From a virus, in IMG/VR virus record IMGVR_UViG_3300009506_000101, positions 1 to 56,965 of that record: a stretch of DNA of 56,965 nucleotides; one strand, written 5' to 3'. This document shows, piece by piece, positions 1 through 56,965 of this stretch (position 1 is its first letter; every line of letters starts with the position of its first letter). Made by a program: the position numbers and the translations under genes. The notes below the pieces were generated by a model. It made no database searches and was not told where the DNA came from. It saw only the letters and a program-made list of their open reading frames with translations.

Positions 1-141
1 GACGCGCCCGAGCGCGAGACCGACGCATTGCTCGCCGTGTTCCGCTCCGGCGCCACTGAGGCCGAGGAGCGCTGGCTGAGGCATCAAATCGAGCGGGGCC
101 TGGCAGCTCGAGCCCTGAGGCTGGAGCGGCGGGCGGCGTGA
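1..141 (+). CDS. C-terminal fragment of a charged helical protein (5' end outside window)
   Basis: The frame is open from the first base and ends in TGA at 139-141, giving 46 residues. The fragment is rich in Glu, Arg and Ala and predicted helical (AEERWLRHQIERGLAARALR). It reads toward the small + strand cluster that follows. No family can be named from this piece. Joining the window ends as a circle does not yield a start codon for it before a stop, so a linear fragment is more likely. Confidence 0.45.
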   Translation, partial: DAPERETDALLAVFRSGATEAEERWLRHQIERGLAARALRLERRAA

Positions 142-185
142 CTCCCTGGTCTTAACCGGCCGCGTGACCGTGCCGTCTCTCCATC

Positions 186-470
186 ATGACCGACCGCCAT
201 CCCCTCCAGCAGCTCGCCGCGCTGGCCGCCTACTCGCTGCCCGAGACCACCCGGGCCCACGACCCGCGGACCACGATTGCTGGGCGCCATTGCCCCGTGA
301 CGCCCGCCCCGGGCCTCGGTGTCGACTCGTATGCCTGCCTGCTGGGAGCCGAGCCCCTGGAGGCCCTCAGGGCCCCTGGCGCCATCATCCAGGTCGAGGT
401 CGAGACGCCCGCCGGCAGAGTCAGCGTGCCCAGGACGCCGGTGCCTGACGGAAAGACGATACCGGAATGA
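186..470 (+). CDS. Small hypothetical protein
   Basis: This 94-residue frame starts ATG at 186 and ends in an ATGA overlap with the next gene (ATG at 467), which supports translation. The N-terminus is Leu/Ala-rich and the C-terminal half (AIIQVEVETPAGRVSVP) looks like beta strands of a small barrel. I recognise no family. An overlapping + frame at 164-448 is Arg/Pro-rich and looks like a shadow. It is the first complete member of the + strand accessory cluster. Confidence 0.5.
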   Translation: MTDRHPLQQLAALAAYSLPETTRAHDPRTTIAGRHCPVTPAPGLGVDSYACLLGAEPLEALRAPGAIIQVEVETPAGRVSVPRTPVPDGKTIPE

Positions 471-1090
471 ACTGGGTGCTTTCCTCAAGCTCAGATCGAC
501 GAGCGCTCGATATTGTCGACGGTACGGGAAGGTTCGCTGGACATGGCCCGCACTACTCGAGGCGCACCCCTGGCAGTCGAACATTCACAGGCGTAGGGCA
601 GGAGATAGTTTTGGTCACGGATTGTGGTCGTGCGGTCTGGGCCTGCATCAGACAGAGGACACCGTCCAGAGCAGGCACGGGATGCTCTCGGGGTAGAATC
701 GGTGAATGCGACGACCGACCGCGGTACGTGTGGCGAAACTCGATGTTCCGAAACCTCGGGGCCGGGTTGTCTTCTAAGCTCATCCGTGAGGCAGTAGCAG
801 TCACCTACCGCGAATGGATCGCCAGGTATGGGGCGCTCCCGAGCGAGCGGCTGCGCACAGAGGTTGCGATTGGATCTATTCGGTCCAGCAACCCAGGATG
901 CTGCTACAAGCTGGCGGGCTGGATACAGGAAAGAGTCACTCGCGGGAAGCTGATCCTGCTGGCGCCGGAGGGGGCCACGGTCGATCGTCTCCGGGGCTAC
1001 GGTGCCGGAGCTCTAGCGTGCTACAATGGGCGGGCCCCGCGACGCAGCGACACGTCCGGGGCCCGAACCCACAGGAGGCAAGTCCCGTGA
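467..1090 (+). CDS. Conserved phage hypothetical protein (SRRTPGSRTFTGVG family)
   Basis: This 207-residue protein matches, from memory, a family often met in actinobacterial and metagenomic phages. Hallmarks are HYSRRTPGSRTFTGVG at about 30-45, VWACIRQRTP at about 60, WRNSMFRNLGAGLSS at about 90-104, and SNPGCCYKLAGW near 150. No enzymatic function is established for the family, to my knowledge. The ATG at 467 overlaps the previous stop, and the TGA at 1088-1090 overlaps the GTG of the GIY-YIG gene. Its tail after residue 180 is Arg-rich and may be unstructured. Confidence 0.8.
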   Translation: MNWVLSSSSDRRALDIVDGTGRFAGHGPHYSRRTPGSRTFTGVGQEIVLVTDCGRAVWACIRQRTPSRAGTGCSRGRIGECDDRPRYVWRNSMFRNLGAGLSSKLIREAVAVTYREWIARYGALPSERLRTEVAIGSIRSSNPGCCYKLAGWIQERVTRGKLILLAPEGATVDRLRGYGAGALACYNGRAPRRSDTSGARTHRRQVP

Positions 1091-1527
1091 GCAAACCGAG
1101 TTTCCCACAGTTCGTCCGGGTAGTCGATCCTTCGAAGCCAGATCGGAAGCTCTGGGATCCCAGCGTCTACGCTCTGATTGACCCGAGGACCGGATTGATC
1201 CGGTACGTCGGCATGTCAGTAAACCCTGCAGCGCGTTTTGCCGGTCACATGTCAACTCCGGTGATCTCGATCAGGGCCTGGATTCAGGAACTCCAGGCAC
1301 TCGGACTCACTCCGCGGATGGCAGTCCTAGAACGGGTGTCTGAGCCAAGATGGAACTATGCAGAGGGGGAATGGATCAGAACATGTAGGGAAAACGGGTG
1401 TGATCTGCTGAACCGTTCTCCCGGTGGTGTGGGTTGGAAGACCATTCGCCAGCTGGAGTTTGGCTCAGGCCCCATGCGAGCGGCCATCGGACGCTGGAGA
1501 GCCATGGGCTCTTCCTGGGGGAGCTGA
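1087..1527 (+). CDS. GIY-YIG nuclease-domain protein
   Basis: The 147-residue product carries a GIY-YIG-like core near the N-terminus: VYALIDPRTGLIRYVGMS, followed by an Arg (NPAARFAGH) and a conserved Glu/Trp/Asn region (RWNYAEGEWI) fitting the catalytic Glu of the fold. The domain cuts DNA in homing and repair nucleases. The first GIY triplet is degenerate (VYA), so activity is uncertain. The GTG start at 1087 is set by a GTGA overlap with the upstream gene, and the stop at 1525-1527 overlaps the ATG of the next gene. It may be a free-standing mobile endonuclease or a repair factor. Confidence 0.75.
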   Translation: MSKPSFPQFVRVVDPSKPDRKLWDPSVYALIDPRTGLIRYVGMSVNPAARFAGHMSTPVISIRAWIQELQALGLTPRMAVLERVSEPRWNYAEGEWIRTCRENGCDLLNRSPGGVGWKTIRQLEFGSGPMRAAIGRWRAMGSSWGS

Positions 1528-2222
1528 TGCACGAAGTCGCCGCCCTGTTCATCGACCCTCGAGGCCCGTACCCTGGTCTGCTCGGAGCTGACCACTGCTG
1601 GGATGAGACGCGGGACGCCAGGACGTACCCGGGTCCGTGGCCGGTCGTGGCTCACCCGCCATGCGCTCGCTGGTGCCGATTCGCCAAGTTCGTCGAGAGC
1701 CAGACCGACGGGCGCCTCGCCGTGGGTGACGACGGCGGTACGTTCGCTTCGGCGCTGGCCTCTGTCCGGAGGTGGGGCGGGGTATTGGAGCATCCAGCCT
1801 GGTCACTCGCCTGGGCCGCCAACGGTCTCATCGCCCCGCCGGCGCGCGGATGGCAGCGCGACATCGATGGCGGGTGGTGTTGCGAGGTGTCGCAGGCAAC
1901 CTATGGGCACCGCGCCAGGAAGCTTACGTGGCTGTACTACGTTGGGTCCGCGGCTCCGCCAGAGTTGGACTGGTCAAGGCCTGATCTCGGGGATGAGGAA
2001 CCGATGCAAGCGGCCGCTAACGGAGCGGCTCTGGAGCGCGAAGGATTGGAAGAACGCGAGCCGTCGAGAAACCTCGCGCAGTCCGGATGCCTTCGCCCGC
2101 CTGCTCATCGAGATCGCGAAGAAGGCGCGCTGAGAGCCTGGAGCGCCATCCGCCACAGCCTGACGCGGGCATGGGCCCACGGCCTCGGGTCAGCCTCCGA
2201 GCGCTGCCGCTGGAAGCCGTGA
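1527..2222 (+). CDS. Cytosine-methylase-like conserved phage protein, C-terminus frameshifted
   Basis: The N-terminal ~160 residues belong to a familiar phage family with WPVVAHPPCARW near residue 45 (a Pro-Cys loop like that of cytosine C5 methylases), GDDGGTFASALASVRRWGG near 70-90 and GVLEHPAWS. It lacks a clear AdoMet loop, so the function is unproven. The open frame runs to 2222, but the last stretch is atypical. The family-like C-terminus (SRSPDAFARLLIEIAKKAR) is in the +1 frame and stops at 2133. A net one-base shift lies between about 1980 and 2040, near a GGGG run at 1989-1992. The ATG at 1527 overlaps the upstream TGA. Confidence 0.7.
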   Translation: MHEVAALFIDPRGPYPGLLGADHCWDETRDARTYPGPWPVVAHPPCARWCRFAKFVESQTDGRLAVGDDGGTFASALASVRRWGGVLEHPAWSLAWAANGLIAPPARGWQRDIDGGWCCEVSQATYGHRARKLTWLYYVGSAAPPELDWSRPDLGDEEPMQAAANGAALEREGLEEREPSRNLAQSGCLRPPAHRDREEGALRAWSAIRHSLTRAWAHGLGSASERCRWKP

Positions 2223-2614
2223 GCGGGCCCGCCCTGGGTCATGCCGCGCCGCCACCCCCGGAGCACGAATCTGGCAGCCGAGAGCCTGCGGGCCGAGATG
2301 CTGGCGCTCTCGTCCCATGCGCCTCGAGCCCACCGGTGGACCTGCCACGCGCCCCAGGCGCGGCCGTTGTCGCACCTGGCCCCCTCTGGCCCCTCGTGGC
2401 AGCGGCCCTCCAGCACGTAGGCCGCCAGATGGGTCTCGTGGTAGGCCTGGGACGCCAGGAAGGCCAGCTCCCCCGGGACATCCGTGGCAGCGCACATGGC
2501 TTCGGCCACCGGCGTCAGCAACGCCGTCCGGGCTTCTGCGGACATGTCGCGGTCTTGGTACCAGGGGGCAAGGCTCAGCCAGAACCCCAGCACGGCTGCT
2601 ATGCATTCGGTCAT
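2105..2614 (-). CDS. Lysozyme / transglycosylase-like protein
   Basis: This 169-residue protein has a hydrophobic N-terminus (TECIAAVLGFWLSLAPW) that could be a signal or anchor. A lysozyme-like core follows: a conserved Glu in QAYHETHLA at residue 60 (predicted acid catalyst) and GRAWGAWQVH at about 84-93, which matches the GxWQ(I/V) substrate-cleft motif of lytic transglycosylases. It probably cuts peptidoglycan, either at entry or at lysis. The ATG at 2614 is preferred over a TTG at 2650 inside the terminator. It overlaps the converging + strand gene by its 3' end. A separate GH25 lysozyme at 5229 makes an entry or accessory role possible. Confidence 0.7.
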   Translation of the reverse strand: MTECIAAVLGFWLSLAPWYQDRDMSAEARTALLTPVAEAMCAATDVPGELAFLASQAYHETHLAAYVLEGRCHEGPEGARCDNGRAWGAWQVHRWARGAWDESASISARRLSAARFVLRGWRRGMTQGGPAHGFQRQRSEADPRPWAHARVRLWRMALQALSAPSSRSR

Positions 2615-2648
2615 GCGGCACAGGCTATCAGCCCAGGGCGCTGGACGC

Positions 2649-2681
2649 AAAAAAGGCCCCGCCGACCGAAGCCGACGGGGC
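2649..2681 (-). terminator. Rho-independent terminator of the leftward operon
   Basis: Read on the minus strand, an 11-bp GC-rich stem (2656-2666 with 2671-2681) closes a TTCG tetraloop and is followed by six T. Two of the pairs are G-U only on the minus strand, so the hairpin is oriented for leftward transcripts. It sits downstream of the tRNA-like gene and the 2791 gene and just before the lysozyme-like gene, and probably ends the late transcript. Confidence 0.85.
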
Positions 2682-2702
2682 GTAACAAATATATGAGGCA
2701 GA

Positions 2703-2781
2703 GTCGCGAAACGGGAGTCGAACCCGATGTCTCCAGGTTATGAGTTATGAGCCTGGCGAGGAACCGTTTCTCTCTCGCGAC
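2703..2781 (-). tRNA. tRNA-Met(CAT)-like gene with duplicated anticodon loop
   Basis: On the minus strand a 7-bp acceptor stem (GTCGCGA at 2781-2775 with TCGCGAC at 2709-2703), a short D arm, a CCAGG/CCTGG anticodon stem (2756-2752 with 2737-2733) and a TTCGACT T loop are recognisable. The anticodon loop is 14 instead of 7 bases: CTCATAA occurs twice in tandem (2738-2744 and 2745-2751). Removing one copy restores a normal CAU loop. The T stem is imperfect, with one spare base before the acceptor, and no CCA is encoded. It could be a decayed tRNA, a processed intron-like insertion, or a decoy. It lies between the 2791 gene and the terminator. Confidence 0.6.
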
Positions 2782-2790
2782 ACGATGAGT

Positions 2791-3480
2791 CTACTTCTGG
2801 CCCGGCGCCTCGGAAAGTCCACGGCGGACCGCTGACACGAGGTCTGGATTTGCTGTCGGGATCCGGTCGATCCTCTGGTGGAGCTCGGCCACGTCCCGGG
2901 CCCGGCGTGTCTCCTCTGCGTCGATGCGCTCTGAGAACCGTTCCAGCGGTGCCAGAAGCGCCTCGACCCGCTTGGTGGCGGCCTGTGTGACCCGCTCCTC
3001 GGACCTGGCCTCTGCGGCAGCAGCCCCCGTCGTGAGCCACGTCTGGAGCAGCAGCCCGACCGCTCCGATGGTCGCGACGCCGAGCGCGCTGGTGGCCCCG
3101 ACGATCAGCCGGTCCCTGGTCGAGCGCCGGTCATCCGTGCGCTCGTGCTGCTCGAGACCGGCGACTGCCGCCATCTTGGCCGATTGCCCGCGCGCCCTGG
3201 CCTCACGCTGGACCAGCTCCTCGACCTCCTCGGCAGAGTACGTCCGGGTCCGGGACTCGTCAGCGTGGCGCTGAGCGTCCTTCTCGGCGCTGTAGGTCAG
3301 CGGCCCGAGCTTCAGAGCCGGCGGGAGGCTCGGGGGGCGTGTCTGCCGAGGCTCCCCGCCCTTACGCTCCCCGTGGTCCAGGTAGGTCCCGGGGATAGGC
3401 GTCTTGTCGCGGTCGAGGTGGTATTTCGGTGGCGTCGGGCGTGGAACGCGCGGGACCGGGGGAGGCTTGCGGCCGTTCAC
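2791..3480 (-). CDS. Single-span membrane protein with coiled coils
   Basis: The 229-residue product has a Pro-rich N-terminal third, a Glu/Arg-rich helical stretch (SAEEVEELVQREARARG), one transmembrane segment (LIVGATSALGVATIGAVGLL) and a C-terminal amphipathic helix (ERFSERIDAEETRRARDVAE). The layout is that of an inner-membrane protein with coiled coils on both sides, as seen in some holins, spanins or DUF1515-like phage proteins; I cannot choose. Start is the GTG at 3480, in a GTGA overlap with the upstream gene. It is the last protein gene before the tRNA-like element and terminator. Confidence 0.65.
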   Translation of the reverse strand: MNGRKPPPVPRVPRPTPPKYHLDRDKTPIPGTYLDHGERKGGEPRQTRPPSLPPALKLGPLTYSAEKDAQRHADESRTRTYSAEEVEELVQREARARGQSAKMAAVAGLEQHERTDDRRSTRDRLIVGATSALGVATIGAVGLLLQTWLTTGAAAAEARSEERVTQAATKRVEALLAPLERFSERIDAEETRRARDVAELHQRIDRIPTANPDLVSAVRRGLSEAPGQK

Positions 3481-3938
3481 GGGTCGGGCTCCTCGGGTTC
3501 CGGGTCTGCCGGCTCCGGCGCCCGACTCGGCTTGAAGCTCGGGCACCGCTCACAGTGAGCGCGGAGCGAAGCAAGGTCGGCCTCGATGGCGGCCATTCGA
3601 CGGTCGGTGTCGGCGTCCCGCATGGCCCGCTCCAGCACCGGCTGTAGGTGTCGCGTCAGGGCCTGCACGCGTTCGGCGCTCCGTTCCTCGAAGTCGGCCA
3701 GCTCCTGGAGGAAGGCGCCGCGGATGTCGGTGAACCTTCTGTCTAGCGACTCCTCGACGGACGCCAGCAGTGCAAGGTTGCTCTGTCCCTCGGTGAAGCT
3801 TGGCCCAGGCGGGACCGTCTCGCGGCTCTCGGGCTGATCCTCGCAGCCATCGGGCGGACCCGCGGGCTCGGTCGACGGGGTGCGGCCTGACCGCGGTGGG
3901 GGGGCTTCCGACTCGGGATGTTTGGCGTCCATGGGCAT
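3477..3938 (-). CDS. Hypothetical protein with central coiled coil
   Basis: The product is about 153 residues. An acidic, Pro-rich, probably disordered N-terminus (residues 1-55) is followed by a helical region (ASVEESLDRRFTDIRGAFLQ and onwards) and a Pro/Glu-rich tail ending PEPEEPDP. Cys in HCERCPSF may be structural. It is translationally coupled to the membrane protein downstream. No family recognised. The start could be the ATG at 3938, the ATG at 3932 or a GTG at 3971; none has a strong Shine-Dalgarno. Confidence 0.55.
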   Translation of the reverse strand: MPMDAKHPESEAPPPRSGRTPSTEPAGPPDGCEDQPESRETVPPGPSFTEGQSNLALLASVEESLDRRFTDIRGAFLQELADFEERSAERVQALTRHLQPVLERAMRDADTDRRMAAIEADLASLRAHCERCPSFKPSRAPEPADPEPEEPDP

Positions 3939-4058
3939 GAGCCTATTGCAACAGTGACAGGTTCGCCTCACCCCTGAGGCTAAATCGTGCTACAAAATGA
4001 AGCCCCCGCGGCGGCACTACTCGCCCGGGGGCCGGCCCACAACGGAAAGAGGTTCATC

Positions 4059-4658
4059 ATGGGCGCCAAGAGTCTGCCATTGTCCGACCGCGAGGTCGAA
4101 CGTTTCTGGTCAAATGTCGACAAGGAGGGTCCGGTTCATCCGCACCATCCCGAACTAGGGAAGTGCTGGCTCTGGACCGGGCGTATCGACAGATATGCCG
4201 TATTCGCGTTGCGCGGCCGCGATACCAGGGCCCACAGAGTCTCATTCCTGATCGCGAATGGGCACTTCCCAACGCCCTGTGGATGCCACAGCTGCGACCG
4301 CAAGAACTGCGTGAACCCGGATCATATCTGGGAAGGCAGCAATGCCGACAATCACGCCGACATGATGATGAAGGGGAGGCATCGTCATCACGAGGTAATA
4401 GCTCCGCGAGGACCGGCCATGTTGCTTCGTGCCTGGAGAAAATACATTGGCATGCAGCAAGGCGAGCTTGCGGGGTTCCTATCTGTGCATAGGACAGCCG
4501 TCTCTCACTACGAGCGCGGAACTGGTCGTCCGGAGCTGCGCGTCGCTCAGATGATTGAGGGACTCACAGCAATCCCAGCAGGCATGTGGAACGAGTATTA
4601 CGCACCTAACTCACACTACCGTTCCAAACGGTCGTCCCCTCGAACGACTGGCTTGTGA
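4059..4658 (+). CDS. HNH endonuclease fused to a C-terminal XRE-like HTH
   Basis: The 199-residue protein has an N-terminal HNH domain: CWLWTGRIDRYAVF, then AHRVSFLIANG, PTPCGCHSCDRKNCVNPDHIWEG (split here as CHSCDRKNCVNPDHIWEG) and NADNHADMMMKG, typical of phage homing HNH enzymes of the HNH_3 type. The C-terminal part (MQQGELAGFLSVHRTAVSHYERG) is a lambda-repressor-like helix-turn-helix in place of the usual AP2 or NUMOD DNA-binding part. It is the only + gene in a minus region, has a GAAAGAGG ribosome site 7 bases before the ATG, and its 3' end overlaps the converging 4606 gene. It is probably a free-standing homing endonuclease with target-binding HTH. Confidence 0.85.
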   Translation: MGAKSLPLSDREVERFWSNVDKEGPVHPHHPELGKCWLWTGRIDRYAVFALRGRDTRAHRVSFLIANGHFPTPCGCHSCDRKNCVNPDHIWEGSNADNHADMMMKGRHRHHEVIAPRGPAMLLRAWRKYIGMQQGELAGFLSVHRTAVSHYERGTGRPELRVAQMIEGLTAIPAGMWNEYYAPNSHYRSKRSSPRTTGL

Positions 4659-4863
4659 CTTCGGTCGTCGCTCCGGTGCAGATGATGTCCCACGGCAACG
4701 GCCGAGGCTGCCACCAGTGATCGGGGTACGTTGGGACCGTATACGGTTGCGGAACCACGACTGGACGCACCGCCAGCGCGGACTCGAGCGCCTTGACACG
4801 CTCCCGAAGCTCGGAATTCTCGTCCAGCAGTCGTTGCAGCAGCTTGCATTCTTCCTTCGTCAT
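4606..4863 (-). CDS. Small protein with N-terminal coiled coil
   Basis: The 85-residue product begins with a heptad-like helix (CKLLQRLLDENSELRERVKALE) and continues with a Pro/Trp-rich segment (YPDHWWQPRPLPWDI) and a Thr/Ser-rich end. A short coiled coil followed by an aromatic strand region fits a small virion or lysis accessory protein, but no family is recognised. It converges with, and overlaps by 53 bases, the + strand HNH gene. Confidence 0.6.
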   Translation of the reverse strand: MTKEECKLLQRLLDENSELRERVKALESALAVRPVVVPQPYTVPTYPDHWWQPRPLPWDIICTGATTEVTSQSFEGTTVWNGSVS

Positions 4864-4868
4864 AGTCT

Positions 4869-5060
4869 CTACCTCATGGCCGGGTCGACATTCCGGAGCG
4901 GCCCAAACCGCTCAAGTTCGGCCTGCAGCTCCTGAACCTTGATCAGCAGCTCGGCGCTCCGACGCTCGGCCTCGGTAGCGCGCTTGGCCAAGACAGCCAT
5001 CTGGACCTCGAGCGATTCGCATCGGGCGCAAGGGATCGGGGCGGGCCAGCTATCGGGCAT
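4869..5060 (-). CDS. Small coiled-coil protein
   Basis: This 63-residue protein carries CARC near the N-terminus and then an almost continuous coiled coil (ATEAERRSAELLIKVQELQA). It resembles the neighbour at 4606 in plan, and both follow the muramidase genes. It starts inside the end of the 5050 gene. Unknown function. Confidence 0.6.
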   Translation of the reverse strand: MPDSWPAPIPCARCESLEVQMAVLAKRATEAERRSAELLIKVQELQAELERFGPLRNVDPAMR

Positions 5061-5232
5061 CGCGCTCCGACTCCTGCTCGTCGTGCGATACCCGGCACTC
5101 GTCTCCGTCGAATGGCTGCTGCGGTAGCGGCTGGTGCTCCTGGGGATAGACGTCGGTCACCTGCTGACACGGCAGCGTCGTCGGGACCTGAGTCGTGGCC
5201 GCGAACGTCTTGCTGGTGCCGTCCCAGGTCAT
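5050..5232 (-). CDS. Small hypothetical protein
   Basis: A 60-residue polar protein, Thr/Gln-rich at the N-terminus and charged at the C-terminus, without a membrane segment or recognised motif. The ATG at 5232 lies in an ATGA overlap with the stop of the GH25 gene, which supports translation by coupling. Its own stop overlaps the start of the 4869 gene. Confidence 0.5.
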   Translation of the reverse strand: MTWDGTSKTFAATTQVPTTLPCQQVTDVYPQEHQPLPQQPFDGDECRVSHDEQESERDAR

Positions 5233-6002
5233 GAGTCGTCACCGGTCACGGCGCGGTCACGCTCGGCCCTCATGGCCTCCCAGTCGTCGTCATCGAGTCC
5301 CAGCCACGGGATCTCAGGAGGCCGCACCGTGTCCGGTACCGGCTCGTCTGGCGCTACGATGCGCGGGAGCTCGGCCGCCACGCAGCAATCATGGTCGATG
5401 GCCTTCGGCGCCGCGTGCTGGCCGGTATGCAGCCCGCCTCTCGCCCACGGCCCGACCCGGTACTGCCACAGCACCGGCGGCACGCCACCGGGGGACGCGG
5501 GGGGCCCGGGAGTTGAGCGCCAATGCGCCACCCACAGCGGAAGCTCGAGCATCCAGTCTGGCTTCCCGAGGAGCGCCCAGTCCCGCTGCGTGATGTAGAT
5601 TCCGCAACGGCCGCCGCACCCCGCCGCGATGCCGTCGATCAGCTCGTGCAGCTGGTCGCACCAGGCAGGCTTCGGCGGCATCGAGCCGTCTCCCTTCGGG
5701 CTCTCGACGTCGACCCACGGGATCAGGTCCCCGGTTCCGACACGACATTCCTGGACCGAGTCGAAGAACGCCCCGAGCTGCGCCACCGTGTCCTGCCCAT
5801 GGACGAAAAAGTGATAGAGCCCGATCGCGCATGCCGTTCGCTTCCGAATCGCCTCGACATGCTCGACCGTGCGCTTGTCCCGCTTTGACCCGAACGTGGC
5901 CCTGACGATCGCGAAGTCGATCATCTGGGGGACGAGCCACGTCGGCTGGAAAACAGAGATGTCCACGCCGTGCAGCGGGTACTGGCTGGCCGTGATGGTC
6001 AC
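5229..6002 (-). CDS. GH25 muramidase (endolysin)
   Basis: The 257-residue enzyme is a glycoside hydrolase family 25 lysozyme that cleaves the MurNAc-GlcNAc bond of peptidoglycan. The catalytic landmarks are HGVDISVFQP (Asp14), AIVRATFGS, GLYHFF and PWVDVES (Asp98, Glu100), followed by a C-terminal IDHD strand. No separate cell-wall-binding domain is visible; the last 40 residues are acidic and Pro-rich. The GTG start at 6002 overlaps the stop of the papain-like gene as GTGA. There is no signal peptide, so export would need a holin, and the membrane proteins at 7337-8412 are candidates. Confidence 0.88.
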   Translation of the reverse strand: MTITASQYPLHGVDISVFQPTWLVPQMIDFAIVRATFGSKRDKRTVEHVEAIRKRTACAIGLYHFFVHGQDTVAQLGAFFDSVQECRVGTGDLIPWVDVESPKGDGSMPPKPAWCDQLHELIDGIAAGCGGRCGIYITQRDWALLGKPDWMLELPLWVAHWRSTPGPPASPGGVPPVLWQYRVGPWARGGLHTGQHAAPKAIDHDCCVAAELPRIVAPDEPVPDTVRPPEIPWLGLDDDDWEAMRAERDRAVTGDDS

Positions 6003-6748
6003 TCAGTGATCCTCTGGACCTGCTGGAGCGTCGCGTCGAGGTCGAGGCCGATCACGCTTCTGCCTTCTGCGAAGGCGTCATCGGAGATTAGGCAGTAGCA
6101 CTCGTCCACCTCGGCGTCCCACCATGCCCACGTGACGGCCTGCGGAACGTCCCAACCGATCGGACGCAGGATGTTCCCGTCGACGTAGCCGATCGCCATC
6201 GCGTGCCCGCCCTCGACCCGCTCCGAAGGCTTCGGCGCGTCCCAGACCTCGGATCCCCAGATCCCGGAATGCAGGGTTGCCCCGATGTAGAGACCACCGC
6301 ACACGACGGCTGCCGCCCTGACCATCGCGTGGTCGTGCGGGTCGATCTTCGCGTAGGCGAGGATTGGGTGTCTCCGTCCGTCTGGGCAGAGCAACCCGAC
6401 CCGGCGAGCCCAGTTGAGAGCGTCGAGGCAATACGCTCCGACGTCTCTGTCTGGGTAGTCGCTGATCGCCGCGTATCCTTCGAGGATGGCCTCGTCGGAC
6501 GGAGTCAGGATCATCCCGCTCGCGTTTACGGTCCACTGCTGCAACAGATGCCCCATGCCGGCTACCGTGCAACAGCCCACGCGATCATTGGCCATCATCC
6601 CCCAGTGCTCGGGACCGTGTAGGTGCCAGTCCTGCCGGTTCGGGACCATCACGTCCTGAACCGAGATGACGCTCCGGGCCTGGATTGTCCGAAGGTCGTG
6701 CTTCGCGGGAAGCTTGCCGCCAACGTGAACCGCGCTTCTGTTGATCAT
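5999..6748 (-). CDS. Papain-like cysteine peptidase fold protein
   Basis: The 249-residue protein shows a papain-like arrangement: MMANDRVGCCTVAGMGHLLQQ, where Cys59 or Cys60 starts a helix as in C1 peptidases, and GGHAMAIGYVDG, where His182 would be the catalytic base. A clear Asn-Ser-Trp third motif is missing; GWDVPQAVTWAWW occupies its place. It may cleave peptide cross-links, process a virion protein, or be a host-directed enzyme. It is coupled by GTGA to the GH25 gene, which suggests a joint role in wall breakdown. Fold assignment is from motif pattern only. Confidence 0.65.
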   Translation of the reverse strand: MINRSAVHVGGKLPAKHDLRTIQARSVISVQDVMVPNRQDWHLHGPEHWGMMANDRVGCCTVAGMGHLLQQWTVNASGMILTPSDEAILEGYAAISDYPDRDVGAYCLDALNWARRVGLLCPDGRRHPILAYAKIDPHDHAMVRAAAVVCGGLYIGATLHSGIWGSEVWDAPKPSERVEGGHAMAIGYVDGNILRPIGWDVPQAVTWAWWDAEVDECYCLISDDAFAEGRSVIGLDLDATLQQVQRITE

Positions 6749-7155
6749 AGCGAGTCCTCACATACGATGCCGCCGCATCGGCGGACAGCATCTTTGGTTC
6801 CTGCGAGCAGTAGGCAGTCGGTGTCGAGATCGAACCGGTCGTCCGCGAGGTAGAACTCGACCTGCTCGACGCAGGAGACGCGCGAGCCCTCTGGGCAGCC
6901 GATGTCGACCAGATGCTGGCAGACCAGCTCGGCCTCGCTGGCCGCTCCCCCCGTCCCCCCGGTGGGCAGCGGCTCCCAGCCGCCGGTGCCGGTTCCGCCT
7001 GTAGACGTGGACCCGCCTGTGACAGGTGGCGTCGGCCAGTACCCGCCTGCGCCGCCGGTACCAGGGTTGACCGGGTCAGGATTGCAGCCAGCGCACGCTG
7101 GGCACAGCTGGCAGGACGAGACCAGCAGCACTGGCAAGAGCCATGCGCGCATCAT
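6745..7155 (-). CDS. Gly/Pro-linker lipoprotein
   Basis: The 136-residue product starts with a lipoprotein signal (MMRAWLLPVLLVSSCQLCPAC), with Cys15 or Cys18 as the likely lipidation site. A low-complexity linker (PTPPVTGGSTSTGGTGTGG) precedes a C-terminal domain with five to six Cys, probably disulphide-bonded (VCQHLVDIGC, RVSCVEQ, CLLLAGTKD, RCGGIVC). This plan is common in Myxococcota surface lipoproteins. Position beside the endolysin fits an outer-membrane spanin or a superinfection-exclusion lipoprotein. The ATG at 7155 gives ATGA coupling to the upstream gene. Confidence 0.7.
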   Translation of the reverse strand: MMRAWLLPVLLVSSCQLCPACAGCNPDPVNPGTGGAGGYWPTPPVTGGSTSTGGTGTGGWEPLPTGGTGGAASEAELVCQHLVDIGCPEGSRVSCVEQVEFYLADDRFDLDTDCLLLAGTKDAVRRCGGIVCEDSL

Positions 7156-7340
7156 GACCCACCCGCCGCGCTCGCTCGTGCCTTTTTGAGCCAGCACGGG
7201 ACGTGCCCTTCGCGCAGTTTCTCGAGCCACGCCCGTGAGACTGAGCCGAGTCCGTCTGAATCGACTACCAACTCATCGCAGGCGCGCGCGACCACGCATT
7301 CGAATTCGGTCAATTCGTGCGTACCGACCATGCCACTCAC
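7152..7340 (-). CDS. Small soluble protein in the lysis cluster
   Basis: A 62-residue protein with an acidic first half (ELTEFECVVARACDELVVDS) and a basic, helical second half. No membrane segment. The GTG start at 7340 is in a GTGA overlap with the gene upstream, and its stop overlaps the lipoprotein start, so it is embedded in a fully coupled lysis/envelope cluster. Function unknown. Confidence 0.55.
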   Translation of the reverse strand: MSGMVGTHELTEFECVVARACDELVVDSDGLGSVSRAWLEKLREGHVPCWLKKARASAAGGS

Positions 7341-8107
7341 AGCTCACCTCCGTACGACCGCAGCGCCGACCATGCGCACTCGCGTGCCCAGCTGTCGCGG
7401 GCACCGTCGGCAATGTACTCCGTCACGATGGCGCCGGCAGCGCTCACGCCCGCCCCGATGGCCAACCCTACCTGCGCGTCCTTGCTTTCGACAGGCCAGG
7501 TTGCGACACCGCTCGCGCCACCCAGGAACGCCAGACCCTTCGAGGCACCGCCCAGCCATCGCTGCTCGTTGTCGAGCTGCTGGCAACGCTCTGACGGCGC
7601 TGGAGCGGCAGCACGCATCTGCGGATCGAGCCCGGCCAGCTTCGCCTCCTCGAGGGAGCCAGCGCAGCCGACGGCAAACAGAGCCAGGAGTACGATCGCA
7701 GCCGTCCCGGTCTTCCGCATAGCCTCCAGGATCTTGTCGGTCTCGGGCCGCGCCAGTCGTTCGAGCTGCTTGCGCTTCGCGCGCCCAGGACTCAGATGCT
7801 TGACGGCCGTGACGATTCCCAATGCCTCGAGCACGGCCTGGCCTGCAGCCTGCCACTCGGCTAGCGTCAGGACTTGGTCCGCGAGTCCAGCAGACAGCAC
7901 GGCACCGCCGGCGAGCGCGGAAGTCACGAGTAGCTGTCCGACTGTACCGACCAGCCCATACCTGCTCCAGGTCGTGATGTCCGTCCACTCCGGCAGCACG
8001 CCCCAGAGCGTGGCGCCGTCTGACCGCGAGAGCATCCGCAGGCAAAACAGCAGCACGACCACGGTGGCGGCCGCTACGGTTGGGTGAGCGTTGATGATGT
8101 CGATCAT
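7337..8107 (-). CDS. Multi-span membrane protein (holin candidate) with an internal lipoprotein start
   Basis: The 256-residue product has several membrane segments: TVAAATVVVLLFCLRML near residue 15, LVGTVGQLLVTSALAGGAVL near 55, TAAIVLLALFAVGCAG near 140, and VGLAIGAGVSAAGAIV near the C-terminus. From an in-frame ATG at 7720 (MRKTGTAAIVLLALFAVGCA), the rest reads as a free-standing lipoprotein of 127 residues, and GGAGG lies just before that ATG. The gene may thus make both a holin-like membrane protein and a lipoprotein, or be a fusion of the two. The ATG at 8107 overlaps the 8104 gene stop. Confidence 0.7.
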   Translation of the reverse strand: MIDIINAHPTVAAATVVVLLFCLRMLSRSDGATLWGVLPEWTDITTWSRYGLVGTVGQLLVTSALAGGAVLSAGLADQVLTLAEWQAAGQAVLEALGIVTAVKHLSPGRAKRKQLERLARPETDKILEAMRKTGTAAIVLLALFAVGCAGSLEEAKLAGLDPQMRAAAPAPSERCQQLDNEQRWLGGASKGLAFLGGASGVATWPVESKDAQVGLAIGAGVSAAGAIVTEYIADGARDSWARECAWSALRSYGGEL

Positions 8108-8412
8108 GGTTTCTCCTCGACGCACATCTCGTGCGGGCTATCGTCGTCGTACGCCAGGACGAGCCCCGCCACGGCGAGTCCTCCGCCTCCGAGCACGACT
8201 GCAGTCATGACGCGCTTTTCGCCACGGATTGCTCCGTCGCGGTTGGCTCCGATCGTGCCAGCAGCACTCGCCGCCAGCACGCCGACTGTACCCACGACCA
8301 TCCCGACGTGCCGCTGCTGAATGGTCGCTGGGTTGCACGGCTCGGGGCATTCGTACGGTACGGTCTGCGCTGCACAACATGTCAGGAATGCCGCTAGAAA
8401 CAGCCTGCACAT
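8104..8412 (-). CDS. Small Cys-rich membrane/lipoprotein
   Basis: The 102-residue protein has an N-terminal signal-like segment (MCRLFLAAFLTCCAA), Cys pairs (YECPEPCNP) and two membrane segments (VGMVVGTVGVLAASAAG; VMTAVVLGGGGLAVAGLVLA). It could be a second holin or pinholin partner, or an envelope protein. It is coupled to the 7337 gene by ATGA and follows the tailspike gene by four bases. Confidence 0.6.
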   Translation of the reverse strand: MCRLFLAAFLTCCAAQTVPYECPEPCNPATIQQRHVGMVVGTVGVLAASAAGTIGANRDGAIRGEKRVMTAVVLGGGGLAVAGLVLAYDDDSPHEMCVEEKP

Positions 8413-8416
8413 AACA

Positions 8417-10714
8417 TCACTCCGGGTAGTACCTCGTGATCTGATCTACTGTGCCATCGTAGGCCCCGGCACCTGTCGGCACCGAAATCCACTCGATCGG
8501 CCCCCCGTACTCCAACTGCATCGCATCAGGTACCGGCACTGGCGCGGTATACACAGGTGTCAGAGTCACTGGGTATGGGTCCGACCAATCGTCGAGCGTC
8601 TCCACCTCGCACCGCATTGCCCAAAATCCACCGAGACCGCCCAACACCTCCTCGGTGCGAAAGATCAAGATGTAGGCACCACCGCGTTTGAAAATACGCG
8701 CGAACCCAGCGTGCACCGTGCCCTCGTCCTCATTTTGGCGCCACTCACTGACCCAGGATGTCACACAATGAGTTTGCCAACCGGTCGATGTCTTATGTGT
8801 CACATAAAACTGTGTCTTGCCGTCATTCTCTAAATCGCACATATATGCCGCAATCGGACGCCCGTCGTCAGCAACGCACGCCGAGCACGTGACGACCGAC
8901 ATACCTTGGTGCACCGGGACTGCCTGCGCCAGCTCTGCAGTGGCCTTGGTGATCGGCAGAGAGTACGAAGACCCGTCGCTCGTGTGCCACGTCACCCAGT
9001 CATCGCTATAGGCGTACAGCACATCGTGGCGTTCTCCGAGGGTTTCACCTTCAGTCGTGTCGTTGAGCATCCAGAAAGCATGTACACGTCCTGTGTCCGG
9101 GTCTCGCCACGGAGCGAACAGGTAGGCACTCGACGGCTGCTCGGAACCATCCGCCCCATAGTACCACGGACTGCTCGTGTGGATCCGCGAGAACTCACCA
9201 GAGGCAGCGTCCTGACGATACCAGTGCGTGTTTCCGTTACCACTCGCACCGTTGCGAAACACGATGTGCACGTCACCGTCGGGCTGGTGATACGCTTGCG
9301 CGTACGTGCACGAGGATTCGGGACCATCGACAACGATTGGCGTCGACAGGACATCCTCGGCATCTAGCTCGATATCTCCTACCGATGCCCCCTGCAGCCA
9401 CACGTGCGGCTCATTGTGCCCACCGATCGACAAATGCGGAATTCCTCCGCACGTCCATACGCACAGGTTGTTGTGTGCGTCGGTTGTATTCGCGACATCG
9501 GTGACGTGCGTCGTCCACGCCTCGGAGCCGAGTGCGCGCTTGCCGAGTGCGGCGTAGTATCCTGCGGTCTCGTACCACGCGGCGTATTGGACAGCGTTGC
9601 CCACATCGGTCCAAAGTGTCGTGGCAAACCCGCCCACTGACAGCGCGTTGCCAGTGTAGACATCCGCGCCGGTGATCGTCCTGGTGCGAGTAGATGTCCA
9701 CTTCACGAGCTGTCGCACACGCTCGCGCAGGTCGCCCTCGATGACAGACGGATCCAACGCATCGTGGATCACGCAAAACAGATAATAGTCGCTCTGGGCG
9801 AGTTCATCGTAGTCGTCGGTATTGGCTCCGAGCACGCACCGCGTCGCCTCCGGTATATCCGACAGCACAGCCGACGACCCCGTGCTGGTCGGACTCTGTT
9901 CTACCCAGTTACGCCACAGGCGCAGACGGCCGTAGTTCTGGGTGTCCGGATCGGCGTCGATGAAAGTGCCGTCGAACCGGAGCACGAGGACCTCTAGCGT
10001 CTCCTCGCCGCTCGCTGGATAGGGCGAATATTCCCAGGAGACGAATCGCGACGGGCCGACAGATGCGTAGATTCTGTGCGTCGAAATGACACGGTTTAAC
10101 CGAAAGTCGTCCGTGCCTGAATCTTGCGCGTACCAGACATTGGAGACATCGGCAGCCGCTTGCAGCGTACGCGCCACAACGATCATCGTGAGCTGTGAGA
10201 CTCCACTTGTCACTGCTGTGGGCACCTCAAGCGCAGCCTGTGTGTCGACGCTTTTGCGGCACGACACGGCGGAATCAATGCCGTGTGTCACTCGCTCTGG
10301 GCCATGTCCATCGACGCACGGGACGAGATGGCGCGCATTGCCGGAGACATCGGACCACTGCGTGACAACAGCATCGGACAGGTTCAAATGCGTGTCACCG
10401 TAGCGCCCGCCGACGCACAGAATAGCCGGGCCGTACTCCGCCACGAGTGAGGCAGCAGGATCCGCTACCGTCACTGCGAGCGGAGGGGGCACGTGGTAGC
10501 CTCCGGCTGTCATTGCCACGCGAGCGTAGACCTGTTGAGAACCAACGCGAGACAGCGGAACCTCGGTGGTAAACTGCCAGTCAACCTGTGCACCGAAAAC
10601 GCGCCCGAACCACGCGCCACCGGCAAGAGGGTCGCCCCAGTACAGATCCGTGCGCTCCGCGCCGGATGGCGACGTGCCGGTAATCGTGATCTCTGCGCCT
10701 CCTGTCGCCATCAT
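8417..10714 (-). CDS. Tailspike with BNR_4-like propeller domain
   Basis: The ~765-residue protein has an N-terminal Ig-like region, a lectin/LamG-like central part (residues about 90-330, VTQWSDVSGNARHLV and onwards), and a C-terminal half resembling BNR_4 beta-propellers (ANTTDAHNNLCVW, GGIPHLSIGGHNEPHVW, YHQPDGDVHIVF, DPDTGRVHAFW). BNR_4 folds occur in polysaccharide lyases and sialidase-like proteins, so it may degrade host surface glycan. GACGGAGTC before tandem ATGs at 10714/10711 supports this start rather than the GTG at 10750. It directly follows the fibre gene at 10722. Confidence 0.72.
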   Translation of the reverse strand: MMATGGAEITITGTSPSGAERTDLYWGDPLAGGAWFGRVFGAQVDWQFTTEVPLSRVGSQQVYARVAMTAGGYHVPPPLAVTVADPAASLVAEYGPAILCVGGRYGDTHLNLSDAVVTQWSDVSGNARHLVPCVDGHGPERVTHGIDSAVSCRKSVDTQAALEVPTAVTSGVSQLTMIVVARTLQAAADVSNVWYAQDSGTDDFRLNRVISTHRIYASVGPSRFVSWEYSPYPASGEETLEVLVLRFDGTFIDADPDTQNYGRLRLWRNWVEQSPTSTGSSAVLSDIPEATRCVLGANTDDYDELAQSDYYLFCVIHDALDPSVIEGDLRERVRQLVKWTSTRTRTITGADVYTGNALSVGGFATTLWTDVGNAVQYAAWYETAGYYAALGKRALGSEAWTTHVTDVANTTDAHNNLCVWTCGGIPHLSIGGHNEPHVWLQGASVGDIELDAEDVLSTPIVVDGPESSCTYAQAYHQPDGDVHIVFRNGASGNGNTHWYRQDAASGEFSRIHTSSPWYYGADGSEQPSSAYLFAPWRDPDTGRVHAFWMLNDTTEGETLGERHDVLYAYSDDWVTWHTSDGSSYSLPITKATAELAQAVPVHQGMSVVTCSACVADDGRPIAAYMCDLENDGKTQFYVTHKTSTGWQTHCVTSWVSEWRQNEDEGTVHAGFARIFKRGGAYILIFRTEEVLGGLGGFWAMRCEVETLDDWSDPYPVTLTPVYTAPVPVPDAMQLEYGGPIEWISVPTGAGAYDGTVDQITRYYPE

Positions 10715-10721
10715 GACTCCG

Positions 10722-12077
10722 TCATAAAGGGATAGAGGCAGCGCAACCACCTCGTGCAGCTGAGATATTTGCCAGCGTCAGAATGTTGGTCCAACATTGC
10801 GCTGTCATGCCTGTTATGCGGAGTTTTGCGCTGAGCTGCCAGTCGCCCGCGTAGGCGCCATCATATCTAGCCAGCAGCGAGTATCCACGTATGTTGAATG
10901 TACCTGGAGAACCTGCGAGCACGGTCCCAGCCGCGTGTGTCCCGTCGGTGAGGTAGTACTCGATCGCGCTTGACGCGCCGTTGAATGTGCTTCGCGTGAT
11001 CGACCCCAGCGCAGTGGATCCGCTGTGCGCGCTGTCCACCGTGGCTGTGCCAGCAAATAGCGCAAGTGGTCCACCGTTACCATCGTAAACCATCGTGCAA
11101 TTCGCCGCGCTGATGGCACCGCCAACCGACCGATAAAAATTCACGGAGGAACCGTGGACCCCAACGTCGATCTCAGTGAACGGCTGCGACGTCACGAGGG
11201 CTGATAGTGGCGTCGTCGATAGCAGGTATGCAGATGAATTCCCGATGATTCCTTTGCGACCTCCGAGCTTCGTGATTGCTCCAATTGGAGGGCCAGAGCC
11301 ACCACCGGGTATCAGCACATCGGCAGCTGTGCCTCCGGTCTGCGGAGTAGCGCTCGTGCACAGGCCGCCTGATTCCGTGTAGTACCCGGTGCGGTCAAAA
11401 TCGTAGTGCAGTACGAGCGTTGACGTGTCTGCAGCAGCAGTAACAGCCGCATCCCATCCTGTCCAGATAGGGGCGCTCTGGCTCGCGAGCGCTGCTCCTC
11501 CGATCGACTTGCGGCGCACATACAGCGTGGCGCGCTCCGGCGACGCGATACCATCGGACCATGCTGGCGTGACATTGCCGCTGCCCGTGCCGCTGCTGAC
11601 AGTGATCTCGCCATTGGTCGTCGCGAAATCGCTCTGCCAGCTGGTCTCGTAAACTCCGTCATATCCGGTCAGAGACACGCTAGTAGCCGTGTCCGTGATG
11701 AACGTCGTGCCGGGTGCAGGCGACGAGAACGCGACGCCTGGAACAACTGTACACGCCAACGTCGCGAGCGCAGCGCTTCCGCCGACGGGGCGGACGTACA
11801 GAATGGTTTCTCCCAGGTCCCCGGCAATTGCTGTCGCGTTTAGGGACCAGGCACCTCCGCCGGGAATGACGCCGCTGGTCCCGCAAATGACAGAAAAGTC
11901 TGAGCGGAATGAGGCCTCGATCGTGAGACCCACAAGTCCCGACGACGTCCCCGAGACCGCAGTCGCGACACCGACCAAGAATTCTGTTGCAGGCGCTGGA
12001 GACGTGATCTCAGCGGCCACCCGCCGACTCGAACCGCCTGAAAACTTCGGCATACCGATACCTATCCCGATCCGCAT
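10722..12077 (-). CDS. Tail fibre with Ig-like repeats
   Basis: The 451-residue product begins with a Gly/Ile-rich peptide (MRIGIGIGMPKFSGGSS) often found at the start of phage fibres that dock on a baseplate. Two Ig-like repeats follow (SPAPATEFLVGVATAVSG... and SPAPGTTFITDTATSVSLTG..., each with a LYVR strand), then a lectin-like C-terminal region beginning LVLHYDFDRTGYYTESGG. It probably anchors or partners the tailspike encoded next. Ser, Thr, Gly and Ala dominate, as usual for fibres. Confidence 0.65.
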   Translation of the reverse strand: MRIGIGIGMPKFSGGSSRRVAAEITSPAPATEFLVGVATAVSGTSSGLVGLTIEASFRSDFSVICGTSGVIPGGGAWSLNATAIAGDLGETILYVRPVGGSAALATLACTVVPGVAFSSPAPGTTFITDTATSVSLTGYDGVYETSWQSDFATTNGEITVSSGTGSGNVTPAWSDGIASPERATLYVRRKSIGGAALASQSAPIWTGWDAAVTAAADTSTLVLHYDFDRTGYYTESGGLCTSATPQTGGTAADVLIPGGGSGPPIGAITKLGGRKGIIGNSSAYLLSTTPLSALVTSQPFTEIDVGVHGSSVNFYRSVGGAISAANCTMVYDGNGGPLALFAGTATVDSAHSGSTALGSITRSTFNGASSAIEYYLTDGTHAAGTVLAGSPGTFNIRGYSLLARYDGAYAGDWQLSAKLRITGMTAQCWTNILTLANISAARGGCAASIPL

Positions 12078-12084
12078 GGCGACC

Positions 12085-12510
12085 TCAGAGAGCCGGATCG
12101 ATTAGACGCCAATTGCGTTGCATCGCGACCGCCCAGCCGTCGAACTGGTCTTCCTCGCCTGGCGCCGTGTCCTCGAGTCCGTTCGGGCTCAGGATCAACA
12201 TCGCGAGCGCTGTAGACTGCTCGACACCATCGTTGGTCGTGAGCTTCAAGCGAATGAGGTACTTCCCCCATTCGTCCATCGTGAATTGAGGGGGCGTCCC
12301 GCCGTAGTACGTGAAGATGCCCGAGACATCGGTCCAGCCCGCCGGCACCGTGAATGCCGGAGGGTAGGCGTAGATCTCCCACGTCTCGGCAACGACGCCG
12401 GTCGTGGCATCGCGGTCCAGGTCGACGGTGTCGCCCGTCGACAGTCCCGTGATTCCGCCGTACTGAAACGCCCCCGAGTTGATCGATGCCTTGGGTGTTG
12501 CGGTCGTCAT
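12085..12510 (-). CDS. Virion Ig-fold (PKD-like) protein
   Basis: The 141-residue protein is mostly beta: GDTVDLDRDATTGVVAETWE, FTVPAGWTDVSGIFTYYGG and KYLIRLKLTTNDG look like a PKD/Ig-type fold, and the C-terminus (FDGWAVAMQRNWRLIDPAL) is aromatic. Such proteins often decorate fibres or tails. It lies at the head of the fibre/tailspike pair and just left of the + strand genes; its 5' end faces a + gene at 12531, so a bidirectional promoter may sit near 12511-12530. Confidence 0.6.
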   Translation of the reverse strand: MTTATPKASINSGAFQYGGITGLSTGDTVDLDRDATTGVVAETWEIYAYPPAFTVPAGWTDVSGIFTYYGGTPPQFTMDEWGKYLIRLKLTTNDGVEQSTALAMLILSPNGLEDTAPGEEDQFDGWAVAMQRNWRLIDPAL

Positions 12511-12530
12511 TGTCGTGCTATCCTCGTGTC

Positions 12531-12815
12531 GTGCTGGCGTTGCGGATTGCGGCGGAAGTGATCAGGCAGGGGTGGGGATGGCTGCCGGCGCCTGTGCTGT
12601 GTCGGGTCGTGCTGGCGGCATTCCGCCAGTGCGGTGGCCGCGGAATATGGCGGCAGTGCGGAGTATGCGGTCGTCTCGTGAGTCCAGAGGAGCACCGGAC
12701 CGCCATCATCCATCACGTCGGGGGTGGCATCATCTGGACGGAGCATCGGGAGCACCAACCGATGCGGTGCGGCCACACGCCCAAGCAGAGCTCCGTTGCC
12801 AGCAGACTAGTTTGA
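12531..12815 (+). CDS. Small zinc-finger-like protein (+ strand)
   Basis: A 94-residue frame starting GTG at 12531. A hydrophobic N-terminal helix (LALRIAAEVIRQGWGWLPAP) is followed by a Cys cluster (QCGGRGIWRQCGVCGRLVS) and HREHQPMRCGH, fitting a zinc ribbon or treble clef. It is the first of three + genes inside the minus fibre region. Evidence is only composition and the Cys pattern, so the call is tentative. Confidence 0.45.
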   Translation: MLALRIAAEVIRQGWGWLPAPVLCRVVLAAFRQCGGRGIWRQCGVCGRLVSPEEHRTAIIHHVGGGIIWTEHREHQPMRCGHTPKQSSVASRLV

Positions 12816-12848
12816 CCAGTCGGCCTCCGCGGGCTAGCTTTCTGAAGC

Positions 12849-13178
12849 ATGAGAACGATCATGCTGTCCTGGATGCTGATCGCTGCGGGGTGCGGAGGCT
12901 TCGATTCCGGAGACCTGCCTGACCTCGCTCCGATCGAATGGAAGGCAACGATTACCTGCGAGACATCCGTGCCGCTTGCCGTCGAGGAGCCGATTGACGT
13001 CACGGACGGCTGGTCATGCATGGCGCTCAAGCCGCGCGACCGGTACGCATGGATCCGCTGCTGGCGAGACGACGCTGAGTTCGAGGTCGCTGGGACGTGC
13101 GGGGTAGGCTCGACCAGCTCCATGGCCTACATTGACGAATGCAAGATCAAGCTCGACTGCTCTGGGGCGCCGCTCTGA
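12849..13178 (+). CDS. Lipoprotein (+ strand moron)
   Basis: The 109-residue product has a lipoprotein signal (MRTIMLSWMLIAAGCGG, lipidation at Cys15) and six further Cys (ITCETS, WSCMAL, IRCWRD, GTCGVG, DECKIK, LDCSG) that would suit an exported disulphide-bonded domain. A surface-located product on the strand opposite to the virion genes suggests a lysogenic-conversion or superinfection-exclusion moron. No family recognised. Confidence 0.7.
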   Translation: MRTIMLSWMLIAAGCGGFDSGDLPDLAPIEWKATITCETSVPLAVEEPIDVTDGWSCMALKPRDRYAWIRCWRDDAEFEVAGTCGVGSTSSMAYIDECKIKLDCSGAPL

Positions 13179-13193
13179 TAGGAGAAATATAGC

Positions 13194-13436
13194 ATGCAAA
13201 CAGCAACACTATCGATGCACGAAAGCAAACAAGGAACCTGTCTGAGCCTGTCGGTCGCGTGGTTCTGCGTCGACCACATCGCCTATCTGACGATGGCGGT
13301 CGACCCTGACAAGTCGGTCGCAAGCATGATCGTCGATGCGCGCGCCAGCATCGAGGCCGAGCGCAAGCGGTACCTAGAGGAGCTTCAGCATCCGGAGCAG
13401 CCAAGCGCTCCCGTGCTCATGACATCCGGTCAGTAG
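13194..13436 (+). CDS. Small hypothetical protein (+ strand)
   Basis: An 80-residue protein with a strong ribosome site (AGGAGAAATATAGC before the ATG at 13194). The first half has a Cys/aromatic strand region (GTCLSLSVAWFCVDHIAYL), the second is a charged helix (ASMIVDARASIEAERKRYLE). It follows the lipoprotein gene by 15 bases, so the two are probably co-transcribed. Its 3' end overlaps the converging glycosyltransferase gene. Confidence 0.6.
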   Translation: MQTATLSMHESKQGTCLSLSVAWFCVDHIAYLTMAVDPDKSVASMIVDARASIEAERKRYLEELQHPEQPSAPVLMTSGQ

Positions 13437-14056
13437 ACGGCTCTGCCGGCGTGCCCAACCACAACCTCGGTATGGCGCCACAGGTCCAGCCCCATCTCAC
13501 TAGCCCGCATGCTAAATGCGAAATCGTCTCGCGCGTACACCAGTTCTCCTGGTCGACTGATCTCGTTCCAGACTGTCTCGACCAGCCCGACGCCTTCGAC
13601 GCTGTATCTCTGCACGTCCCTATGGGCACACGCGAGTTTGACGGCCCGCCGCGTCAACAGCAGAAAACCACCCGCGACGGCTTTGCACCGAACGAGCTTT
13701 CCATCTTGTCCTAGAACCCCCAGGCCAGCGATCGACCCGCTCCCATCCTTCTGCCTGTGGGTAGCTGAGATCACGTCCTTGCCGGTCTCGAGCAGAGCCA
13801 GCAGGTTGTCGACATGCCAGCAGATGTCGCTGTCGATGAAAGCCAAGTGTGTAGCGTCGCTCAGGAGAAACTGGTGCGTGCGTATGTTACGCTCGTCCTC
13901 GATGTAGTGGCCAGAGAGCTGCTCCATAAAGGCGATGAGCGGGCGCCCTTCCGCGCCGTTGCAGTACGAGATCGCGGACTCTCTACCGTAGACGTATCCC
14001 CAGTCCGGATGTTGCCATCCCTTCGGCGTCACGACGCAGAATCGTGTTTGGCTCAC
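13430..14056 (-). CDS. GT-A type glycosyltransferase-like protein
   Basis: The 208-residue protein resembles compact phage glycosyltransferases of the GT2 fold. It has an N-terminal strand (RFCVVTPKGW), a metal-binding DxD-like site (LAFIDSDICWH near residue 85), a short acceptor loop (VAGGFLLLTRRAVKL) and a late Glu/Asp motif (YARDDFAFSMRASEMG). It would add sugar from a nucleotide donor. Coupled by GTGA (GTG at 14056, GAAGAGGG ahead) to the His-rich fibre, it may glycosylate a fibre or alter host surface sugars. Confidence 0.7.
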   Translation of the reverse strand: MSQTRFCVVTPKGWQHPDWGYVYGRESAISYCNGAEGRPLIAFMEQLSGHYIEDERNIRTHQFLLSDATHLAFIDSDICWHVDNLLALLETGKDVISATHRQKDGSGSIAGLGVLGQDGKLVRCKAVAGGFLLLTRRAVKLACAHRDVQRYSVEGVGLVETVWNEISRPGELVYARDDFAFSMRASEMGLDLWRHTEVVVGHAGRAVY

Positions 14057-15708
14057 GCTACCCTCTTCCATCTCGCATAGACGATGTATTCCATTTTGTG
14101 ATCCGACGAGCCAGTTGTCCCGGAACCGTCGCTGCCGGATGTTGCTGGATTTGCCGACCCCGTCGTGTCGTTGCTAGGCGCTCCCGAGGTCAGCGGTCCA
14201 GTGTCCTGCGTGTAGTTGTACGGAGAGATCGGTTGTGATCCGTACAGCGCCGGGTCGTCTCCAGCGAGCTCCGTGTTGGCCGTCGACGGGACTCCTGTCG
14301 CGACGGCGCCGGCTGACGATGTGTCCGTCGGGACTGGAGTCCCGCTCGGGTTCGCGCCGCCGTAGCTCGTATAATCGGCACTCGGGACTCCTGTCGGGGC
14401 AGAGCCGCCATACCCGCTCAGGTTTGGGCTTGGTGCTCCAGTGTCGGCCGTGCCAGATGCTCCGGTGTCAGCCGTGCTCGGGCCACCTGTTGCGCCTGTT
14501 CCTGCGGCTCCGGTGTCAGCCGTGCTCGGGCCACCTGTTGCGCCTGTTCCTGCGGCACTAGTGTTGCCGCTGTTGCCATTAGATGTCAGTAGTCCACTCG
14601 AACCAGTGTAGTCTGGGTTTGCGGCGTCGGTGTCACCAGTGCCGCTATAGGACGTGTAGTTGTTGCTTGGACTGTCGCTGTTCGCTGTATCGGTATCTCC
14701 TGTTTTGTACGCGCTCGACGTTCCTGTGTTCGAACTTGTAACTAAAGCCGCCATTATTGTATACGGGCCAGTCGCCACGCTGCCATGATACAGCAGCTGG
14801 TATGTCGATCCAGAGAGTCCTATCACGGATGCATGAGCGTGCGGGATCGGGTGGCTGTGGCCGCTGAGTGTGTGACGATGTGATGGTCCAGCGTGGACGT
14901 GTGCCGATAGACTATGTGTGTGCGCATCGATCGTATGCGTGTGCCCGTTAAGCGTGTGCACGTGACTCGGACCCGTGTGCGTGTGCGACGACATGTCATG
15001 CACGTGACTCGGACCCGTGTGCGTGTGCGACGACATGTCATGCACGTGCGACGGTCCTGGGTGCACGTGACTCGCAAGCGAGTGCGTGTGCGACGGGCCA
15101 TCGTGCGTATGCGCGCTGAGAGTATGGTTGTGAGACGGGCCGTTGTGATAATGGTCCGCCATGTCGTGCACGTGCGCTCCGCCCGTGTGCGTGTGCGAGC
15201 TCATGCCGTGTGCGTGCGACGGCATCGCGTGCACGTGCGGCATCGCGTGGTTGTGGGCAGCGATGTCGTGCATGTGAGCGCTGAGCGTGTGATCATGCGA
15301 GATGTCGTGCGTATGGGCTCCGATAGAGTGGTCGTGCTCGACCGATCCCCCAGTCTCCTCGATCGTGTCGCACCAGAGTTGGCCAGTGTCCTGACCGACG
15401 ACAACCAGCCCCTCGCCGCACTTCTCCCAAGTCCCATATCCGAACAGCGTATTGGCGTCAGTCCCGACCGCGAGCTCGACTACCATTCCGATCGGCAATT
15501 GGAGCGCCGCCTCGCAGTCGTCGAAGAGCGCGCACAGAACGGTCGCGAGCCCCTTGGCCTGTGCCGCTAGCTCTGGGGCCTTGTTGCGCTTCTCGTCCGA
15601 GTAGTTCCAGAAGTAAATCAGTTGCTGGAAAATCGTCCAGGAAAGACCCGATCCTCGATACTGGTCCGAAGACCCATCGAGCAGCACGTCCCCTACGGTA
15701 CAGGTCAT
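14053..15708 (-). CDS. His-rich tail fibre with 25 HxH heptads
   Basis: The 551-residue protein has three parts. Residues 1-120 carry a gp10/collar-like module (LPIGMVVELAVGTDANTLF, YGTWEKCGEGLVVVGQD). Residues about 125-300 hold 25 HxH motifs almost exactly every seven residues (for example SHTHTGPSHVHDMSSHTH). The rest is Gly/Ser/Thr/Asp-rich with in-frame repeats and ends MEYIVYARWKRVA. HxH motifs coordinate iron in the trimeric tip of T4 gp37, so this could be a very long metal-pinned trimeric needle. The ATG at 15708 overlaps the end of the 15705 gene. Confidence 0.8.
   Translation of the reverse strand: MTCTVGDVLLDGSSDQYRGSGLSWTIFQQLIYFWNYSDEKRNKAPELAAQAKGLATVLCALFDDCEAALQLPIGMVVELAVGTDANTLFGYGTWEKCGEGLVVVGQDTGQLWCDTIEETGGSVEHDHSIGAHTHDISHDHTLSAHMHDIAAHNHAMPHVHAMPSHAHGMSSHTHTGGAHVHDMADHYHNGPSHNHTLSAHTHDGPSHTHSLASHVHPGPSHVHDMSSHTHTGPSHVHDMSSHTHTGPSHVHTLNGHTHTIDAHTHSLSAHVHAGPSHRHTLSGHSHPIPHAHASVIGLSGSTYQLLYHGSVATGPYTIMAALVTSSNTGTSSAYKTGDTDTANSDSPSNNYTSYSGTGDTDAANPDYTGSSGLLTSNGNSGNTSAAGTGATGGPSTADTGAAGTGATGGPSTADTGASGTADTGAPSPNLSGYGGSAPTGVPSADYTSYGGANPSGTPVPTDTSSAGAVATGVPSTANTELAGDDPALYGSQPISPYNYTQDTGPLTSGAPSNDTTGSANPATSGSDGSGTTGSSDHKMEYIVYARWKRVA
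14459..14554 (-). repeat. 48-base in-frame tandem repeat (two copies)
   Basis: Two identical 48-base units (14459-14506, 14507-14554) encode the same 16 residues (AAGTGATGGPSTADTG) in the C-terminal part of the His-rich fibre. Length is a multiple of three, so copy number can change without breaking the frame. Confidence 0.85.
14959..15042 (-). repeat. 42-base in-frame tandem repeat within the HxH region
   Basis: Two identical 42-base units (14959-15000 and 15001-15042) encode 14 residues, that is two HxH heptads each. Perfect identity at DNA level points to recent duplication and a slippage or recombination route for lengthening the HxH shaft. Confidence 0.85.
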
Positions 15709-16739
15709 CCAAGCCCTGCTAGATCCTCAAACGTGACTCGGACATTTGCCTTGAACCACTTCGCGCCCTGAACCGCATTGGTCCCAGACTCGGTCTGCAT
15801 CTCCACGACGATGAACTCGTTGCTGGCCAGTAGCGTCGTAAGTCCAGTCGCGACCGTCAACGAATGCGCAGACTCGTAGGTGGGTTGTGAGCTCGTGTCA
15901 GCCGTAGAATCCAGCGCTGTCCTGCCTCCCGTGTCTCCGTTGACCTTCCATACGTTGAAGGTCGTCAGGTTCGCTGGTGGCCAAGTCCCGTGTGCCGGAC
16001 CCTCCCAATAGACCTCAATGTCGGTCACGGTCAGCCACCCAGGGACCTCGCAGATGTAGTAGAGCGACGTCTGGGACGCCGTGCTGCAGACGATCCCGAG
16101 ACCGTCATGGGACCAGTTGGCGTAGTTCTGAAACTGCACGTATCCGCGCAGCGGGATCCAACGATAGCCACCTGGCATCGTGGGATAGTTCCCGAGCGAG
16201 AATGTCATGGTTCCGTGCGCGCCAACCGCGAATGTTCCTGCGGCAGACCCTCCAAGCGTGCTCGTGCCCTCGAGAGTAGCGGTGGCGCCCGCGTCTTGGA
16301 CGAGCGAAGAGCCAGTCTTGAACGTAACGACCGAGCCACCATATGCATCGACGGCTGACCCCGACTGCAAGTTGAGCAGCCCTCCCGACTTGTGTCGGAT
16401 CGTTCCTTCGATGTCTAGGTATCCGCCCAACTCGATAGTCGCGATCCCACCCGTCGCGATCCTCAGTTCTCCACCCGACACGACCGCGATGAATCCGCCC
16501 GAATCCACCGTGAGTGTGTTGCCACTCGTGACGTGGGAACTCTGCATGTCATCGACCGTCAGTGGCCCCGTGACCTGCATGCCAAGGCCGCCGATTATGA
16601 TTGCGGCTGCCGGAGCCCACGTCCCGCCCTGGTCGCCATTGATCGACTCATAGGAGTACGTGTCAAGCTGCTGGGCCTCGGTCCCGAGGACTACTCCAGT
16701 CCAAGGTGCGTCAACTCTGATGCGTGCGTTGTGTGCCAT
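15705..16739 (-). CDS. Beta-helical tail fibre/baseplate-associated protein
   Basis: The 344-residue protein has a central run of short beta repeats (NTLTVDSGGFIAVVSGGELR, IATGGIATIELGGYLDIEG, HKSGGLLNLQSGSAV) as in parallel beta-helices of fibres and spikes. The C-terminal 150 residues form a separate, lectin-like domain (WIPLRGYVQFQNYANWSHDG). It follows the gp48-like gene, where Mu-type phages keep fibre genes, so a host-recognition or fibre-connector role is likely. Confidence 0.65.
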   Translation of the reverse strand: MAHNARIRVDAPWTGVVLGTEAQQLDTYSYESINGDQGGTWAPAAAIIIGGLGMQVTGPLTVDDMQSSHVTSGNTLTVDSGGFIAVVSGGELRIATGGIATIELGGYLDIEGTIRHKSGGLLNLQSGSAVDAYGGSVVTFKTGSSLVQDAGATATLEGTSTLGGSAAGTFAVGAHGTMTFSLGNYPTMPGGYRWIPLRGYVQFQNYANWSHDGLGIVCSTASQTSLYYICEVPGWLTVTDIEVYWEGPAHGTWPPANLTTFNVWKVNGDTGGRTALDSTADTSSQPTYESAHSLTVATGLTTLLASNEFIVVEMQTESGTNAVQGAKWFKANVRVTFEDLAGLG

Positions 16740-16741
16740 GA

Positions 16742-17695
16742 CTAGAGCTCGATGTCATCGATTGGTGTGACGCCCAACAGTCCGACCCCTATTTCGAACG
16801 GCCCAACGTGTCCAGCCGTTGTCTCAGGCATGACCGTCCATGTCGAGACTCCGCGTAGCGCTCCACGTAGGAACTCGTGTACCTTGGCTACCAGCGTGGC
16901 ATCAGCGAAGGCGTCATCTGATAGAACGACCATGTTCCATCGCTTGTCAGAGATCCATCGGGGCCAGGTACCACTGCGAACGTAGAAACCGGCGCCATGC
17001 GCCTTGGCAAACGTGACCTGTACGGACGTGTAGGACCCGACAATCGTGGCGGCCTCGACCTCAAGCGTCTCCTCGAGACCGAGTCGCCCGATTTCGAAGA
17101 CGAGCAGCTCCCCGACTCTGATGTCGCTCTGGTCGCCCGCGACGTAGTGGAGCAGCATGTTCTGGGTCCCGAGCAGCGAGACGCCGTGCACCATGGTGAA
17201 TAGCTTGACCGTGCTGCCAGCAGGCCTGAACACGTTGTGTCCAGGCAGCGCCGCTGGATCGGTCGGATACGGACTGGCCTCCGTCGTGTCAAGCACGCGG
17301 TAGGCAACGAACCCGCTCTCCCCCACGATATTGGTCACGCCGTCTACGACAGCCTGTCGACGAGCCCCGAACGCCAGGTATTGCTTGTCCGCCAGAGCCT
17401 GTCGACGTGCAGCCAGCGTGGCGTTCGGCGCCGGAACGATTCCGTAGTCTCTCTCGAGATCTGGCAGGAGCTCGCTGGCCTTGAGCGGATTCCGGTGGTT
17501 CCCGACGCGGTCCAGTGTTGCCTGAGCGGCCGCCACCTCACGCGCAATCGCGTACATCTCGGCCGCGAATGCGCCGTCGGTCGCGTAGGCCTCGCTCGCG
17601 CCCTCCATCAGGGAGTCATAGATCTTGCGGACGCGGGTCTCGCGGCTCGAGAACGCGATCGCGCCGTACGGGCTGAAGGCGGACGGGAGCGGCAT
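16742..17695 (-). CDS. Baseplate protein, Mu gp48 / tail protein I-like
   Basis: The 317-residue product follows the baseplate-J gene in the order known from Mu and P2. Its N-terminus contains YDSLMEGASEAYATDGAFAA and EVAAAQATLDRVGNHRNPLK, and then DLERDYGIVPAPNATLAARRQ, which matches the DUF2313/YmfQ-type pattern of a wedge protein linking baseplate to fibres. The C-terminal 150 residues form an extra beta-rich domain. Assignment rests on order and motif. Confidence 0.7.
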   Translation of the reverse strand: MPLPSAFSPYGAIAFSSRETRVRKIYDSLMEGASEAYATDGAFAAEMYAIAREVAAAQATLDRVGNHRNPLKASELLPDLERDYGIVPAPNATLAARRQALADKQYLAFGARRQAVVDGVTNIVGESGFVAYRVLDTTEASPYPTDPAALPGHNVFRPAGSTVKLFTMVHGVSLLGTQNMLLHYVAGDQSDIRVGELLVFEIGRLGLEETLEVEAATIVGSYTSVQVTFAKAHGAGFYVRSGTWPRWISDKRWNMVVLSDDAFADATLVAKVHEFLRGALRGVSTWTVMPETTAGHVGPFEIGVGLLGVTPIDDIEL

Positions 17696-18199
17696 CTACT
17701 GGCCTTGCACCACAATCGTGAATGCTGCATCCGTCCCGACGGTCGCGGCCTTCGTCTTGACCCGGACGCCATTGCTGACCGGTATGGCCCGCATCTCGTC
17801 AATCGCGACGTCCTCATTGACGGTCAGGCTGTGGGGTGAGATCCCGTTGACGACCGGGAAGCTGTCGGCGGGCCACTCGATCGTGGTGTCGCCCGCCGCA
17901 TTGTCCGTCAGGCTGATGTCTCCAGAGTCAATGCCAGAGTTCACGTTCGTGATGCCGGCCACGTAGGGGGCGCCGGCCGCGAACGCGATCGACAACACCA
18001 TGGCGGGCGTCGTGCGGCCCTGAGCAGCCAGAGCCCACGACATCGCGTTGTGGTCCCGTGCATCTGGCATCAAGACCGGGTCGGGCGGCCTGGCCGGGTC
18101 GTTCTGCTTCGATGTCCCGCCCAGGTTTTCGGTGCTTGGGAGGTGCGGAACGACGGACGCGCCGTCGCCGAAATACGGGTCATACTCGACAGCCGCCAT
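17696..18199 (-). CDS. Baseplate-associated virion protein
   Basis: The 167-residue protein has a Pro/Asp-rich N-terminus (SKQNDPARPPDPVLMP) and a beta-rich C-terminal half (SGDISLTDNAAGDTTIEWPA; AIDEMRAIPVSNGVRVKT). It is wedged between the gp47-like and gp48-like genes, one base from the first and abutting the second, and is probably a baseplate component. No Mu equivalent comes to mind. Confidence 0.6.
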   Translation of the reverse strand: MAAVEYDPYFGDGASVVPHLPSTENLGGTSKQNDPARPPDPVLMPDARDHNAMSWALAAQGRTTPAMVLSIAFAAGAPYVAGITNVNSGIDSGDISLTDNAAGDTTIEWPADSFPVVNGISPHSLTVNEDVAIDEMRAIPVSNGVRVKTKAATVGTDAAFTIVVQGQ

Positions 18200-18200
18200 G

Positions 18201-19691
18201 TCAGCTCCAGGGATAGAGGGCTAGGTCCGTCAGTCGCAGCAGGTAACTCGAGACCCCTTGGGTCCCGACCGTGGCCTGCGTGGGGTCCGTGTACTCGACG
18301 CGCGTATCAGCGACGCCGCTTACAAGAAGGCTGGTCTCCAGCCTATTCCCGACCTCGAGCGGCCAGGACGTGGCCTTCGGGGCAGGGTTGCGCATGCGGC
18401 GGACCCCGTCTCCCGGATCGCTCGAGACCTGCTGACCAGGCCCCATCGAGTCGACGTAGGTTCTGGCCGGCGACACGAGCAGCTGAAGCGACTCCGACCA
18501 CGGCATCACGAGCTGGCCCGCGACCGGTTGATACGTGTCGGTCGCGCCCTCGGCCGTGTCGAACGTCAGGGTCCAGGGCCCGACTCCAGCGATCGTCAAG
18601 ATCTTCTTGCGCGAGAATGTCTGGTGAGAAACATCGAATAGCGCCAGATTGGCCCCGACGGTCGGCTGCACCACGCCCGTGTAGTCAGCTCCGTCGCACT
18701 CCAGCACGGCCGATGCGTAGTGGGATGACGACTGGACCTGGACGGCGCCCGGGGTTCCTCCGATCGCGTAGTAGGCGGGCCACGGGATGGTATCGAGCCA
18801 TGGCGTCACGTTCGTGTCCCACTTGATGCGGGACTGGACGAGTAGCTCCTCGTCGAGAAGGCTCGACATGATGAGACCGTCGTCCCCCGGGAACTTGCCG
18901 CGGAGCCACTCCTCTACCGCCGCGACTTGAGCGGCGTTCGGGATGCGGGAGCCGCCGACGGTTGCGGGTCTAATCGTGAAGACGAGTCCGGTCGTGCCAG
19001 GCCCCAGGATGGCTGGGTAGGTGAAGACTTGCTCGACCCCTACGCCCGGCGTCGCCCGCGCCTGTCGCTGATACTCGGCATCGTTTCCGGAGTTCGACCG
19101 CTGCCGCCTGGCCTCGATGATGCGGGCCTCGTAGTCGTCGTCCGTCTCCTGATCGCGGCCGCCAGAGAGCCCGGAGCCGTCCGTCTGGGCCACGACGGTG
19201 GCGAGTGACTTCAGCCCTGGGCGATTGCCAGACCACCGAAGCACCGTCCCGGCATCTAGATTCGTTGTCGGACCGGTATCGCGAGCTTCGACCGGTACGT
19301 CATCGCCATCTGAGTACTTGAGCGAATTTGTGCATAGGTAGACGATCTGTGTTTCAGGATCTGTCAGCTCGTCGCCTTCGAAGATCCAGGCACCGGACGA
19401 ACCGGCCGCGATCTCGACGAACCCACTCGAGCCCTTGGCATCGAGCCGCGGCACGCCCTCGATCGCCCCAACGTCGTCGAGCTCCTGTCCGCGGCGCCCG
19501 CTGAGCAGCAGTCCGCGGCCCAGGTTTTTGGCGTTCGCGTAGGTCGGCATCAGGGCATCGGCGCAGCACCTGGCCGTGATGTCGGGCTGCATGCCGTCGC
19601 GCGTATCGGCGTCGGGCAGCCGGAGCTTGTAGGATCGCTTGTAGCCGGCGATCACCTCGTCTCTGGTTTTGACCACGATTTCAGTCGCCAT
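18201..19691 (-). CDS. Baseplate J-like protein (Mu gp47 type)
   Basis: The 496-residue protein has the expected baseplate-J elements: KNLGRGLLLSGRRGQELDDV, PRLDAKGSSGFVEIAAGSSG, a GRDQETDDDYEARIIEARRQ segment that is close to a signature of the family, and RATPGVGVEQVFTYPAILGP. It forms the wedge around the tail hub of contractile tails. An insertion of about 150 residues in the C-terminal half (PWPAYYAIGGTPGAVQVQSS) makes it larger than Mu gp47. The ATG at 19691 overlaps the gp46-like gene. Confidence 0.88.
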   Translation of the reverse strand: MATEIVVKTRDEVIAGYKRSYKLRLPDADTRDGMQPDITARCCADALMPTYANAKNLGRGLLLSGRRGQELDDVGAIEGVPRLDAKGSSGFVEIAAGSSGAWIFEGDELTDPETQIVYLCTNSLKYSDGDDVPVEARDTGPTTNLDAGTVLRWSGNRPGLKSLATVVAQTDGSGLSGGRDQETDDDYEARIIEARRQRSNSGNDAEYQRQARATPGVGVEQVFTYPAILGPGTTGLVFTIRPATVGGSRIPNAAQVAAVEEWLRGKFPGDDGLIMSSLLDEELLVQSRIKWDTNVTPWLDTIPWPAYYAIGGTPGAVQVQSSSHYASAVLECDGADYTGVVQPTVGANLALFDVSHQTFSRKKILTIAGVGPWTLTFDTAEGATDTYQPVAGQLVMPWSESLQLLVSPARTYVDSMGPGQQVSSDPGDGVRRMRNPAPKATSWPLEVGNRLETSLLVSGVADTRVEYTDPTQATVGTQGVSSYLLRLTDLALYPWS

Positions 19692-20145
19692 AGTCGACCC
19701 TCACGGGGTCCGGGGTGCGCCCGGTGCGGTTGTTCGTGTAGGTGTAGGCCACATGGATGGCCCCGAGGTACGTGACTTCCCACTCGATCTTGAGCGTCGT
19801 GACGGACTTGTCGGCGAGGAATACGCTCAGCGGATAAGCGTCGTTGACGCGTGCCGTGACCTGCTGCTCGATGCGACTCGAGTCCCGTCGGTCCAGTTCG
19901 TGGATCGTGTTGCCGACGGCGGGAGCGGACCGGATGGAGCCGCGCTTGACGGACAGCGCCAGCGCCACGCCCTGGTCGATCGGGTGCAGGGCCCGGAAGT
20001 TGCCGGACGAGTCCCGTGGGAAGTCCCGGGTCGCGCCATCGAACTCGGCGGCGGCGGGCGCCCGGGCAGGGGCGCGCGGGTCGCTCGAGACTACCGGATC
20101 GAACCCGCACGGTCCCTCGCCACATTCATAGTCGCCAAGTGCCAT
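19681..20145 (-). CDS. Baseplate wedge protein, Mu gp46 / gpW-like
   Basis: The 154-residue protein lies directly before baseplate J, as gp46 (Mu), gpW (P2) and gp25 (T4) do. A disordered N-terminus is followed by RALHPIDQGVALALSVKRGS, VGNTIHELDRRDSSRIEQQV and AYPLSVFLADKSVTTLKIEW, consistent with the gp25-like wedge fold. The ATG at 20145 is in an ATGA overlap with the Pro-rich gene. Confidence 0.75.
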   Translation of the reverse strand: MALGDYECGEGPCGFDPVVSSDPRAPARAPAAAEFDGATRDFPRDSSGNFRALHPIDQGVALALSVKRGSIRSAPAVGNTIHELDRRDSSRIEQQVTARVNDAYPLSVFLADKSVTTLKIEWEVTYLGAIHVAYTYTNNRTGRTPDPVRVDYGD

Positions 20146-20468
20146 CAGTGCGTCGCGTCCAGGGGGCAGGGGAGGCCCGGAAGGTCCGGGAGGCTCGGGG
20201 GGAAGGCGGGGAGGCCCGGGATGGCCAGTCCGTAGACCAGGCTGGGCAGCCCTGGGAGTGCCGGGAGCACTGGCAGGTTGGGCAGGCTTGGCGGGAAGCT
20301 CGGAAGCCCAGGGAGCGCCAGCGAGAGGGCCAGGGACGGAACTCCTGGCAGGGGCGTGATGCCGGGGACGCCCGGGATGGCCGGGAGCGTAGGCAGGGCG
20401 GGTGGGAATGCAGGCAGCCCCGCCAGCGCCAGGACGAGCAGCAGGATGGCGAAGGCGCAGCGCGACAC
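20145..20468 (-). CDS. Leu-Pro-rich repeat protein with signal segment
   Basis: The 107-residue product begins with a signal or membrane segment (MSRCAFAILLLVLALAGLPA) and then consists almost wholly of degenerate PxLPxxP repeats (PGLPSFPPSLPNLPVLPALP), suggesting a polyproline-like rod. ATGA overlap with the gp46-like gene and abutting position after the spike gene argue that it is real although composition is extreme. It may be a membrane-penetration or tail-tip component, or an exported moron. Confidence 0.6.
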   Translation of the reverse strand: MSRCAFAILLLVLALAGLPAFPPALPTLPAIPGVPGITPLPGVPSLALSLALPGLPSFPPSLPNLPVLPALPGLPSLVYGLAIPGLPAFPPSLPDLPGLPCPLDATH

Positions 20469-20469
20469 G

Positions 20470-21246
20470 TCACACGCCCTTCAGCAGGGTCGATTGCGTG
20501 GCCGTCAGGCTCGCTCCCGCCGCCGCGAACGCGGCCCCGAGTGTCGCGCCCGTCAGGGGCGTGGTTCCGGATGCCGAGATGACGGACGTCAGGGCCGACC
20601 ACCAGGCCGAGAACGCGACCGCCATCATGACGGGCAGCCCAGCGCCACCACCGGCGTTGAGGCCTCCGTAGACCGTCGTGTTGCCGTTGATCGTGATGCC
20701 GGCGTCGTTGAGCTCGATGTAGGCATCGCCCGCCGCGTTCTTCAGCACGAGCGATTTCTCTAGCATCGTGAGCGCGAGGCCCAGGGCCTGGACGAGCCCC
20801 ACGTAATCTTTGCCGTTCGAGTCCAGACCCATCGTGAATACGTGGGCCTTGCTGCCACCCGAATACGGCGTGTAGGCCGTCAGGGTCTCGGCGTCGGTGT
20901 CGAGCAGGAGGAACGCGCCTGCCGAATTGTATTGCCGGGAGCTGCCGAGTGAGAGCTGCGGGAGGTTCTGCGGGCCGCGCCCGTCGCCCAGCGCCATGAC
21001 GTGCCCCTCGGGGCCGTCGCGCCAGTAGAACGCCTGGCTGCCCTCGAGCGAGTCCGCGCGATCCAGCGGGCGACCCTCGAAGCCGTAGGGGTGCAGAGCC
21101 TCGAACGGATCCATGCCGGACTCGTTCTCGCCGAAGGCGTCCACCTGGATGCCGATGAACCCGTCGTCATCGTACTCGCTCACGACGCACATCCCGAGGT
21201 GCAGGATGGTGGGCTCGCCGACCGTTGCTCTGCTGCGTCGTGGCAT
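20470..21246 (-). CDS. Baseplate spike-like protein (Mu gp45 type)
   Basis: The 258-residue protein sits between the hub and gp46-like genes, the place of the central spike. It shows GFIGIQVDAFGENESGMDPF, ALGDGRGPQNLPQLSLGSSR and a beta-repeat tail (KNAAGDAYIELNDAGITING), typical of gp45/gpV-like spikes whose C-terminal beta-prism pierces the membrane. No enzymatic domain is seen. The ATG at 21246 shares one base with the hub stop (TAATG). Confidence 0.72.
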   Translation of the reverse strand: MPRRSRATVGEPTILHLGMCVVSEYDDDGFIGIQVDAFGENESGMDPFEALHPYGFEGRPLDRADSLEGSQAFYWRDGPEGHVMALGDGRGPQNLPQLSLGSSRQYNSAGAFLLLDTDAETLTAYTPYSGGSKAHVFTMGLDSNGKDYVGLVQALGLALTMLEKSLVLKNAAGDAYIELNDAGITINGNTTVYGGLNAGGGAGLPVMMAVAFSAWWSALTSVISASGTTPLTGATLGAAFAAAGASLTATQSTLLKGV

Positions 21247-22448
21247 TACTGATCGGCTCCGAAGATGAGTCCGTCCCGGCGCATCAGCTTGACCTTCGTT
21301 CTGGTTCCCTGGTCGTTGCGCGAGAATGTGACGTCGCTCACGTAATAGAGGCCTTCGATCTTGAGCTCCTGGTCCACGACCTGACAGACCGTGTCGGGAG
21401 CCCAGATGGCCCAGGCGCCGCGGTCGAAGAGCGAAGGCATCAGGTGACCAGCCAGCACGTATTCGAGACGCCACCCGCTCCGGATCTGAAGCGCGCCCTC
21501 GCGTCTTGCCTCGAGCTCCGCTTCCTTGTCGGACTTGATGTCCTGGACGTGCATCACCTTCGTTTCGGACATGCCTAGCCCCGACATCTCGGGGTCGACC
21601 CACTCGCCACGGCACTTGACCCGGCCCTTGCGGCCTCCACCGCTCCGGCCATAGACAACGTACTTGGCGTATCGCTCGGTCGTGTCGTCGTCGAAAGTCG
21701 CGTCCTCGACGTTGACCTCGTTGCGGGTCTGGCCACGGCCGCGCGTGATGGAGTAGCCGGCTTTTTGGTCTCCGTTCGGCCGCGACAGCACCAGGTTTCC
21801 GTCGCCCGCTTCCCAGAGGAAGAGTCCCGCTTTCTTGTAGTGGGTCTGGAGGAAATCATACCGGCGCTCGCCCAGCGTCGACTTGATCTTGTTGTACACG
21901 ACCTTTCGCTGGCCGGACGTCGTGGTCTGCTCGATCTCGACCTCGTCGGACGGCGGAGGTGGGGGCGCGGTCTCGACCACCTTGTGGCCCGTCACGGCCT
22001 TGCGGTTCGCCGTGTTGTCGGCCTGGAGTGTCAAGTCCCCGATGCCAGCCTCCTCCATCATCTTGCGGGTCAGCTGGTAGTAGGTGGCCTCCGAGAACGC
22101 CTTCTCGGCCAGAAACGTGTCCTTGAACAGCGGCTTGATGTTGCCTCGGCCCCGGACGCTCACGCTGCCGCCGCCAGTTCCTGACTTGGCCCCGATGGCA
22201 TCTATCTTGCCAGTCATGAGGGGCACGCCCGCAATCCTGAGCTGGTAGGGCGTGCCCTTCGGAAACCGAGACAGCAGGTCCCCGACCGTGTCGCCCCACC
22301 CGAACTCGAGCGCGAAGGCACCGGGCTGGCTGAAGACTGACCGCGTGAACTCGTAGCTCTTGGCGTCCTGGATCTTGAACTCACCCGCCAGGATGAGCTC
22401 GACCGTGTCCTTGACGGACCCGATGGAGTCGTAGGTCGCGACGCTCAC
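21246..22448 (-). CDS. Baseplate hub protein (Mu gp44 / gpP-like)
   Basis: The 400-residue protein carries the hub pattern: an N-terminal beta domain (SVKDTVELILAGEFKIQDAK; FALEFGWGDTVGDLLSRFPK), GRGNIKPLFKDTFLAEKAFS, then a long insertion with a PPPPPP stretch near 165, and a C-terminal ring domain ending DVTFSRNDQGTRTKVKLMR. It would sit on the tail tube end and carry the spike. Order (gp43, gp44, gp45) matches Mu. Confidence 0.8.
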   Translation of the reverse strand: MSVATYDSIGSVKDTVELILAGEFKIQDAKSYEFTRSVFSQPGAFALEFGWGDTVGDLLSRFPKGTPYQLRIAGVPLMTGKIDAIGAKSGTGGGSVSVRGRGNIKPLFKDTFLAEKAFSEATYYQLTRKMMEEAGIGDLTLQADNTANRKAVTGHKVVETAPPPPPSDEVEIEQTTTSGQRKVVYNKIKSTLGERRYDFLQTHYKKAGLFLWEAGDGNLVLSRPNGDQKAGYSITRGRGQTRNEVNVEDATFDDDTTERYAKYVVYGRSGGGRKGRVKCRGEWVDPEMSGLGMSETKVMHVQDIKSDKEAELEARREGALQIRSGWRLEYVLAGHLMPSLFDRGAWAIWAPDTVCQVVDQELKIEGLYYVSDVTFSRNDQGTRTKVKLMRRDGLIFGADQ

Positions 22449-23341
22449 GCGGCCTCGTAGTAGCGGATCGTAGTGCCGGCCGTGATGCGGTACGGGTCGT
22501 CAAGGGGATTGAGGTTCATGATGTCGACCGCATGAGTCGTGTCACCGTAGATCGCGGTCGAGACATCGGCCGCCGTCATCTCTCGCGGAACCGTGTACTC
22601 GCTGATAGTGGCATTGTTTTGGAATAGGTCGTTCCACAGGTTGAGGGTCGCTTCCCAGATCTGGTGGAGCGCCTCAAGCGCCGCCAGGTTGTCTGGCTCG
22701 TTGAAGTCCTGCCACCGCCGGTCCGCCTCCTCCAGGATATTGAGCAACGTCTGGACCTTGGCGTCCAGAAGCTGTCCGTAGAGGTCAGCGGTGTCGAGCA
22801 CGGCCCGGACAACGTTGACTGCCGCATCGATCGTATCAAAGATGCCTGGCTTAGGCTCAATCTTGTCGCCCTCGAGTTGGAGCTTGTTGTTCAGCTCCGA
22901 AATGCCGCGTACATCGCCCGTCAAGACTTTCTCGACCAGGAACTGGTCCGCCAGATCTTCCCGAAACTGGAGCGTCGTGACCTCGCCGTTCAGAAACCGA
23001 GCCGAGATCGTCCGGGTCCAGTTGGTGCAGTAGGCCTTGATTACGCCGATCGATGGAAGCTGTAGGTCCTCTGTAGTCTGGTTTTCGAACGACCGCTGGA
23101 GCTCATTGAGTTGCCGGGGCCAAAGGTAGAGGAGCTCGGGGTCGATGAGTCCGCTCGAGAACCTGGCCTGGATCTCGATCTCGTAGAGCTTGCGGCCTAG
23201 CTTCTCGGGGGCACCGCCGGCCGCATGCGGGAACTCGTGGACGGCATCCCGGACCCCACCCCGGACCGTGATGGACTCGTAGGGAATGCGGACGCCCGCG
23301 AACTTAAGCGGGTCCAAGTCGGTGATGAGGATTCCCGGCAT
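22445..23341 (-). CDS. Mu gp43-like tail/DNA circularisation N-terminal domain protein
   Basis: The 298-residue protein begins with SITVRGGVRDAVHEFPHAAG and KLGRKLYEIEIQARF, the pattern of the DNA_circ_N (Mu gpN/gp43) family, and ends with a LysM-like domain (TAADVSTAIYGDTTHAVDIM, NLNPLDDPYRITAGTTIRYY). In between is a long helical region with Trp/Asn-rich helices. It links tape measure and hub at the tail tip. Start ATG 23341; the 3' end overlaps the hub gene start. Confidence 0.78.
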   Translation of the reverse strand: MPGILITDLDPLKFAGVRIPYESITVRGGVRDAVHEFPHAAGGAPEKLGRKLYEIEIQARFSSGLIDPELLYLWPRQLNELQRSFENQTTEDLQLPSIGVIKAYCTNWTRTISARFLNGEVTTLQFREDLADQFLVEKVLTGDVRGISELNNKLQLEGDKIEPKPGIFDTIDAAVNVVRAVLDTADLYGQLLDAKVQTLLNILEEADRRWQDFNEPDNLAALEALHQIWEATLNLWNDLFQNNATISEYTVPREMTAADVSTAIYGDTTHAVDIMNLNPLDDPYRITAGTTIRYYEAA

Positions 23342-23343
23342 CG

Positions 23344-25818
23344 CTACTGCACATCCCGCGCGTCATTGTCGACGCCTGTCCCTCCGCCAGCCGGAGGCTT
23401 GAAGTCCTCGGGGTTCGTGATGCGAATTCCGGACGCCAGCTGCTGCTTGATGCCGTCGAGCTTGGCCGACAGATCCTTCCCGGTTCCAGCCTGCGCGCGC
23501 TCCTCCTTGGCGGCTGCGATTTCCCAGTTCTTCTGGGCAAGCTTGTCCATCACGTCCTCGGTGGACGCCGCGGTCTTGTTGACGTTGAAGTAGGGCGTGA
23601 CGCTGGAACTCAGCCCTTCTCCGACAGCCTTGTTTGCGGCCTCCATGCCCGCGACCTGCCCGGCTATCCGAAGCTGAGCAGCTGCGAGCCCTGGAGCTGC
23701 ACCGGGACCGAATGACGTCGCGCCCCAGAGCGGAGACGTCGCGCGATCTTCTATCTTGGATGCCGCTTTCATGAGCGGATCCCGCGCTTTGGAGCGTGCT
23801 TTTCCTACCGCGCTCTCCGGATCCTCGCCCTTCCCGAGATCTTGAGGAGTGATTCGGTGGAGTTCCTTCCAAAGCTTCGCTGCTTGCTCGGCCGCTTCCT
23901 TCAGCGAGTAGAGGGCGATCAGCACGATGGCGGTCTGGGCCGCCACCTTCGCGAGCCCGCCTGCGGCGAAACCTGCCTGGGAACCGACTGCCTCAAGGCT
24001 CTTGGTAGCAGGCCCAGAAGCTGTCACGATCGCGCCTGTCCCGCGGTAGATCGCGGCCTCGATGCTGGCCCGGAACGTCGACTCTATCGCGGCCCGGACG
24101 GTCGCGCCAGCGAGCGCAACAAAGATCGCGTCGAACGGGTTCTTTGCGGCCCAGGTGAACAGGTCTGCCAGGGCACCCGCCACCTTCATGGCCGGCTCTT
24201 CGAGCTGCTCAAGCGCCGGGATGGCCTTGCTGAGCATCCGCTCCGTCATCTCCTCGAGACGCGCATTGAATCGCTCGGCCTTCGAGGCCGTGCTGGCCAT
24301 CTGGATCGCCAGATCTTCATTCATCTGGCCAGTCGTGAGGGATCCGGTGTTGTGCTTGAACTCGGTCCGGATAGCGGCGATTCCTGCCTTACCGCCGCCC
24401 GCGCCCTGGAAGACGTTGAGGAACTCCTGAAGCGCCAGGAAGCTCCGCTTGTTCGGCAGCATCTCTTGCAGCTGCTGAACCTGCGTTTTCTCGATGACGC
24501 GGCCCGTCGCGCGGTCCTTGCCCTTGCGCGCGTCCTTCGTGGCCCACATCATCTCCTCGATGATCTTGTCGAGTCCCCGCATCTTGCCTGAGGCATCGAA
24601 GATGGAGCGCCCCGTCATCTTCTCGATCACGCCAGCGCGCTTCGGGAGGTCGAGTGCCAAGCTCTGGACATAGGTCGCGGCGGTCGCGGGGTTCTTGGCG
24701 GGACCACGCTCCGCTAGCTGCGTGGCGGTCGTGAGGAGCAGCAGATTGCGTCCCGCGTCCCCACCGAACTGCGCCGCGATGCCGGACAGCTTCGGGATCT
24801 GCTTCGCCATCTGCTCGATCGTGACGGAGCCGATCTTGCCCTGGTACACCACCCCCATCATGATGGAGCGGATGGTCTTGTAGGTCTTCTCGGTGTCGTT
24901 CGCATATTCCTTCTGGCTCGCGAGCGCGGAATCGATCTTGGCGGCCGTGTGCATGACCTCGGTGAAGTCTGCCGACTGCGACTTCGCGAGCTTGGCCATG
25001 TCTCCCATCAGGTCGCGCGCGCCCTGCAGGTTGCCCCGCATGTCGACGAATGACTTGAGGCCGCCCAGCACCTCGGTGCGGGCAATGCCGAAGTTCTTGG
25101 CTACGCCCAGAGACTCGCGCTTCAGGGTCTCGGGGTCGACGCGGGTTCCGGCCGCGCCCTTCTCGCCGGGCTGGTACGCCTGGATCGCGACCGACCGCGC
25201 GATCGTGTCGGACTCCCGGACGTTGCCCACCAGCCCCGCCAGGTTGGTCTCGACGCCAGCGCCCCGCAGGATGTCCATCCCGACCCGCTTGGCCGTCTGG
25301 GTGACGGGAGCATTCGGCCAAAAGAACCGACTCGCCCGGTGGGTCGTGCGGGTCGCGAAGCGGTCGAGCATGCGGGCATTGAAGCGGGCTTGCGCTCTGG
25401 CTGCTCGCTCGGCGTTGCGTGTCTCCTGGCGGGCCTGCTGGGTCCGCTTCCTGGCCTCCTGGGCCTTCGTCTGGGTGAGCTGGCGCTCTGCCTTCTCGGC
25501 TTCCCGGATGCGACGGAGATCCGAACGCGTTGCCTCGCGGTTTGCCTGATCGGCGTCCCGCGCCATCATGCGGTTGTGCCGGCGCTGCTCCGCCTCCATT
25601 TGGCGCAACGCGCGGGCCTGGGCTCTGGCCGCGTCTCGCGCCTGGCGGTCTAGCTGGTTCCCCGCCGGCGCCCTGCCGCCAGCCGCCATACCCTTTCCGA
25701 GCTCTCTGGCCACGGCCTGGCCGGCTCGCTGGGCTTTCTTTCGGACGGAGTCGAAGGCCGCATCTACGCTCGCGTCGAGGCTCGCGCCGATTCGGATGCG
25801 GATATGGGTTGCGGCCAT
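23344..25818 (-). CDS. Tail tape measure protein
   Basis: At 824 residues it is the longest gene of the window. A highly charged helical N-terminus (residues 20-160, Arg/Ala/Glu-rich) is followed by a TP901-type tape measure region (LGGLKSFVDMRGNLQGARDL; GQIPKLSGIAAQFGG-like segment near 340; AKNPATAATYVQSLALDLPK) and hydrophobic helices near 570-640 that may insert into the membrane. It sets tail length and passes to the host at infection. Between it and the chaperone-like genes lies an unusual + strand gene. Confidence 0.88.
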   Translation of the reverse strand: MAATHIRIRIGASLDASVDAAFDSVRKKAQRAGQAVARELGKGMAAGGRAPAGNQLDRQARDAARAQARALRQMEAEQRRHNRMMARDADQANREATRSDLRRIREAEKAERQLTQTKAQEARKRTQQARQETRNAERAARAQARFNARMLDRFATRTTHRASRFFWPNAPVTQTAKRVGMDILRGAGVETNLAGLVGNVRESDTIARSVAIQAYQPGEKGAAGTRVDPETLKRESLGVAKNFGIARTEVLGGLKSFVDMRGNLQGARDLMGDMAKLAKSQSADFTEVMHTAAKIDSALASQKEYANDTEKTYKTIRSIMMGVVYQGKIGSVTIEQMAKQIPKLSGIAAQFGGDAGRNLLLLTTATQLAERGPAKNPATAATYVQSLALDLPKRAGVIEKMTGRSIFDASGKMRGLDKIIEEMMWATKDARKGKDRATGRVIEKTQVQQLQEMLPNKRSFLALQEFLNVFQGAGGGKAGIAAIRTEFKHNTGSLTTGQMNEDLAIQMASTASKAERFNARLEEMTERMLSKAIPALEQLEEPAMKVAGALADLFTWAAKNPFDAIFVALAGATVRAAIESTFRASIEAAIYRGTGAIVTASGPATKSLEAVGSQAGFAAGGLAKVAAQTAIVLIALYSLKEAAEQAAKLWKELHRITPQDLGKGEDPESAVGKARSKARDPLMKAASKIEDRATSPLWGATSFGPGAAPGLAAAQLRIAGQVAGMEAANKAVGEGLSSSVTPYFNVNKTAASTEDVMDKLAQKNWEIAAAKEERAQAGTGKDLSAKLDGIKQQLASGIRITNPEDFKPPAGGGTGVDNDARDVQ

Positions 25819-25951
25819 CTGGTTTCTGGGCTAGCTACTGGATTGTGCTGTCCGACAACGTCCGCGTTCCGTTCTCCGTTCCTGGTGGCCTACCCGGACC
25901 CTGCGGCAACGTTGGGACAGCACCCGGGTGGGCCACCCGGGATGGTGAGCG

Positions 25952-26494
25952 ATGGTCATCCTAGTCGCCACCGTAGGTCCGTGCGAATGCTCCGGACAGT
26001 GCGGCGCGCATGATGAACAATGCGACAATTTCGGTCATCGACTACGCCGCATCGAATTGAGGCATGGCCTGTGGTTGTGCAGACGATGCATCGCTGAATG
26101 GCGCGGAACTAAACGCGGGGTCAGGGCACACCCAAAGCCAGAATGGTATCTGCTCGGGTTGGGACCGCAGTGGGATCCATATTCTCCGGTCGCGGCATTT
26201 CGAGGATTTGTGACCGGTCCAGTCTATCGAGTGACTTGGAAACAGCCCAGTTCGCGAAGAACCAGGGACTTCGCGTTGCTAATCGATGCGCTTGACTTTG
26301 CTGCTGCCCTCGACGTCGCGTCTGAACCGTTTTGCGGTCCAGCGAGCCGCCGAGGACGTTGGTCGGCATGCCATGCGTGCGGGGCAGTGCTCAGACGCAT
26401 ACCGTCAAACGTATGGTCTTGTGTTTGCGTAGAGGGTCAGATGCTCGGCCGTCATCGACAATCCGATGGTCGATGGGTGCCGGATGATGGCTAG
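25952..26494 (+). CDS. Cys-rich protein on the strand opposite to the tail operon
   Basis: The 180-residue frame has two Cys clusters. One is at the N-terminus (CECSGQCGAHDEQCDNFGHR, then LWLCRRCIAEWRG) and one near the C-terminus (ACHACGAVLRR, SCVCVEGQ), consistent with zinc ribbons. The middle is Trp/Arg-rich. Unlike its neighbours it lies on +, between the tape measure and the chaperone-like genes. It may be a moron or mobile gene. The ATG at 25952 follows a GTGAGCG stretch; an upstream start is possible. Confidence 0.6.
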   Translation: MVILVATVGPCECSGQCGAHDEQCDNFGHRLRRIELRHGLWLCRRCIAEWRGTKRGVRAHPKPEWYLLGLGPQWDPYSPVAAFRGFVTGPVYRVTWKQPSSRRTRDFALLIDALDFAAALDVASEPFCGPASRRGRWSACHACGAVLRRIPSNVWSCVCVEGQMLGRHRQSDGRWVPDDG

Positions 26495-26627
26495 TGCGAC
26501 CGCGGAACTGCTGGCGTACCGCAGGAAGCGCGCTCAGGAAGTCGTCGAGCTCAACGAACGGGTTCGTCGGGAAGCGGCTGGAGATTTTCAGCCTCTAGCA
26601 GCTCCAGAAGTGCAGCAGAAAGCCTGA
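26487..26627 (+). CDS. Very small helical protein (tentative)
   Basis: A 46-residue frame starts ATG at 26487 (a tandem ATG is at 26484), overlapping the end of the Cys-rich gene. It encodes a charged helix (TAELLAYRRKRAQEVVELNE). Its 3' half is antisense to the end of the 26551 gene. Coupled position and composition are the only support. Confidence 0.3.
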   Translation: MASATAELLAYRRKRAQEVVELNERVRREAAGDFQPLAAPEVQQKA

Positions 26628-27171
26628 GGGCCCGGTTTCTCGCGGCGCCGTCCAGCTCCCCGACCGCGCCCCCCAGGATGGCCCACGCGAGCCCCTCGAG
26701 CTGCTCGTCGGTCGGCACCGGGTAGAGCGGCGACGTCAGGGCCACGACCTCCTCGAGCGCGTCCCACAGCCGCCTGATGGTGCCGCGCCGGAGCGCCATC
26801 CCGATCGTGTCCTCGACTACCGGGAAGGACTCGTGAGCCCGGAGGGCGTCGTTTGGGTCGCAGACGGCGCGCGCGACCCCGATGCGCATCAGGGCCTCGT
26901 TGAAAGCCTCGATCCACCTCTCCTGGTAGATCGAGCCCGGGCCCATGAGGGCCTGATCCTTGACCTCTGGCGCGGCGCGCGTCGCGTCCTGCTGCGCTTC
27001 CTTGATGGCCGACTGCTCGTCATTCTCGGACAGCCGCCGGAGCCCGATCGCGATCGCGTACTTGGGGCGGTCCCGCCAGGTGTCGCAGAAGTCCTCGGGC
27101 TGGAGCAGCAGGACCCTGGCGGGCTTGACCGGGTCCTTCGAGGCCGGCGACCGGAAGGCCGAGAGGTTCAT
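26551..27171 (-). CDS. Probable tail assembly chaperone (second protein)
   Basis: The 206-residue helical protein is coupled by a 4-base overlap to the 27168 gene and precedes the tape measure, the usual site of the G/GT-type chaperones. Motifs: LLLQPEDFCDTWRDRPKYAI, AIGLRRLSENDEQSAIKEAQ, WDALEEVVALTSPLYPVPTD. No clear slippery heptamer was found to produce a frameshift fusion. It might instead be another tape-measure partner. Confidence 0.55.
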   Translation of the reverse strand: MNLSAFRSPASKDPVKPARVLLLQPEDFCDTWRDRPKYAIAIGLRRLSENDEQSAIKEAQQDATRAAPEVKDQALMGPGSIYQERWIEAFNEALMRIGVARAVCDPNDALRAHESFPVVEDTIGMALRRGTIRRLWDALEEVVALTSPLYPVPTDEQLEGLAWAILGGAVGELDGAARNRALRLSAALLELLEAENLQPLPDEPVR

Positions 27172-27863
27172 CTCCGCCCCCTACCAGTCTGCTTTCGGGC
27201 CGCGCCCCTGACCTTTGGCCGCGTTGGCGAGGTCTTCGAGCTCTTTTTCGGTGCCGCTTTCTCGGAACCAGACCCAGAGTTGGAACCAAGAAAGTTCAGA
27301 AGCAGGGACGCCATAAAACGCGCGCAACGGAACTGCATACCGGCACGCAATCCGGTAAAAAAACGGAAGGCCGAGCCCTCCTCGCCGGCCAGCTCCGCAA
27401 CCGCGACATTCATTTCCTCGATCGAGAGCGTGAGGCGCTGCGGGTGCGTCTCGTCCTGCCAGGCCTCCAGCTGCTCGAACAGGTACGCGATCCCGTCGCG
27501 GCCCAAGTCCACGCTGTTGAGGATTTGGTCCAGTCCGCCGTCGAAGAACGGGCCATGCTGCGGGTCGTCTGGGTCCACGCAGCCGATGAGCAGCGCGTTC
27601 GCCATGCGGCCGAGCTCGTACCGCTCGCTCGCCTTGTCGGCCTCGAACTCAGCAGCGAGCCTGAGCACCTCGGCCCACTCGGATCCGGTCAACGCCCGTA
27701 GCCCGACGTCTGGCGCATCCTGCGCAGAAACGCCGGCCTCCTGCTGGGCCTCGGCCAGCTCCCGGGGGAGCGGACCGCCGAGCAGATGACCGGCGTTGCA
27801 GATGGGTAGTTTGACGCGCCGGATCGCGCGCCTGCCCTGAATGAGTTGGCTTGCCTTTGCCAC
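27168..27863 (-). CDS. Probable tail assembly chaperone (first protein)
   Basis: The 231-residue protein follows the tube gene and precedes the second chaperone-like gene. It is helical with an acidic centre (SEWAEVLRLAAEFEADKASE; GLDQILNSVDLGRDGIAYLF) and a basic, Ser/Gly/Lys-rich tail (SGSGSEKAAPKKSSKTSP) that looks disordered. The GTG start at 27863 is preceded by GGGGTGA in a leader element shared with two other genes. Confidence 0.6.
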   Translation of the reverse strand: MAKASQLIQGRRAIRRVKLPICNAGHLLGGPLPRELAEAQQEAGVSAQDAPDVGLRALTGSEWAEVLRLAAEFEADKASERYELGRMANALLIGCVDPDDPQHGPFFDGGLDQILNSVDLGRDGIAYLFEQLEAWQDETHPQRLTLSIEEMNVAVAELAGEEGSAFRFFTGLRAGMQFRCARFMASLLLNFLGSNSGSGSEKAAPKKSSKTSPTRPKVRGAARKQTGRGRR

Positions 27864-27866
27864 CGG

Positions 27867-27877
27867 TCACCCCGTTG
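27867..27877 (-). promoter_or_regulatory. CAACGGGGTGA leader/ribosome site (copy 1)
   Basis: On the minus strand CAACGGGGTGA lies three bases before the GTG at 27863. The same 11-mer occurs at 30628-30638 and 31736-31746 ahead of other late genes, while most neighbours use AGGAG-type sites. Confidence 0.5.
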
Positions 27878-27891
27878 GTTTTGGCCCGCCG

Positions 27892-28269
27892 TCAGCCGCC
27901 GACGATCTTCGGCGGAGGACCGCGGAACGTGTAGGAGCCCGTGTGGGTTCCGTTCTGTGCCGACCAGGTCGTTTCGGCCGCCGTGACGGCCATGTTCTTG
28001 ATCTGGTGGATCTTGCCCTCGATGGTCGCGACCGCGACCTCGACGCGTCCGCGCCGCAGCATGATGGCGATCAGGTCCGCGCCAGTCGACCCGATGGGCT
28101 CGATCGTGTTGGCCGTGATCTCCGTCATGAAGGGTGCCTCGGACTCGCCGCTGTAGCCATCGTCGTTGAACTGGGCTTCCGATGCCGAGCTCGGGCGATA
28201 GGTCCCGCCCGTCGCCTTGCCGATCTTGCGGCCGTCGAGGTAGATGTGCGCGTGCTGGTAGCGTGCCAT
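27892..28269 (-). CDS. Tail tube protein
   Basis: The 125-residue protein directly downstream of the sheath gene is the tube subunit by order and by pattern: ARYQHAHIYLDGRKIGKATG, FMTEITANTIEPIGSTGADL, and alternating beta strands with a single helix, as in Mu gpM-like proteins. Many copies stack inside the sheath. A strong GAGGAGGT ribosome site precedes the ATG at 28269, in keeping with high expression. Confidence 0.78.
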   Translation of the reverse strand: MARYQHAHIYLDGRKIGKATGGTYRPSSASEAQFNDDGYSGESEAPFMTEITANTIEPIGSTGADLIAIMLRRGRVEVAVATIEGKIHQIKNMAVTAAETTWSAQNGTHTGSYTFRGPPPKIVGG

Positions 28270-28414
28270 TTGTGTTGGACCTCCTCACGACGGCATTGCC
28301 GACATGGGCTGGAGTAGGATGCCGCCCCTGAGCCCCCGGGGTGAGAGGGCCCTTGACGCGGGGGACGGCCTGGCCGCGGAGTTTGGGAGGAAACGAGGAA
28401 CTGCAGAGGCGAGG

Positions 28415-29926
28415 CTAAGAGGCGATCTGCCGGATCGACATCGCGACCTGCGCGTTGATGCGCCTCACCACGCACGGGATAGCGGTCACGATCCGGTGGG
28501 AGTCCGAGTCCCAGGCGGACGTCGGCGGGTAATCGGCCACGTCCTGGATCCAGCCGCGGTTGTCCTGGAAGTCGATCAGATCGCTGTAGACCTGCGCGTT
28601 CCAGAGGGCCGGGTAGGCCACGCCGGACGGCACGTTCTCGCCCTCGGCGGGGTCGTCCTGCACGGCTGGGTTTGCGGCCGCGAACACGTCCCAGGTCGCG
28701 ATCTCTTCCTTCCGGATCCGGTCCGGAACGATCGCGTCGTTGAGGTCGTAGCAGCGGTAATCGGGGCTCGTGCCGTTGAGGCAGTGCGTCACGATGGCGC
28801 GCACGATCTGACACTCTCCAGCGACACTCGTGACGGGCGAGAGCCCGTTGTTGAGCGCGGCCTTGAGCTCCGCATGGGTCGCGACGGCTGGTCCGTAGCG
28901 CTTCGGCTTCGCGGCGCGGAGCTGCGTCCCGATGTAGTTCTGCCAGGGCTCGGAGCCCTCGCGGCTCGCCCGAATGGCCCCGAACTCCGCCGCCCACTCG
29001 GACGGGTGCGCCTCCTGATACTCATCCCACAGCATGCAGACGCGGTAGGCGTTGAGCGTGGTGGCCGAGCGGCTGATGGCGGTCGCGTACGCCTGGTTGG
29101 TCGCGCACACGACATGCTCGAGGTGTCCGATGGTCGAGATGGCCTGGGCGTCGACGTGCGCCTCGATGGCGGCCAGTGACGTCGCGTCGTTGAAGCCACT
29201 GACGATGTAGTCGTACTCGTCGGCTTCCAGCAGACCCAGGAGCGTCGTTAGGGTCGGGGCGCCGGCCCCGTTGATCATGGGGTAGAGGCCGCCCGTGCCC
29301 GCCACCGGGCTGCCCTCGAGCGTGACGGTCAGGCCGCTGGGGGCATGGGAGGTGTCGACCCCGACGTAGTACTGAACGCCGTGCTCGCCCTTGTTCTGGA
29401 TGACGAGCGTCGCGACCGGGCTCGCATCCGTGACGGCCCATGGCGCGTTCGCATCGGCCTCCACGACCGTCTCGATGCGGGCCACGACGGCCGCGATGTT
29501 GTCGGTCGCGCCCACGACGATCAGGTAGGGGCGGCCCCCGACGTAGAGCGTGAAGTAGCCGGATGTCGACCACGCGCCGCCGATCGTGACGTCCAGATCG
29601 CCAACGACACCGCCGCCAGCCTCAGCGGTCGGGGCTCCCCAGAACTCGGCCCCGCCTTCCCCGACGGCCCCGAAGGCAGCGGAGAACATGGCCGCGAGTT
29701 GGCTGCGGGCGCCATAGAGGCCATCGGCCTCAGCCTGGCCCGGCACCATGTCGACGTCCTGGTCTACCGTCGCGGTACCGCCCGCCAGCTTGTACCCGAT
29801 CATCAGGCACTTGACCGGGAAGCTGCCGATCGATACCCGGCCCTGGCCGAACTTCGTTTCCGCGTACGCGCCCGGGACCTTGTCGTCACCGGTCAGACCC
29901 TCAACGACAATGAGAAATCCAGACAT
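28415..29926 (-). CDS. Contractile tail sheath protein
   Basis: The 503-residue protein is the Mu gpL-like sheath. It has the N-terminal GRVSIGSFPVKCLMIGYKLA strand, a variable outer domain (residues about 90-230), and the family-like core LLEADEYDYIVSGFNDATSL, GHLEHVVCATNQAYATAISR and a conserved C-terminal domain (GVAYPALWNAQVYSDLIDFQ; NRGWIQDVADYPPTSA). Its presence makes the phage a myovirus. It precedes the tube gene with a 145-base gap that holds only the tube ribosome site and a GC-rich stretch. Confidence 0.9.
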   Translation of the reverse strand: MSGFLIVVEGLTGDDKVPGAYAETKFGQGRVSIGSFPVKCLMIGYKLAGGTATVDQDVDMVPGQAEADGLYGARSQLAAMFSAAFGAVGEGGAEFWGAPTAEAGGGVVGDLDVTIGGAWSTSGYFTLYVGGRPYLIVVGATDNIAAVVARIETVVEADANAPWAVTDASPVATLVIQNKGEHGVQYYVGVDTSHAPSGLTVTLEGSPVAGTGGLYPMINGAGAPTLTTLLGLLEADEYDYIVSGFNDATSLAAIEAHVDAQAISTIGHLEHVVCATNQAYATAISRSATTLNAYRVCMLWDEYQEAHPSEWAAEFGAIRASREGSEPWQNYIGTQLRAAKPKRYGPAVATHAELKAALNNGLSPVTSVAGECQIVRAIVTHCLNGTSPDYRCYDLNDAIVPDRIRKEEIATWDVFAAANPAVQDDPAEGENVPSGVAYPALWNAQVYSDLIDFQDNRGWIQDVADYPPTSAWDSDSHRIVTAIPCVVRRINAQVAMSIRQIAS

Positions 29927-30618
29927 CAGTCGTCACTCCTGCCGGCACCCTTCGGCGCCTTCGTGGTTGCGCCAGCTGCGGCCGGCGTCGGGGTTGGTGC
30001 CTTCGTGCTTTCGGTGCGCCGCTTTGCTTCGAGCTCGTCAGCGACGACCTTGAGTGTGGGGTTCAGCTGCCCGGCCTTCACGAGCGCCAAAACGTGTCCC
30101 TTCACGAGCGCCTCTACGCGCGCGATGCCGGCGAGGTCCAGGGTCCTGAGTCCAGCCCGCTGGAGCTCCACCAGGTAGGCGGGCTCGATGAACGGCACGT
30201 TCGCCAGTCGGGCCGTAGCGGCGTCGGCCGCCAAGAGCTCACACCGCAGGATACGCTTGCGGTAGTAGGTCGTGTAGGGCAGGCGCGTGGGCTTGCCCGC
30301 GAACAGCCGCTCTGGCGAGTCCTTCAGGTCTTGCGCGGTAGCGCCCTGGTAGGAGAACGAGTTCACTTGCCGGCCCGTCTTGACCGTGATCTCGATCTCC
30401 TTCTGGCTGAACCGACCACGGAGCTTTTTCGTCACCTCTTGCCGCAACACCTTGGCGGTACGGTTCGCCCCCACGAACTCGTTGATGTCGAGGTGGTGGT
30501 CGCAGTCGAGCGGAATGGCGCCTACCGGGTTGCCGTCGCCATCGAGCGCGCACCACGGATTCGGATAGACGTTCAGTCGCTCGGGTTCGGTCGCGTCGAT
30601 GGGTTGTGTGTTCGGCAT
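29926..30618 (-). CDS. Hypothetical virion protein before the sheath
   Basis: The 230-residue protein lies between the neck gene at 30641 and the sheath, overlapping the latter by one base. It has WCALDGDGNPVGAIPLDCDH and KKLRGRFSQKEIEITVKTGR in the N-terminal half and a disordered Thr/Pro/Ala/Lys tail. Mu has the small gp38 here; this one is larger and I see no clear match. The start is preceded by the CAACGGGGTGA leader. Confidence 0.6.
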   Translation of the reverse strand: MPNTQPIDATEPERLNVYPNPWCALDGDGNPVGAIPLDCDHHLDINEFVGANRTAKVLRQEVTKKLRGRFSQKEIEITVKTGRQVNSFSYQGATAQDLKDSPERLFAGKPTRLPYTTYYRKRILRCELLAADAATARLANVPFIEPAYLVELQRAGLRTLDLAGIARVEALVKGHVLALVKAGQLNPTLKVVADELEAKRRTESTKAPTPTPAAAGATTKAPKGAGRSDD

Positions 30619-30627
30619 TGGTTTCTT

Positions 30628-30638
30628 TCACCCCGTTG
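30628..30638 (-). promoter_or_regulatory. CAACGGGGTGA leader/ribosome site (copy 2)
   Basis: Exact copy of the 11-mer, nine bases before the ATG at 30618. GGGGTGA pairs partly with the 16S anti-Shine-Dalgarno. The flanking AAACAACGGGG is also shared with copy 3. Confidence 0.5.
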
Positions 30639-30640
30639 TT

Positions 30641-31195
30641 TCAGCCCCAGAGGGCCTGTAGCTGGTAAAACCCGCGGTCGAGTTCCTGGACGAGCCACGA
30701 CTCCGCGTGGTCGCGGGCCGGTTTCATGAATGGGTAGGGCTTGCCGCCCGGGTGGTGCACCATGTAGGCGAAGACTGCCTGGCCCTCGTTGCCGGGCGTG
30801 CCGTCTCCGCCCACGAACCACCTGAGCTTCACCCGGTGGGTCCCGATGTCGTCCAGCTCCCGGCGGCCTTGGCTGCGGCGGAGCGGCCCCACGAATCCGT
30901 GCCCTTCCTTGGGCCAGATCTCGTGAGCCCGCGTCCCCTCCTCGACGAACCGCGAGTAGAACATGGGCGAGACGAACCAGCACTCGGCCGTCTTGGGCGT
31001 GAAGGCCCCGGGCTCCGCGTGAATCGAGCCCCTGAGCTGGCCAGTCCGGTCCTGGAATGGCCCGTACTGCTTGGCGTGCGCAACTGCCTTGGCGGCCGCG
31101 CCCGTCACGCCGATCGACATCTGGTGAGCCAGTACCAGCTTGGTGTTGCGGAGCGCGGCGTCGAAGCCGGTGAAGTCTACGTCGACACGGAACAT
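30641..31195 (-). CDS. HK97 gp10-like neck / tail completion protein
   Basis: The 184-residue protein shows the gp10-type pattern of head-tail joining proteins: an N-terminal helix (GFDAALRNTKLVLAHQMSIG), a DRTGQLRGSI motif (residues about 50-60), a beta region with YSRFVEEGTRAHEIWPK, and a C-terminal RP-like segment (PYPFMKPARDHAESWLVQEL). It connects capsid portal ring and tail. It overlaps the 31177 gene by 19 bases. Confidence 0.75.
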   Translation of the reverse strand: MFRVDVDFTGFDAALRNTKLVLAHQMSIGVTGAAAKAVAHAKQYGPFQDRTGQLRGSIHAEPGAFTPKTAECWFVSPMFYSRFVEEGTRAHEIWPKEGHGFVGPLRRSQGRRELDDIGTHRVKLRWFVGGDGTPGNEGQAVFAYMVHHPGGKPYPFMKPARDHAESWLVQELDRGFYQLQALWG

Positions 31196-31434
31196 ACGCC
31201 GAGGTGTCGGCAGCGATCGAGGAAGATTCCGAATGCCATCGCGGTCCCGCAGCCCATGACGTTCAGGCTCGTGCGGAACGAGACGTGCTTCATGTACTTC
31301 CGTTTGCCCGCGACCATGTCGTACTGCTTGACCCAGTCGAGGCCGCCTCGGACACGAGTCCCGCCCACGATGCGGCAGAGCTGCTCCACGCCCTCGAGAA
31401 ACGGTAGCGCCTTGGGCTTATCGGTGGGCGTCAC
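31177..31434 (-). CDS. Small hypothetical protein in the neck region
   Basis: An 85-residue protein with KALPFLEGVEQLCRIVGGTR and a basic middle (QYDMVAGKRKYMKHVSF). The GTG start at 31434 is in a GTGA overlap with the 31431 gene stop. No recognised family; its position suggests a neck or minor virion role. Confidence 0.55.
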   Translation of the reverse strand: MTPTDKPKALPFLEGVEQLCRIVGGTRVRGGLDWVKQYDMVAGKRKYMKHVSFRTSLNVMGCGTAMAFGIFLDRCRHLGVCSVST

Positions 31435-31733
31435 GGCGCCGGCTCCTCGGGTTGCGGGGGCTCAGGAGCGGGCTCGGGCTTGGCCCTCCACCAGCAGTCG
31501 TCGGCGAATACGGTGCAGACCTGGTCCTCGATCTTCTCCTCGCCTACCGGCAACGTGGGGCGGCTGACCAGCATGGCGATGCAGGTCGGGCACGCGATTA
31601 CCGCGCCCGGTACCCCTACCTCGTGGACCCCGTACGCCATCTCGCCCCGCGAGAGTGGGCGGCCGCAGTAGCACCTGGCGTTAGGTGCCAAGATGGCGCC
31701 GTGCCGGCGGATCTGGATCTTGACCGTCTCCAT
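31431..31733 (-). CDS. Small zinc-ribbon protein
   Basis: The 100-residue protein has a zinc-ribbon pattern, NARCYCGRPLSRGEM and IACPTCIAML, in its first 60 residues and a Pro/Glu-rich tail (EPAPEPPQPEEPAP). It is the only zinc ribbon among the virion genes. The ATG at 31733 follows the CAACGGGGTGA leader; a GTG six bases upstream is also possible. Confidence 0.6.
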   Translation of the reverse strand: METVKIQIRRHGAILAPNARCYCGRPLSRGEMAYGVHEVGVPGAVIACPTCIAMLVSRPTLPVGEEKIEDQVCTVFADDCWWRAKPEPAPEPPQPEEPAP

Positions 31734-31735
31734 CG

Positions 31736-31746
31736 TCACCCCGTTG
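31736..31746 (-). promoter_or_regulatory. CAACGGGGTGA leader/ribosome site (copy 3)
   Basis: Third exact copy of the 11-mer, three bases upstream of the ATG at 31733 and overlapping the possible GTG start. A degenerate form (CCACGGGGTGC) precedes the 33463 gene. Confidence 0.5.
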
Positions 31747-31758
31747 TTGCCGCTCCCG

Positions 31759-32208
31759 TCAGGAGCTCGTTCGCGCGAATGCCGCCAGCCGCGCCACAAC
31801 ATGCTCGGCCGTCGCGTTCGTGTCGTTCGCGTGGTTCTCCATCCGGAGCTCGATGACCTGGCCGGGCTCGACATAGAGCCAGACCGGCAGCGAGGCCGGC
31901 GTGATGTTGGTGTTGCCTGGCTTCGTGTGGACGTGCTCCTGGACGAGGCTCCCGTCGACATGCCACGCGAGCGCGATCTCGCCGGTAGCGGTCGCGTTGA
32001 CCGAAACGGCGCAGTCCGCCATTACGTCAGCGGGCTCGGTCCCGTTGTACGTGACGGCGCATCCCGATGCCTCGAGCTCGAAGATGTCGGTATGGGTTCT
32101 GCTTCCCAGAGCGTACGTGCCTGCAATCGAGTCCCAGGTGCCCGGCCCCGTCAGGTCCGTCTCGGCTGACGCGGTCAGCTCGACCAGGCAGCGGTACAGG
32201 TTAGCCAT
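31759..32208 (-). CDS. Beta-rich virion protein
   Basis: The 149-residue protein is all-beta by appearance (GCAVTYNGTEPADVMADCAV; WHVDGSLVQEHVHTKPGN; LYVEPGQVIELRMENHANDT) and resembles a jelly-roll or TNF-like decoration domain. It begins in an 8-base overlap with the 32201 gene. It is probably a surface or neck component; no firm match. Confidence 0.55.
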   Translation of the reverse strand: MANLYRCLVELTASAETDLTGPGTWDSIAGTYALGSRTHTDIFELEASGCAVTYNGTEPADVMADCAVSVNATATGEIALAWHVDGSLVQEHVHTKPGNTNITPASLPVWLYVEPGQVIELRMENHANDTNATAEHVVARLAAFARTSS

Positions 32209-32980
32209 CCATCACCACGGCAGCGCCATCGTGGCGCAGCAGCTCATTATCATACTGGATCGCGCCATCGTCGTCGGGCTCGTAGATGTCGCCGGCGTGC
32301 CTACCGCCCTGGCTGATCTCGGCATCGAGGGCAGCGGCGTAGGTGTAGAGCTCCGTGTCCCAGGTCGCGAGCTCCTCGATGTCGACGCCCGTGGCCAACC
32401 CAGTGAACGTGATGTCGCGGTCGCCGTCGCCGTCCGTCACGTGGGCCGACATCTCGAGTCCGGACCCGCCGGACTTCAGCATCCAGTTGTAGCCAAGCTG
32501 GTCGGGCAGAAAGGAACCTCGGGTCGCCGACAGTGGGTCGGTGTCGCCCGACACGATCCACGACGGGTCCCGCTCCCGGTGCAGCACCAGCGCCATGATC
32601 TTGTCGACGACATGCGCGAACGGGGCCCGGCGGATCGTGACCTCTGGCTGCGCCGGCTCCTCGACCCAGTAGATCGTGATGCGGCTCGTGACCTTGAGGA
32701 CGTCGTCGCTCTCGCGACGCCGCTCCGTGCTGGACCGCCAGAGGTAGAGGGCCGGGAGCCTGGACTCATCGAACAGCCGCTTGGGGTCGTGATAGAAGAC
32801 GTGCTCCACCACGTTGGCGGTCGCGCCGCCGCGCCGGGTCCGCCAAGCCGTGTTGCCATTCCGGTTGATGGCGGCCTTGAGGAACTGCCCGAGCCGCTGG
32901 AGCGTCAGGTCTCCAACGACGTCAGTCGCGAGGCTGGGGGCAACGATCGGGATCTGGGTGATGCCCAGGACGTCGGCCAT
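32201..32980 (-). CDS. Neck protein, tail-terminator candidate
   Basis: The 259-residue protein follows the gp36-like connector, the site of the Mu gp37 / tail terminator gene. It opens with LTLQRLGQFLKAAINRNGNT, has SRLPALYLWRSSTERRRESD and SRITIYWVEEPA, which fits a terminator fold, and ends with an acidic segment (GDIYEPDDDGAIQYDNELL). The assignment rests mainly on order. Confidence 0.55.
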   Translation of the reverse strand: MADVLGITQIPIVAPSLATDVVGDLTLQRLGQFLKAAINRNGNTAWRTRRGGATANVVEHVFYHDPKRLFDESRLPALYLWRSSTERRRESDDVLKVTSRITIYWVEEPAQPEVTIRRAPFAHVVDKIMALVLHRERDPSWIVSGDTDPLSATRGSFLPDQLGYNWMLKSGGSGLEMSAHVTDGDGDRDITFTGLATGVDIEELATWDTELYTYAAALDAEISQGGRHAGDIYEPDDDGAIQYDNELLRHDGAAVVMDG

Positions 32981-33459
32981 CAGAAGTCACCGAAGCCGTT
33001 CTCGGTGTAGCTATCGGGCTGGTAGTCCTCGTCCGCTAGCCCATAGCCATTCACGACGTAGTCCCCGCCATGGTTGGCACCAGGCTCTGGGGCTCCGTCG
33101 ACATCGAGCCGGGTGTCGCCCTTCCGCAACGACAGCAGCTCACGCTCCGTCGCCTGCCAGAGCGGCAGCCACTCCCGGGACGCTGCCTTTGGGAAGCGCC
33201 GGCACAGCATCGCCTCCGCGATGTCTAGGCAGAGTCGCGTTGCCTCGTGGGGCGGTGTCGTGATCCGGAGAGTCGAGAGCGGGTAGATGCCACGGACGTA
33301 GCTCTCGAAATGCGACTCCGCGTCCTGGATGAGCTGCGTTACGGGATTTGTGTCGGGCGTGCCGTTGTTGTCGTCGTCCATTACGCGCGCTAGCTTCGCG
33401 GCCGACACGCGATCGCTCAGCATGGCTTGCGTGATGTAGTACGGCGACGTCTCGGACAT
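32980..33459 (-). CDS. gp36-like head-tail connector (DUF1320 type)
   Basis: The 159-residue protein begins YYITQAMLSDRVSAAKLARV, followed by DAESHFESYVRGIYPLSTLR and LCLDIAEAMLCRRFP, the hallmark of Mu gp36 (DUF1320) connectors. The C-terminal 40 residues are Gly/Asp/Tyr-rich. It docks under the portal. Stop and next start overlap by one base (32980). Confidence 0.8.
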   Translation of the reverse strand: MSETSPYYITQAMLSDRVSAAKLARVMDDDNNGTPDTNPVTQLIQDAESHFESYVRGIYPLSTLRITTPPHEATRLCLDIAEAMLCRRFPKAASREWLPLWQATERELLSLRKGDTRLDVDGAPEPGANHGGDYVVNGYGLADEDYQPDSYTENGFGDF

Positions 33460-33462
33460 GGC

Positions 33463-33651
33463 CTAGAGCCTGCGCAGGTTGCCCGGCTGAATGCGGTTGA
33501 GCCGCTTTGCAATCTCGGCCGGCAACTCCACCTTCGCGCCTTTGCGGTAGAGCTTGCCGGCATGTACGAAGCTCGCATCCCCCACGACCTCATAGGTTGC
33601 GGGCTTGGAAGTGTCGGTCTGCTGTTGTTGCGGATTCGGATTGTTCGCCAT
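33463..33651 (-). CDS. Small DUF7210-like virion-region protein
   Basis: A 62-residue protein: a Gln/Asn-rich N-terminus, then a compact beta domain (SFVHAGKLYRKGAKVELPAE) and EIAKRLNRIQPG. The same layout occurs in small phage proteins next to capsid genes that read V.vGk.y..Ge.v.lP...A..L...G. Function unknown. ATG at 33651; another start at 33660 is possible. Confidence 0.6.
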   Translation of the reverse strand: MANNPNPQQQQTDTSKPATYEVVGDASFVHAGKLYRKGAKVELPAEIAKRLNRIQPGNLRRL

Positions 33652-33745
33652 TTCGTGCACCCCGTGGAAAGTGGATGGCAGACGGCTTTTGCGCGCGGTC
33701 TGCCAGCGCGCATTGTATTGCAGCCTATCGGCTGAATCCTTCCAA

Positions 33746-34864
33746 TCAGGTCAGGACGGTCGTCAGGAGGTACCCGCAGTCCGAGCACACGACCTTGACC
33801 ACGTCCGCGTCAGCGGCCTGCGTCCAGTACCCACCCTTGCCGCCGCGGCCGTTCTCGAACCACGTCAGCTGAGTCGGGCTCTGAACGAACGTGGTCCCGA
33901 ACGATGCGCTTCTCCGCGACGGGCGCGCCGCGACCCTCACGAGCCCGAACACGTTCGACCACAGGTTCGTCCACGTGGCGGAGCTCTGGTTCTCGTTGGC
34001 GGCGTCATACTGCCCGTATCCCACGAGGTAGTCGTCGACCTCGAAGTAGGCAGCCAGCATCTCGCGCGTCGCCTGCATGGGCGCGTTGCCGCCATACTTG
34101 AACGTGTCCAGGATGACGGGGTGCCGCTTCAGGATGCGGTGCACGTCCCAGCTGGTGAAGGCCACGAGCCTGGTCTGCTGGGTGCCGCGCCAGATCGAGG
34201 CCTTGATGGCGTCCACGTCCTTGCCGGGGTTGCCGCCAGTGGGGCTGTTCCACGTGATGCTGGGCGCGCTCGTGTTGGTCCCGTAGTTGCTGGACGTACA
34301 CAGCACCGTCGCCTGAGCGGACTCGCGCTTGAGCGCCATCCCGTCCAGCACGTTCAGCATGGGATCGATCATGTCCTGGATGATGGAGTCGAACATCGAC
34401 TCGTCCCAGCTGTCCAGGAACTCCTTGAGGGCCCGCTTCACCATCGTGGCGGTGTCGCTCTCGATTCCTTCCGAGACCTGATTGACCGCGCCCTCGGAAT
34501 TGACGGTCGTGTCGGGGATGTGGAACTTGGTGCGCTTCGGGTACTTCCAGAACTGCAGCCCAAGGCCCTTGCTGGTCGGGACCACGTACTCGGGCACCAG
34601 ACGCGACCCGATGAACTCGTCGTTCGCATACATGACCGACAGATCTTGCAAGATCTGGACGGTCGTGGTCGTGCCGGGCGTCAGGTTCCGGATGCGGTCA
34701 TTCGCGGCCTTCCATTCGTCGGCCTTGGTCGGGTCCGACACCATGGTGCGAAGCGCGCCCAGGTACTTGTCCAGCGCCAGGCCCTTGGCCGTGCGGGCCA
34801 CGGGGAACTCGTCCGTATCCCGGAACGCGGCCGCGGGGAGCGGTTGATTGAATCTGGTCGACAT
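33746..34864 (-). CDS. Major capsid protein
   Basis: The 372-residue protein directly follows decoration and protease genes in the HK97-type order. Motifs include YANDEFIGSRLVPEYVVPTS, FWKYPKRTKFHIPDTTVNSE, KDVDAIKASIWRGTQQTRL and SWDVHRILKRHPVILDTFKY, the pattern of a phage coat protein related to the major capsid (E family) group. The C-terminus contains a CSDCGYLL element that could bind zinc or form a disulphide. Strong AAGGAG site upstream. Confidence 0.85.
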   Translation of the reverse strand: MSTRFNQPLPAAAFRDTDEFPVARTAKGLALDKYLGALRTMVSDPTKADEWKAANDRIRNLTPGTTTTVQILQDLSVMYANDEFIGSRLVPEYVVPTSKGLGLQFWKYPKRTKFHIPDTTVNSEGAVNQVSEGIESDTATMVKRALKEFLDSWDESMFDSIIQDMIDPMLNVLDGMALKRESAQATVLCTSSNYGTNTSAPSITWNSPTGGNPGKDVDAIKASIWRGTQQTRLVAFTSWDVHRILKRHPVILDTFKYGGNAPMQATREMLAAYFEVDDYLVGYGQYDAANENQSSATWTNLWSNVFGLVRVAARPSRRSASFGTTFVQSPTQLTWFENGRGGKGGYWTQAADADVVKVVCSDCGYLLTTVLT

Positions 34865-34899
34865 TGTCGTTGACTCCTTTGCGCTTCAGTCGGCCGCTC

Positions 34900-35349
34900 T
34901 CACGTGCCGGTGTGGAAGGCCCTGTTTTCGCCGAGGTAGCAACCGACGAGGTCGCCCGATACGCCGGTCGCCATGGCGCGCCCGACGGCGTTCGCGAGCG
35001 TAGTTCCGGGCGCCGTCCTGGCGGCCGTGTCCACGACCCCACCAGAAGCCGGCACCACGATGGCCCGAACCGTGCACCCAGCCGCCGCGACCCTGACGGG
35101 CACGACGCAGGGAGACCCGAGCCGAACGATCCCGATCTTCTTGCCAGCCGTCGCCGGCCAGGCGGACTCGTAGCTCAGATAGGCCACGCCCTCGATCTCG
35201 TCGGTCGCGGCCGTGGCCTCGATGTAGCCGGCCGTCCCGTACACAACCGGCATGCCCTGCCGGACCGTCTCGGTTCCGGCCGTGTTGTCGACCGTCACCT
35301 GGTCGATGAACCCGAGGGATTCGATCTCGGCTCGTCTCGCGATGGTCAT
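34900..35349 (-). CDS. Capsid decoration (cement) protein
   Basis: The 149-residue protein precedes the coat gene and looks like a trimeric beta-tulip cap: GFIDQVTVDNTAGTETVRQG, MPVVYGTAGYIEATAATDEI, GKKIGIVRLGSPCVVPVRVA, and the end GCYLGENRAFHTGT. The layout and sequence resemble DUF2190-type phage cement proteins. Coupled by ATGA to the protease gene. Confidence 0.7.
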   Translation of the reverse strand: MTIARRAEIESLGFIDQVTVDNTAGTETVRQGMPVVYGTAGYIEATAATDEIEGVAYLSYESAWPATAGKKIGIVRLGSPCVVPVRVAAAGCTVRAIVVPASGGVVDTAARTAPGTTLANAVGRAMATGVSGDLVGCYLGENRAFHTGT

Positions 35350-36476
35350 TTCGCATCACTCCTTGCCTCAGCGGCAAGGCGCTGATCGGCGGTTTCGTAC
35401 TGGCGAACTTGTTCGGCAGGCGGCTGGTCTCGCACGACCTGCAACGTCATGGGGAGGTCCGGCAGGCTCGCGGTCAGCTCCTCGAATAGAGCCCGGTCGA
35501 GCTTCCGGAGTTTGAGCGCCGCTTCCCGGGAGGCCGGGACCAGCTTCTTGCCCATAAGGGCCTCGACCGCCGCCGTCGCGCGCTCATTCTCGGCGGTCTC
35601 GTTGGCAGCCCGCAGGGTCGCGAGCTCCGCGTCTTGGGCTGCCAGCTTGGCTTCCAGATCCGCAACGCGCCGCTTCTCAGCGGCGGCATCATCGGACCTG
35701 ACCTCGGGCACGGGCGCCACGGCAGGCGGGACCTGCTCGGGGTTGTCCGTGTTGTCGATTTCAGGGGGCATGGTGCTTCCTTCCGCCGCATCAGCGGCAT
35801 TGTTGAGCATGGACCTCTGAGCCAGTCGCTCGAGGTAGTCGTGATCGCCCGATAGCGTGACTGCTTCCGGGTTGGCCGGGATCGGGACGATCGAGATCTC
35901 GACCAGAACGTTGGGCTCAGTCGGGGAGCCGAGTCGGTACCCGCCCGTCGGCTTGCCCTCGTGGTCCAGGATGCGTTCCACCGCTCCCGGCCGGAACCCG
36001 ACCGACGCGGTCCTGAGCACCTCCTGGAGGATGCCCTGCCAGACTCGCTCGGCGAGCGGGGAGGCCCGGTCGTCGGAGAATTTGGGCTCGAACTCGAGCC
36101 GCCCGCCCACGACCTCGTGGCTGATGCTGCGACCGACCGGAATGGTCTCGGCCTGCGGGAGCGACCCGCCACCGAAGAATCCACCTCCTGTTGACCGGTT
36201 GTGGTTGTATAGGACCAGAGGATTCTTGTTATACCGGCTCAGGTCCCAGTGTTGCTCGACCACGTCGCCGTAGCTGTCCTCGGCGTTCGTTGACGCGATC
36301 ATCCGTACGGAGCGGTTTGCCTCGTTGAGCGTGTCGGCCTTGATCTCGAACCCGAAGTCGCGCCTGATGATGCCGTCGTGCTCGGGTGAATCTTGCTGCT
36401 GCTCGTTGAGCTCGTGCGAATGGGCTTTGCCTCCGGACACAACAGGAACTCGTGGCATGCTGCGCTTGCGCTTCAT
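35346..36476 (-). CDS. HK97-type prohead protease fused to scaffold
   Basis: The 376-residue protein has an N-terminal S78-type protease domain (MIASTNAEDSYGDVVEQHWD, His92 in VLYNHN, Ser158 in RTASVGFRPG, Glu193 in VEISIVPIPAN). After residue 240 comes a scaffold-like part with a coiled coil (AAAEKRRVADLEAKLAAQDA) and a helical end. Protease plus internal scaffold in one chain is common in such phages. It would mature the capsid and be degraded. Confidence 0.85.
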   Translation of the reverse strand: MKRKRSMPRVPVVSGGKAHSHELNEQQQDSPEHDGIIRRDFGFEIKADTLNEANRSVRMIASTNAEDSYGDVVEQHWDLSRYNKNPLVLYNHNRSTGGGFFGGGSLPQAETIPVGRSISHEVVGGRLEFEPKFSDDRASPLAERVWQGILQEVLRTASVGFRPGAVERILDHEGKPTGGYRLGSPTEPNVLVEISIVPIPANPEAVTLSGDHDYLERLAQRSMLNNAADAAEGSTMPPEIDNTDNPEQVPPAVAPVPEVRSDDAAAEKRRVADLEAKLAAQDAELATLRAANETAENERATAAVEALMGKKLVPASREAALKLRKLDRALFEELTASLPDLPMTLQVVRDQPPAEQVRQYETADQRLAAEARSDAK

Positions 36477-36527
36477 TTGGTCACCAAACTGGTTGGGTCG
36501 AGATCAGATCGGAGCCGATCGACGCCA

Positions 36528-37937
36528 TCACGGAGGCGGATCGTCCTCCGGGTCTGGCGGCGGTTCCGCTGCGGGTTGTTGGGGCTCGGCTGGGGCTGCT
36601 GGTTCTCCGAACGGTCCCGGCTGAGCTCCGGTCGTGAGCGTTTCTTCATCGGCTTCCGGCTCCGGCATCCTGGTTTCTTCCCGGACCCAATTGGCCCCGA
36701 CCTTCATCCGCTTGGCCAGCACGTCGACCGCGTTGGCAAACTGGACTAGGTCGACCTGCGTCTTGACGTCCGGCAGCAGCAGGGGGGCACGCTTGCCCGA
36801 GACGTTGAACGCGACCAGCGGCCTGACCAACATGGCGTTGACCGTGACGGCCAGCGCGAGTGCCCGTGCATCCCGCCGGGCCTGCGACATCCGGTACCCG
36901 ACCTCACCGAGGCTTCGGGCCCCGCGGTCCCCTGATTCGAGCAGGAGCGTGTGGCCTAGGATGGCTTTCGACAGCTCCATACCGAGCCACTCTTCGAGCT
37001 CGCGGAAACGAGATCCGCCCGACTGCCCCGTCGTCTTGGGGTACTCGACCAGCGCCTTCAGGGTCTCGGGGATGGCTGCGCCGCCAGACGTCGTGAGCTT
37101 TTGGGCCAGCTGCTTAGCAAACGCTATGTCTTCCTTCGACGCCGTCTTGAGGTACTGGATCAGCCGGATGGGCTTCCAGGCGTTCTCGCTCTCGGTCAAC
37201 CAGCCCTTGAGGCCGTGGTTCCGGAACATGCCGGCCCACGCCAGCATGCGGTCCAGGCCCTCTCGGATCGCGACATCGCCATTGATGCGTGGCCGGTGCT
37301 GGACGAACTTGCCGAGCGGATAGGATGCGAGCAGGTCCACCCCGCCCACGTCGACGTTGCGGTTGCCGGCGGCATCGAAGAGAAGCGCGCCTGTCGTCTG
37401 GCTGAACCCGAACCGGTTGGCCTGGACGTTCTTGGCGTCCGGGATCATCCAGCCACGGAGCAGCGGCTCGCCGCCGTCATACATGCGCCACAGCAGCTCG
37501 CTGGTCGCGTGACCGTGGCACTCGCCCTCGCCCGTCAGGTGGGCCAGCATCTGCTGCCACGCCCCGCATTCCCGGATCGCGGCCTGGACCTGCTTGGCCA
37601 GCTTCTGCTCGGACTTGCGGGGCTTGCCTCGGACTGCAGAAAGCGGGACGGCCTGCCACTCGAGCGACGCGACGTCGAGCTCGAGCGTGGTCAGGCAGGC
37701 GTGGATGTGCCCGTCCTTCTCCCGGATCTCGTGCACGAGATCGATCAGCTGATAGGGCCGACCTGAGTTCGCCGCAGCAATGATGCCGCTCAGGCCTTCT
37801 GGCGAGAGCGTGCCCCCGACCTGGAAGAACTGGCCCCACAGCGGAAGGTCCTGCACGACCTCGCCGGTGGGCGGCTTCTCCTCGGCCCTGGCTGCTGGCG
37901 CCGGCGGCCGTTGGCTGATGCGCCGACGCCTCGCCAT
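36528..37937 (-). CDS. Portal protein, Mu gp29-like (DUF935)
   Basis: The 469-residue protein has the DUF935 portal pattern: DLVHEIREKDGHIHACLTTL, LDVASLEWQAVPLS, CHGHATSELLWRMYDGG, GKFVQHRPRINGDVAIREGL, and a clip/wing segment (LGEVGYRMSQARRDARALAL). The last 60 residues are Pro/Glu/Asp-rich. It forms the dodecameric DNA port of the head. The ATG at 37937 is preferred; a GTG at 37943 overlaps the previous stop as GTGA and is equally possible. Confidence 0.85.
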   Translation of the reverse strand: MARRRRISQRPPAPAARAEEKPPTGEVVQDLPLWGQFFQVGGTLSPEGLSGIIAAANSGRPYQLIDLVHEIREKDGHIHACLTTLELDVASLEWQAVPLSAVRGKPRKSEQKLAKQVQAAIRECGAWQQMLAHLTGEGECHGHATSELLWRMYDGGEPLLRGWMIPDAKNVQANRFGFSQTTGALLFDAAGNRNVDVGGVDLLASYPLGKFVQHRPRINGDVAIREGLDRMLAWAGMFRNHGLKGWLTESENAWKPIRLIQYLKTASKEDIAFAKQLAQKLTTSGGAAIPETLKALVEYPKTTGQSGGSRFRELEEWLGMELSKAILGHTLLLESGDRGARSLGEVGYRMSQARRDARALALAVTVNAMLVRPLVAFNVSGKRAPLLLPDVKTQVDLVQFANAVDVLAKRMKVGANWVREETRMPEPEADEETLTTGAQPGPFGEPAAPAEPQQPAAEPPPDPEDDPPP

Positions 37938-37939
37938 GC

Positions 37940-38587
37940 TCACCGGTAGAGCGTGAAGCCCGTTACGGTCGTGTTGGCGTAGTTGATGCGCCAGGGCGCG
38001 ATCGGCTGAGGCTCCTCGGCGGCGAACGGAGTCACGTCGATGTGCCCAGCCTGGTCCTGCGTCGCGATATTGCCGGCGTCGGATGCCCTGATGGACCTGA
38101 CCACGTTGTATTCCCCGCCCTCTAGCCACGGGCCGATGTCCTGGAAGCCTAGCGTCCAGGCACCGCTCGTGTCGTTCTGGGGTCCGATCGTAACCGAGCT
38201 CACGCTCTCGAGTGGCTTGTCTCCCACGAATGTCGCGTTCCCGTCCGTCCCCACAACGGTCGCGGTGCTGGTCGCGGGTACCCCACCGTAGGTGCCTGTG
38301 AAGACGACAGTCGTCCCGTTGATGTAGCTGCCTGCGCTGCTTGAGGCGGTCGCGCACGGGTACATCGGGATGCCCATCTCGGGCATCTGACCGGACGGCT
38401 TGTGGGCGTGGAGCGGGTAAGCGACATTCGATGCAACGTCGTCGCCGTTGAGCGCAGCGCCGCTGTACGTCACGGCGGCCGCAACGGTTGCGATCGTGGT
38501 CTTGATCGAGTCCAGGTCCTGGATGTTGGCCGTCGCCAACGTGATGGGCCTGGGGCTCGAGTAGAAGTCGGTGAGGCGGGTGCCCAT
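37940..38587 (-). CDS. Virion structural protein between portal and terminase
   Basis: The 215-residue protein starts with a helix (ITLATANIQDLDSIKTTIAT) and continues as a beta-rich domain (YINGTTVVFTGTYGGVPATS; EGGEYNVVRSIRASDAGNIA). It shares style with the 38595 product and both lie between terminase and portal, where head fibres or neck decorations may be encoded. No family recognised. Confidence 0.55.
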   Translation of the reverse strand: MGTRLTDFYSSPRPITLATANIQDLDSIKTTIATVAAAVTYSGAALNGDDVASNVAYPLHAHKPSGQMPEMGIPMYPCATASSSAGSYINGTTVVFTGTYGGVPATSTATVVGTDGNATFVGDKPLESVSSVTIGPQNDTSGAWTLGFQDIGPWLEGGEYNVVRSIRASDAGNIATQDQAGHIDVTPFAAEEPQPIAPWRINYANTTVTGFTLYR

Positions 38588-38594
38588 GTCAGGC

Positions 38595-39818
38595 TCAGTA
38601 CGGCTTCAGGTACTTGACGTATGCCACCATCGCGCCCTTCGTGATGGTGTCGCAGTTGACGTCGCTATGGACCAGCACGCTCGGTGTCTGGCCACCTTCC
38701 ATGTTGGGCGGCAGGACCCCGACAGGGCTCGCGACCTTCGCGACGGCATTGAGGCTTCCGCCATCGATCCATCCGTCCGTGTCGCCGCCTGATTGCCCGA
38801 CATCAGCCGTCAGGCTTGCCGTATCGCCGACGTTGTCGAAGATGGCGGTCACGTCGAGGTAGGTCGCCAGCCGTACCGCTCCGGCCGGCAAAGCCGCGTC
38901 GAAATCGATGCTGCCGTCCGTAACTGCCCCGAGGGCTGCCACTTCCGCGAACCCGATCGCCTTGCTGGCAGTGTAGACCCTGTCGGCGCCAAGCTCCTGA
39001 AGCTGTGCCTCAACCTGGGTCCCGGTGAAGTAGTTCCCGGAGTCCGCGGCCCCGATGCGGCTCGCGCCAGTCGTGGCCGTTAGCTCGTCGAATGCATCGC
39101 CGACATTCGTGGCGGTGATCTTGTTGTTCGTGTCCTTGATGCCGATGAAGTCCGCGCCAGCCCCAGATGTCGTTGCCGCGAGGTCGACGTAATTCGGCAG
39201 CGCCGTGAAGGCCAGGTTGGTCGTGTTGAGCGTGATGGGCGCGTTGGTGCTCAGGATGTAGGCCGTGTCGGCGTTGGCCGTCCCTTCCGCCACCACCACG
39301 ATCGTCCCCGGCACCACCTCCGCGCTCGAGTCGAACTCGGGGATGCGGGTCATGGAGTACTTGGCGGAAGCACCTCCCACGGCCGTGAATGCGTAGAGGC
39401 CAACGTCGGCCGCAGCCGCCGCGCCCGTGTTGAGGAACAGGATGTCGCCCACGACGTTGGTCACACCATCGATCGCGCCAACTGCGCCGTTCGCGTCCGC
39501 CGTGATGGTGTTGCCGGTCCTGGTGTAGGCCCCGAGCGCCCCGGTCGTCATGTTGCGGGCCACCAGAACCTTTGGGGTCGCGGAGCCAGCTCCTGGCGCC
39601 ACCCACCGACCACTACCAGCCGACGGAGCCACGCCCCCGACGGTCGCGTTCTCGTCGAAGACGTAGACCGTCTGGCCCACGACCGCCATCTGGCCATGGA
39701 CGCGATAGTCAGCCGGCAATCCAGCCAGCAGGGTAGTGGTCGCGAAGTAGCCCGCAAGCCGCTCGCTCATTTCGCGGGACGCGCTATCGCCGTGCTTGAT
39801 GATGCCAACGCTGCTCAT
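38595..39818 (-). CDS. Probable head/neck fibre or decoration protein
   Basis: The 407-residue protein is Ala/Gly/Thr-rich and all-beta: an N-terminal segment with LPADYRVHGQMAVVGQTVYV, a middle GVTNVVGDILFLNTGAAAAA, AEVVPGTIVVVAEGTANADT, and a C-terminal domain (FDAALPAGAVRLATYLDVTA). Composition and position suggest a virion surface fibre. TAGGAGACACAG precedes the ATG at 39818. Confidence 0.6.
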   Translation of the reverse strand: MSSVGIIKHGDSASREMSERLAGYFATTTLLAGLPADYRVHGQMAVVGQTVYVFDENATVGGVAPSAGSGRWVAPGAGSATPKVLVARNMTTGALGAYTRTGNTITADANGAVGAIDGVTNVVGDILFLNTGAAAAADVGLYAFTAVGGASAKYSMTRIPEFDSSAEVVPGTIVVVAEGTANADTAYILSTNAPITLNTTNLAFTALPNYVDLAATTSGAGADFIGIKDTNNKITATNVGDAFDELTATTGASRIGAADSGNYFTGTQVEAQLQELGADRVYTASKAIGFAEVAALGAVTDGSIDFDAALPAGAVRLATYLDVTAIFDNVGDTASLTADVGQSGGDTDGWIDGGSLNAVAKVASPVGVLPPNMEGGQTPSVLVHSDVNCDTITKGAMVAYVKYLKPY

Positions 39819-39830
39819 TTTCTGTGTCTC

Positions 39831-40181
39831 CTAGAATCCGTAGTCACCATCGCCCGCGAAGTAGCCGTCGACGTGGATGTACGAATCGATGTCGTCCGTG
39901 CTGTCAATACCGCTCGGGGTCGCCATTACGGCGAGCGCGAACGCGTCGCCCTGGTCTGGGCTGCGCCCCAGAATCGCCTTGATCTCGTCCTTGCCCTGGA
40001 CCTTCATGGCCCCGTTGGCTCTGTTGAACGAGTAGGTCGGGGTGAGGAGGTCCTCCTCGAGTTCCGGAGGCTCCGCGTCCTTGTCGATCGCCCCGCCCTC
40101 CTCGAGCCAGTCCCGGATCCCGAACCACAGCTGGTCGCGCTTGCGGTAGTGCTGCTCGGGGTCGTCACTCGGACGGGCTGA
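39831..40181 (-). CDS. terL: Large terminase, C-terminal part in a shifted frame
   Basis: From about 40181 downwards a second frame encodes a typical terminase nuclease C-terminus: SARPSDDPEQHYRKRDQLWF, GIRDWLEEGGAIDKDAEPPE, LLTPTYSFNRANGAMKVQG, KDEIKAILGRSPDQGDAFA, ending at the TAG at 39831-39833. The frame is offset by a net +1 from the N-terminal ORF, which stops at 40165. Together they make one protein, so this piece has no start codon of its own. Confidence 0.75.
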   Translation of the reverse strand, partial: SARPSDDPEQHYRKRDQLWFGIRDWLEEGGAIDKDAEPPELEEDLLTPTYSFNRANGAMKVQGKDEIKAILGRSPDQGDAFALAVMATPSGIDSTDDIDSYIHVDGYFAGDGDYGF

Positions 40182-41349
40182 CCTCGATGATCTGGACCAG
40201 ATCGCCCAGCACGCCCTCGTTGAGCCATGCCCTCAGCTGGTCCGCGACTCCGCCGCCGTACCCTCCACCAGCATCGATCCGGATCGAGATTCTGCCTCCC
40301 GGCATCCGGTGTTGCTTGACCGCCTGCTTGACCAGTCCCGCGACCTGGATCGAGTCGTAGCCCGATACCTGGGTGGCCGGCATGGCCACGAGCCCGTGAA
40401 CCGGGCGGATGACGGAGTCATCGTCACCGAAGCGAGCGACATCAACCCCGATGGTCAGGTCCCGGGACGGCTGGACTCGACCGTGCCGCTGGTACGCTGC
40501 CTCCAGGGCCCCGAGCGACACGACCGTGTTGGTAGAGGATGTCGCGAAGTTGCCCGCGACCCGGACCTGGTAGCGGGGGTCGGTCTTGCCCCACGTCTTG
40601 GCGCGGTCATCGACCCACGACTGGACCGCCAGGCCCTCGATGCGGGACTCGCCCGAGTTCTCGGCCGCGCAGGCCTCGGAGCTCAGGTGATGCAGGCTCC
40701 AGCCAGAGCGCTCGCCGTGGAAGCAGTCGAAGAACTGGCCCGAGTTCTGGGTGGGGTTGCCGAATAGCGCGAACCATGCGCCGCCCGCTAGGTTGCCCTG
40801 CAGGGCGTCGAAGATCTCCTGCCGGACGCCCGAGGCCTCATCGACCAGGAACAGGAGCTCGGCGCCGCTGAATCCTCCGATGTTCTCGGCATCGTCCGTA
40901 CTGAAGCCTATGATCTCGCGGCCGTCGTCCCACTGCACGCCCGTGTCGGGCGCTAGCGCTGGCTCCGGGAGCGTGAAGCCTCTGGCCTTCGCTACTCTCC
41001 AGAGCCGGCGGACATCCCGCCAAGCCAGCTTTTTGACCTGACGGGCCGTCGGGGCCATCAGGATGACGCGCCCCTGAGCTCTCGTGCAGGACCACCACCA
41101 CGCCAGGACCGCTAGATCGAGTGTCTTGCCTGTCTTGTGACCAGAGCGCGTCGCGGTCCTGGGATGCTGCCCCACGCCGTCGAGTACTCGCCGCTGTCCC
41201 GACCAGTACCGAAGCCCAAAGACGTGCTCGCCGAATCCAGCCGGGTCGTCCCGGAACCGCTCGAACTCAATTGGGGCGGCCAGCTGTTGGGCCTGCTGCT
41301 CCTGCTGTGCCTGCAGGGAGCGCATCGTGGCCAACCGCCTGCGCGCCAT
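40165..41349 (-). CDS. terL: Large terminase subunit, ATPase and most of nuclease (frameshifted at 3' end)
   Basis: The packaging motor. Walker A is SGHKTGKT, Walker B ELLFLVDEASG, with a coupling motif near ALFGNPTQNSGQFF. The RNase H-like nuclease begins TIGVDVARFGDDDSVI and has RIDAGGGYGGGVADQL. The frame stops after IIEVSPSE, where the expected continuation is found in the adjacent frame. Start at 41349 (ARRRLATMRSLQAQQEQQ) is favoured; an ATG at 41418 would increase overlap with the small terminase. Either an indel error or true disruption must be resolved. Confidence 0.85.
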   Translation of the reverse strand: MARRRLATMRSLQAQQEQQAQQLAAPIEFERFRDDPAGFGEHVFGLRYWSGQRRVLDGVGQHPRTATRSGHKTGKTLDLAVLAWWWSCTRAQGRVILMAPTARQVKKLAWRDVRRLWRVAKARGFTLPEPALAPDTGVQWDDGREIIGFSTDDAENIGGFSGAELLFLVDEASGVRQEIFDALQGNLAGGAWFALFGNPTQNSGQFFDCFHGERSGWSLHHLSSEACAAENSGESRIEGLAVQSWVDDRAKTWGKTDPRYQVRVAGNFATSSTNTVVSLGALEAAYQRHGRVQPSRDLTIGVDVARFGDDDSVIRPVHGLVAMPATQVSGYDSIQVAGLVKQAVKQHRMPGGRISIRIDAGGGYGGGVADQLRAWLNEGVLGDLVQIIEVSPSE

Positions 41350-41782
41350 CTCGCTCACCGGCAAGTGCCGCAAGGATTTGGGTTGCCAGCTCTGGACCAG
41401 CGACCGCTGTGACAGCATCCAGGATCCTTTCGAGTTCAGACTCGACCGTGACGTTCACCTGGGCCTTGTATCCGAACCGCTCGGACGCGATGTGCTCCAG
41501 GATCCAGGCGAGCGCCCTCCAGTCCTTGTTGCCGTGCTGCCTGATCTTCGCCAGCATGAGGGCCTGCGCCTCGGCCTGCGCCTGCTCGACCTTGTCCGAG
41601 AAGCCGATGAACTGGCGGTTCCCTTCCTTCGCCTTCGTAAGCCAGATGCGGAGCGTTCGGGACGCGATCCCGACGGCGTAGCAGGCCAGCTCTTTCGGCA
41701 CGCCGGCCTGCAGCAGCTTGAGCAGCCTGGCTTCGACGTCCTTCGTCAGCTTGGGGCGACGCCCCGGACCTCGTCCTGCCAT
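41267..41782 (-). CDS. terS: Small terminase subunit
   Basis: The 171-residue protein has an N-terminal HTH (PKLTKDVEARLLKLLQAGVP, KELACYAVGIASRTLRIWL) for DNA recognition, a central oligomerisation helix region (KVEQAQAEAQALMLAKIRQH; WILEHIASERFGYKA) and a Pro/Ala-rich tail. It overlaps the large terminase by about 80 bases, which is long. The ATG at 41782 shares its A with the stop of the methylase gene (TGATG). Confidence 0.8.
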   Translation of the reverse strand: MAGRGPGRRPKLTKDVEARLLKLLQAGVPKELACYAVGIASRTLRIWLTKAKEGNRQFIGFSDKVEQAQAEAQALMLAKIRQHGNKDWRALAWILEHIASERFGYKAQVNVTVESELERILDAVTAVAGPELATQILAALAGERDGAQAVGHDALPAGTAGAAGPTAGRPN

Positions 41783-42813
41783 CAGGCTGCCTTTTGGGAT
41801 ATGCGTTCAGCATTGCCGCCGGTCGCCTTCTCCCAGCGGGCAATGATGCCGGAGCAGTACTTCGGAGACATCTCGATCATCCAGCACCGCAGACCAAGCT
41901 GCTCACACGCAATGAGCGTCGAGCCGGATCCTCCATGCGGATCGAGAACCAGGTCCCCTGCCTTCGTGGAGTTGCTCAGCTGCTCACCGATCAGTGGCGG
42001 CGGTTTCATGGTTGGATGGTCTTTGCTCGCCGATGGCCTCGGGAATTCAAAGACCGTGTCCTGCTTTCGATCCGGTGGTCTTTTGTGAGACTCTCCCGGA
42101 CTCCATCCGTAGAACACGAATTCATGTCGGTAATGGTAGTCGGACCTACCCATCACCCAGCGATCCTTCACCCAAACCAAAACCTGGCGGAGCACTCCGA
42201 TGCGCATCAACTCGGAGCCGAATGTCATACACTGCGGGCCCGGCGGGCCCGCAACGTACCAGACAGCTCCATGCTCCGTATGCTCGATCAGCAGCGCGAA
42301 GACGGAGCGCAGGAAGAGCCGGAGCTTTTCGTCGTCCTGCTGGTCGTTGTCGATCTTCAATGAGTCGGCAGTTTTCCCGACATATTCGACACCATATGGC
42401 GGATCCGTCCAAACCGCCTGTGCCTTCTCGGTCGGCCAGGCCCACGGCTCGCGATTGTCGGCGCAGACCAGCGTGTGACGCCCGAGCTTCCAGACGTCGC
42501 CGCGTTGGCAGATGAGTTCCGGATTCTCCGGAGGTCCGCCGTCGTCCTGAACGTCTCCAGACGCCGGCTCGCCGGAGGACTTCGTCAGCTCCTCGAGATC
42601 CGCCACGTCCCATCCGGCCAACTCCGCGTCGGCCAGAGAGACCTCTTTCAGCAGTTCCCAGAGCTCCGCATCGTCCCAGTCCGCCGCCTCTCCCAACCGG
42701 TTGTCCGCGAGCGCCAGCAGGTGGGCCTGCTCCTCGGTGACGTCGAGGAACCGGACAGGTACCAGCCCATCGGTCGCGATCTGGATGGCGCCCTGGTTCC
42801 ACCGAACCTCATC
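41782..42813 (-). CDS. DNA methyltransferase part of a ParB-methylase fusion
   Basis: This frame supplies the end of the ParB-like region (FLDVTEEQAHLLALADNRLG) and a beta-class methylase: AVWTDPPYGVEYVG (DPPY catalytic motif), KDHPTMKPPPLIGEQL, and LDPHGGSGSTLIACEQLGL (AdoMet site; His replaces the usual Phe of DPFGGSG). It should methylate adenine N6 or cytosine N4. The N-terminal half of the protein is in another frame (42648-43331); a single missing base near 42813-42818 joins them. Such fusions often sit beside terminase genes and may protect phage DNA. Confidence 0.82.
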   Translation of the reverse strand, partial: DEVRWNQGAIQIATDGLVPVRFLDVTEEQAHLLALADNRLGEAADWDDAELWELLKEVSLADAELAGWDVADLEELTKSSGEPASGDVQDDGGPPENPELICQRGDVWKLGRHTLVCADNREPWAWPTEKAQAVWTDPPYGVEYVGKTADSLKIDNDQQDDEKLRLFLRSVFALLIEHTEHGAVWYVAGPPGPQCMTFGSELMRIGVLRQVLVWVKDRWVMGRSDYHYRHEFVFYGWSPGESHKRPPDRKQDTVFEFPRPSASKDHPTMKPPPLIGEQLSNSTKAGDLVLDPHGGSGSTLIACEQLGLRCWMIEMSPKYCSGIIARWEKATGGNAERISQKAA

Positions 42814-43331
42814 GGCTGCTCCTCGGTCGCGTCCCGCCACTCGGCCATCAGGAGCGCGACGGCCTTGAGCCTGGTGTGGCCCGCGATGAGCTCGCGGTCC
42901 GATTGCCTGGCCACCATCGGGGCCCCGAAGCCGAACCGCTTGATCGAAGCCGAGACCTTGACCGCCGCTTCGTCGTTTCGCCTCGGGTTGCGCCTCCAAG
43001 GCCTCAGACTGTCGGCCTTGACCCACTCGGCAGCAGCCTGTCCGGCCCGAGCAGCGTTCGGATCTTTCGGTGCAGCAGGCTTGGAAGCCGCTTGGCCCGC
43101 TGGCCTTTCACTATTCCGCCTACTGGCCGGCTTGGACGCTTTGGTCGTTGGCCTACTGGTCGACTGTCTCGCGACTGACACGCTCGTCACCCAGGTGTCT
43201 GACACCACGACCGATAGCCCATTGCTGGCTACTGGCGGCCTCGTGGTGAGCTCGTCTACCGGCAGGCATCGAGCTAGCCACGAGGTCACGCCCGGGCCAC
43301 TTGGCGGCGGCGAGGGGGGATGCGCCGCCAT
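42648..43331 (-). CDS. ParB/Srx-like N-terminal part of the ParB-methylase (frameshifted)
   Basis: From an ATG at 43331 a Ser/Pro/Ala-rich, poorly ordered 100 residues precede the ParB nuclease-like domain: VKADSLRPWRRNPRRNDEAA, SIKRFGFGAPMVARQSDREL and IAGHTRLKAVALLMAEW, with the GHTR motif. After EEQP (about 42815) this frame becomes non-homologous and ends at 42648, while the natural continuation (DEVRWNQGAIQIATDGLVPV) is in the frame of the methylase. So the annotated end is an artefact of the shift. Confidence 0.7.
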   Translation of the reverse strand: MAAHPPSPPPSGPGVTSWLARCLPVDELTTRPPVASNGLSVVVSDTWVTSVSVARQSTSRPTTKASKPASRRNSERPAGQAASKPAAPKDPNAARAGQAAAEWVKADSLRPWRRNPRRNDEAAVKVSASIKRFGFGAPMVARQSDRELIAGHTRLKAVALLMAEWRDATEEQPMRFGGTRAPSRSRPMGWYLSGSSTSPRSRPTCWRSRTTGWERRRTGTMRSSGNC

Positions 43332-43380
43332 CTTGGGGCCCCACCCTATACGCGCGCGCGAGGCAAAAGTAGCGAATCGA

Positions 43381-43794
43381 TCACCGAGTTGGTACAGGAC
43401 GGCCGGACGAGAGCTCTCGCAGGGCACGATTCATGCTTCGAAGTGAATTTCGGAGCGCTCGGAGCTTTTGTTCGTGATCGGCGATTTGGGACTCGAGTGC
43501 GGACGTCCTGCTCTCCTGTAGGTTTGGGTCCGTTCGGAGCTCCCGCAAGAGGGCCTCGGCCGACACCATCATGGTCCTGGGACCGAACCGTTTGAGCAGC
43601 CCCGAGGCCCCCCGTCGGCGCGACTCCCGGTCCATAAATTTCAGCCGGCGCCGAACCGTCGCGACGGACGTCCACCGGAAGGGCTTGACAGCGTCCTCGC
43701 CGGCCTCGTTGGCCAGCAGCTGCCATTCCCGGCGCCGCAACGCGTTGAGCAGGCCCGTCGCTTCCTGGAACGTCAGCCACTTATCGGGCTTCAC
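43381..43794 (-). CDS. Small helical DNA-binding-like protein
   Basis: The 137-residue protein begins KPDKWLTFQEATGLLNALRR, then WTSVATVRRRLKFMDRESRR, which suggests an excisionase/MerR-like winged helix, and ends with a basic coiled coil (QIADHEQKLRALRNSLRSMN). The GTG at 43794 is in a GTGA overlap with the 43791 gene. Could regulate packaging or late genes; unproved. Confidence 0.6.
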   Translation of the reverse strand: MKPDKWLTFQEATGLLNALRRREWQLLANEAGEDAVKPFRWTSVATVRRRLKFMDRESRRRGASGLLKRFGPRTMMVSAEALLRELRTDPNLQESRTSALESQIADHEQKLRALRNSLRSMNRALRELSSGRPVPTR

Positions 43795-44060
43795 AGCTTC
43801 CGCGCCCCCTCCAAGATCCTGGTCAGCTCGCGCCCGCACCAAGCGGATTCTCGTGCGGCGTCGCAGGACTCGTGCTCGACCGTCGCCGCGTAGCATCGAT
43901 GCTGCCCCTTGAGTTTTTTGGCCAGCGCGGCCAGCCGCCCGACCTCACCGACGCTCAGCGTGATGCCGATCGCGTCTTCGCTGGCTTTCTGCTCTCGTCT
44001 CCGAGCCTCCACCAAGCTCGGCCATTCCCGATTGCGCCGCAGGCGTTCGCTCTCATCCAT
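43791..44060 (-). CDS. Small helical protein
   Basis: An 89-residue, charged, helical protein (ERLRRNREWPSLVEARRREQ; VGEVGRLAALAKKLKGQHRC) with a Cys/His/Glu cluster (HESCDAARESAWC). Coupled on both sides by short overlaps. No recognised family. Confidence 0.55.
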   Translation of the reverse strand: MDESERLRRNREWPSLVEARRREQKASEDAIGITLSVGEVGRLAALAKKLKGQHRCYAATVEHESCDAARESAWCGRELTRILEGARKL

Positions 44061-44295
44061 TGCTCGGCTTGCTCCAGTAGTACAGGTCTGGCGCGTTGGC
44101 CTTCTCGCGGGCTTTGAAGTCGTCGATCGAGTCCTGCCCTACCAGAATCGTGACTCCGCACTCAGTGCACCGCTCTCCGAATGGGCGTGGCGTTTGCCAG
44201 TGGTCCTGGTCTTCGGCGCCGCAATGCGGGCAGTCGAACATCCAGTGCTCCATCCCGCAGGTTTCGCAGTCGGCTCCCACGTAGAGCTTGATCAC
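44053..44295 (-). CDS. Small zinc-ribbon protein
   Basis: The ~80-residue product has CETCGMEHWMFDCPHCGAED and RCTECGVTI, a double zinc ribbon. The GTG at 44295 is preceded by GGGGGAGCC; an in-frame ATG at 44382 would add 29 Ala/Arg-rich residues. One of several Cys-rich small proteins in this cluster; likely nucleic-acid or protein binding. Confidence 0.6.
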   Translation of the reverse strand: MIKLYVGADCETCGMEHWMFDCPHCGAEDQDHWQTPRPFGERCTECGVTILVGQDSIDDFKAREKANAPDLYYWSKPSNG

Positions 44296-44369
44296 GGCTC
44301 CCCCCGATACCGATTTGGCGCCAGCGCGATTCCGCTGCCCAGCAGCTGCTCCAGGAACCTCCCGGGGAT

Positions 44370-44669
44370 TCAGCGTAGCCATGGCCGCTTGCGGAGCCGC
44401 CTTTCCTGCCTCCTGGCCTTCGATGCCTCGGCCCTACGCTCATGGCGGTTGCGTCCCGGAGCAGGATCTGGCTCGTCCACCACCCACCTGCCCGTGCCCT
44501 CGACGGGTCGGATGGCGTCGTCCTGGCTGGACAAAACCTCGAGCCGCTCCCCACACTGCCCGCAAGCCAGCTCGAACTGCCCGAGGTCGAACAGATCCGG
44601 GACGTTTGGCCTGATCGACATCTGCCCCATGACGCAGCAGCCTGGGCACCGGACAGTCACGAGCATCAT
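44370..44669 (-). CDS. Small zinc-ribbon protein with basic tail
   Basis: The 99-residue protein has two Cys pairs, VRCPGCCVMG and LACGQCGERL, and a very basic C-terminus (RNRHERRAEASKARRQERRL) suited to RNA or DNA binding. The tandem ATG at 44669/44666 overlaps the upstream stop as ATGA. Confidence 0.6.
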   Translation of the reverse strand: MMLVTVRCPGCCVMGQMSIRPNVPDLFDLGQFELACGQCGERLEVLSSQDDAIRPVEGTGRWVVDEPDPAPGRNRHERRAEASKARRQERRLRKRPWLR

Positions 44670-45007
44670 GGCGCCCCATCCAGGATCTCGACCCCCTCCA
44701 GCATGCAGCACCACTGCAGGTCGATCCACGCAAGCTCTCCGAGCAGCACGTAGTGGGGCCGCATCCGCTTCGTGATGGGGTCGCGGCTCGCCGGGATCTC
44801 AAACACGTCATCGCGCCTGAGATCCGGGTCCAGCCTGAACTCGACGTCCGGAGGAGGAGGCCCCATCGCGTCGATCGTAGCCCTCATCTGCATGAGGTCC
44901 GGAAGCTCCAACCCGGCCGCGCCAGTGCTGAAGGTCTGGGGTGTGATGGTGGCGCTCGGCCAGTCCGCGAATAGCCAGAGTCCAGTTTTGGGATCCAGAT
45001 CAAACAT
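44666..45007 (-). CDS. Hypothetical protein
   Basis: A 113-residue protein with MFDLDPKTGLWLFADWPSA at the start, a Pro-rich centre, and DPITKRMRPHYVLLGELAW in the C-terminal half. No membrane segment or known motif. It is coupled to both neighbours by short overlaps, which is the main evidence for expression. Confidence 0.55.
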   Translation of the reverse strand: MFDLDPKTGLWLFADWPSATITPQTFSTGAAGLELPDLMQMRATIDAMGPPPPDVEFRLDPDLRRDDVFEIPASRDPITKRMRPHYVLLGELAWIDLQWCCMLEGVEILDGAP

Positions 45008-45290
45008 ACTCTCTGGCCCTTCGGATCGCCTCGAGAAGCTCAGTCGTCCCCATCATGGCCTCGATGCTGGTGCCTCCGGTCCGGAGCACGAGCGTGAGGC
45101 ACCCGGGCCCGTCGATGAATCCCAGGCCTCCGTCATCCGACCGCACCACTTCCCGCTCATGCTCCACACGTAGCTCCAAAACCCCGCGGTTGATGCCGAG
45201 GTCACCCAGCGCGACCCGGCTGATATGGACCTGAAGCTCGACTGCCTTGGGCTCGGGCTTTTCCTGCCCGCACGCTTCACACTTGCTCAT
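45000..45290 (-). CDS. Small CxxC protein
   Basis: The 96-residue protein starts MSKCEACGQEKPEPKAVELQ, a short zinc knuckle, and continues as a beta-rich region (VHISRVALGDLGINRGVLEL) with a C-terminal helix. Unknown family; it shares the N-terminal knuckle style with its neighbours and overlaps both. Confidence 0.55.
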   Translation of the reverse strand: MSKCEACGQEKPEPKAVELQVHISRVALGDLGINRGVLELRVEHEREVVRSDDGGLGFIDGPGCLTLVLRTGGTSIEAMMGTTELLEAIRRAREYV

Positions 45291-45505
45291 CCCTCATCCC
45301 TCCAGCGCGCCCACCAGGTGGCCAGCCTCTCGAGCAGACCGGGGCGCGGGTTCAGCTGGTTCCACTCTTCGATACACCACAGGGCCGCGCTGCTGCTCGA
45401 CCGCCATCGCGTCGCCTGTCCGCACCCGCACTTCAGCCGCACGCTCCACGACCTCGCGTCCGTCTCGGTCTCGGGCAGCGACCCGCACTTCTGGCAGCGG
45501 TTCAC
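45287..45505 (-). CDS. Lar-like restriction-alleviation / zinc-ribbon protein
   Basis: The 72-residue protein follows the Lar family plan: MNRCQKCGSLPETE, a Trp/Ser/Val strand region, RLKCGCGQATRW and a helix with EEWNQ (compare EAIEAWNRR in Lar). Lar of Rac prophage moderates type I restriction, but most phage homologues are untested. It overlaps the 45502 gene by four bases. Confidence 0.6.
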   Translation of the reverse strand: MNRCQKCGSLPETETDARSWSVRLKCGCGQATRWRSSSSAALWCIEEWNQLNPRPGLLERLATWWARWRDEG

Positions 45506-46446
45506 GCGCCACCCCGATCCTTCTCAGCCCGCCGCCGCATGATCTCGAACGCCAGGAAATTGAGGGCCTGCGCACCCTCTTGCTCGGTGCGGTCAGTATT
45601 CGTCGTCGGAGATCCTGTTCGTCGCCAGAACCAGACGTGGCCCCAAGTTCCTTCCTTTATGGACTTGAGCATCAGCCCATCGAGAGCCTCTCGATATTCT
45701 TCGAACACCCACCCCTCCGGGCACTTGACCTGCGGCACCGCCGGCGCCTCCTGCTTCTCGAGCGGCTCAACCTTCCCGACCGTGAGCCCGATGCGGTCGG
45801 CCTCGGCGAGCGCGCTAGGCTTGTCGTGGAAACGCCTGAGTATGTTCTGGTCCGGGCGCAGCATCAGCCAACCGCCTTCGACCTCGCACAGTGTCACGAT
45901 CTCTGGCAACTCCTCGAGCCAACCACGCGGCGATCCTTTCGTAGCGTAGGCATGCATCCGCGTCCGGCGCGTCACCTTCAGACCGCGTTGCTCCGCCGAC
46001 TCTCGAGCCGCCTCCCACGTCTTGAACGTCGACACGACCGTGGGCTCTAGCCCGACCCGAAGCTCGACCTTTCCGCCATCCTCCCGAAGCTCGACATCCG
46101 GAGGCTTCTGCGCATCACCTCCGTGGCTCTCGATGTCGGCCAACCGCCGCTCGATGACCGCGAGCTTTCCGCGCAGCTCCTCCTCGAGTCGGCACACCTT
46201 TCCAACCCGCAGATCTCGAAGCTCTTCATTCAGCCAGGACAGCTCCGACCAGTGCGCGTCCAGTCTCCGTTTGAGCGCTCGCCGCGTCGGCCACTCCGGG
46301 TCTCCGTCGCCTTGTGGTTCCGTCGTGCGCTTGTTTAGCTCGTCGAGCTCGGACCGCATGCCGTCGAGTTCGGCGCCCAACGCTTCGTGGTCTGGATATG
46401 AGAATTGCCCTCGCTGCTGCCAAATCCTCTCGCTAGGCTTCGACAC
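45502..46446 (-). CDS. Large coiled-coil protein of unknown role
   Basis: The 314-residue protein has an N-terminal coiled coil (ELDGMRSELDELNKRTTE; ELRGKLAVIERRLADIESHG) and a C-terminal mixed domain with TFKTWEAARESAEQRGLKVT and CPEGWVFEEYREALDGLMLK. GAGGTGC ahead of the GTG at 46446 supports this start. Possibly a scaffold or an anti-host factor; no family. Confidence 0.6.
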   Translation of the reverse strand: MSKPSERIWQQRGQFSYPDHEALGAELDGMRSELDELNKRTTEPQGDGDPEWPTRRALKRRLDAHWSELSWLNEELRDLRVGKVCRLEEELRGKLAVIERRLADIESHGGDAQKPPDVELREDGGKVELRVGLEPTVVSTFKTWEAARESAEQRGLKVTRRTRMHAYATKGSPRGWLEELPEIVTLCEVEGGWLMLRPDQNILRRFHDKPSALAEADRIGLTVGKVEPLEKQEAPAVPQVKCPEGWVFEEYREALDGLMLKSIKEGTWGHVWFWRRTGSPTTNTDRTEQEGAQALNFLAFEIMRRRAEKDRGGA

Positions 46447-46636
46447 GCTGCACCTCAACGAGCGACAGGACCTCCGACATCATGCGCCACGGGATCCGCG
46501 ACGTGTCGAACCAGCAGACCTTCACGGTATCGGGTAGCTGGTGATGGTCCACGACTGCAGGGCACTGCTCGACCGTCGCGACCTGCCCGTTCTGCAGCTT
46601 GACCTTCTCGCCTGGTTTGAATTGCTTGTCGGTCAT
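46433..46636 (-). CDS. Small beta-barrel-like protein
   Basis: A 67-residue protein with QFKPGEKVKLQNGQVATVEQ and PDTVKVCWFDTSRIPWRM, a KOW/SH3-like or DUF2158-type small barrel. Start ATG 46636 (GGGAG eight bases ahead) overlaps the 46633 stop. Function unknown. Confidence 0.55.
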   Translation of the reverse strand: MTDKQFKPGEKVKLQNGQVATVEQCPAVVDHHQLPDTVKVCWFDTSRIPWRMMSEVLSLVEVQRVEA

Positions 46637-47364
46637 GTCTTTGGCTCCCATTGCACCAGCATCGCGAGTCCTATGTCTTCTAGCCTTCGGACCAGTTCGT
46701 CCGTCACCCATTCGCGAATTGACTCGCCACCATCGGATGTGTCGCATCTCCAGTGAAGCGATGGTGGGAGGACTCCGCCGACCCAAGCGTGGATTCGATA
46801 GCCGTCCATTTCGTCCAGCGCGTTGACCTCCTCGACTATTCCGGCAAGGTCGACGGCGAATTCTCCTCCTGGTCGGTGTTCCTCCGGCACCGGCGGCTCG
46901 GGCTCGGGCTCTTCCTGGAACGGCATCGCTCGGACGTTGTCGCCGTCCGCGTTGACGCCGTCGACTCCGAGAATTGGCGGCGTATTGTCCCCTCCATCTC
47001 GCAGAAATGCTCTATAGTCGTAGCCTTCATTCAGCGAGCCTGAGCTAAGTGGATGAGCGTGCTCGACCGCCCTCTCGAGCTCGGTCGCGTCTGGCGCCTC
47101 AATGCCGTTGAACAGGATCTTTCCCTCCCGGATGATGCGATTATCGCGTTCAGCCTCCGCCTCCACCCGCAGCCTGCACAGCTCCCGCCGGCCCTCATGC
47201 GTGATGGTGAGGTCGTTCCAGTAGGTCCGGTCCGACGCAGCGAGGTAGTCAAAGTGTCCCGAATCCACCATCACGAGGACGTCGAGCGGGTCGAGCTCCT
47301 GGGTTCCGAGGCTCCCGTCTCGGTGTGCCTGCAGGTAGAACTTCAGTTTGGTTTCGTCGTTCAT
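46633..47364 (-). CDS. Hypothetical acidic protein
   Basis: The 243-residue protein has an N-terminal helix/strand unit (LQAHRDGSLGTQELDPLDVL), a HTH-like segment (TITHEGRRELCRLRVEAEAE), an acidic Pro/Glu linker (EEPEPEPPVPEEHRPGGE) and a Trp-rich end (AWVGGVLPPSLHWRCDTSD). No known family. The ATG at 47364 is preferred over an upstream in-frame start. Confidence 0.55.
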   Translation of the reverse strand: MNDETKLKFYLQAHRDGSLGTQELDPLDVLVMVDSGHFDYLAASDRTYWNDLTITHEGRRELCRLRVEAEAERDNRIIREGKILFNGIEAPDATELERAVEHAHPLSSGSLNEGYDYRAFLRDGGDNTPPILGVDGVNADGDNVRAMPFQEEPEPEPPVPEEHRPGGEFAVDLAGIVEEVNALDEMDGYRIHAWVGGVLPPSLHWRCDTSDGGESIREWVTDELVRRLEDIGLAMLVQWEPKT

Positions 47365-47368
47365 GATG

Positions 47369-47689
47369 TCACCAGCTGTTGATGCACCGCACGTGGGTCG
47401 TGCCTGGCGGAAGGTCAGCAAGCGCTACCTCGAGTCCTTCACCGTCTTCCGTGTGCACTTCCTTCGCCTTCACCCCTGACTTGTTGTCGCACCCGTATGG
47501 GCCCAGCGGCACCATGGCGCCGCTCTCGTTCGGGACCTGCGTCGTGCCCCGTTCAATCCACAGACGGTCCGCAAGCTCGTCCGGGATGTCATCCACGCCA
47601 GCGGCCCGAAGTGCGTGCCATGCCCGTAACGCCTTTCGGTAGTCCTCGGTTGGCGCGAGGATCGCGTACATCTCTGTCGACATGCTCAT
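47369..47689 (-). CDS. Hypothetical protein
   Basis: A 106-residue protein, STEMYAILAPTEDYRKALRA at the start, then WHALRAAGVDDIPDELADRL and a beta C-terminus (EGLEVALADLPPGTTHVRC). The pattern recalls small metabolic or nucleotide-binding domains but I cannot place it. ATG 47689 is in an ATGA overlap with the next gene upstream. Confidence 0.55.
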   Translation of the reverse strand: MSMSTEMYAILAPTEDYRKALRAWHALRAAGVDDIPDELADRLWIERGTTQVPNESGAMVPLGPYGCDNKSGVKAKEVHTEDGEGLEVALADLPPGTTHVRCINSW

Positions 47690-48166
47690 GTTTCTCGTTT
47701 CCCTTCTACCCAATTGCCAGCGGCTTCCTGAGCCGCACGGTTCCATTCGCGGTGCGCCGCCCGCACCAGCTTCTCGGCTCTGTGCGCGAACGGCTCGCAG
47801 TCCTCGCGCTTCCCGAGCCGGAGCGCCTTCCTGAGCTTCTCGTCATCTCCGAAGCGCCACAGCGCCACGATCGCGACGCGACCCAGCAGGCTGTGGTTCG
47901 TCGGCAGCGTGCCGGCCGTGCTGTAGTACGCGACCAGCACGTCCCGATGCTGGAGCCTGACCGGCCCCATTGGACCTTGCGTTGCCCAGCCGCCCGCCGT
48001 TGGCTCGGAACACGGCCGCGATCTTCCTCTCGACCAGTTCCTCGGCTGGGATGGACCCGCTTGGTTCAAGCGACGCGGCGTGCAGGCCCAGCGCCGAGTC
48101 CGCCTCCTGCAGGAGGAACTCGACGTCGTCATTCCAGAGCTCAGGGTCGTGGTGGGGGCGGGGCAT
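47686..48166 (-). CDS. Hypothetical protein split by a frameshift
   Basis: Residues 1-62 (DPELWNDDVEFLLQEADSAL; EELVERKIAAVFRANGGRLG) are in the frame beginning ATG 48166; the remaining 97 (QGPMGPVRLQHRDVLVAYYS; LGKREDCEPFAHRAEKLVRA) are in the +1 frame ending at 47686. One extra base at about 47980 accounts for the break. The rejoined protein is helical and ends in an ATGA overlap with the 47369 gene, which supports the reconstruction. Confidence 0.55.
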
Positions 48167-48281
48167 GGTTCAACCGTTCGCGACCTCGAGCAAGACGTCT
48201 GCGTGTGACAGCGGCTCCGTCGAACATCAGAACGTAGACAAGAACACTCTGCAGAATTGCCACTACGAATAGACCTGTCAT
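48141..48281 (-). CDS. Small single-span membrane protein
   Basis: The 46-residue product has one transmembrane segment at residues 2-22 (TGLFVVAILQSVLVYVLMF) and a basic, Pro-rich tail (RRRLARGRERLNHAPPPP). ATG 48281 is in an ATGA overlap with the RusA-like gene. Such micro-proteins in phage early regions often inhibit a host membrane process; function unknown. Confidence 0.55.
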   Translation of the reverse strand: MTGLFVVAILQSVLVYVLMFDGAAVTRRRLARGRERLNHAPPPPRP

Positions 48282-48826
48282 CGAATCAGCTCCTCGACGT
48301 CTCGCGTCAGTGTCGTGGGTTGTCGGTAGGGGGCCGACCTGACCTCCAGGAATACCAGACCCGATCGCGCCGGTGCCGGCTCCCACCAGACGCACACGTC
48401 CGCTACGGCGGGCCTGTCGTCCTGGATGATGTTGAGTCGCTTCTGCCCTGGCTTCCGCTTGGCACACAGCACGTCTATGCAGTGCTTACTCCAATCCGAC
48501 GTCCGGTCCGGCTCGCTCGAGCTGAACCGGATCGCCACCACCTGGGGCCGGCCACCGATCGGAGAATCGAATGGTCGGCACTGCACCGCCATCGCGTCCG
48601 CGACCTGTCGCTTCGCCTTCGCGACTCGCCACGGCTGTCCCGCCATGCCGCGCTGAAGCTGCACGTTGCCGGTCTTGCAGAGCTCGAGCGGCAGCACGAA
48701 CTGGACGACGGCAGACCCTCGAAGCTCAGGCCTGACGATCCAAGGCTTGCCAGGAGGACGGGATAGCGCGCCAGCGACCCACGCGAACCGCTCTGCCCGA
48801 ACCGCCACGGACGCGACGTCGAACAC
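48278..48826 (-). CDS. RusA-like Holliday junction resolvase
   Basis: The 182-residue protein has the RusA-like plan: an N-terminal strand (VQFVLPLELCKTGNVQLQ), GQPWRVAKAKRQVADAMAVQ, then DWSKHCIDVLCAKRKPGQKR and IIQDDRPAVADVCVW, in which Asp residues of DWSKHCID and QDD would bind metal. It would resolve recombination intermediates or branched DNA before packaging. The GTG at 48826 shares a base with the upstream TAG. Confidence 0.65.
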   Translation of the reverse strand: MFDVASVAVRAERFAWVAGALSRPPGKPWIVRPELRGSAVVQFVLPLELCKTGNVQLQRGMAGQPWRVAKAKRQVADAMAVQCRPFDSPIGGRPQVVAIRFSSSEPDRTSDWSKHCIDVLCAKRKPGQKRLNIIQDDRPAVADVCVWWEPAPARSGLVFLEVRSAPYRQPTTLTRDVEELIR

Positions 48827-49242
48827 TACTCGTCCCCGGAGTCCTGCTGCGAAGCGTTGTCCAGCGGCAACTCTGTCTGTCGCTCGTATTCCGACATGCG
48901 GCGCACATCGAGCTGCTCCCCGGTATCGCTCCTGAATTCCGAGACGGTTTCGGCCTTGTAGTCGAACCTGCGTTCGCACGCCGTCAATCGGAGCGCGGCC
49001 TTGTCGTTGATCTCGGCACCGATGCGGGCCATCTCGGTTTCGATCTCGGCGATCTGGGCCTTCGCGTGCTTCTGGGCCGACTTCATGTCCGCTTCTTTCT
49101 GATAGCGGTCACGCAGCAGGATCGCGTTGCGCGCCCCTCTGTCCAGCAGCTCCTGGTCAGTGAGCTTGCACGGGAGCTGCCGCTCGAATCGCTCCACCTT
49201 GACCAGGTTCTGTTCTTCTGTCGTCTTGGTTTTCCTTGCCAT
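48826..49242 (-). CDS. Hypothetical protein with long coiled coil
   Basis: The 138-residue protein is mainly a coiled coil (AQKHAKAQIAEIETEMARIG; LLDRGARNAILLRDRYQKEA), with a C-terminal acidic segment. Its place between the helicase and RusA genes suggests a DNA-metabolism partner. ATG 49242 is preferred over an in-frame upstream start in low-quality sequence. Confidence 0.55.
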   Translation of the reverse strand: MARKTKTTEEQNLVKVERFERQLPCKLTDQELLDRGARNAILLRDRYQKEADMKSAQKHAKAQIAEIETEMARIGAEINDKAALRLTACERRFDYKAETVSEFRSDTGEQLDVRRMSEYERQTELPLDNASQQDSGDE

Positions 49243-49282
49243 TCGTTTCCTCGCTTTCACTCCATGTCCAGCGTGAGCTGGG

Positions 49283-50314
49283 TCATGTGTCCTGCCAGTT
49301 CTCCCAGACGTCGTCACCGATGAGCCGCGAGGCCCCTCCGTCTGGCGCTTCCTTGGCGTCGAAACATGCCGACGTTTCGTTCCAGACCATGGGGACTGTC
49401 CCACGCTGTCCGTCCTTGGACTTGTCGACGCGGATGCACTTCGTCCCTCCGGTAACGACCACGCGGTTCCCGTCGCGACTCAGAATGTTCTCGTCTGGCG
49501 TGAATCCAATCAGGATGTGCTCGGCCGCGTTCGCCACGTCCCGGCTTTCACGGATCGAATTCTTGTCCGGATACTTCTTGCCAGTCTGTTCCGTGATCTG
49601 GCTCAGGATGATGGTGCAGCACCCGAGCTCACGGCCGACGCTCCTCAGCACCGAGGCGGTCTCCCTGAACCTGACCCGCTCGTCCTGGTACCGCCGCTCG
49701 CTCTTTACCTCCTGCAGGTAGTCCCAGATCACGATGTTGATCGACTCGGATTTGGTCACGGTCCTGACTTGCTTCACCAGCCTCTCGATCGGTGTGTTGC
49801 CAGCTTCAATGTAGACCGGAACGTCCTCGGCCTTCCGAATGACGTCCGCCATCATGCCGCGCTCAACCGGATTCAACCGCCTGTCACGCAGTCGCTTCGC
49901 ATCGATGCGAGCGCGACGGCACAGCAACCGGTCGCCGTAGATCTGCGCCGGGTCTTCGAACGACACGATCAGGACGCGCTTGCCTCGGTGCAGGTTCTCG
50001 TCGGCGATCGAGATCGCGCACGCTGTCTTTCCCCAGCTGGTCTCGGCTGCCAACACCCAGTTGTGACCAGGCCTCAGGCCGCCGGTCAGGTCGTCGAGTT
50101 GGTAGTGTCCAGTCGTGCCCCGTGTTCCGTGCTCGTGACTCGCGGCCCGGACGCCAGACTCCTCGAGAATCTCCCGGACGGTGTAGACGCGCGCGGTCTC
50201 TATCGGATGCTCGCTCGCGCCCTCGTCATCAGCCATGAACCCGTCGTCAGGAGGACCCTCATCCACCGCCGCCGCCTTCGCGGCCCGGACCTGTTCTAGT
50301 GCCGTCATGGTCAT
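49283..50314 (-). CDS. DnaB-like replicative helicase
   Basis: The 343-residue protein is a RecA-fold helicase: HYQLDDLTGGLRPGHNWVLA, Walker A AAETSWGKTACA, a Walker B-like segment (NIVIWDYLQEV), and the downstream RESRDVANAAEHILI and GTKCIRVDKSKDGQRGTVPM, as in DnaB C-terminal domains. It lacks the DnaB N-terminal primase-binding domain. It would unwind DNA with the adjacent primase-polymerase. ATG 50314 overlaps the stop of the prim-pol gene as ATGA. Confidence 0.85.
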   Translation of the reverse strand: MTMTALEQVRAAKAAAVDEGPPDDGFMADDEGASEHPIETARVYTVREILEESGVRAASHEHGTRGTTGHYQLDDLTGGLRPGHNWVLAAETSWGKTACAISIADENLHRGKRVLIVSFEDPAQIYGDRLLCRRARIDAKRLRDRRLNPVERGMMADVIRKAEDVPVYIEAGNTPIERLVKQVRTVTKSESINIVIWDYLQEVKSERRYQDERVRFRETASVLRSVGRELGCCTIILSQITEQTGKKYPDKNSIRESRDVANAAEHILIGFTPDENILSRDGNRVVVTGGTKCIRVDKSKDGQRGTVPMVWNETSACFDAKEAPDGGASRLIGDDVWENWQDT

Positions 50315-51378
50315 GATGCTCGTTTCCTCCGAAGTAGGCTCAGGACGAGATCGAACCGCTCGTGCTCCGACATGGCCGCGAGCGCCGTCTCCTCGATGGA
50401 GTGCAGCACGTCTAGATTTCCCCTGTGGGCGCAGTGCCCGTGTTTGCACACGAACTGCCCAAGAGGCCTGTCGTCGCTGGGCGGAAGGATGACGGTGCTC
50501 GAATCCTGCCCGCGCCCGCGCCCGTCCGTGTGCTCATTGGCCCAGAGACACTCGGCCGTCACGGCGCCGGTCCTGGTATCGAATCCGATCCTCAGTCCCG
50601 CAGCGCCCCACAGCTGCGCCAGGAAGCTCTGGCCAGCCGCTCCAGTTGCTGGACCGTGCCTCTTGCGCTCGCGGCCAGCGATGAGCTCGAGTAGCGGAGC
50701 CGGGATCTCGGGCAGCTCGGTCTCGAGCGGGTGGACAGTCGCGTCCCAGCTGTAGCGCTTCCCGCTCCGGTGCAGCGATGGGGCGACGATGATGTACCCG
50801 CCATCGCCCTTCACCTCGACACCTGGACGGATCGCGTGCTTGCCACACGCGCTCGTGATGTAGCGGCCTGGGTGCCGGAAGATCCACTGCTCGCCGCCTC
50901 CCCCCGTCATCTGCAGCGGGGCCTCTGGTAGCTCGACCCCGATGTCTGAGCACAGATCTCGGAATTCCTCTGGGCCGTCCTCTCCGGCTGCGTGCCGGTC
51001 CAGGTCAAACACCACGATCCCGCTCTCCTCGCCGGTCGCCACCATCACGTTGGCGTCAGGCCAGCGCCTGGCCCATCCAGCGATCGTGTCCAGGTCCGTT
51101 GTCGCGTCAGTCAGGCCGTGGGGAGTTCTCGGGTGCTTTCCGACCCGCTGGCACGGAACCCCTAGGCAGTGGACTACGCAATCCTTCCGACCGCACGAGC
51201 AGCTCCCGTCCGCCTCCCGGACGTGGCCACATCCGCAACGCTCTGGGTCGTGTGGATCTGGCTTGTGGATGCAGGTGCAGATCGTCTGCCCGTCGCGCTC
51301 GATCGGCCAGTGGCAGGGGGCCACCCGCCATCCCAGTCGGGACGCGTACACGTGGGCGCTGTCGGCGAACGTCCTCAT
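50311..51378 (-). CDS. Bifunctional primase-polymerase with Cys-rich insertion
   Basis: The 355-residue protein matches the prim-pol family (PF09250 type): GWRVAPCHWP, GKHPRTPHGLTDATTDLDTI, WPDANVMVATGEESGIVVFD (Asp metal ligands), and GGGEQWIFRHPG, GVEVKGDGGYIIVAPSLHRS. Residues 22-76 contain ten Cys (CTCIHKP, CGCGHV, CSCGRKDC, HCLGVPC), more than the usual single knuckle, probably two zinc sites. The C-terminus holds another Cys/His cluster (FVCKHGHCAH). It primes DNA for the helicase encoded next. Confidence 0.82.
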   Translation of the reverse strand: MRTFADSAHVYASRLGWRVAPCHWPIERDGQTICTCIHKPDPHDPERCGCGHVREADGSCSCGRKDCVVHCLGVPCQRVGKHPRTPHGLTDATTDLDTIAGWARRWPDANVMVATGEESGIVVFDLDRHAAGEDGPEEFRDLCSDIGVELPEAPLQMTGGGGEQWIFRHPGRYITSACGKHAIRPGVEVKGDGGYIIVAPSLHRSGKRYSWDATVHPLETELPEIPAPLLELIAGRERKRHGPATGAAGQSFLAQLWGAAGLRIGFDTRTGAVTAECLWANEHTDGRGRGQDSSTVILPPSDDRPLGQFVCKHGHCAHRGNLDVLHSIEETALAAMSEHERFDLVLSLLRRKRAS

Positions 51379-52199
51379 GACACGAACCCGAGATCCTCCG
51401 CGGTTGGCTCCGAGTCGTCGGCTTCTGGCTTCTTTGGCCTTCTACGCCGGTCGTTCCAGTCAGACTGCACAGCAATCACGCAGCACTTGCTCCAGTGCTC
51501 ACGGGTGCGGAGATCCGACTTGCTGGCCTGGTTCTTCGCGACGAACCTCGCGATGAGCTGCCTGATCGCCCAGATAGGAATCATCGACGTCTCGAGCGTC
51601 GACACCTGGTTGGAATTCAGGATCTCATCCACCGGGGGGCACTGCACCCGATCTTCTGGATCCGGAGATGTAGAGGGAGAGGGAGAAGATACTGATACAG
51701 AAAGAGGGGCATGCGAGCTAGCTGCATGCCCCATGCTGTTGTCTTGCATCCCCCTTCCAAGGGGCTTCGATGGGGCATTCTCGCCAGACAGGTACCGACT
51801 CTTGAATTCCAGCGCGAACGGATGGTCGCCAAAGGCACCGAGCTCTGTCAGCACAGACTTGACCGCCTTGTCGGTCGACTTGATGCCAGACCCGTCAGGT
51901 AGGCTCATCTGTTCTCGGCACCCGTTTGGCATCCAGACGAGCTCCTCGTCGAAGTCGTACTGCGCAATCTCACCAATAGCCTCCAGAGCAGCCTGAACCT
52001 CGCCTTCCTCGAGCCCGGTGTCGTGCATCATGGTCACGATAGGGCAGTAGAACAGGCCGATCCTACTGCCTGTCGGGGCACTCATGAGGTAGAGCGCCAA
52101 CACCTGCGCAGACTTGTCGCCACGAAGCTTACGGCCGCTGCCTCGCGTCCAGAATGTAGGGCGAATCTGGGCGAACTTCCGCATCCTAAGACCTGCCAT
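51375..52199 (-). CDS. Replication accessory / organiser-like protein
   Basis: The 274-residue protein lies just before the prim-pol gene. Its N-terminus (IRPTFWTRGSGRKLRGDKSA; LALYLMSAPTGSRIGLFYCP) resembles winged-helix replisome organiser proteins that handle origin binding; the middle (residues about 150-190) is Ser/Pro-rich and disordered; the C-terminus is basic. A DnaD-like role is plausible but not proved. ATG 52199 overlaps the HNH gene by 14 bases. Confidence 0.6.
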   Translation of the reverse strand: MAGLRMRKFAQIRPTFWTRGSGRKLRGDKSAQVLALYLMSAPTGSRIGLFYCPIVTMMHDTGLEEGEVQAALEAIGEIAQYDFDEELVWMPNGCREQMSLPDGSGIKSTDKAVKSVLTELGAFGDHPFALEFKSRYLSGENAPSKPLGRGMQDNSMGHAASSHAPLSVSVSSPSPSTSPDPEDRVQCPPVDEILNSNQVSTLETSMIPIWAIRQLIARFVAKNQASKSDLRTREHWSKCCVIAVQSDWNDRRRRPKKPEADDSEPTAEDLGFVS

Positions 52200-52653
52200 T
52201 GTTCCTGACTCTGGCCATCACCATCGCGACCGCCAGCCTCAGCGGGACCGTTTCGCGCCCCAGGCCGAGATTGCAGGCATCGCACATGGCGCAGAGGTTT
52301 TCGGGGTCGTTCAGTTCGTCCTCAGAAAGTCCATGCTGCTTTCCGTCCTCTAGGCTCACGAGATGTCCCACGTGAAGTTCTCCATTCCCTGGGCCACGGC
52401 CGCACAGCTCGCATCGCCCACTCGCTCGTAGCAACACCATCGATCTCGTCTTGGGCTTGATGTCGTCCCTTGTCTTGACGTGCCTGACTGGCCGCCCAGT
52501 CTCAGCCCTGGGCGCGTTGTACTGGAACCGGTCACACGACGCGCAATACACGCAGTCCTGGGCTCCCTTCGGACGGATAACACCTACTGCAGAGCCGCAA
52601 CCGCAGCGGGCCCTGAGCATGATCTCATCACTGGACTCAAACAGATCAGCCAC
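52186..52653 (-). CDS. HNH endonuclease
   Basis: The 155-residue protein has a Cys cluster (RCGCGSAVG; DCVYCASCDRF) followed by an HNH core: RSMVLLRASGRCELCGRGPG, ELHVGHLVSLEDGKQHG, DDPENLCAMCDACNLGLG-like region (DPENLCAMCDACNLG). The pattern CxxC...H.H...N...C..C is that of 5-methylcytosine-type or packaging HNH enzymes. GGGAGG four bases ahead of the GTG at 52653 decides the start. It may cut DNA in replication or in packaging. Confidence 0.78.
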   Translation of the reverse strand: MADLFESSDEIMLRARCGCGSAVGVIRPKGAQDCVYCASCDRFQYNAPRAETGRPVRHVKTRDDIKPKTRSMVLLRASGRCELCGRGPGNGELHVGHLVSLEDGKQHGLSEDELNDPENLCAMCDACNLGLGRETVPLRLAVAMVMARVRNNGRS

Positions 52654-52867
52654 AGTACCTCCCGACACCGTGTGGGACCACCCGACAGCTGCTACACCGC
52701 GACTTGAGCCTCGGATACTGCCTGATGGGCCCACACGGAACCGGGAGGCTAGCTCTCATCGAACGGTGTAGCATGTCCGCAACCTTCCCCGGTTCCGCCG
52801 CGCCTGTCAAGCGTCATGATCGCCCCCGCGGATTCTCTCGCAGTTTTCGCGCTCAGTTTCCGGCTCC
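52654..52867 (-). promoter_or_regulatory. Longest intergenic region, with two interleaved inverted repeats
   Basis: The 214-base gap lies ahead of the HNH-replication run and after the LexA-like gene. It contains CCGTGTGGG (52668-52676) with its complement CCCACACGG (52730-52738), and GCTACACCG (52691-52699) with CGGTGTAGC (52764-52772), arranged A-B-A'-B'. The second pair extends to an 18-base repeat GCTACACCG-N5-TGAG. A TTGACA lies on the minus strand at 52810-52805 but has no good -10 at standard spacing. These could be operators for the nearby regulators or an RNA pseudoknot. Confidence 0.45.
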
Positions 52868-53188
52868 CTATTCAGCTCCGCGAGGGCATCGAAGAGCTCG
52901 GCGAGGCGGAACTGTTGATCGGCACTCCGTCGGAAAGAGGATTGCCCCAGACCTGATTTCGAGAGCAGGAGCATCGGTCAGGGCCCAGGCCCGGGATGCT
53001 CCTGGCGCCCCACGGCGAAGAAACCCGCGACGCTCAAGTCGTGCCAATGTTTCTGACCCCATGTTCGTAGATGACCAGCCGCAGGCCCTTCCGATTTCGC
53101 GGATGGTTGGGAAGTATCCATGCGCAGAAACAAATTCGCGGATGTAGTCCAATGCTCGCTGTTGTCCAGGAGGAAGATGTTCTGTCAT
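52868..53188 (-). CDS. LexA-type winged-helix regulator (no protease domain)
   Basis: The 106-residue protein starts MTEHLPPGQQRALDYIREFV and continues SAHGYFPTIREIGRACGWSS and LARLERRGFLRR, the LexA DNA-binding domain. The S24 protease domain of LexA is absent, so it is not expected to self-cleave after DNA damage. ATG 53188 overlaps the stop of the 53185 gene. Next to the intergenic repeats at 52668-52772, it is a candidate regulator of the replication operon. Confidence 0.72.
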   Translation of the reverse strand: MTEHLPPGQQRALDYIREFVSAHGYFPTIREIGRACGWSSTNMGSETLARLERRGFLRRGAPGASRAWALTDAPALEIRSGAILFPTECRSTVPPRRALRCPRGAE

Positions 53189-53625
53189 CGAGGATCTCCT
53201 TCCATCTCCACCAGCTCCACCACCCCCCGCCTCGGCCTCCGGATCCGCCCCTTGCGCTCGAGGGCCTGGAGGGTCTGGGTCACCTGCGCGTCGCCCGCCC
53301 AGCCCATGTGCTCCCGCATCTCGCGGTAGGTCGGGGCACGGCCGGAGTGGCCGAGCATGCCCCGGATGAGCCCGAGCAGACGCCATTGCTGGGGGGAGAG
53401 CTGGCGGTGACCACCGTAGACCGCGAGGGCCGTGCAGTTGCGGTGCCGCGTGCTGGCCGGTCGCGGTCCGTCTGGTGCGTGCGGGCCCTCGCCGCTCAAC
53501 GCGTTGTAGCAGCAGTCCGAGACCGATCGCCAGAATCGGTCGAGAGGTTTCCCGTCCCATCCGACGCGCGTCCGCATCGCGGTCCCGAAGAACGAGCGGA
53601 ACGGGTCAGGGCGAGCCATGGCCAT
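53185..53625 (-). CDS. Second LexA-type winged-helix protein
   Basis: The ~146-residue protein has an N-terminal arm (ARPDPFRSFFGTAMRTRVGW; DRFWRSVSDCCYNALSGEG) and a C-terminal LexA-like winged helix (LSPQQWRLLGLIRGMLGH, APTYREMREHMGWAGDAQV, LQALERKGRIRRPRRG). It is directly upstream of another LexA-like gene, so they may act together. ATG at 53625 or 53619. Confidence 0.65.
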   Translation of the reverse strand: MAMARPDPFRSFFGTAMRTRVGWDGKPLDRFWRSVSDCCYNALSGEGPHAPDGPRPASTRHRNCTALAVYGGHRQLSPQQWRLLGLIRGMLGHSGRAPTYREMREHMGWAGDAQVTQTLQALERKGRIRRPRRGVVELVEMEGDPR

Positions 53626-54040
53626 CCACAATCCGTCGGATCTCAGCGGCCACCACGTCAGGCACAGGCCAGAACCCAAGTCGCCCCTTGCACGGCACGG
53701 GCTTCGGTAACTCCCGCGCGTCGGAGAGCCGCCACCCGTACTTGCCAGCGACGTGCCATCCTCCAACATTCTGCTCTGGGTCGAGACAATCGAGCAGCGT
53801 CACGGCTCCGACGATGGCGCCTCTGGGCAACTCTGCCAGCAGCGGCATGTCGGCCTGGCAGGTCAGCGCGATCGACAGGGCGCCATCCTCGTACTCGTCC
53901 AGCGTGCAGCCGGCCGATGCGTGAATGAGCACCCGGCGACCGATCATGTTCCTGGGCAACTTCCAGCTGCGGTTTTCCACGTCCTTGCCAGCATGCAGGA
54001 TGGCCCATGCCCACGGCTGGCGGATCGACAGCGCTAACAC
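53606..54040 (-). CDS. ASCH/PUA-like domain protein
   Basis: The 144-residue protein shows the ASCH fold: LALSIRQPWAWAILHAGKDV, ENRSWKLPRNMIGRRVLIHA, AIVGAVTLLDCLDPEQN and GWRLSDARELPKPVPCKGR. The family binds RNA or modified nucleotides and is common in phages. Start GTG at 54040 overlaps the 54034 gene stop. The precise substrate is unknown. Confidence 0.75.
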   Translation of the reverse strand: MLALSIRQPWAWAILHAGKDVENRSWKLPRNMIGRRVLIHASAGCTLDEYEDGALSIALTCQADMPLLAELPRGAIVGAVTLLDCLDPEQNVGGWHVAGKYGWRLSDARELPKPVPCKGRLGFWPVPDVVAAEIRRIVDGHGSP

Positions 54041-54291
54041 GCCTGCTCCTCCCTGAACTCAAGCCCGCAATGGCGGCACCGCGGCCCCCGCACCCGCCAG
54101 CTCAGTCCGGCGCATAGGGGGCAGAACCTACCGTTGAGGCCCCGGGTCATGCGGGGCGGCCGGTCCTTTCGCCCGCGCTCGTAGCAGAGCTTGCAGCGCG
54201 CCTGCCGCTCCTCCTGTCCCTTGCGGACTCGGTAGAAGTCATGAATCGGTTTCGTCTCGCGGCACTTCGAACAGCGTTTGGTCTGCATCAT
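54034..54291 (-). CDS. Endonuclease VII-like / zinc-finger protein
   Basis: The ~85-residue protein starts MQTKRCSKCRETKPIHDFYR and has RCKLCYERGRK, a zinc knuckle common in recombination endonuclease VII-like phage proteins, and then a second Cys cluster (RFCPLCAGLSWRVRG, RCRHCGLEF). It lacks a clear HNH, so it may be only a nucleic-acid-binding subunit. ATG/GTG starts at 54294-54288 overlap the 54291 gene stop. Confidence 0.65.
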   Translation of the reverse strand: MMQTKRCSKCRETKPIHDFYRVRKGQEERQARCKLCYERGRKDRPPRMTRGLNGRFCPLCAGLSWRVRGPRCRHCGLEFREEQAC

Positions 54292-55082
54292 CACCCCGGC
54301 GTAGGTTCCTTGAGAGCTTCTTGGGCATCGGCCAGTGCCGCATGTAGCTGAGCGATCGAGCGCCCCAGGTCGACCACAAGCCTTCGCGGGTCCTCCATGG
54401 CCTGGACGATGCGCACGAGCTTCGCCTCGCGCGCCTGCCGCCATTCATTCAGTGTCAGGCCAGTAGCTTCCTGGAATTCACGCATTCGTAGCTCGGCTGC
54501 GTCAGCCCTTCGTAGCTGGTCCTTGGCGTGCTTCTCCGCGACAGTTACTCGTCGATTCAAAGCGTCAAGCTCTCCGCGTTCCGCCTCGAACTTCTGCAGC
54601 TCGTCTTGGACAGCTCTCCCGATCGCGGCCTGCACCGACCGCGACTGGTTGCGGAGCAGCGACGCCACGAACCCGACGTCGAGTTCTGCGGGCTTGAGCT
54701 CCGGAGCAGCACGCTTGAGCTTTGCAGTTGATTCAGTGACCTCGACGAGGCCCCATGTCTCTGGAAGTTCTCCGTCGCGAACGACGCCAATGGGCGCAGC
54801 CACCCACCAGTACTTGCACCACTTCTGGATCTCGGCCGACTTCTCTGGATCGCGGAGCTCTCTGGTCCAGTCTGACCGCGACACCTTGATCTCGACGCCA
54901 CCAATCCAAAGGCCACGAGACGGCCAGCAGCTCACGACGACGAGGTCAGCGTACCGTTCAGTTCGACGATATCCAGTCCCGTTTCTGACCTCGCGGAGCG
55001 TAGCGAATGCTGGCTCAGACCAGACTTTCTGCGTCAGTAGGTTCGCCACATGATGAGCAGAGAGCTGCGGATTGCGCGTCAC
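54291..55082 (-). CDS. PD-(D/E)XK-like nuclease with coiled-coil tail
   Basis: The 263-residue protein has a nuclease-like domain in residues 10-110: WSEPAFATLREVRNGTGYRR, RYADLVVVSCWPSR (catalytic Asp) and IGGVEIKVSRSDWTRELRDP (Glu-x-Lys), the pattern of MmcB-like or RecB-like enzymes. Residues 170-263 form a coiled coil (VQDELQKFEAERGELDALNR). GTG 55082 overlaps the Dam-like stop (GTGA). Possible roles: degrading host DNA, repair, or recombination. Confidence 0.72.
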   Translation of the reverse strand: MTRNPQLSAHHVANLLTQKVWSEPAFATLREVRNGTGYRRTERYADLVVVSCWPSRGLWIGGVEIKVSRSDWTRELRDPEKSAEIQKWCKYWWVAAPIGVVRDGELPETWGLVEVTESTAKLKRAAPELKPAELDVGFVASLLRNQSRSVQAAIGRAVQDELQKFEAERGELDALNRRVTVAEKHAKDQLRRADAAELRMREFQEATGLTLNEWRQAREAKLVRIVQAMEDPRRLVVDLGRSIAQLHAALADAQEALKEPTPG

Positions 55083-55597
55083 CTCGCCGAGCTCCTGCGG
55101 GCGAGCGCGTCGGTCCAGCGCCAGGTCCCGGTCCCGACCATGCCAAAACCCAGTATCGAGATCTGAATGTCTTTCGGATAGGGGCTGGATTCGCCATCGA
55201 ACGTGAGGCGCGGCCGGAGCCCGAGCGTGAGGGCGTGCGGGTACACGATGTCCTGGCGGTTGCCGCAAGTGAATGGCGTCAGCAGGATGATGCGGAGGCC
55301 CTTCTCCGCCTGCTCGACGCACTTCCGGGCCCACGGCGCGATGTTGGAGAACGGCGGGTTCAGGTACGCGATGCGCCCCGTCGGCACCAGCGGAAACCAG
55401 TCGACCGCGAAGGCATCCTCGAACTTCGCGCCCCACGGCGACCCGGGACCGAGCCAGCGCTCGCAGACGTGCGGGCTGTCCGCCGCGAGGTCGAGCGCGA
55501 TCGGCCCGAACGTCGCCTGGACGGCAGCGAGGAAATCCCTCGGAGTGCGGTAGGTTTGCTTGGATGTTCCGCGCGGCTTCTGGATCGGCTCCGTCAT
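55079..55597 (-). CDS. DNA N6-adenine methyltransferase (Dam-like phage type)
   Basis: The 172-residue protein matches phage Dam-type enzymes: KQTYRTPRDFLAAVQATFGP, ALDLAADSPHVCERW, WGAKFEDAFAVDWFPL, IAYLNPPFSNIAPWARKCVE (NPPF catalytic motif) and LLTPFTCGN. It transfers a methyl group from AdoMet to adenine N6 and may protect against restriction. ATG 55597 overlaps the 55594 gene stop. Confidence 0.85.
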   Translation of the reverse strand: MTEPIQKPRGTSKQTYRTPRDFLAAVQATFGPIALDLAADSPHVCERWLGPGSPWGAKFEDAFAVDWFPLVPTGRIAYLNPPFSNIAPWARKCVEQAEKGLRIILLTPFTCGNRQDIVYPHALTLGLRPRLTFDGESSPYPKDIQISILGFGMVGTGTWRWTDALARRSSAR

Positions 55598-55815
55598 GAC
55601 AGCTCAGCCTCCCCGTGCTGCGTCAGCACGAGCTCATCGCCCAGCAGGTCCGCAAGCCCTTCACGCCGGAGCTGCCGCACGCCCCGCAGGACCGACTGCC
55701 TCGCGTAGCCCTTCGCGCCCAGGAAGTCCCCGAGCTCCTGGACTGTCGGACCGAACCCCAGGATCGAGCGCCTAGCCTGCGTCGCCACCAAGATCGCCAA
55801 TCTCGTCGTCAGCAT
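55594..55815 (-). CDS. Third small winged-helix protein
   Basis: The 73-residue protein is LexA-like in plan: TTRLAILVATQARRSILGFG, PTVQELGDFLGAKGYARQSV, LRGVRQLRREGLADLLGDE. It is the third such short winged helix in the region. It overlaps the 55772 gene and is coupled to the Dam-like gene by ATGA, so it may regulate that operon. Confidence 0.62.
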   Translation of the reverse strand: MLTTRLAILVATQARRSILGFGPTVQELGDFLGAKGYARQSVLRGVRQLRREGLADLLGDELVLTQHGEAELS

Positions 55816-56265
55816 TGAACAGCCCCTCTCGTTGTTGGGCGGTGAGCCACCAGCACACGGGTTCGTCGCCCGTCGGGTAGAGCCTGGACGCGCCCGCGAC
55901 CCAGAGCGCGATGAGCCGCTCGAGGTCTGCCGGATCTTCGCCTTGCCAGTAGGGCAGCATCCAGCGGATGCACCGAAGCCCGTGACCCGCGTGGCGGCTG
56001 GGCTTCTGCTCAGGAAGCAGTAGGAGCAGTAGTGACAACCGACTGACCACATGGCCTTTATCGCATCGAAGTTCTCGTGCGGTTCCGCTCCGCAAACTGT
56101 GCAACTTTTGTGACTGCACCCGCCACCCCACATCCTCTGCCGCAGCTCCCGCAGCTTCTCCGGCCGTCTACAGTCAGCGCAGAGGTAGCCGAGAGGCGGC
56201 ACGTACTCGACAGGCTCGTCGCGGTCGCAGGCATCACAGCCGCGGGTCCAGACGTCGTCACCCAC
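55772..56265 (-). CDS. Zinc-finger protein split by a frameshift
   Basis: From a GTG at 56265 (overlapping the previous stop) the frame encodes three Cys clusters: CDACDRDEPV, YLCADCRRPEKLRELRQRMW, CSHKSCTVCGAEPHENFDAI and CHYCSYC. At about 56018-56022 the coding shifts by -1 into the frame PEQKPSRHAGHGLRCIRWML, EDPADLERLIALWVAGASR, ending at 55772. Rejoined it is about 164 residues. One missing base explains the break. Confidence 0.55.
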
Positions 56266-56965
56266 GGTCGGCCTCCTCGGGGAACAGGCGGGAGCCTTCA
56301 CCCTGCCCCCACTCGCGGTCGGCCTCAGTAACAAGCATCTCCCGAACCGTGCTCTCCCAATTGATGCGCAGCTCTGGATGCACGCGCTGGACGATCAGCT
56401 CCCGCCTCGCCTCGTCCCTCTCCGCCTCCGCCACGTCCTTGTCCTGCAGCGTGGCCGTGAGCCGCTCCTGGAGCTGTCCCACATCTGACGCCTCGAGCAG
56501 GTGGATGCGAAGCTTTTCCATGACGCGGGTGAGCGTCACGTCCTGCCCTCGGGTGAGCCCACGCTCTGCCAGCAGCTCGGCCTCGGCCTTGTCGGCGCGG
56601 GACTTTTCCTCGTTCCAGTCCTCGAGTAGCTCACGGTGCTCCTGCCCATCGCGCCACTTTGCAAGCTCCCTGGACATTTCGTCTACACGCGACTCGTACA
56701 TGTACTCTGTCCTGGTAGCGCGCTCGGTAGCTCTAGCTGCATCCGCCTCGGCCTTGTCGGCGCGGGCGCGCTCGGCCTCCGTCTGCGCTATCTGGATGTC
56801 GCAGTTGTTTTTGAAGCACAACGCTCTCCGCTCCAGCTCCTCGATCCGATTCTGCAAGGCGTCGGCACGGGCGCGCTCGGTATCCTGCAGCCTCACCGAC
56901 TCCGCATTTGTAGCTCGCCACGCTTCGATTGCTACCTGTAGCGTCTCGATCCGCCGGTCCTTGGC
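56258..56965 (-). CDS. Coiled-coil protein, N-terminus outside the window
   Basis: The frame is open to the window edge and ends at 56258, giving at least 235 residues that are almost wholly coiled coil with repeated ARADKAEAD units (AQTEAERARADKAEADAARA; EDWNEEKSRADKAEAELLAE). A GTG at 56896 could be an internal start but the upstream part has the same character. Probably an early-region structural or scaffolding protein; unnamed. Confidence 0.6.
   Translation of the reverse strand, partial: AKDRRIETLQVAIEAWRATNAESVRLQDTERARADALQNRIEELERRALCFKNNCDIQIAQTEAERARADKAEADAARATERATRTEYMYESRVDEMSRELAKWRDGQEHRELLEDWNEEKSRADKAEAELLAERGLTRGQDVTLTRVMEKLRIHLLEASDVGQLQERLTATLQDKDVAEAERDEARRELIVQRVHPELRINWESTVREMLVTEADREWGQGEGSRLFPEEADRG

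Follow-up and report, generated by a model that had tools for sequence, protein, structure and literature searches.

A tRNA-Met(CAU)-like gene of a metagenomic virus with an exact tandem copy of its anticodon loop

Introduction

The closest described counterparts of the gene reported here are phage elongator tRNA-Met(CAU) genes such as those of Mycobacterium phage Cosmo, Streptomyces phages Patelgo and Stella, Gordonia phage GodonK and Clavibacter phage CN1A. These genes carry the segment CAGG-CTCATAA-CCTG-AGA, nearly identical to that of our gene, and the same T loop (TTCGACT). The tRNA-Met genes of the comparator phages have a single 7-nt anticodon loop and mostly keep U8, whereas our gene has a doubled loop and lacks U8. 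In CN1A a terminator is located just downstream of the tRNA-Met gene, as is also the case here.

In tRNA genes that serve as attachment sites, the anticodon loop, usually 7 bp, corresponds to the 7-bp overlap of tyrosine integrases, and the palindromic stem around it to their core sites (PMC8371274). Among mapped tRNA islands, about half are at the anticodon-loop subsite (PMC4383910). Our gene resembles such sites in that its duplicated 7-bp unit has the length of the usual overlap and is flanked by a palindromic stem. Phages with tRNA-dependent lysogeny carry a complete tRNA of a kind that is also used as attB, as does the virus described here; the attB sites listed for them include tRNA-Ile2-CAT and tRNA-Met-CAT (PMC10865867). 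Those phage tRNAs must decode in order to replace the broken host gene, whereas decoding by ours is doubtful and no integrase was found in the window. Changes in the anticodon loops of phage tRNAs have also been proposed as a means of evading host anticodon nucleases (PMC10264068). Our gene shares with those tRNAs an unusual anticodon loop, although theirs differ from the host by cleavage-site mutations, whereas ours is normal in sequence but doubled.

Results

The window analysed here is the whole of IMGVR_UViG_3300009506_000101, a linear, metagenomic virus record of 56,965 bases. It encodes a myovirus gene set (portal, major head protein, sheath, baseplate wedge, terminase, DnaB-like helicase, primase and GH25 endolysin), and its late genes are on the minus strand, directed towards the left end of the record. 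Along that strand the last late ORF is followed by the tRNA-like gene and then by an intrinsic terminator (Table 1). The last late ORF had no matches in Pfam, PHROGs or PADLOC. The N-terminal part of the ORF beyond the terminator appears, by eye, to be lysozyme- or transglycosylase-like.

Table 1. Positions in the window of the tRNA-like gene, its parts and the adjoining features
Feature	Positions	Strand	Basis and remarks
tRNA-Met(CAU)-like gene, 79 nt	2703..2781	minus	G and C pair at the two outermost ends; RF00005, ARAGORN with intron, alignment
Anticodon stem 5' arm, CCAGG	2752..2756	minus	Sequence; pair probability 0.99-1.0
Loop copy 1, CTCATAA	2745..2751	minus	Sequence
Loop copy 2, CTCATAA	2738..2744	minus	Sequence; exact tandem
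Anticodon stem 3' arm, CCTGG	2733..2737	minus	Sequence; pair probability 0.99-1.0
T arm, CGGG-TTCGACT-CCCG	2712..2726	minus	Four pairs only; outer pair would be T-T
Last late-operon ORF	2791..3546	minus	Ends 10 bases upstream of the tRNA; ORF list
Intrinsic terminator	2656..2681	minus	11-bp stem, 4-nt loop, then C + TTTTTT; strong
ORF downstream of terminator	2105..2650	minus	Homologue in relative G001 at 33031-33495, 45% over 156 aa

Direct reading of the minus strand gives the anticodon arm as CCAGG-CTCATAA-CTCATAA-CCTGG, an exact tandem copy that forms a 14-nt loop between stem arms paired at all five positions, just as an earlier note made from the letters alone had described. Within the loop CAU occurs intact twice, both times in the usual CU-CAU-AA context, and the loop is twice the 7 nt expected of a functional elongator tRNA-Met. 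Where the repeat begins and ends is uncertain by one base: a C follows copy 2 as well, and exact 7-mer tandems start at both 2737 and 2738. Exact 7-bp tandem repeats have 12 start positions in the 57 kb of the window, compared with about 5.6 in shuffles. At roughly twice the shuffled rate the repeat is by itself unremarkable, and what is remarkable is its exact fit to the loop of the cloverleaf.

The earlier note's assignment of the gene to a CAU tRNA is supported; the gene has an 8-bp terminal stem, an anticodon stem and a T arm, and its anticodon arm and T loop match the phage tRNA-Met consensus. As paired from the sequence, the acceptor stem is complete (8/8), as is the anticodon stem, while the T stem forms four of five pairs and the D stem is weak (two or three pairs). 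An unconstrained minimum free energy fold kept the acceptor and anticodon stems and lost the D and T arms; the z score of unconstrained folding, -1.53, gave no useful signal. The conserved core is not intact, in that U8 is absent and position 8 is a G or an A according to the register. The acceptor/T stack has a 1-nt register problem, and CCA is not encoded.

The Rfam model RF00005 matched the gene at 24.9 bits (E 1.7e-4 in the window), below its gathering cut-off of 29 bits; tRNA identity thus has statistical support, though weak. Part of the deficit stems from the 7-nt insertion, so the degree of decay in the remaining tRNA is uncertain. ARAGORN, proposed earlier as a check, called no tRNA at the locus under default settings and tRNA-Met(cat), at 95% of the threshold, once a 7-nt intron was allowed. 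Two alternative identities were rejected. tRNA-Sec, the best match within the Rfam clan, scored 26.6 bits against a cut-off of 47, and the gene has no long variable arm and a CAU loop. An intron, self-splicing or protein-spliced, is contradicted by the length of the insert, which at 7 nt is too short for group I, and the relaxed ARAGORN call does no more than score that insert.

For comparison, nine tRNA-Met genes of other phages were aligned and scored with RF00005, and gave 34.8-69.5 bits against the 24.9 bits of the window gene. Two parts of the window gene, GCCAGGCTCATAA...CCTG.AGA and the T loop, agree with the phage elongator tRNA-Met consensus. The highest score belongs to phage CN1A (at about 50.1 kb in KF669650), where a clear tRNA-Met at 44-120 of locus L040 (69.5 bits) is followed by an annotated terminator; the record itself annotates no tRNA there. 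In Salmonella phage PVP-SE1 a tRNA-Met is annotated at 24-105 of locus L044, and ARAGORN reports tRNA-Ala(ggc) at the same coordinates by means of another register.

Searches for a second example covered viral contigs and cellular genomes. The exact 18-mer spanning the duplication was found in no other viral contig among 2.9 million, and a looser CAU pattern (CTCATRAYTCATRA plus T arm) gave five viral matches in that collection, none of which was a complete tRNA. A corresponding pattern (CTCATNACTCATNA plus T arm) matched 17 times in 84,980 species genomes, with no full anticodon stem and no ARAGORN call among the 17. Wider scans were limited to loops of the CTNNNAA type. At the 80 or more readable viral loci where such a loop was repeated before a T arm, none of the matches listed was an exact duplicate with an intact stem (the only exact copy listed had one of five stem pairs), and the 12 matches in 794 whole genomes of two phyla (396 + 398) likewise included no exact duplicate.

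Close relatives were sought with the neighbouring genes (2791-3546 and 8417-10750), which gave no match, and with the capsid, which gave short contigs only. The only relative covering the lysis region is G001, a 72-kb contig whose endolysin is 72% identical, and no tRNA was found in the parts of it that were searched. The comparison with related phage genomes suggested by the earlier note could thus be made at this one relative, where there is no tRNA whose loop could be scored as normal or doubled, and consequently nothing shows conservation or selection of the gene. The window gene stands alone in these searches, and there is no indication that it is conserved. The view that an exact duplicate must be recent or selected gained no support either: an exact 7-bp repeat tells little of how old it is, and nothing pointed to selection.

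Discussion

The doubled loop is a real, odd and single feature, and it most likely marks a disrupted tRNA gene. With confidence only a little better than even, we read it as a phage elongator tRNA-Met gene whose loop was duplicated in tandem (7 bp) and which is probably non-decoding. The gene is probably transcribed together with the late operon, at its 3' end, with transcription ending at the downstream terminator. The duplication, whose unit is exactly the 7-base anticodon loop, would then have disrupted it, and slipped replication at the hairpin-forming stem-loop is a likely origin. The microhomology available for slippage would be a single base, the C that both begins the unit and follows it, and one base suffices. 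Because of the 14-nt loop and the missing U8, such a gene would most likely be unable to read codons and may be drifting or in the course of being lost.

The low RF00005 score, the replaced U8, the short D stem, the four-pair T stem, the absence of CCA and the lack of a second stem-intact duplicate all support disruption. Several observations count against it. No pair is missing from the five of the anticodon stem or from the 8-bp terminal stem, so that any decay must be young; phage tRNAs frequently depart from the consensus and yet work, and one of the comparators (L036) itself scores only 34.8 bits. Slippage in particular gives no special reason for the unit to match the loop to within one base. 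Among the readings offered by the earlier note, an inactivated copy is the best fit (the loop has 14 nt, the body departs from the consensus, and neither conservation nor a second example was found), whereas positive evidence was found neither for an expanded decoding loop nor for an anticodon-nuclease substrate or decoy. Taken as one disrupted tRNA gene, the case is of little importance.

The fit of unit to loop has another possible source, one we regard as unlikely though worth setting out at length. The duplicated 7 bp equal, to within one base, the 7-bp overlap cut by tyrosine integrases, and could therefore be the footprint of such an enzyme: a staggered break at the phage's tRNA gene that was filled in and rejoined, with inactivation of the tRNA. 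The route, for which we would give at most about one chance in five, would begin with cuts in both strands where the anticodon loop meets its stem; filling and joining of the 7-nt 5' overhangs, in place of recombination, would then yield exactly the observed order of stem, loop, loop and stem. The enzyme might have been this phage's own or that of another element targeting the phage tRNA gene.

The relative G001 does encode a tyrosine integrase, located between its lysis/tail block and its homologue of the ORF downstream of our terminator, and the corresponding interval of the window, past the last late genes, holds the tRNA and the terminator only. (That homologue is near the G001 integrase rather than beside the G001 lysin.) In the window itself, however, neither a tyrosine (PF00589) nor a serine (PF00239) recombinase was detected, whereas an integrating element would be expected to carry an integrase gene, although the record is linear and perhaps incomplete. 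A 7-bp overlap with inverted core sites is present (CCAGG-CTCATAA...CCTGG); every tRNA has a loop and an inverted stem, so this match is weak evidence. Also against an integrase origin, the 84,980 genomes yielded no complete scarred CAU tRNA, though host tRNA-Met genes serve as integration targets, and we know of no report of such integrase scars in tRNA genes. If an integrase did leave this mark, it would be evidence for mutation of tRNA genes by abortive site-specific recombination, and would provide a sequence signature that can be searched for in tRNA genes generally.

Known attachment sites offer a partial likeness. At L007/L008/L011/L029 and L030, element-side copies of CTCATRA precede half tRNA-Met sites, with an integrase gene beside L007, L029 and L030; these are 3' half-tRNAs without a 5' arm, whereas the window tRNA is complete and has no detected integrase. 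Tandem overlaps recurring among the tRNA-Met attachment sites (L007/8/11/29, L010, L020, L021 and L023/28/30) were considered and set aside, because by a rough estimate the number of overlap-bearing sites is near chance expectation, and they are not used as evidence. One of these sites, L020, adjoins an IS110 transposase, and L021 has no integrase among the ORFs tested. At many of the loci L045-L124, attachment-type half-tRNAs carry the recurring pair CTAGGAA-CTTCTAA before the 3' half of a tRNA-Arg, and a diverged copy of the loop motif is present on the element side.

A further explanation, improbable in our judgement and somewhat more so than the integrase route, is that the RNA is kept without decoding. 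Folded and processed by RNase P, it might serve as the 3' end of the late transcript, or it might act as a decoy, either for an anticodon nuclease or for a host factor that binds tRNAs, and the loop would then be free to change. The location of the gene, with the last late ORF on one side and a strong terminator on the other, and its intact outer and anticodon stems are consistent with this idea, as is the proposed role of altered phage anticodon loops in nuclease evasion (PMC10264068). Against it, the only relative that covers the region lacks the tRNA, a PADLOC search of 10 window ORFs returned weak helix-turn-helix matches and nothing else, and both loop copies are normal in sequence, unlike the loop expected of a nuclease-resistant tRNA. 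A decoy, nuclease-resistant or recoding function of the window tRNA is thus unsupported. Should the RNA prove to be stable and to benefit the phage, this would be a case of a phage tRNA retained for a non-decoding purpose.

It is very unlikely that the second copy is an assembly or consensus artefact and that the loop is present only once in the virus. In favour of this, the record comes from an IMG/VR-type collection of virus contigs, but ordinary short reads span a 14-bp non-homopolymer repeat many times over, and the body of the tRNA is off consensus independently of the repeat. Least probable of all, to the point of being nearly dismissed, is a functional tRNA that decodes with a 14-nt loop, or with two CAU anticodons that overlap, in recoding or frameshifting: both CAU triplets are intact and normally set, but U8 is missing, the collections searched held no second example, and the working anticodon loops known to us, natural and engineered, have 7-8 nt and rarely 9-10.

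Additional observations

Two ORFs on the plus strand are candidates for homing-type nucleases, and the tRNA is flanked by them. The ORF at 3987-4658, about 1.2 kb from the tRNA, combines an HNH endonuclease part (PHROG E 2e-16) with a C-terminal helix-turn-helix (Pfam HTH_3). The ORF at 1087-1527 has a GIY-YIG-like start (YALIDPRTGLIRYVGMS), with a sub-threshold Pfam match (13.3 bits, E 0.11). On the minus strand, the ORF at 41782-43026, which adjoins the terminase gene, contains ParB-like and DNA-methyltransferase domains within one protein.
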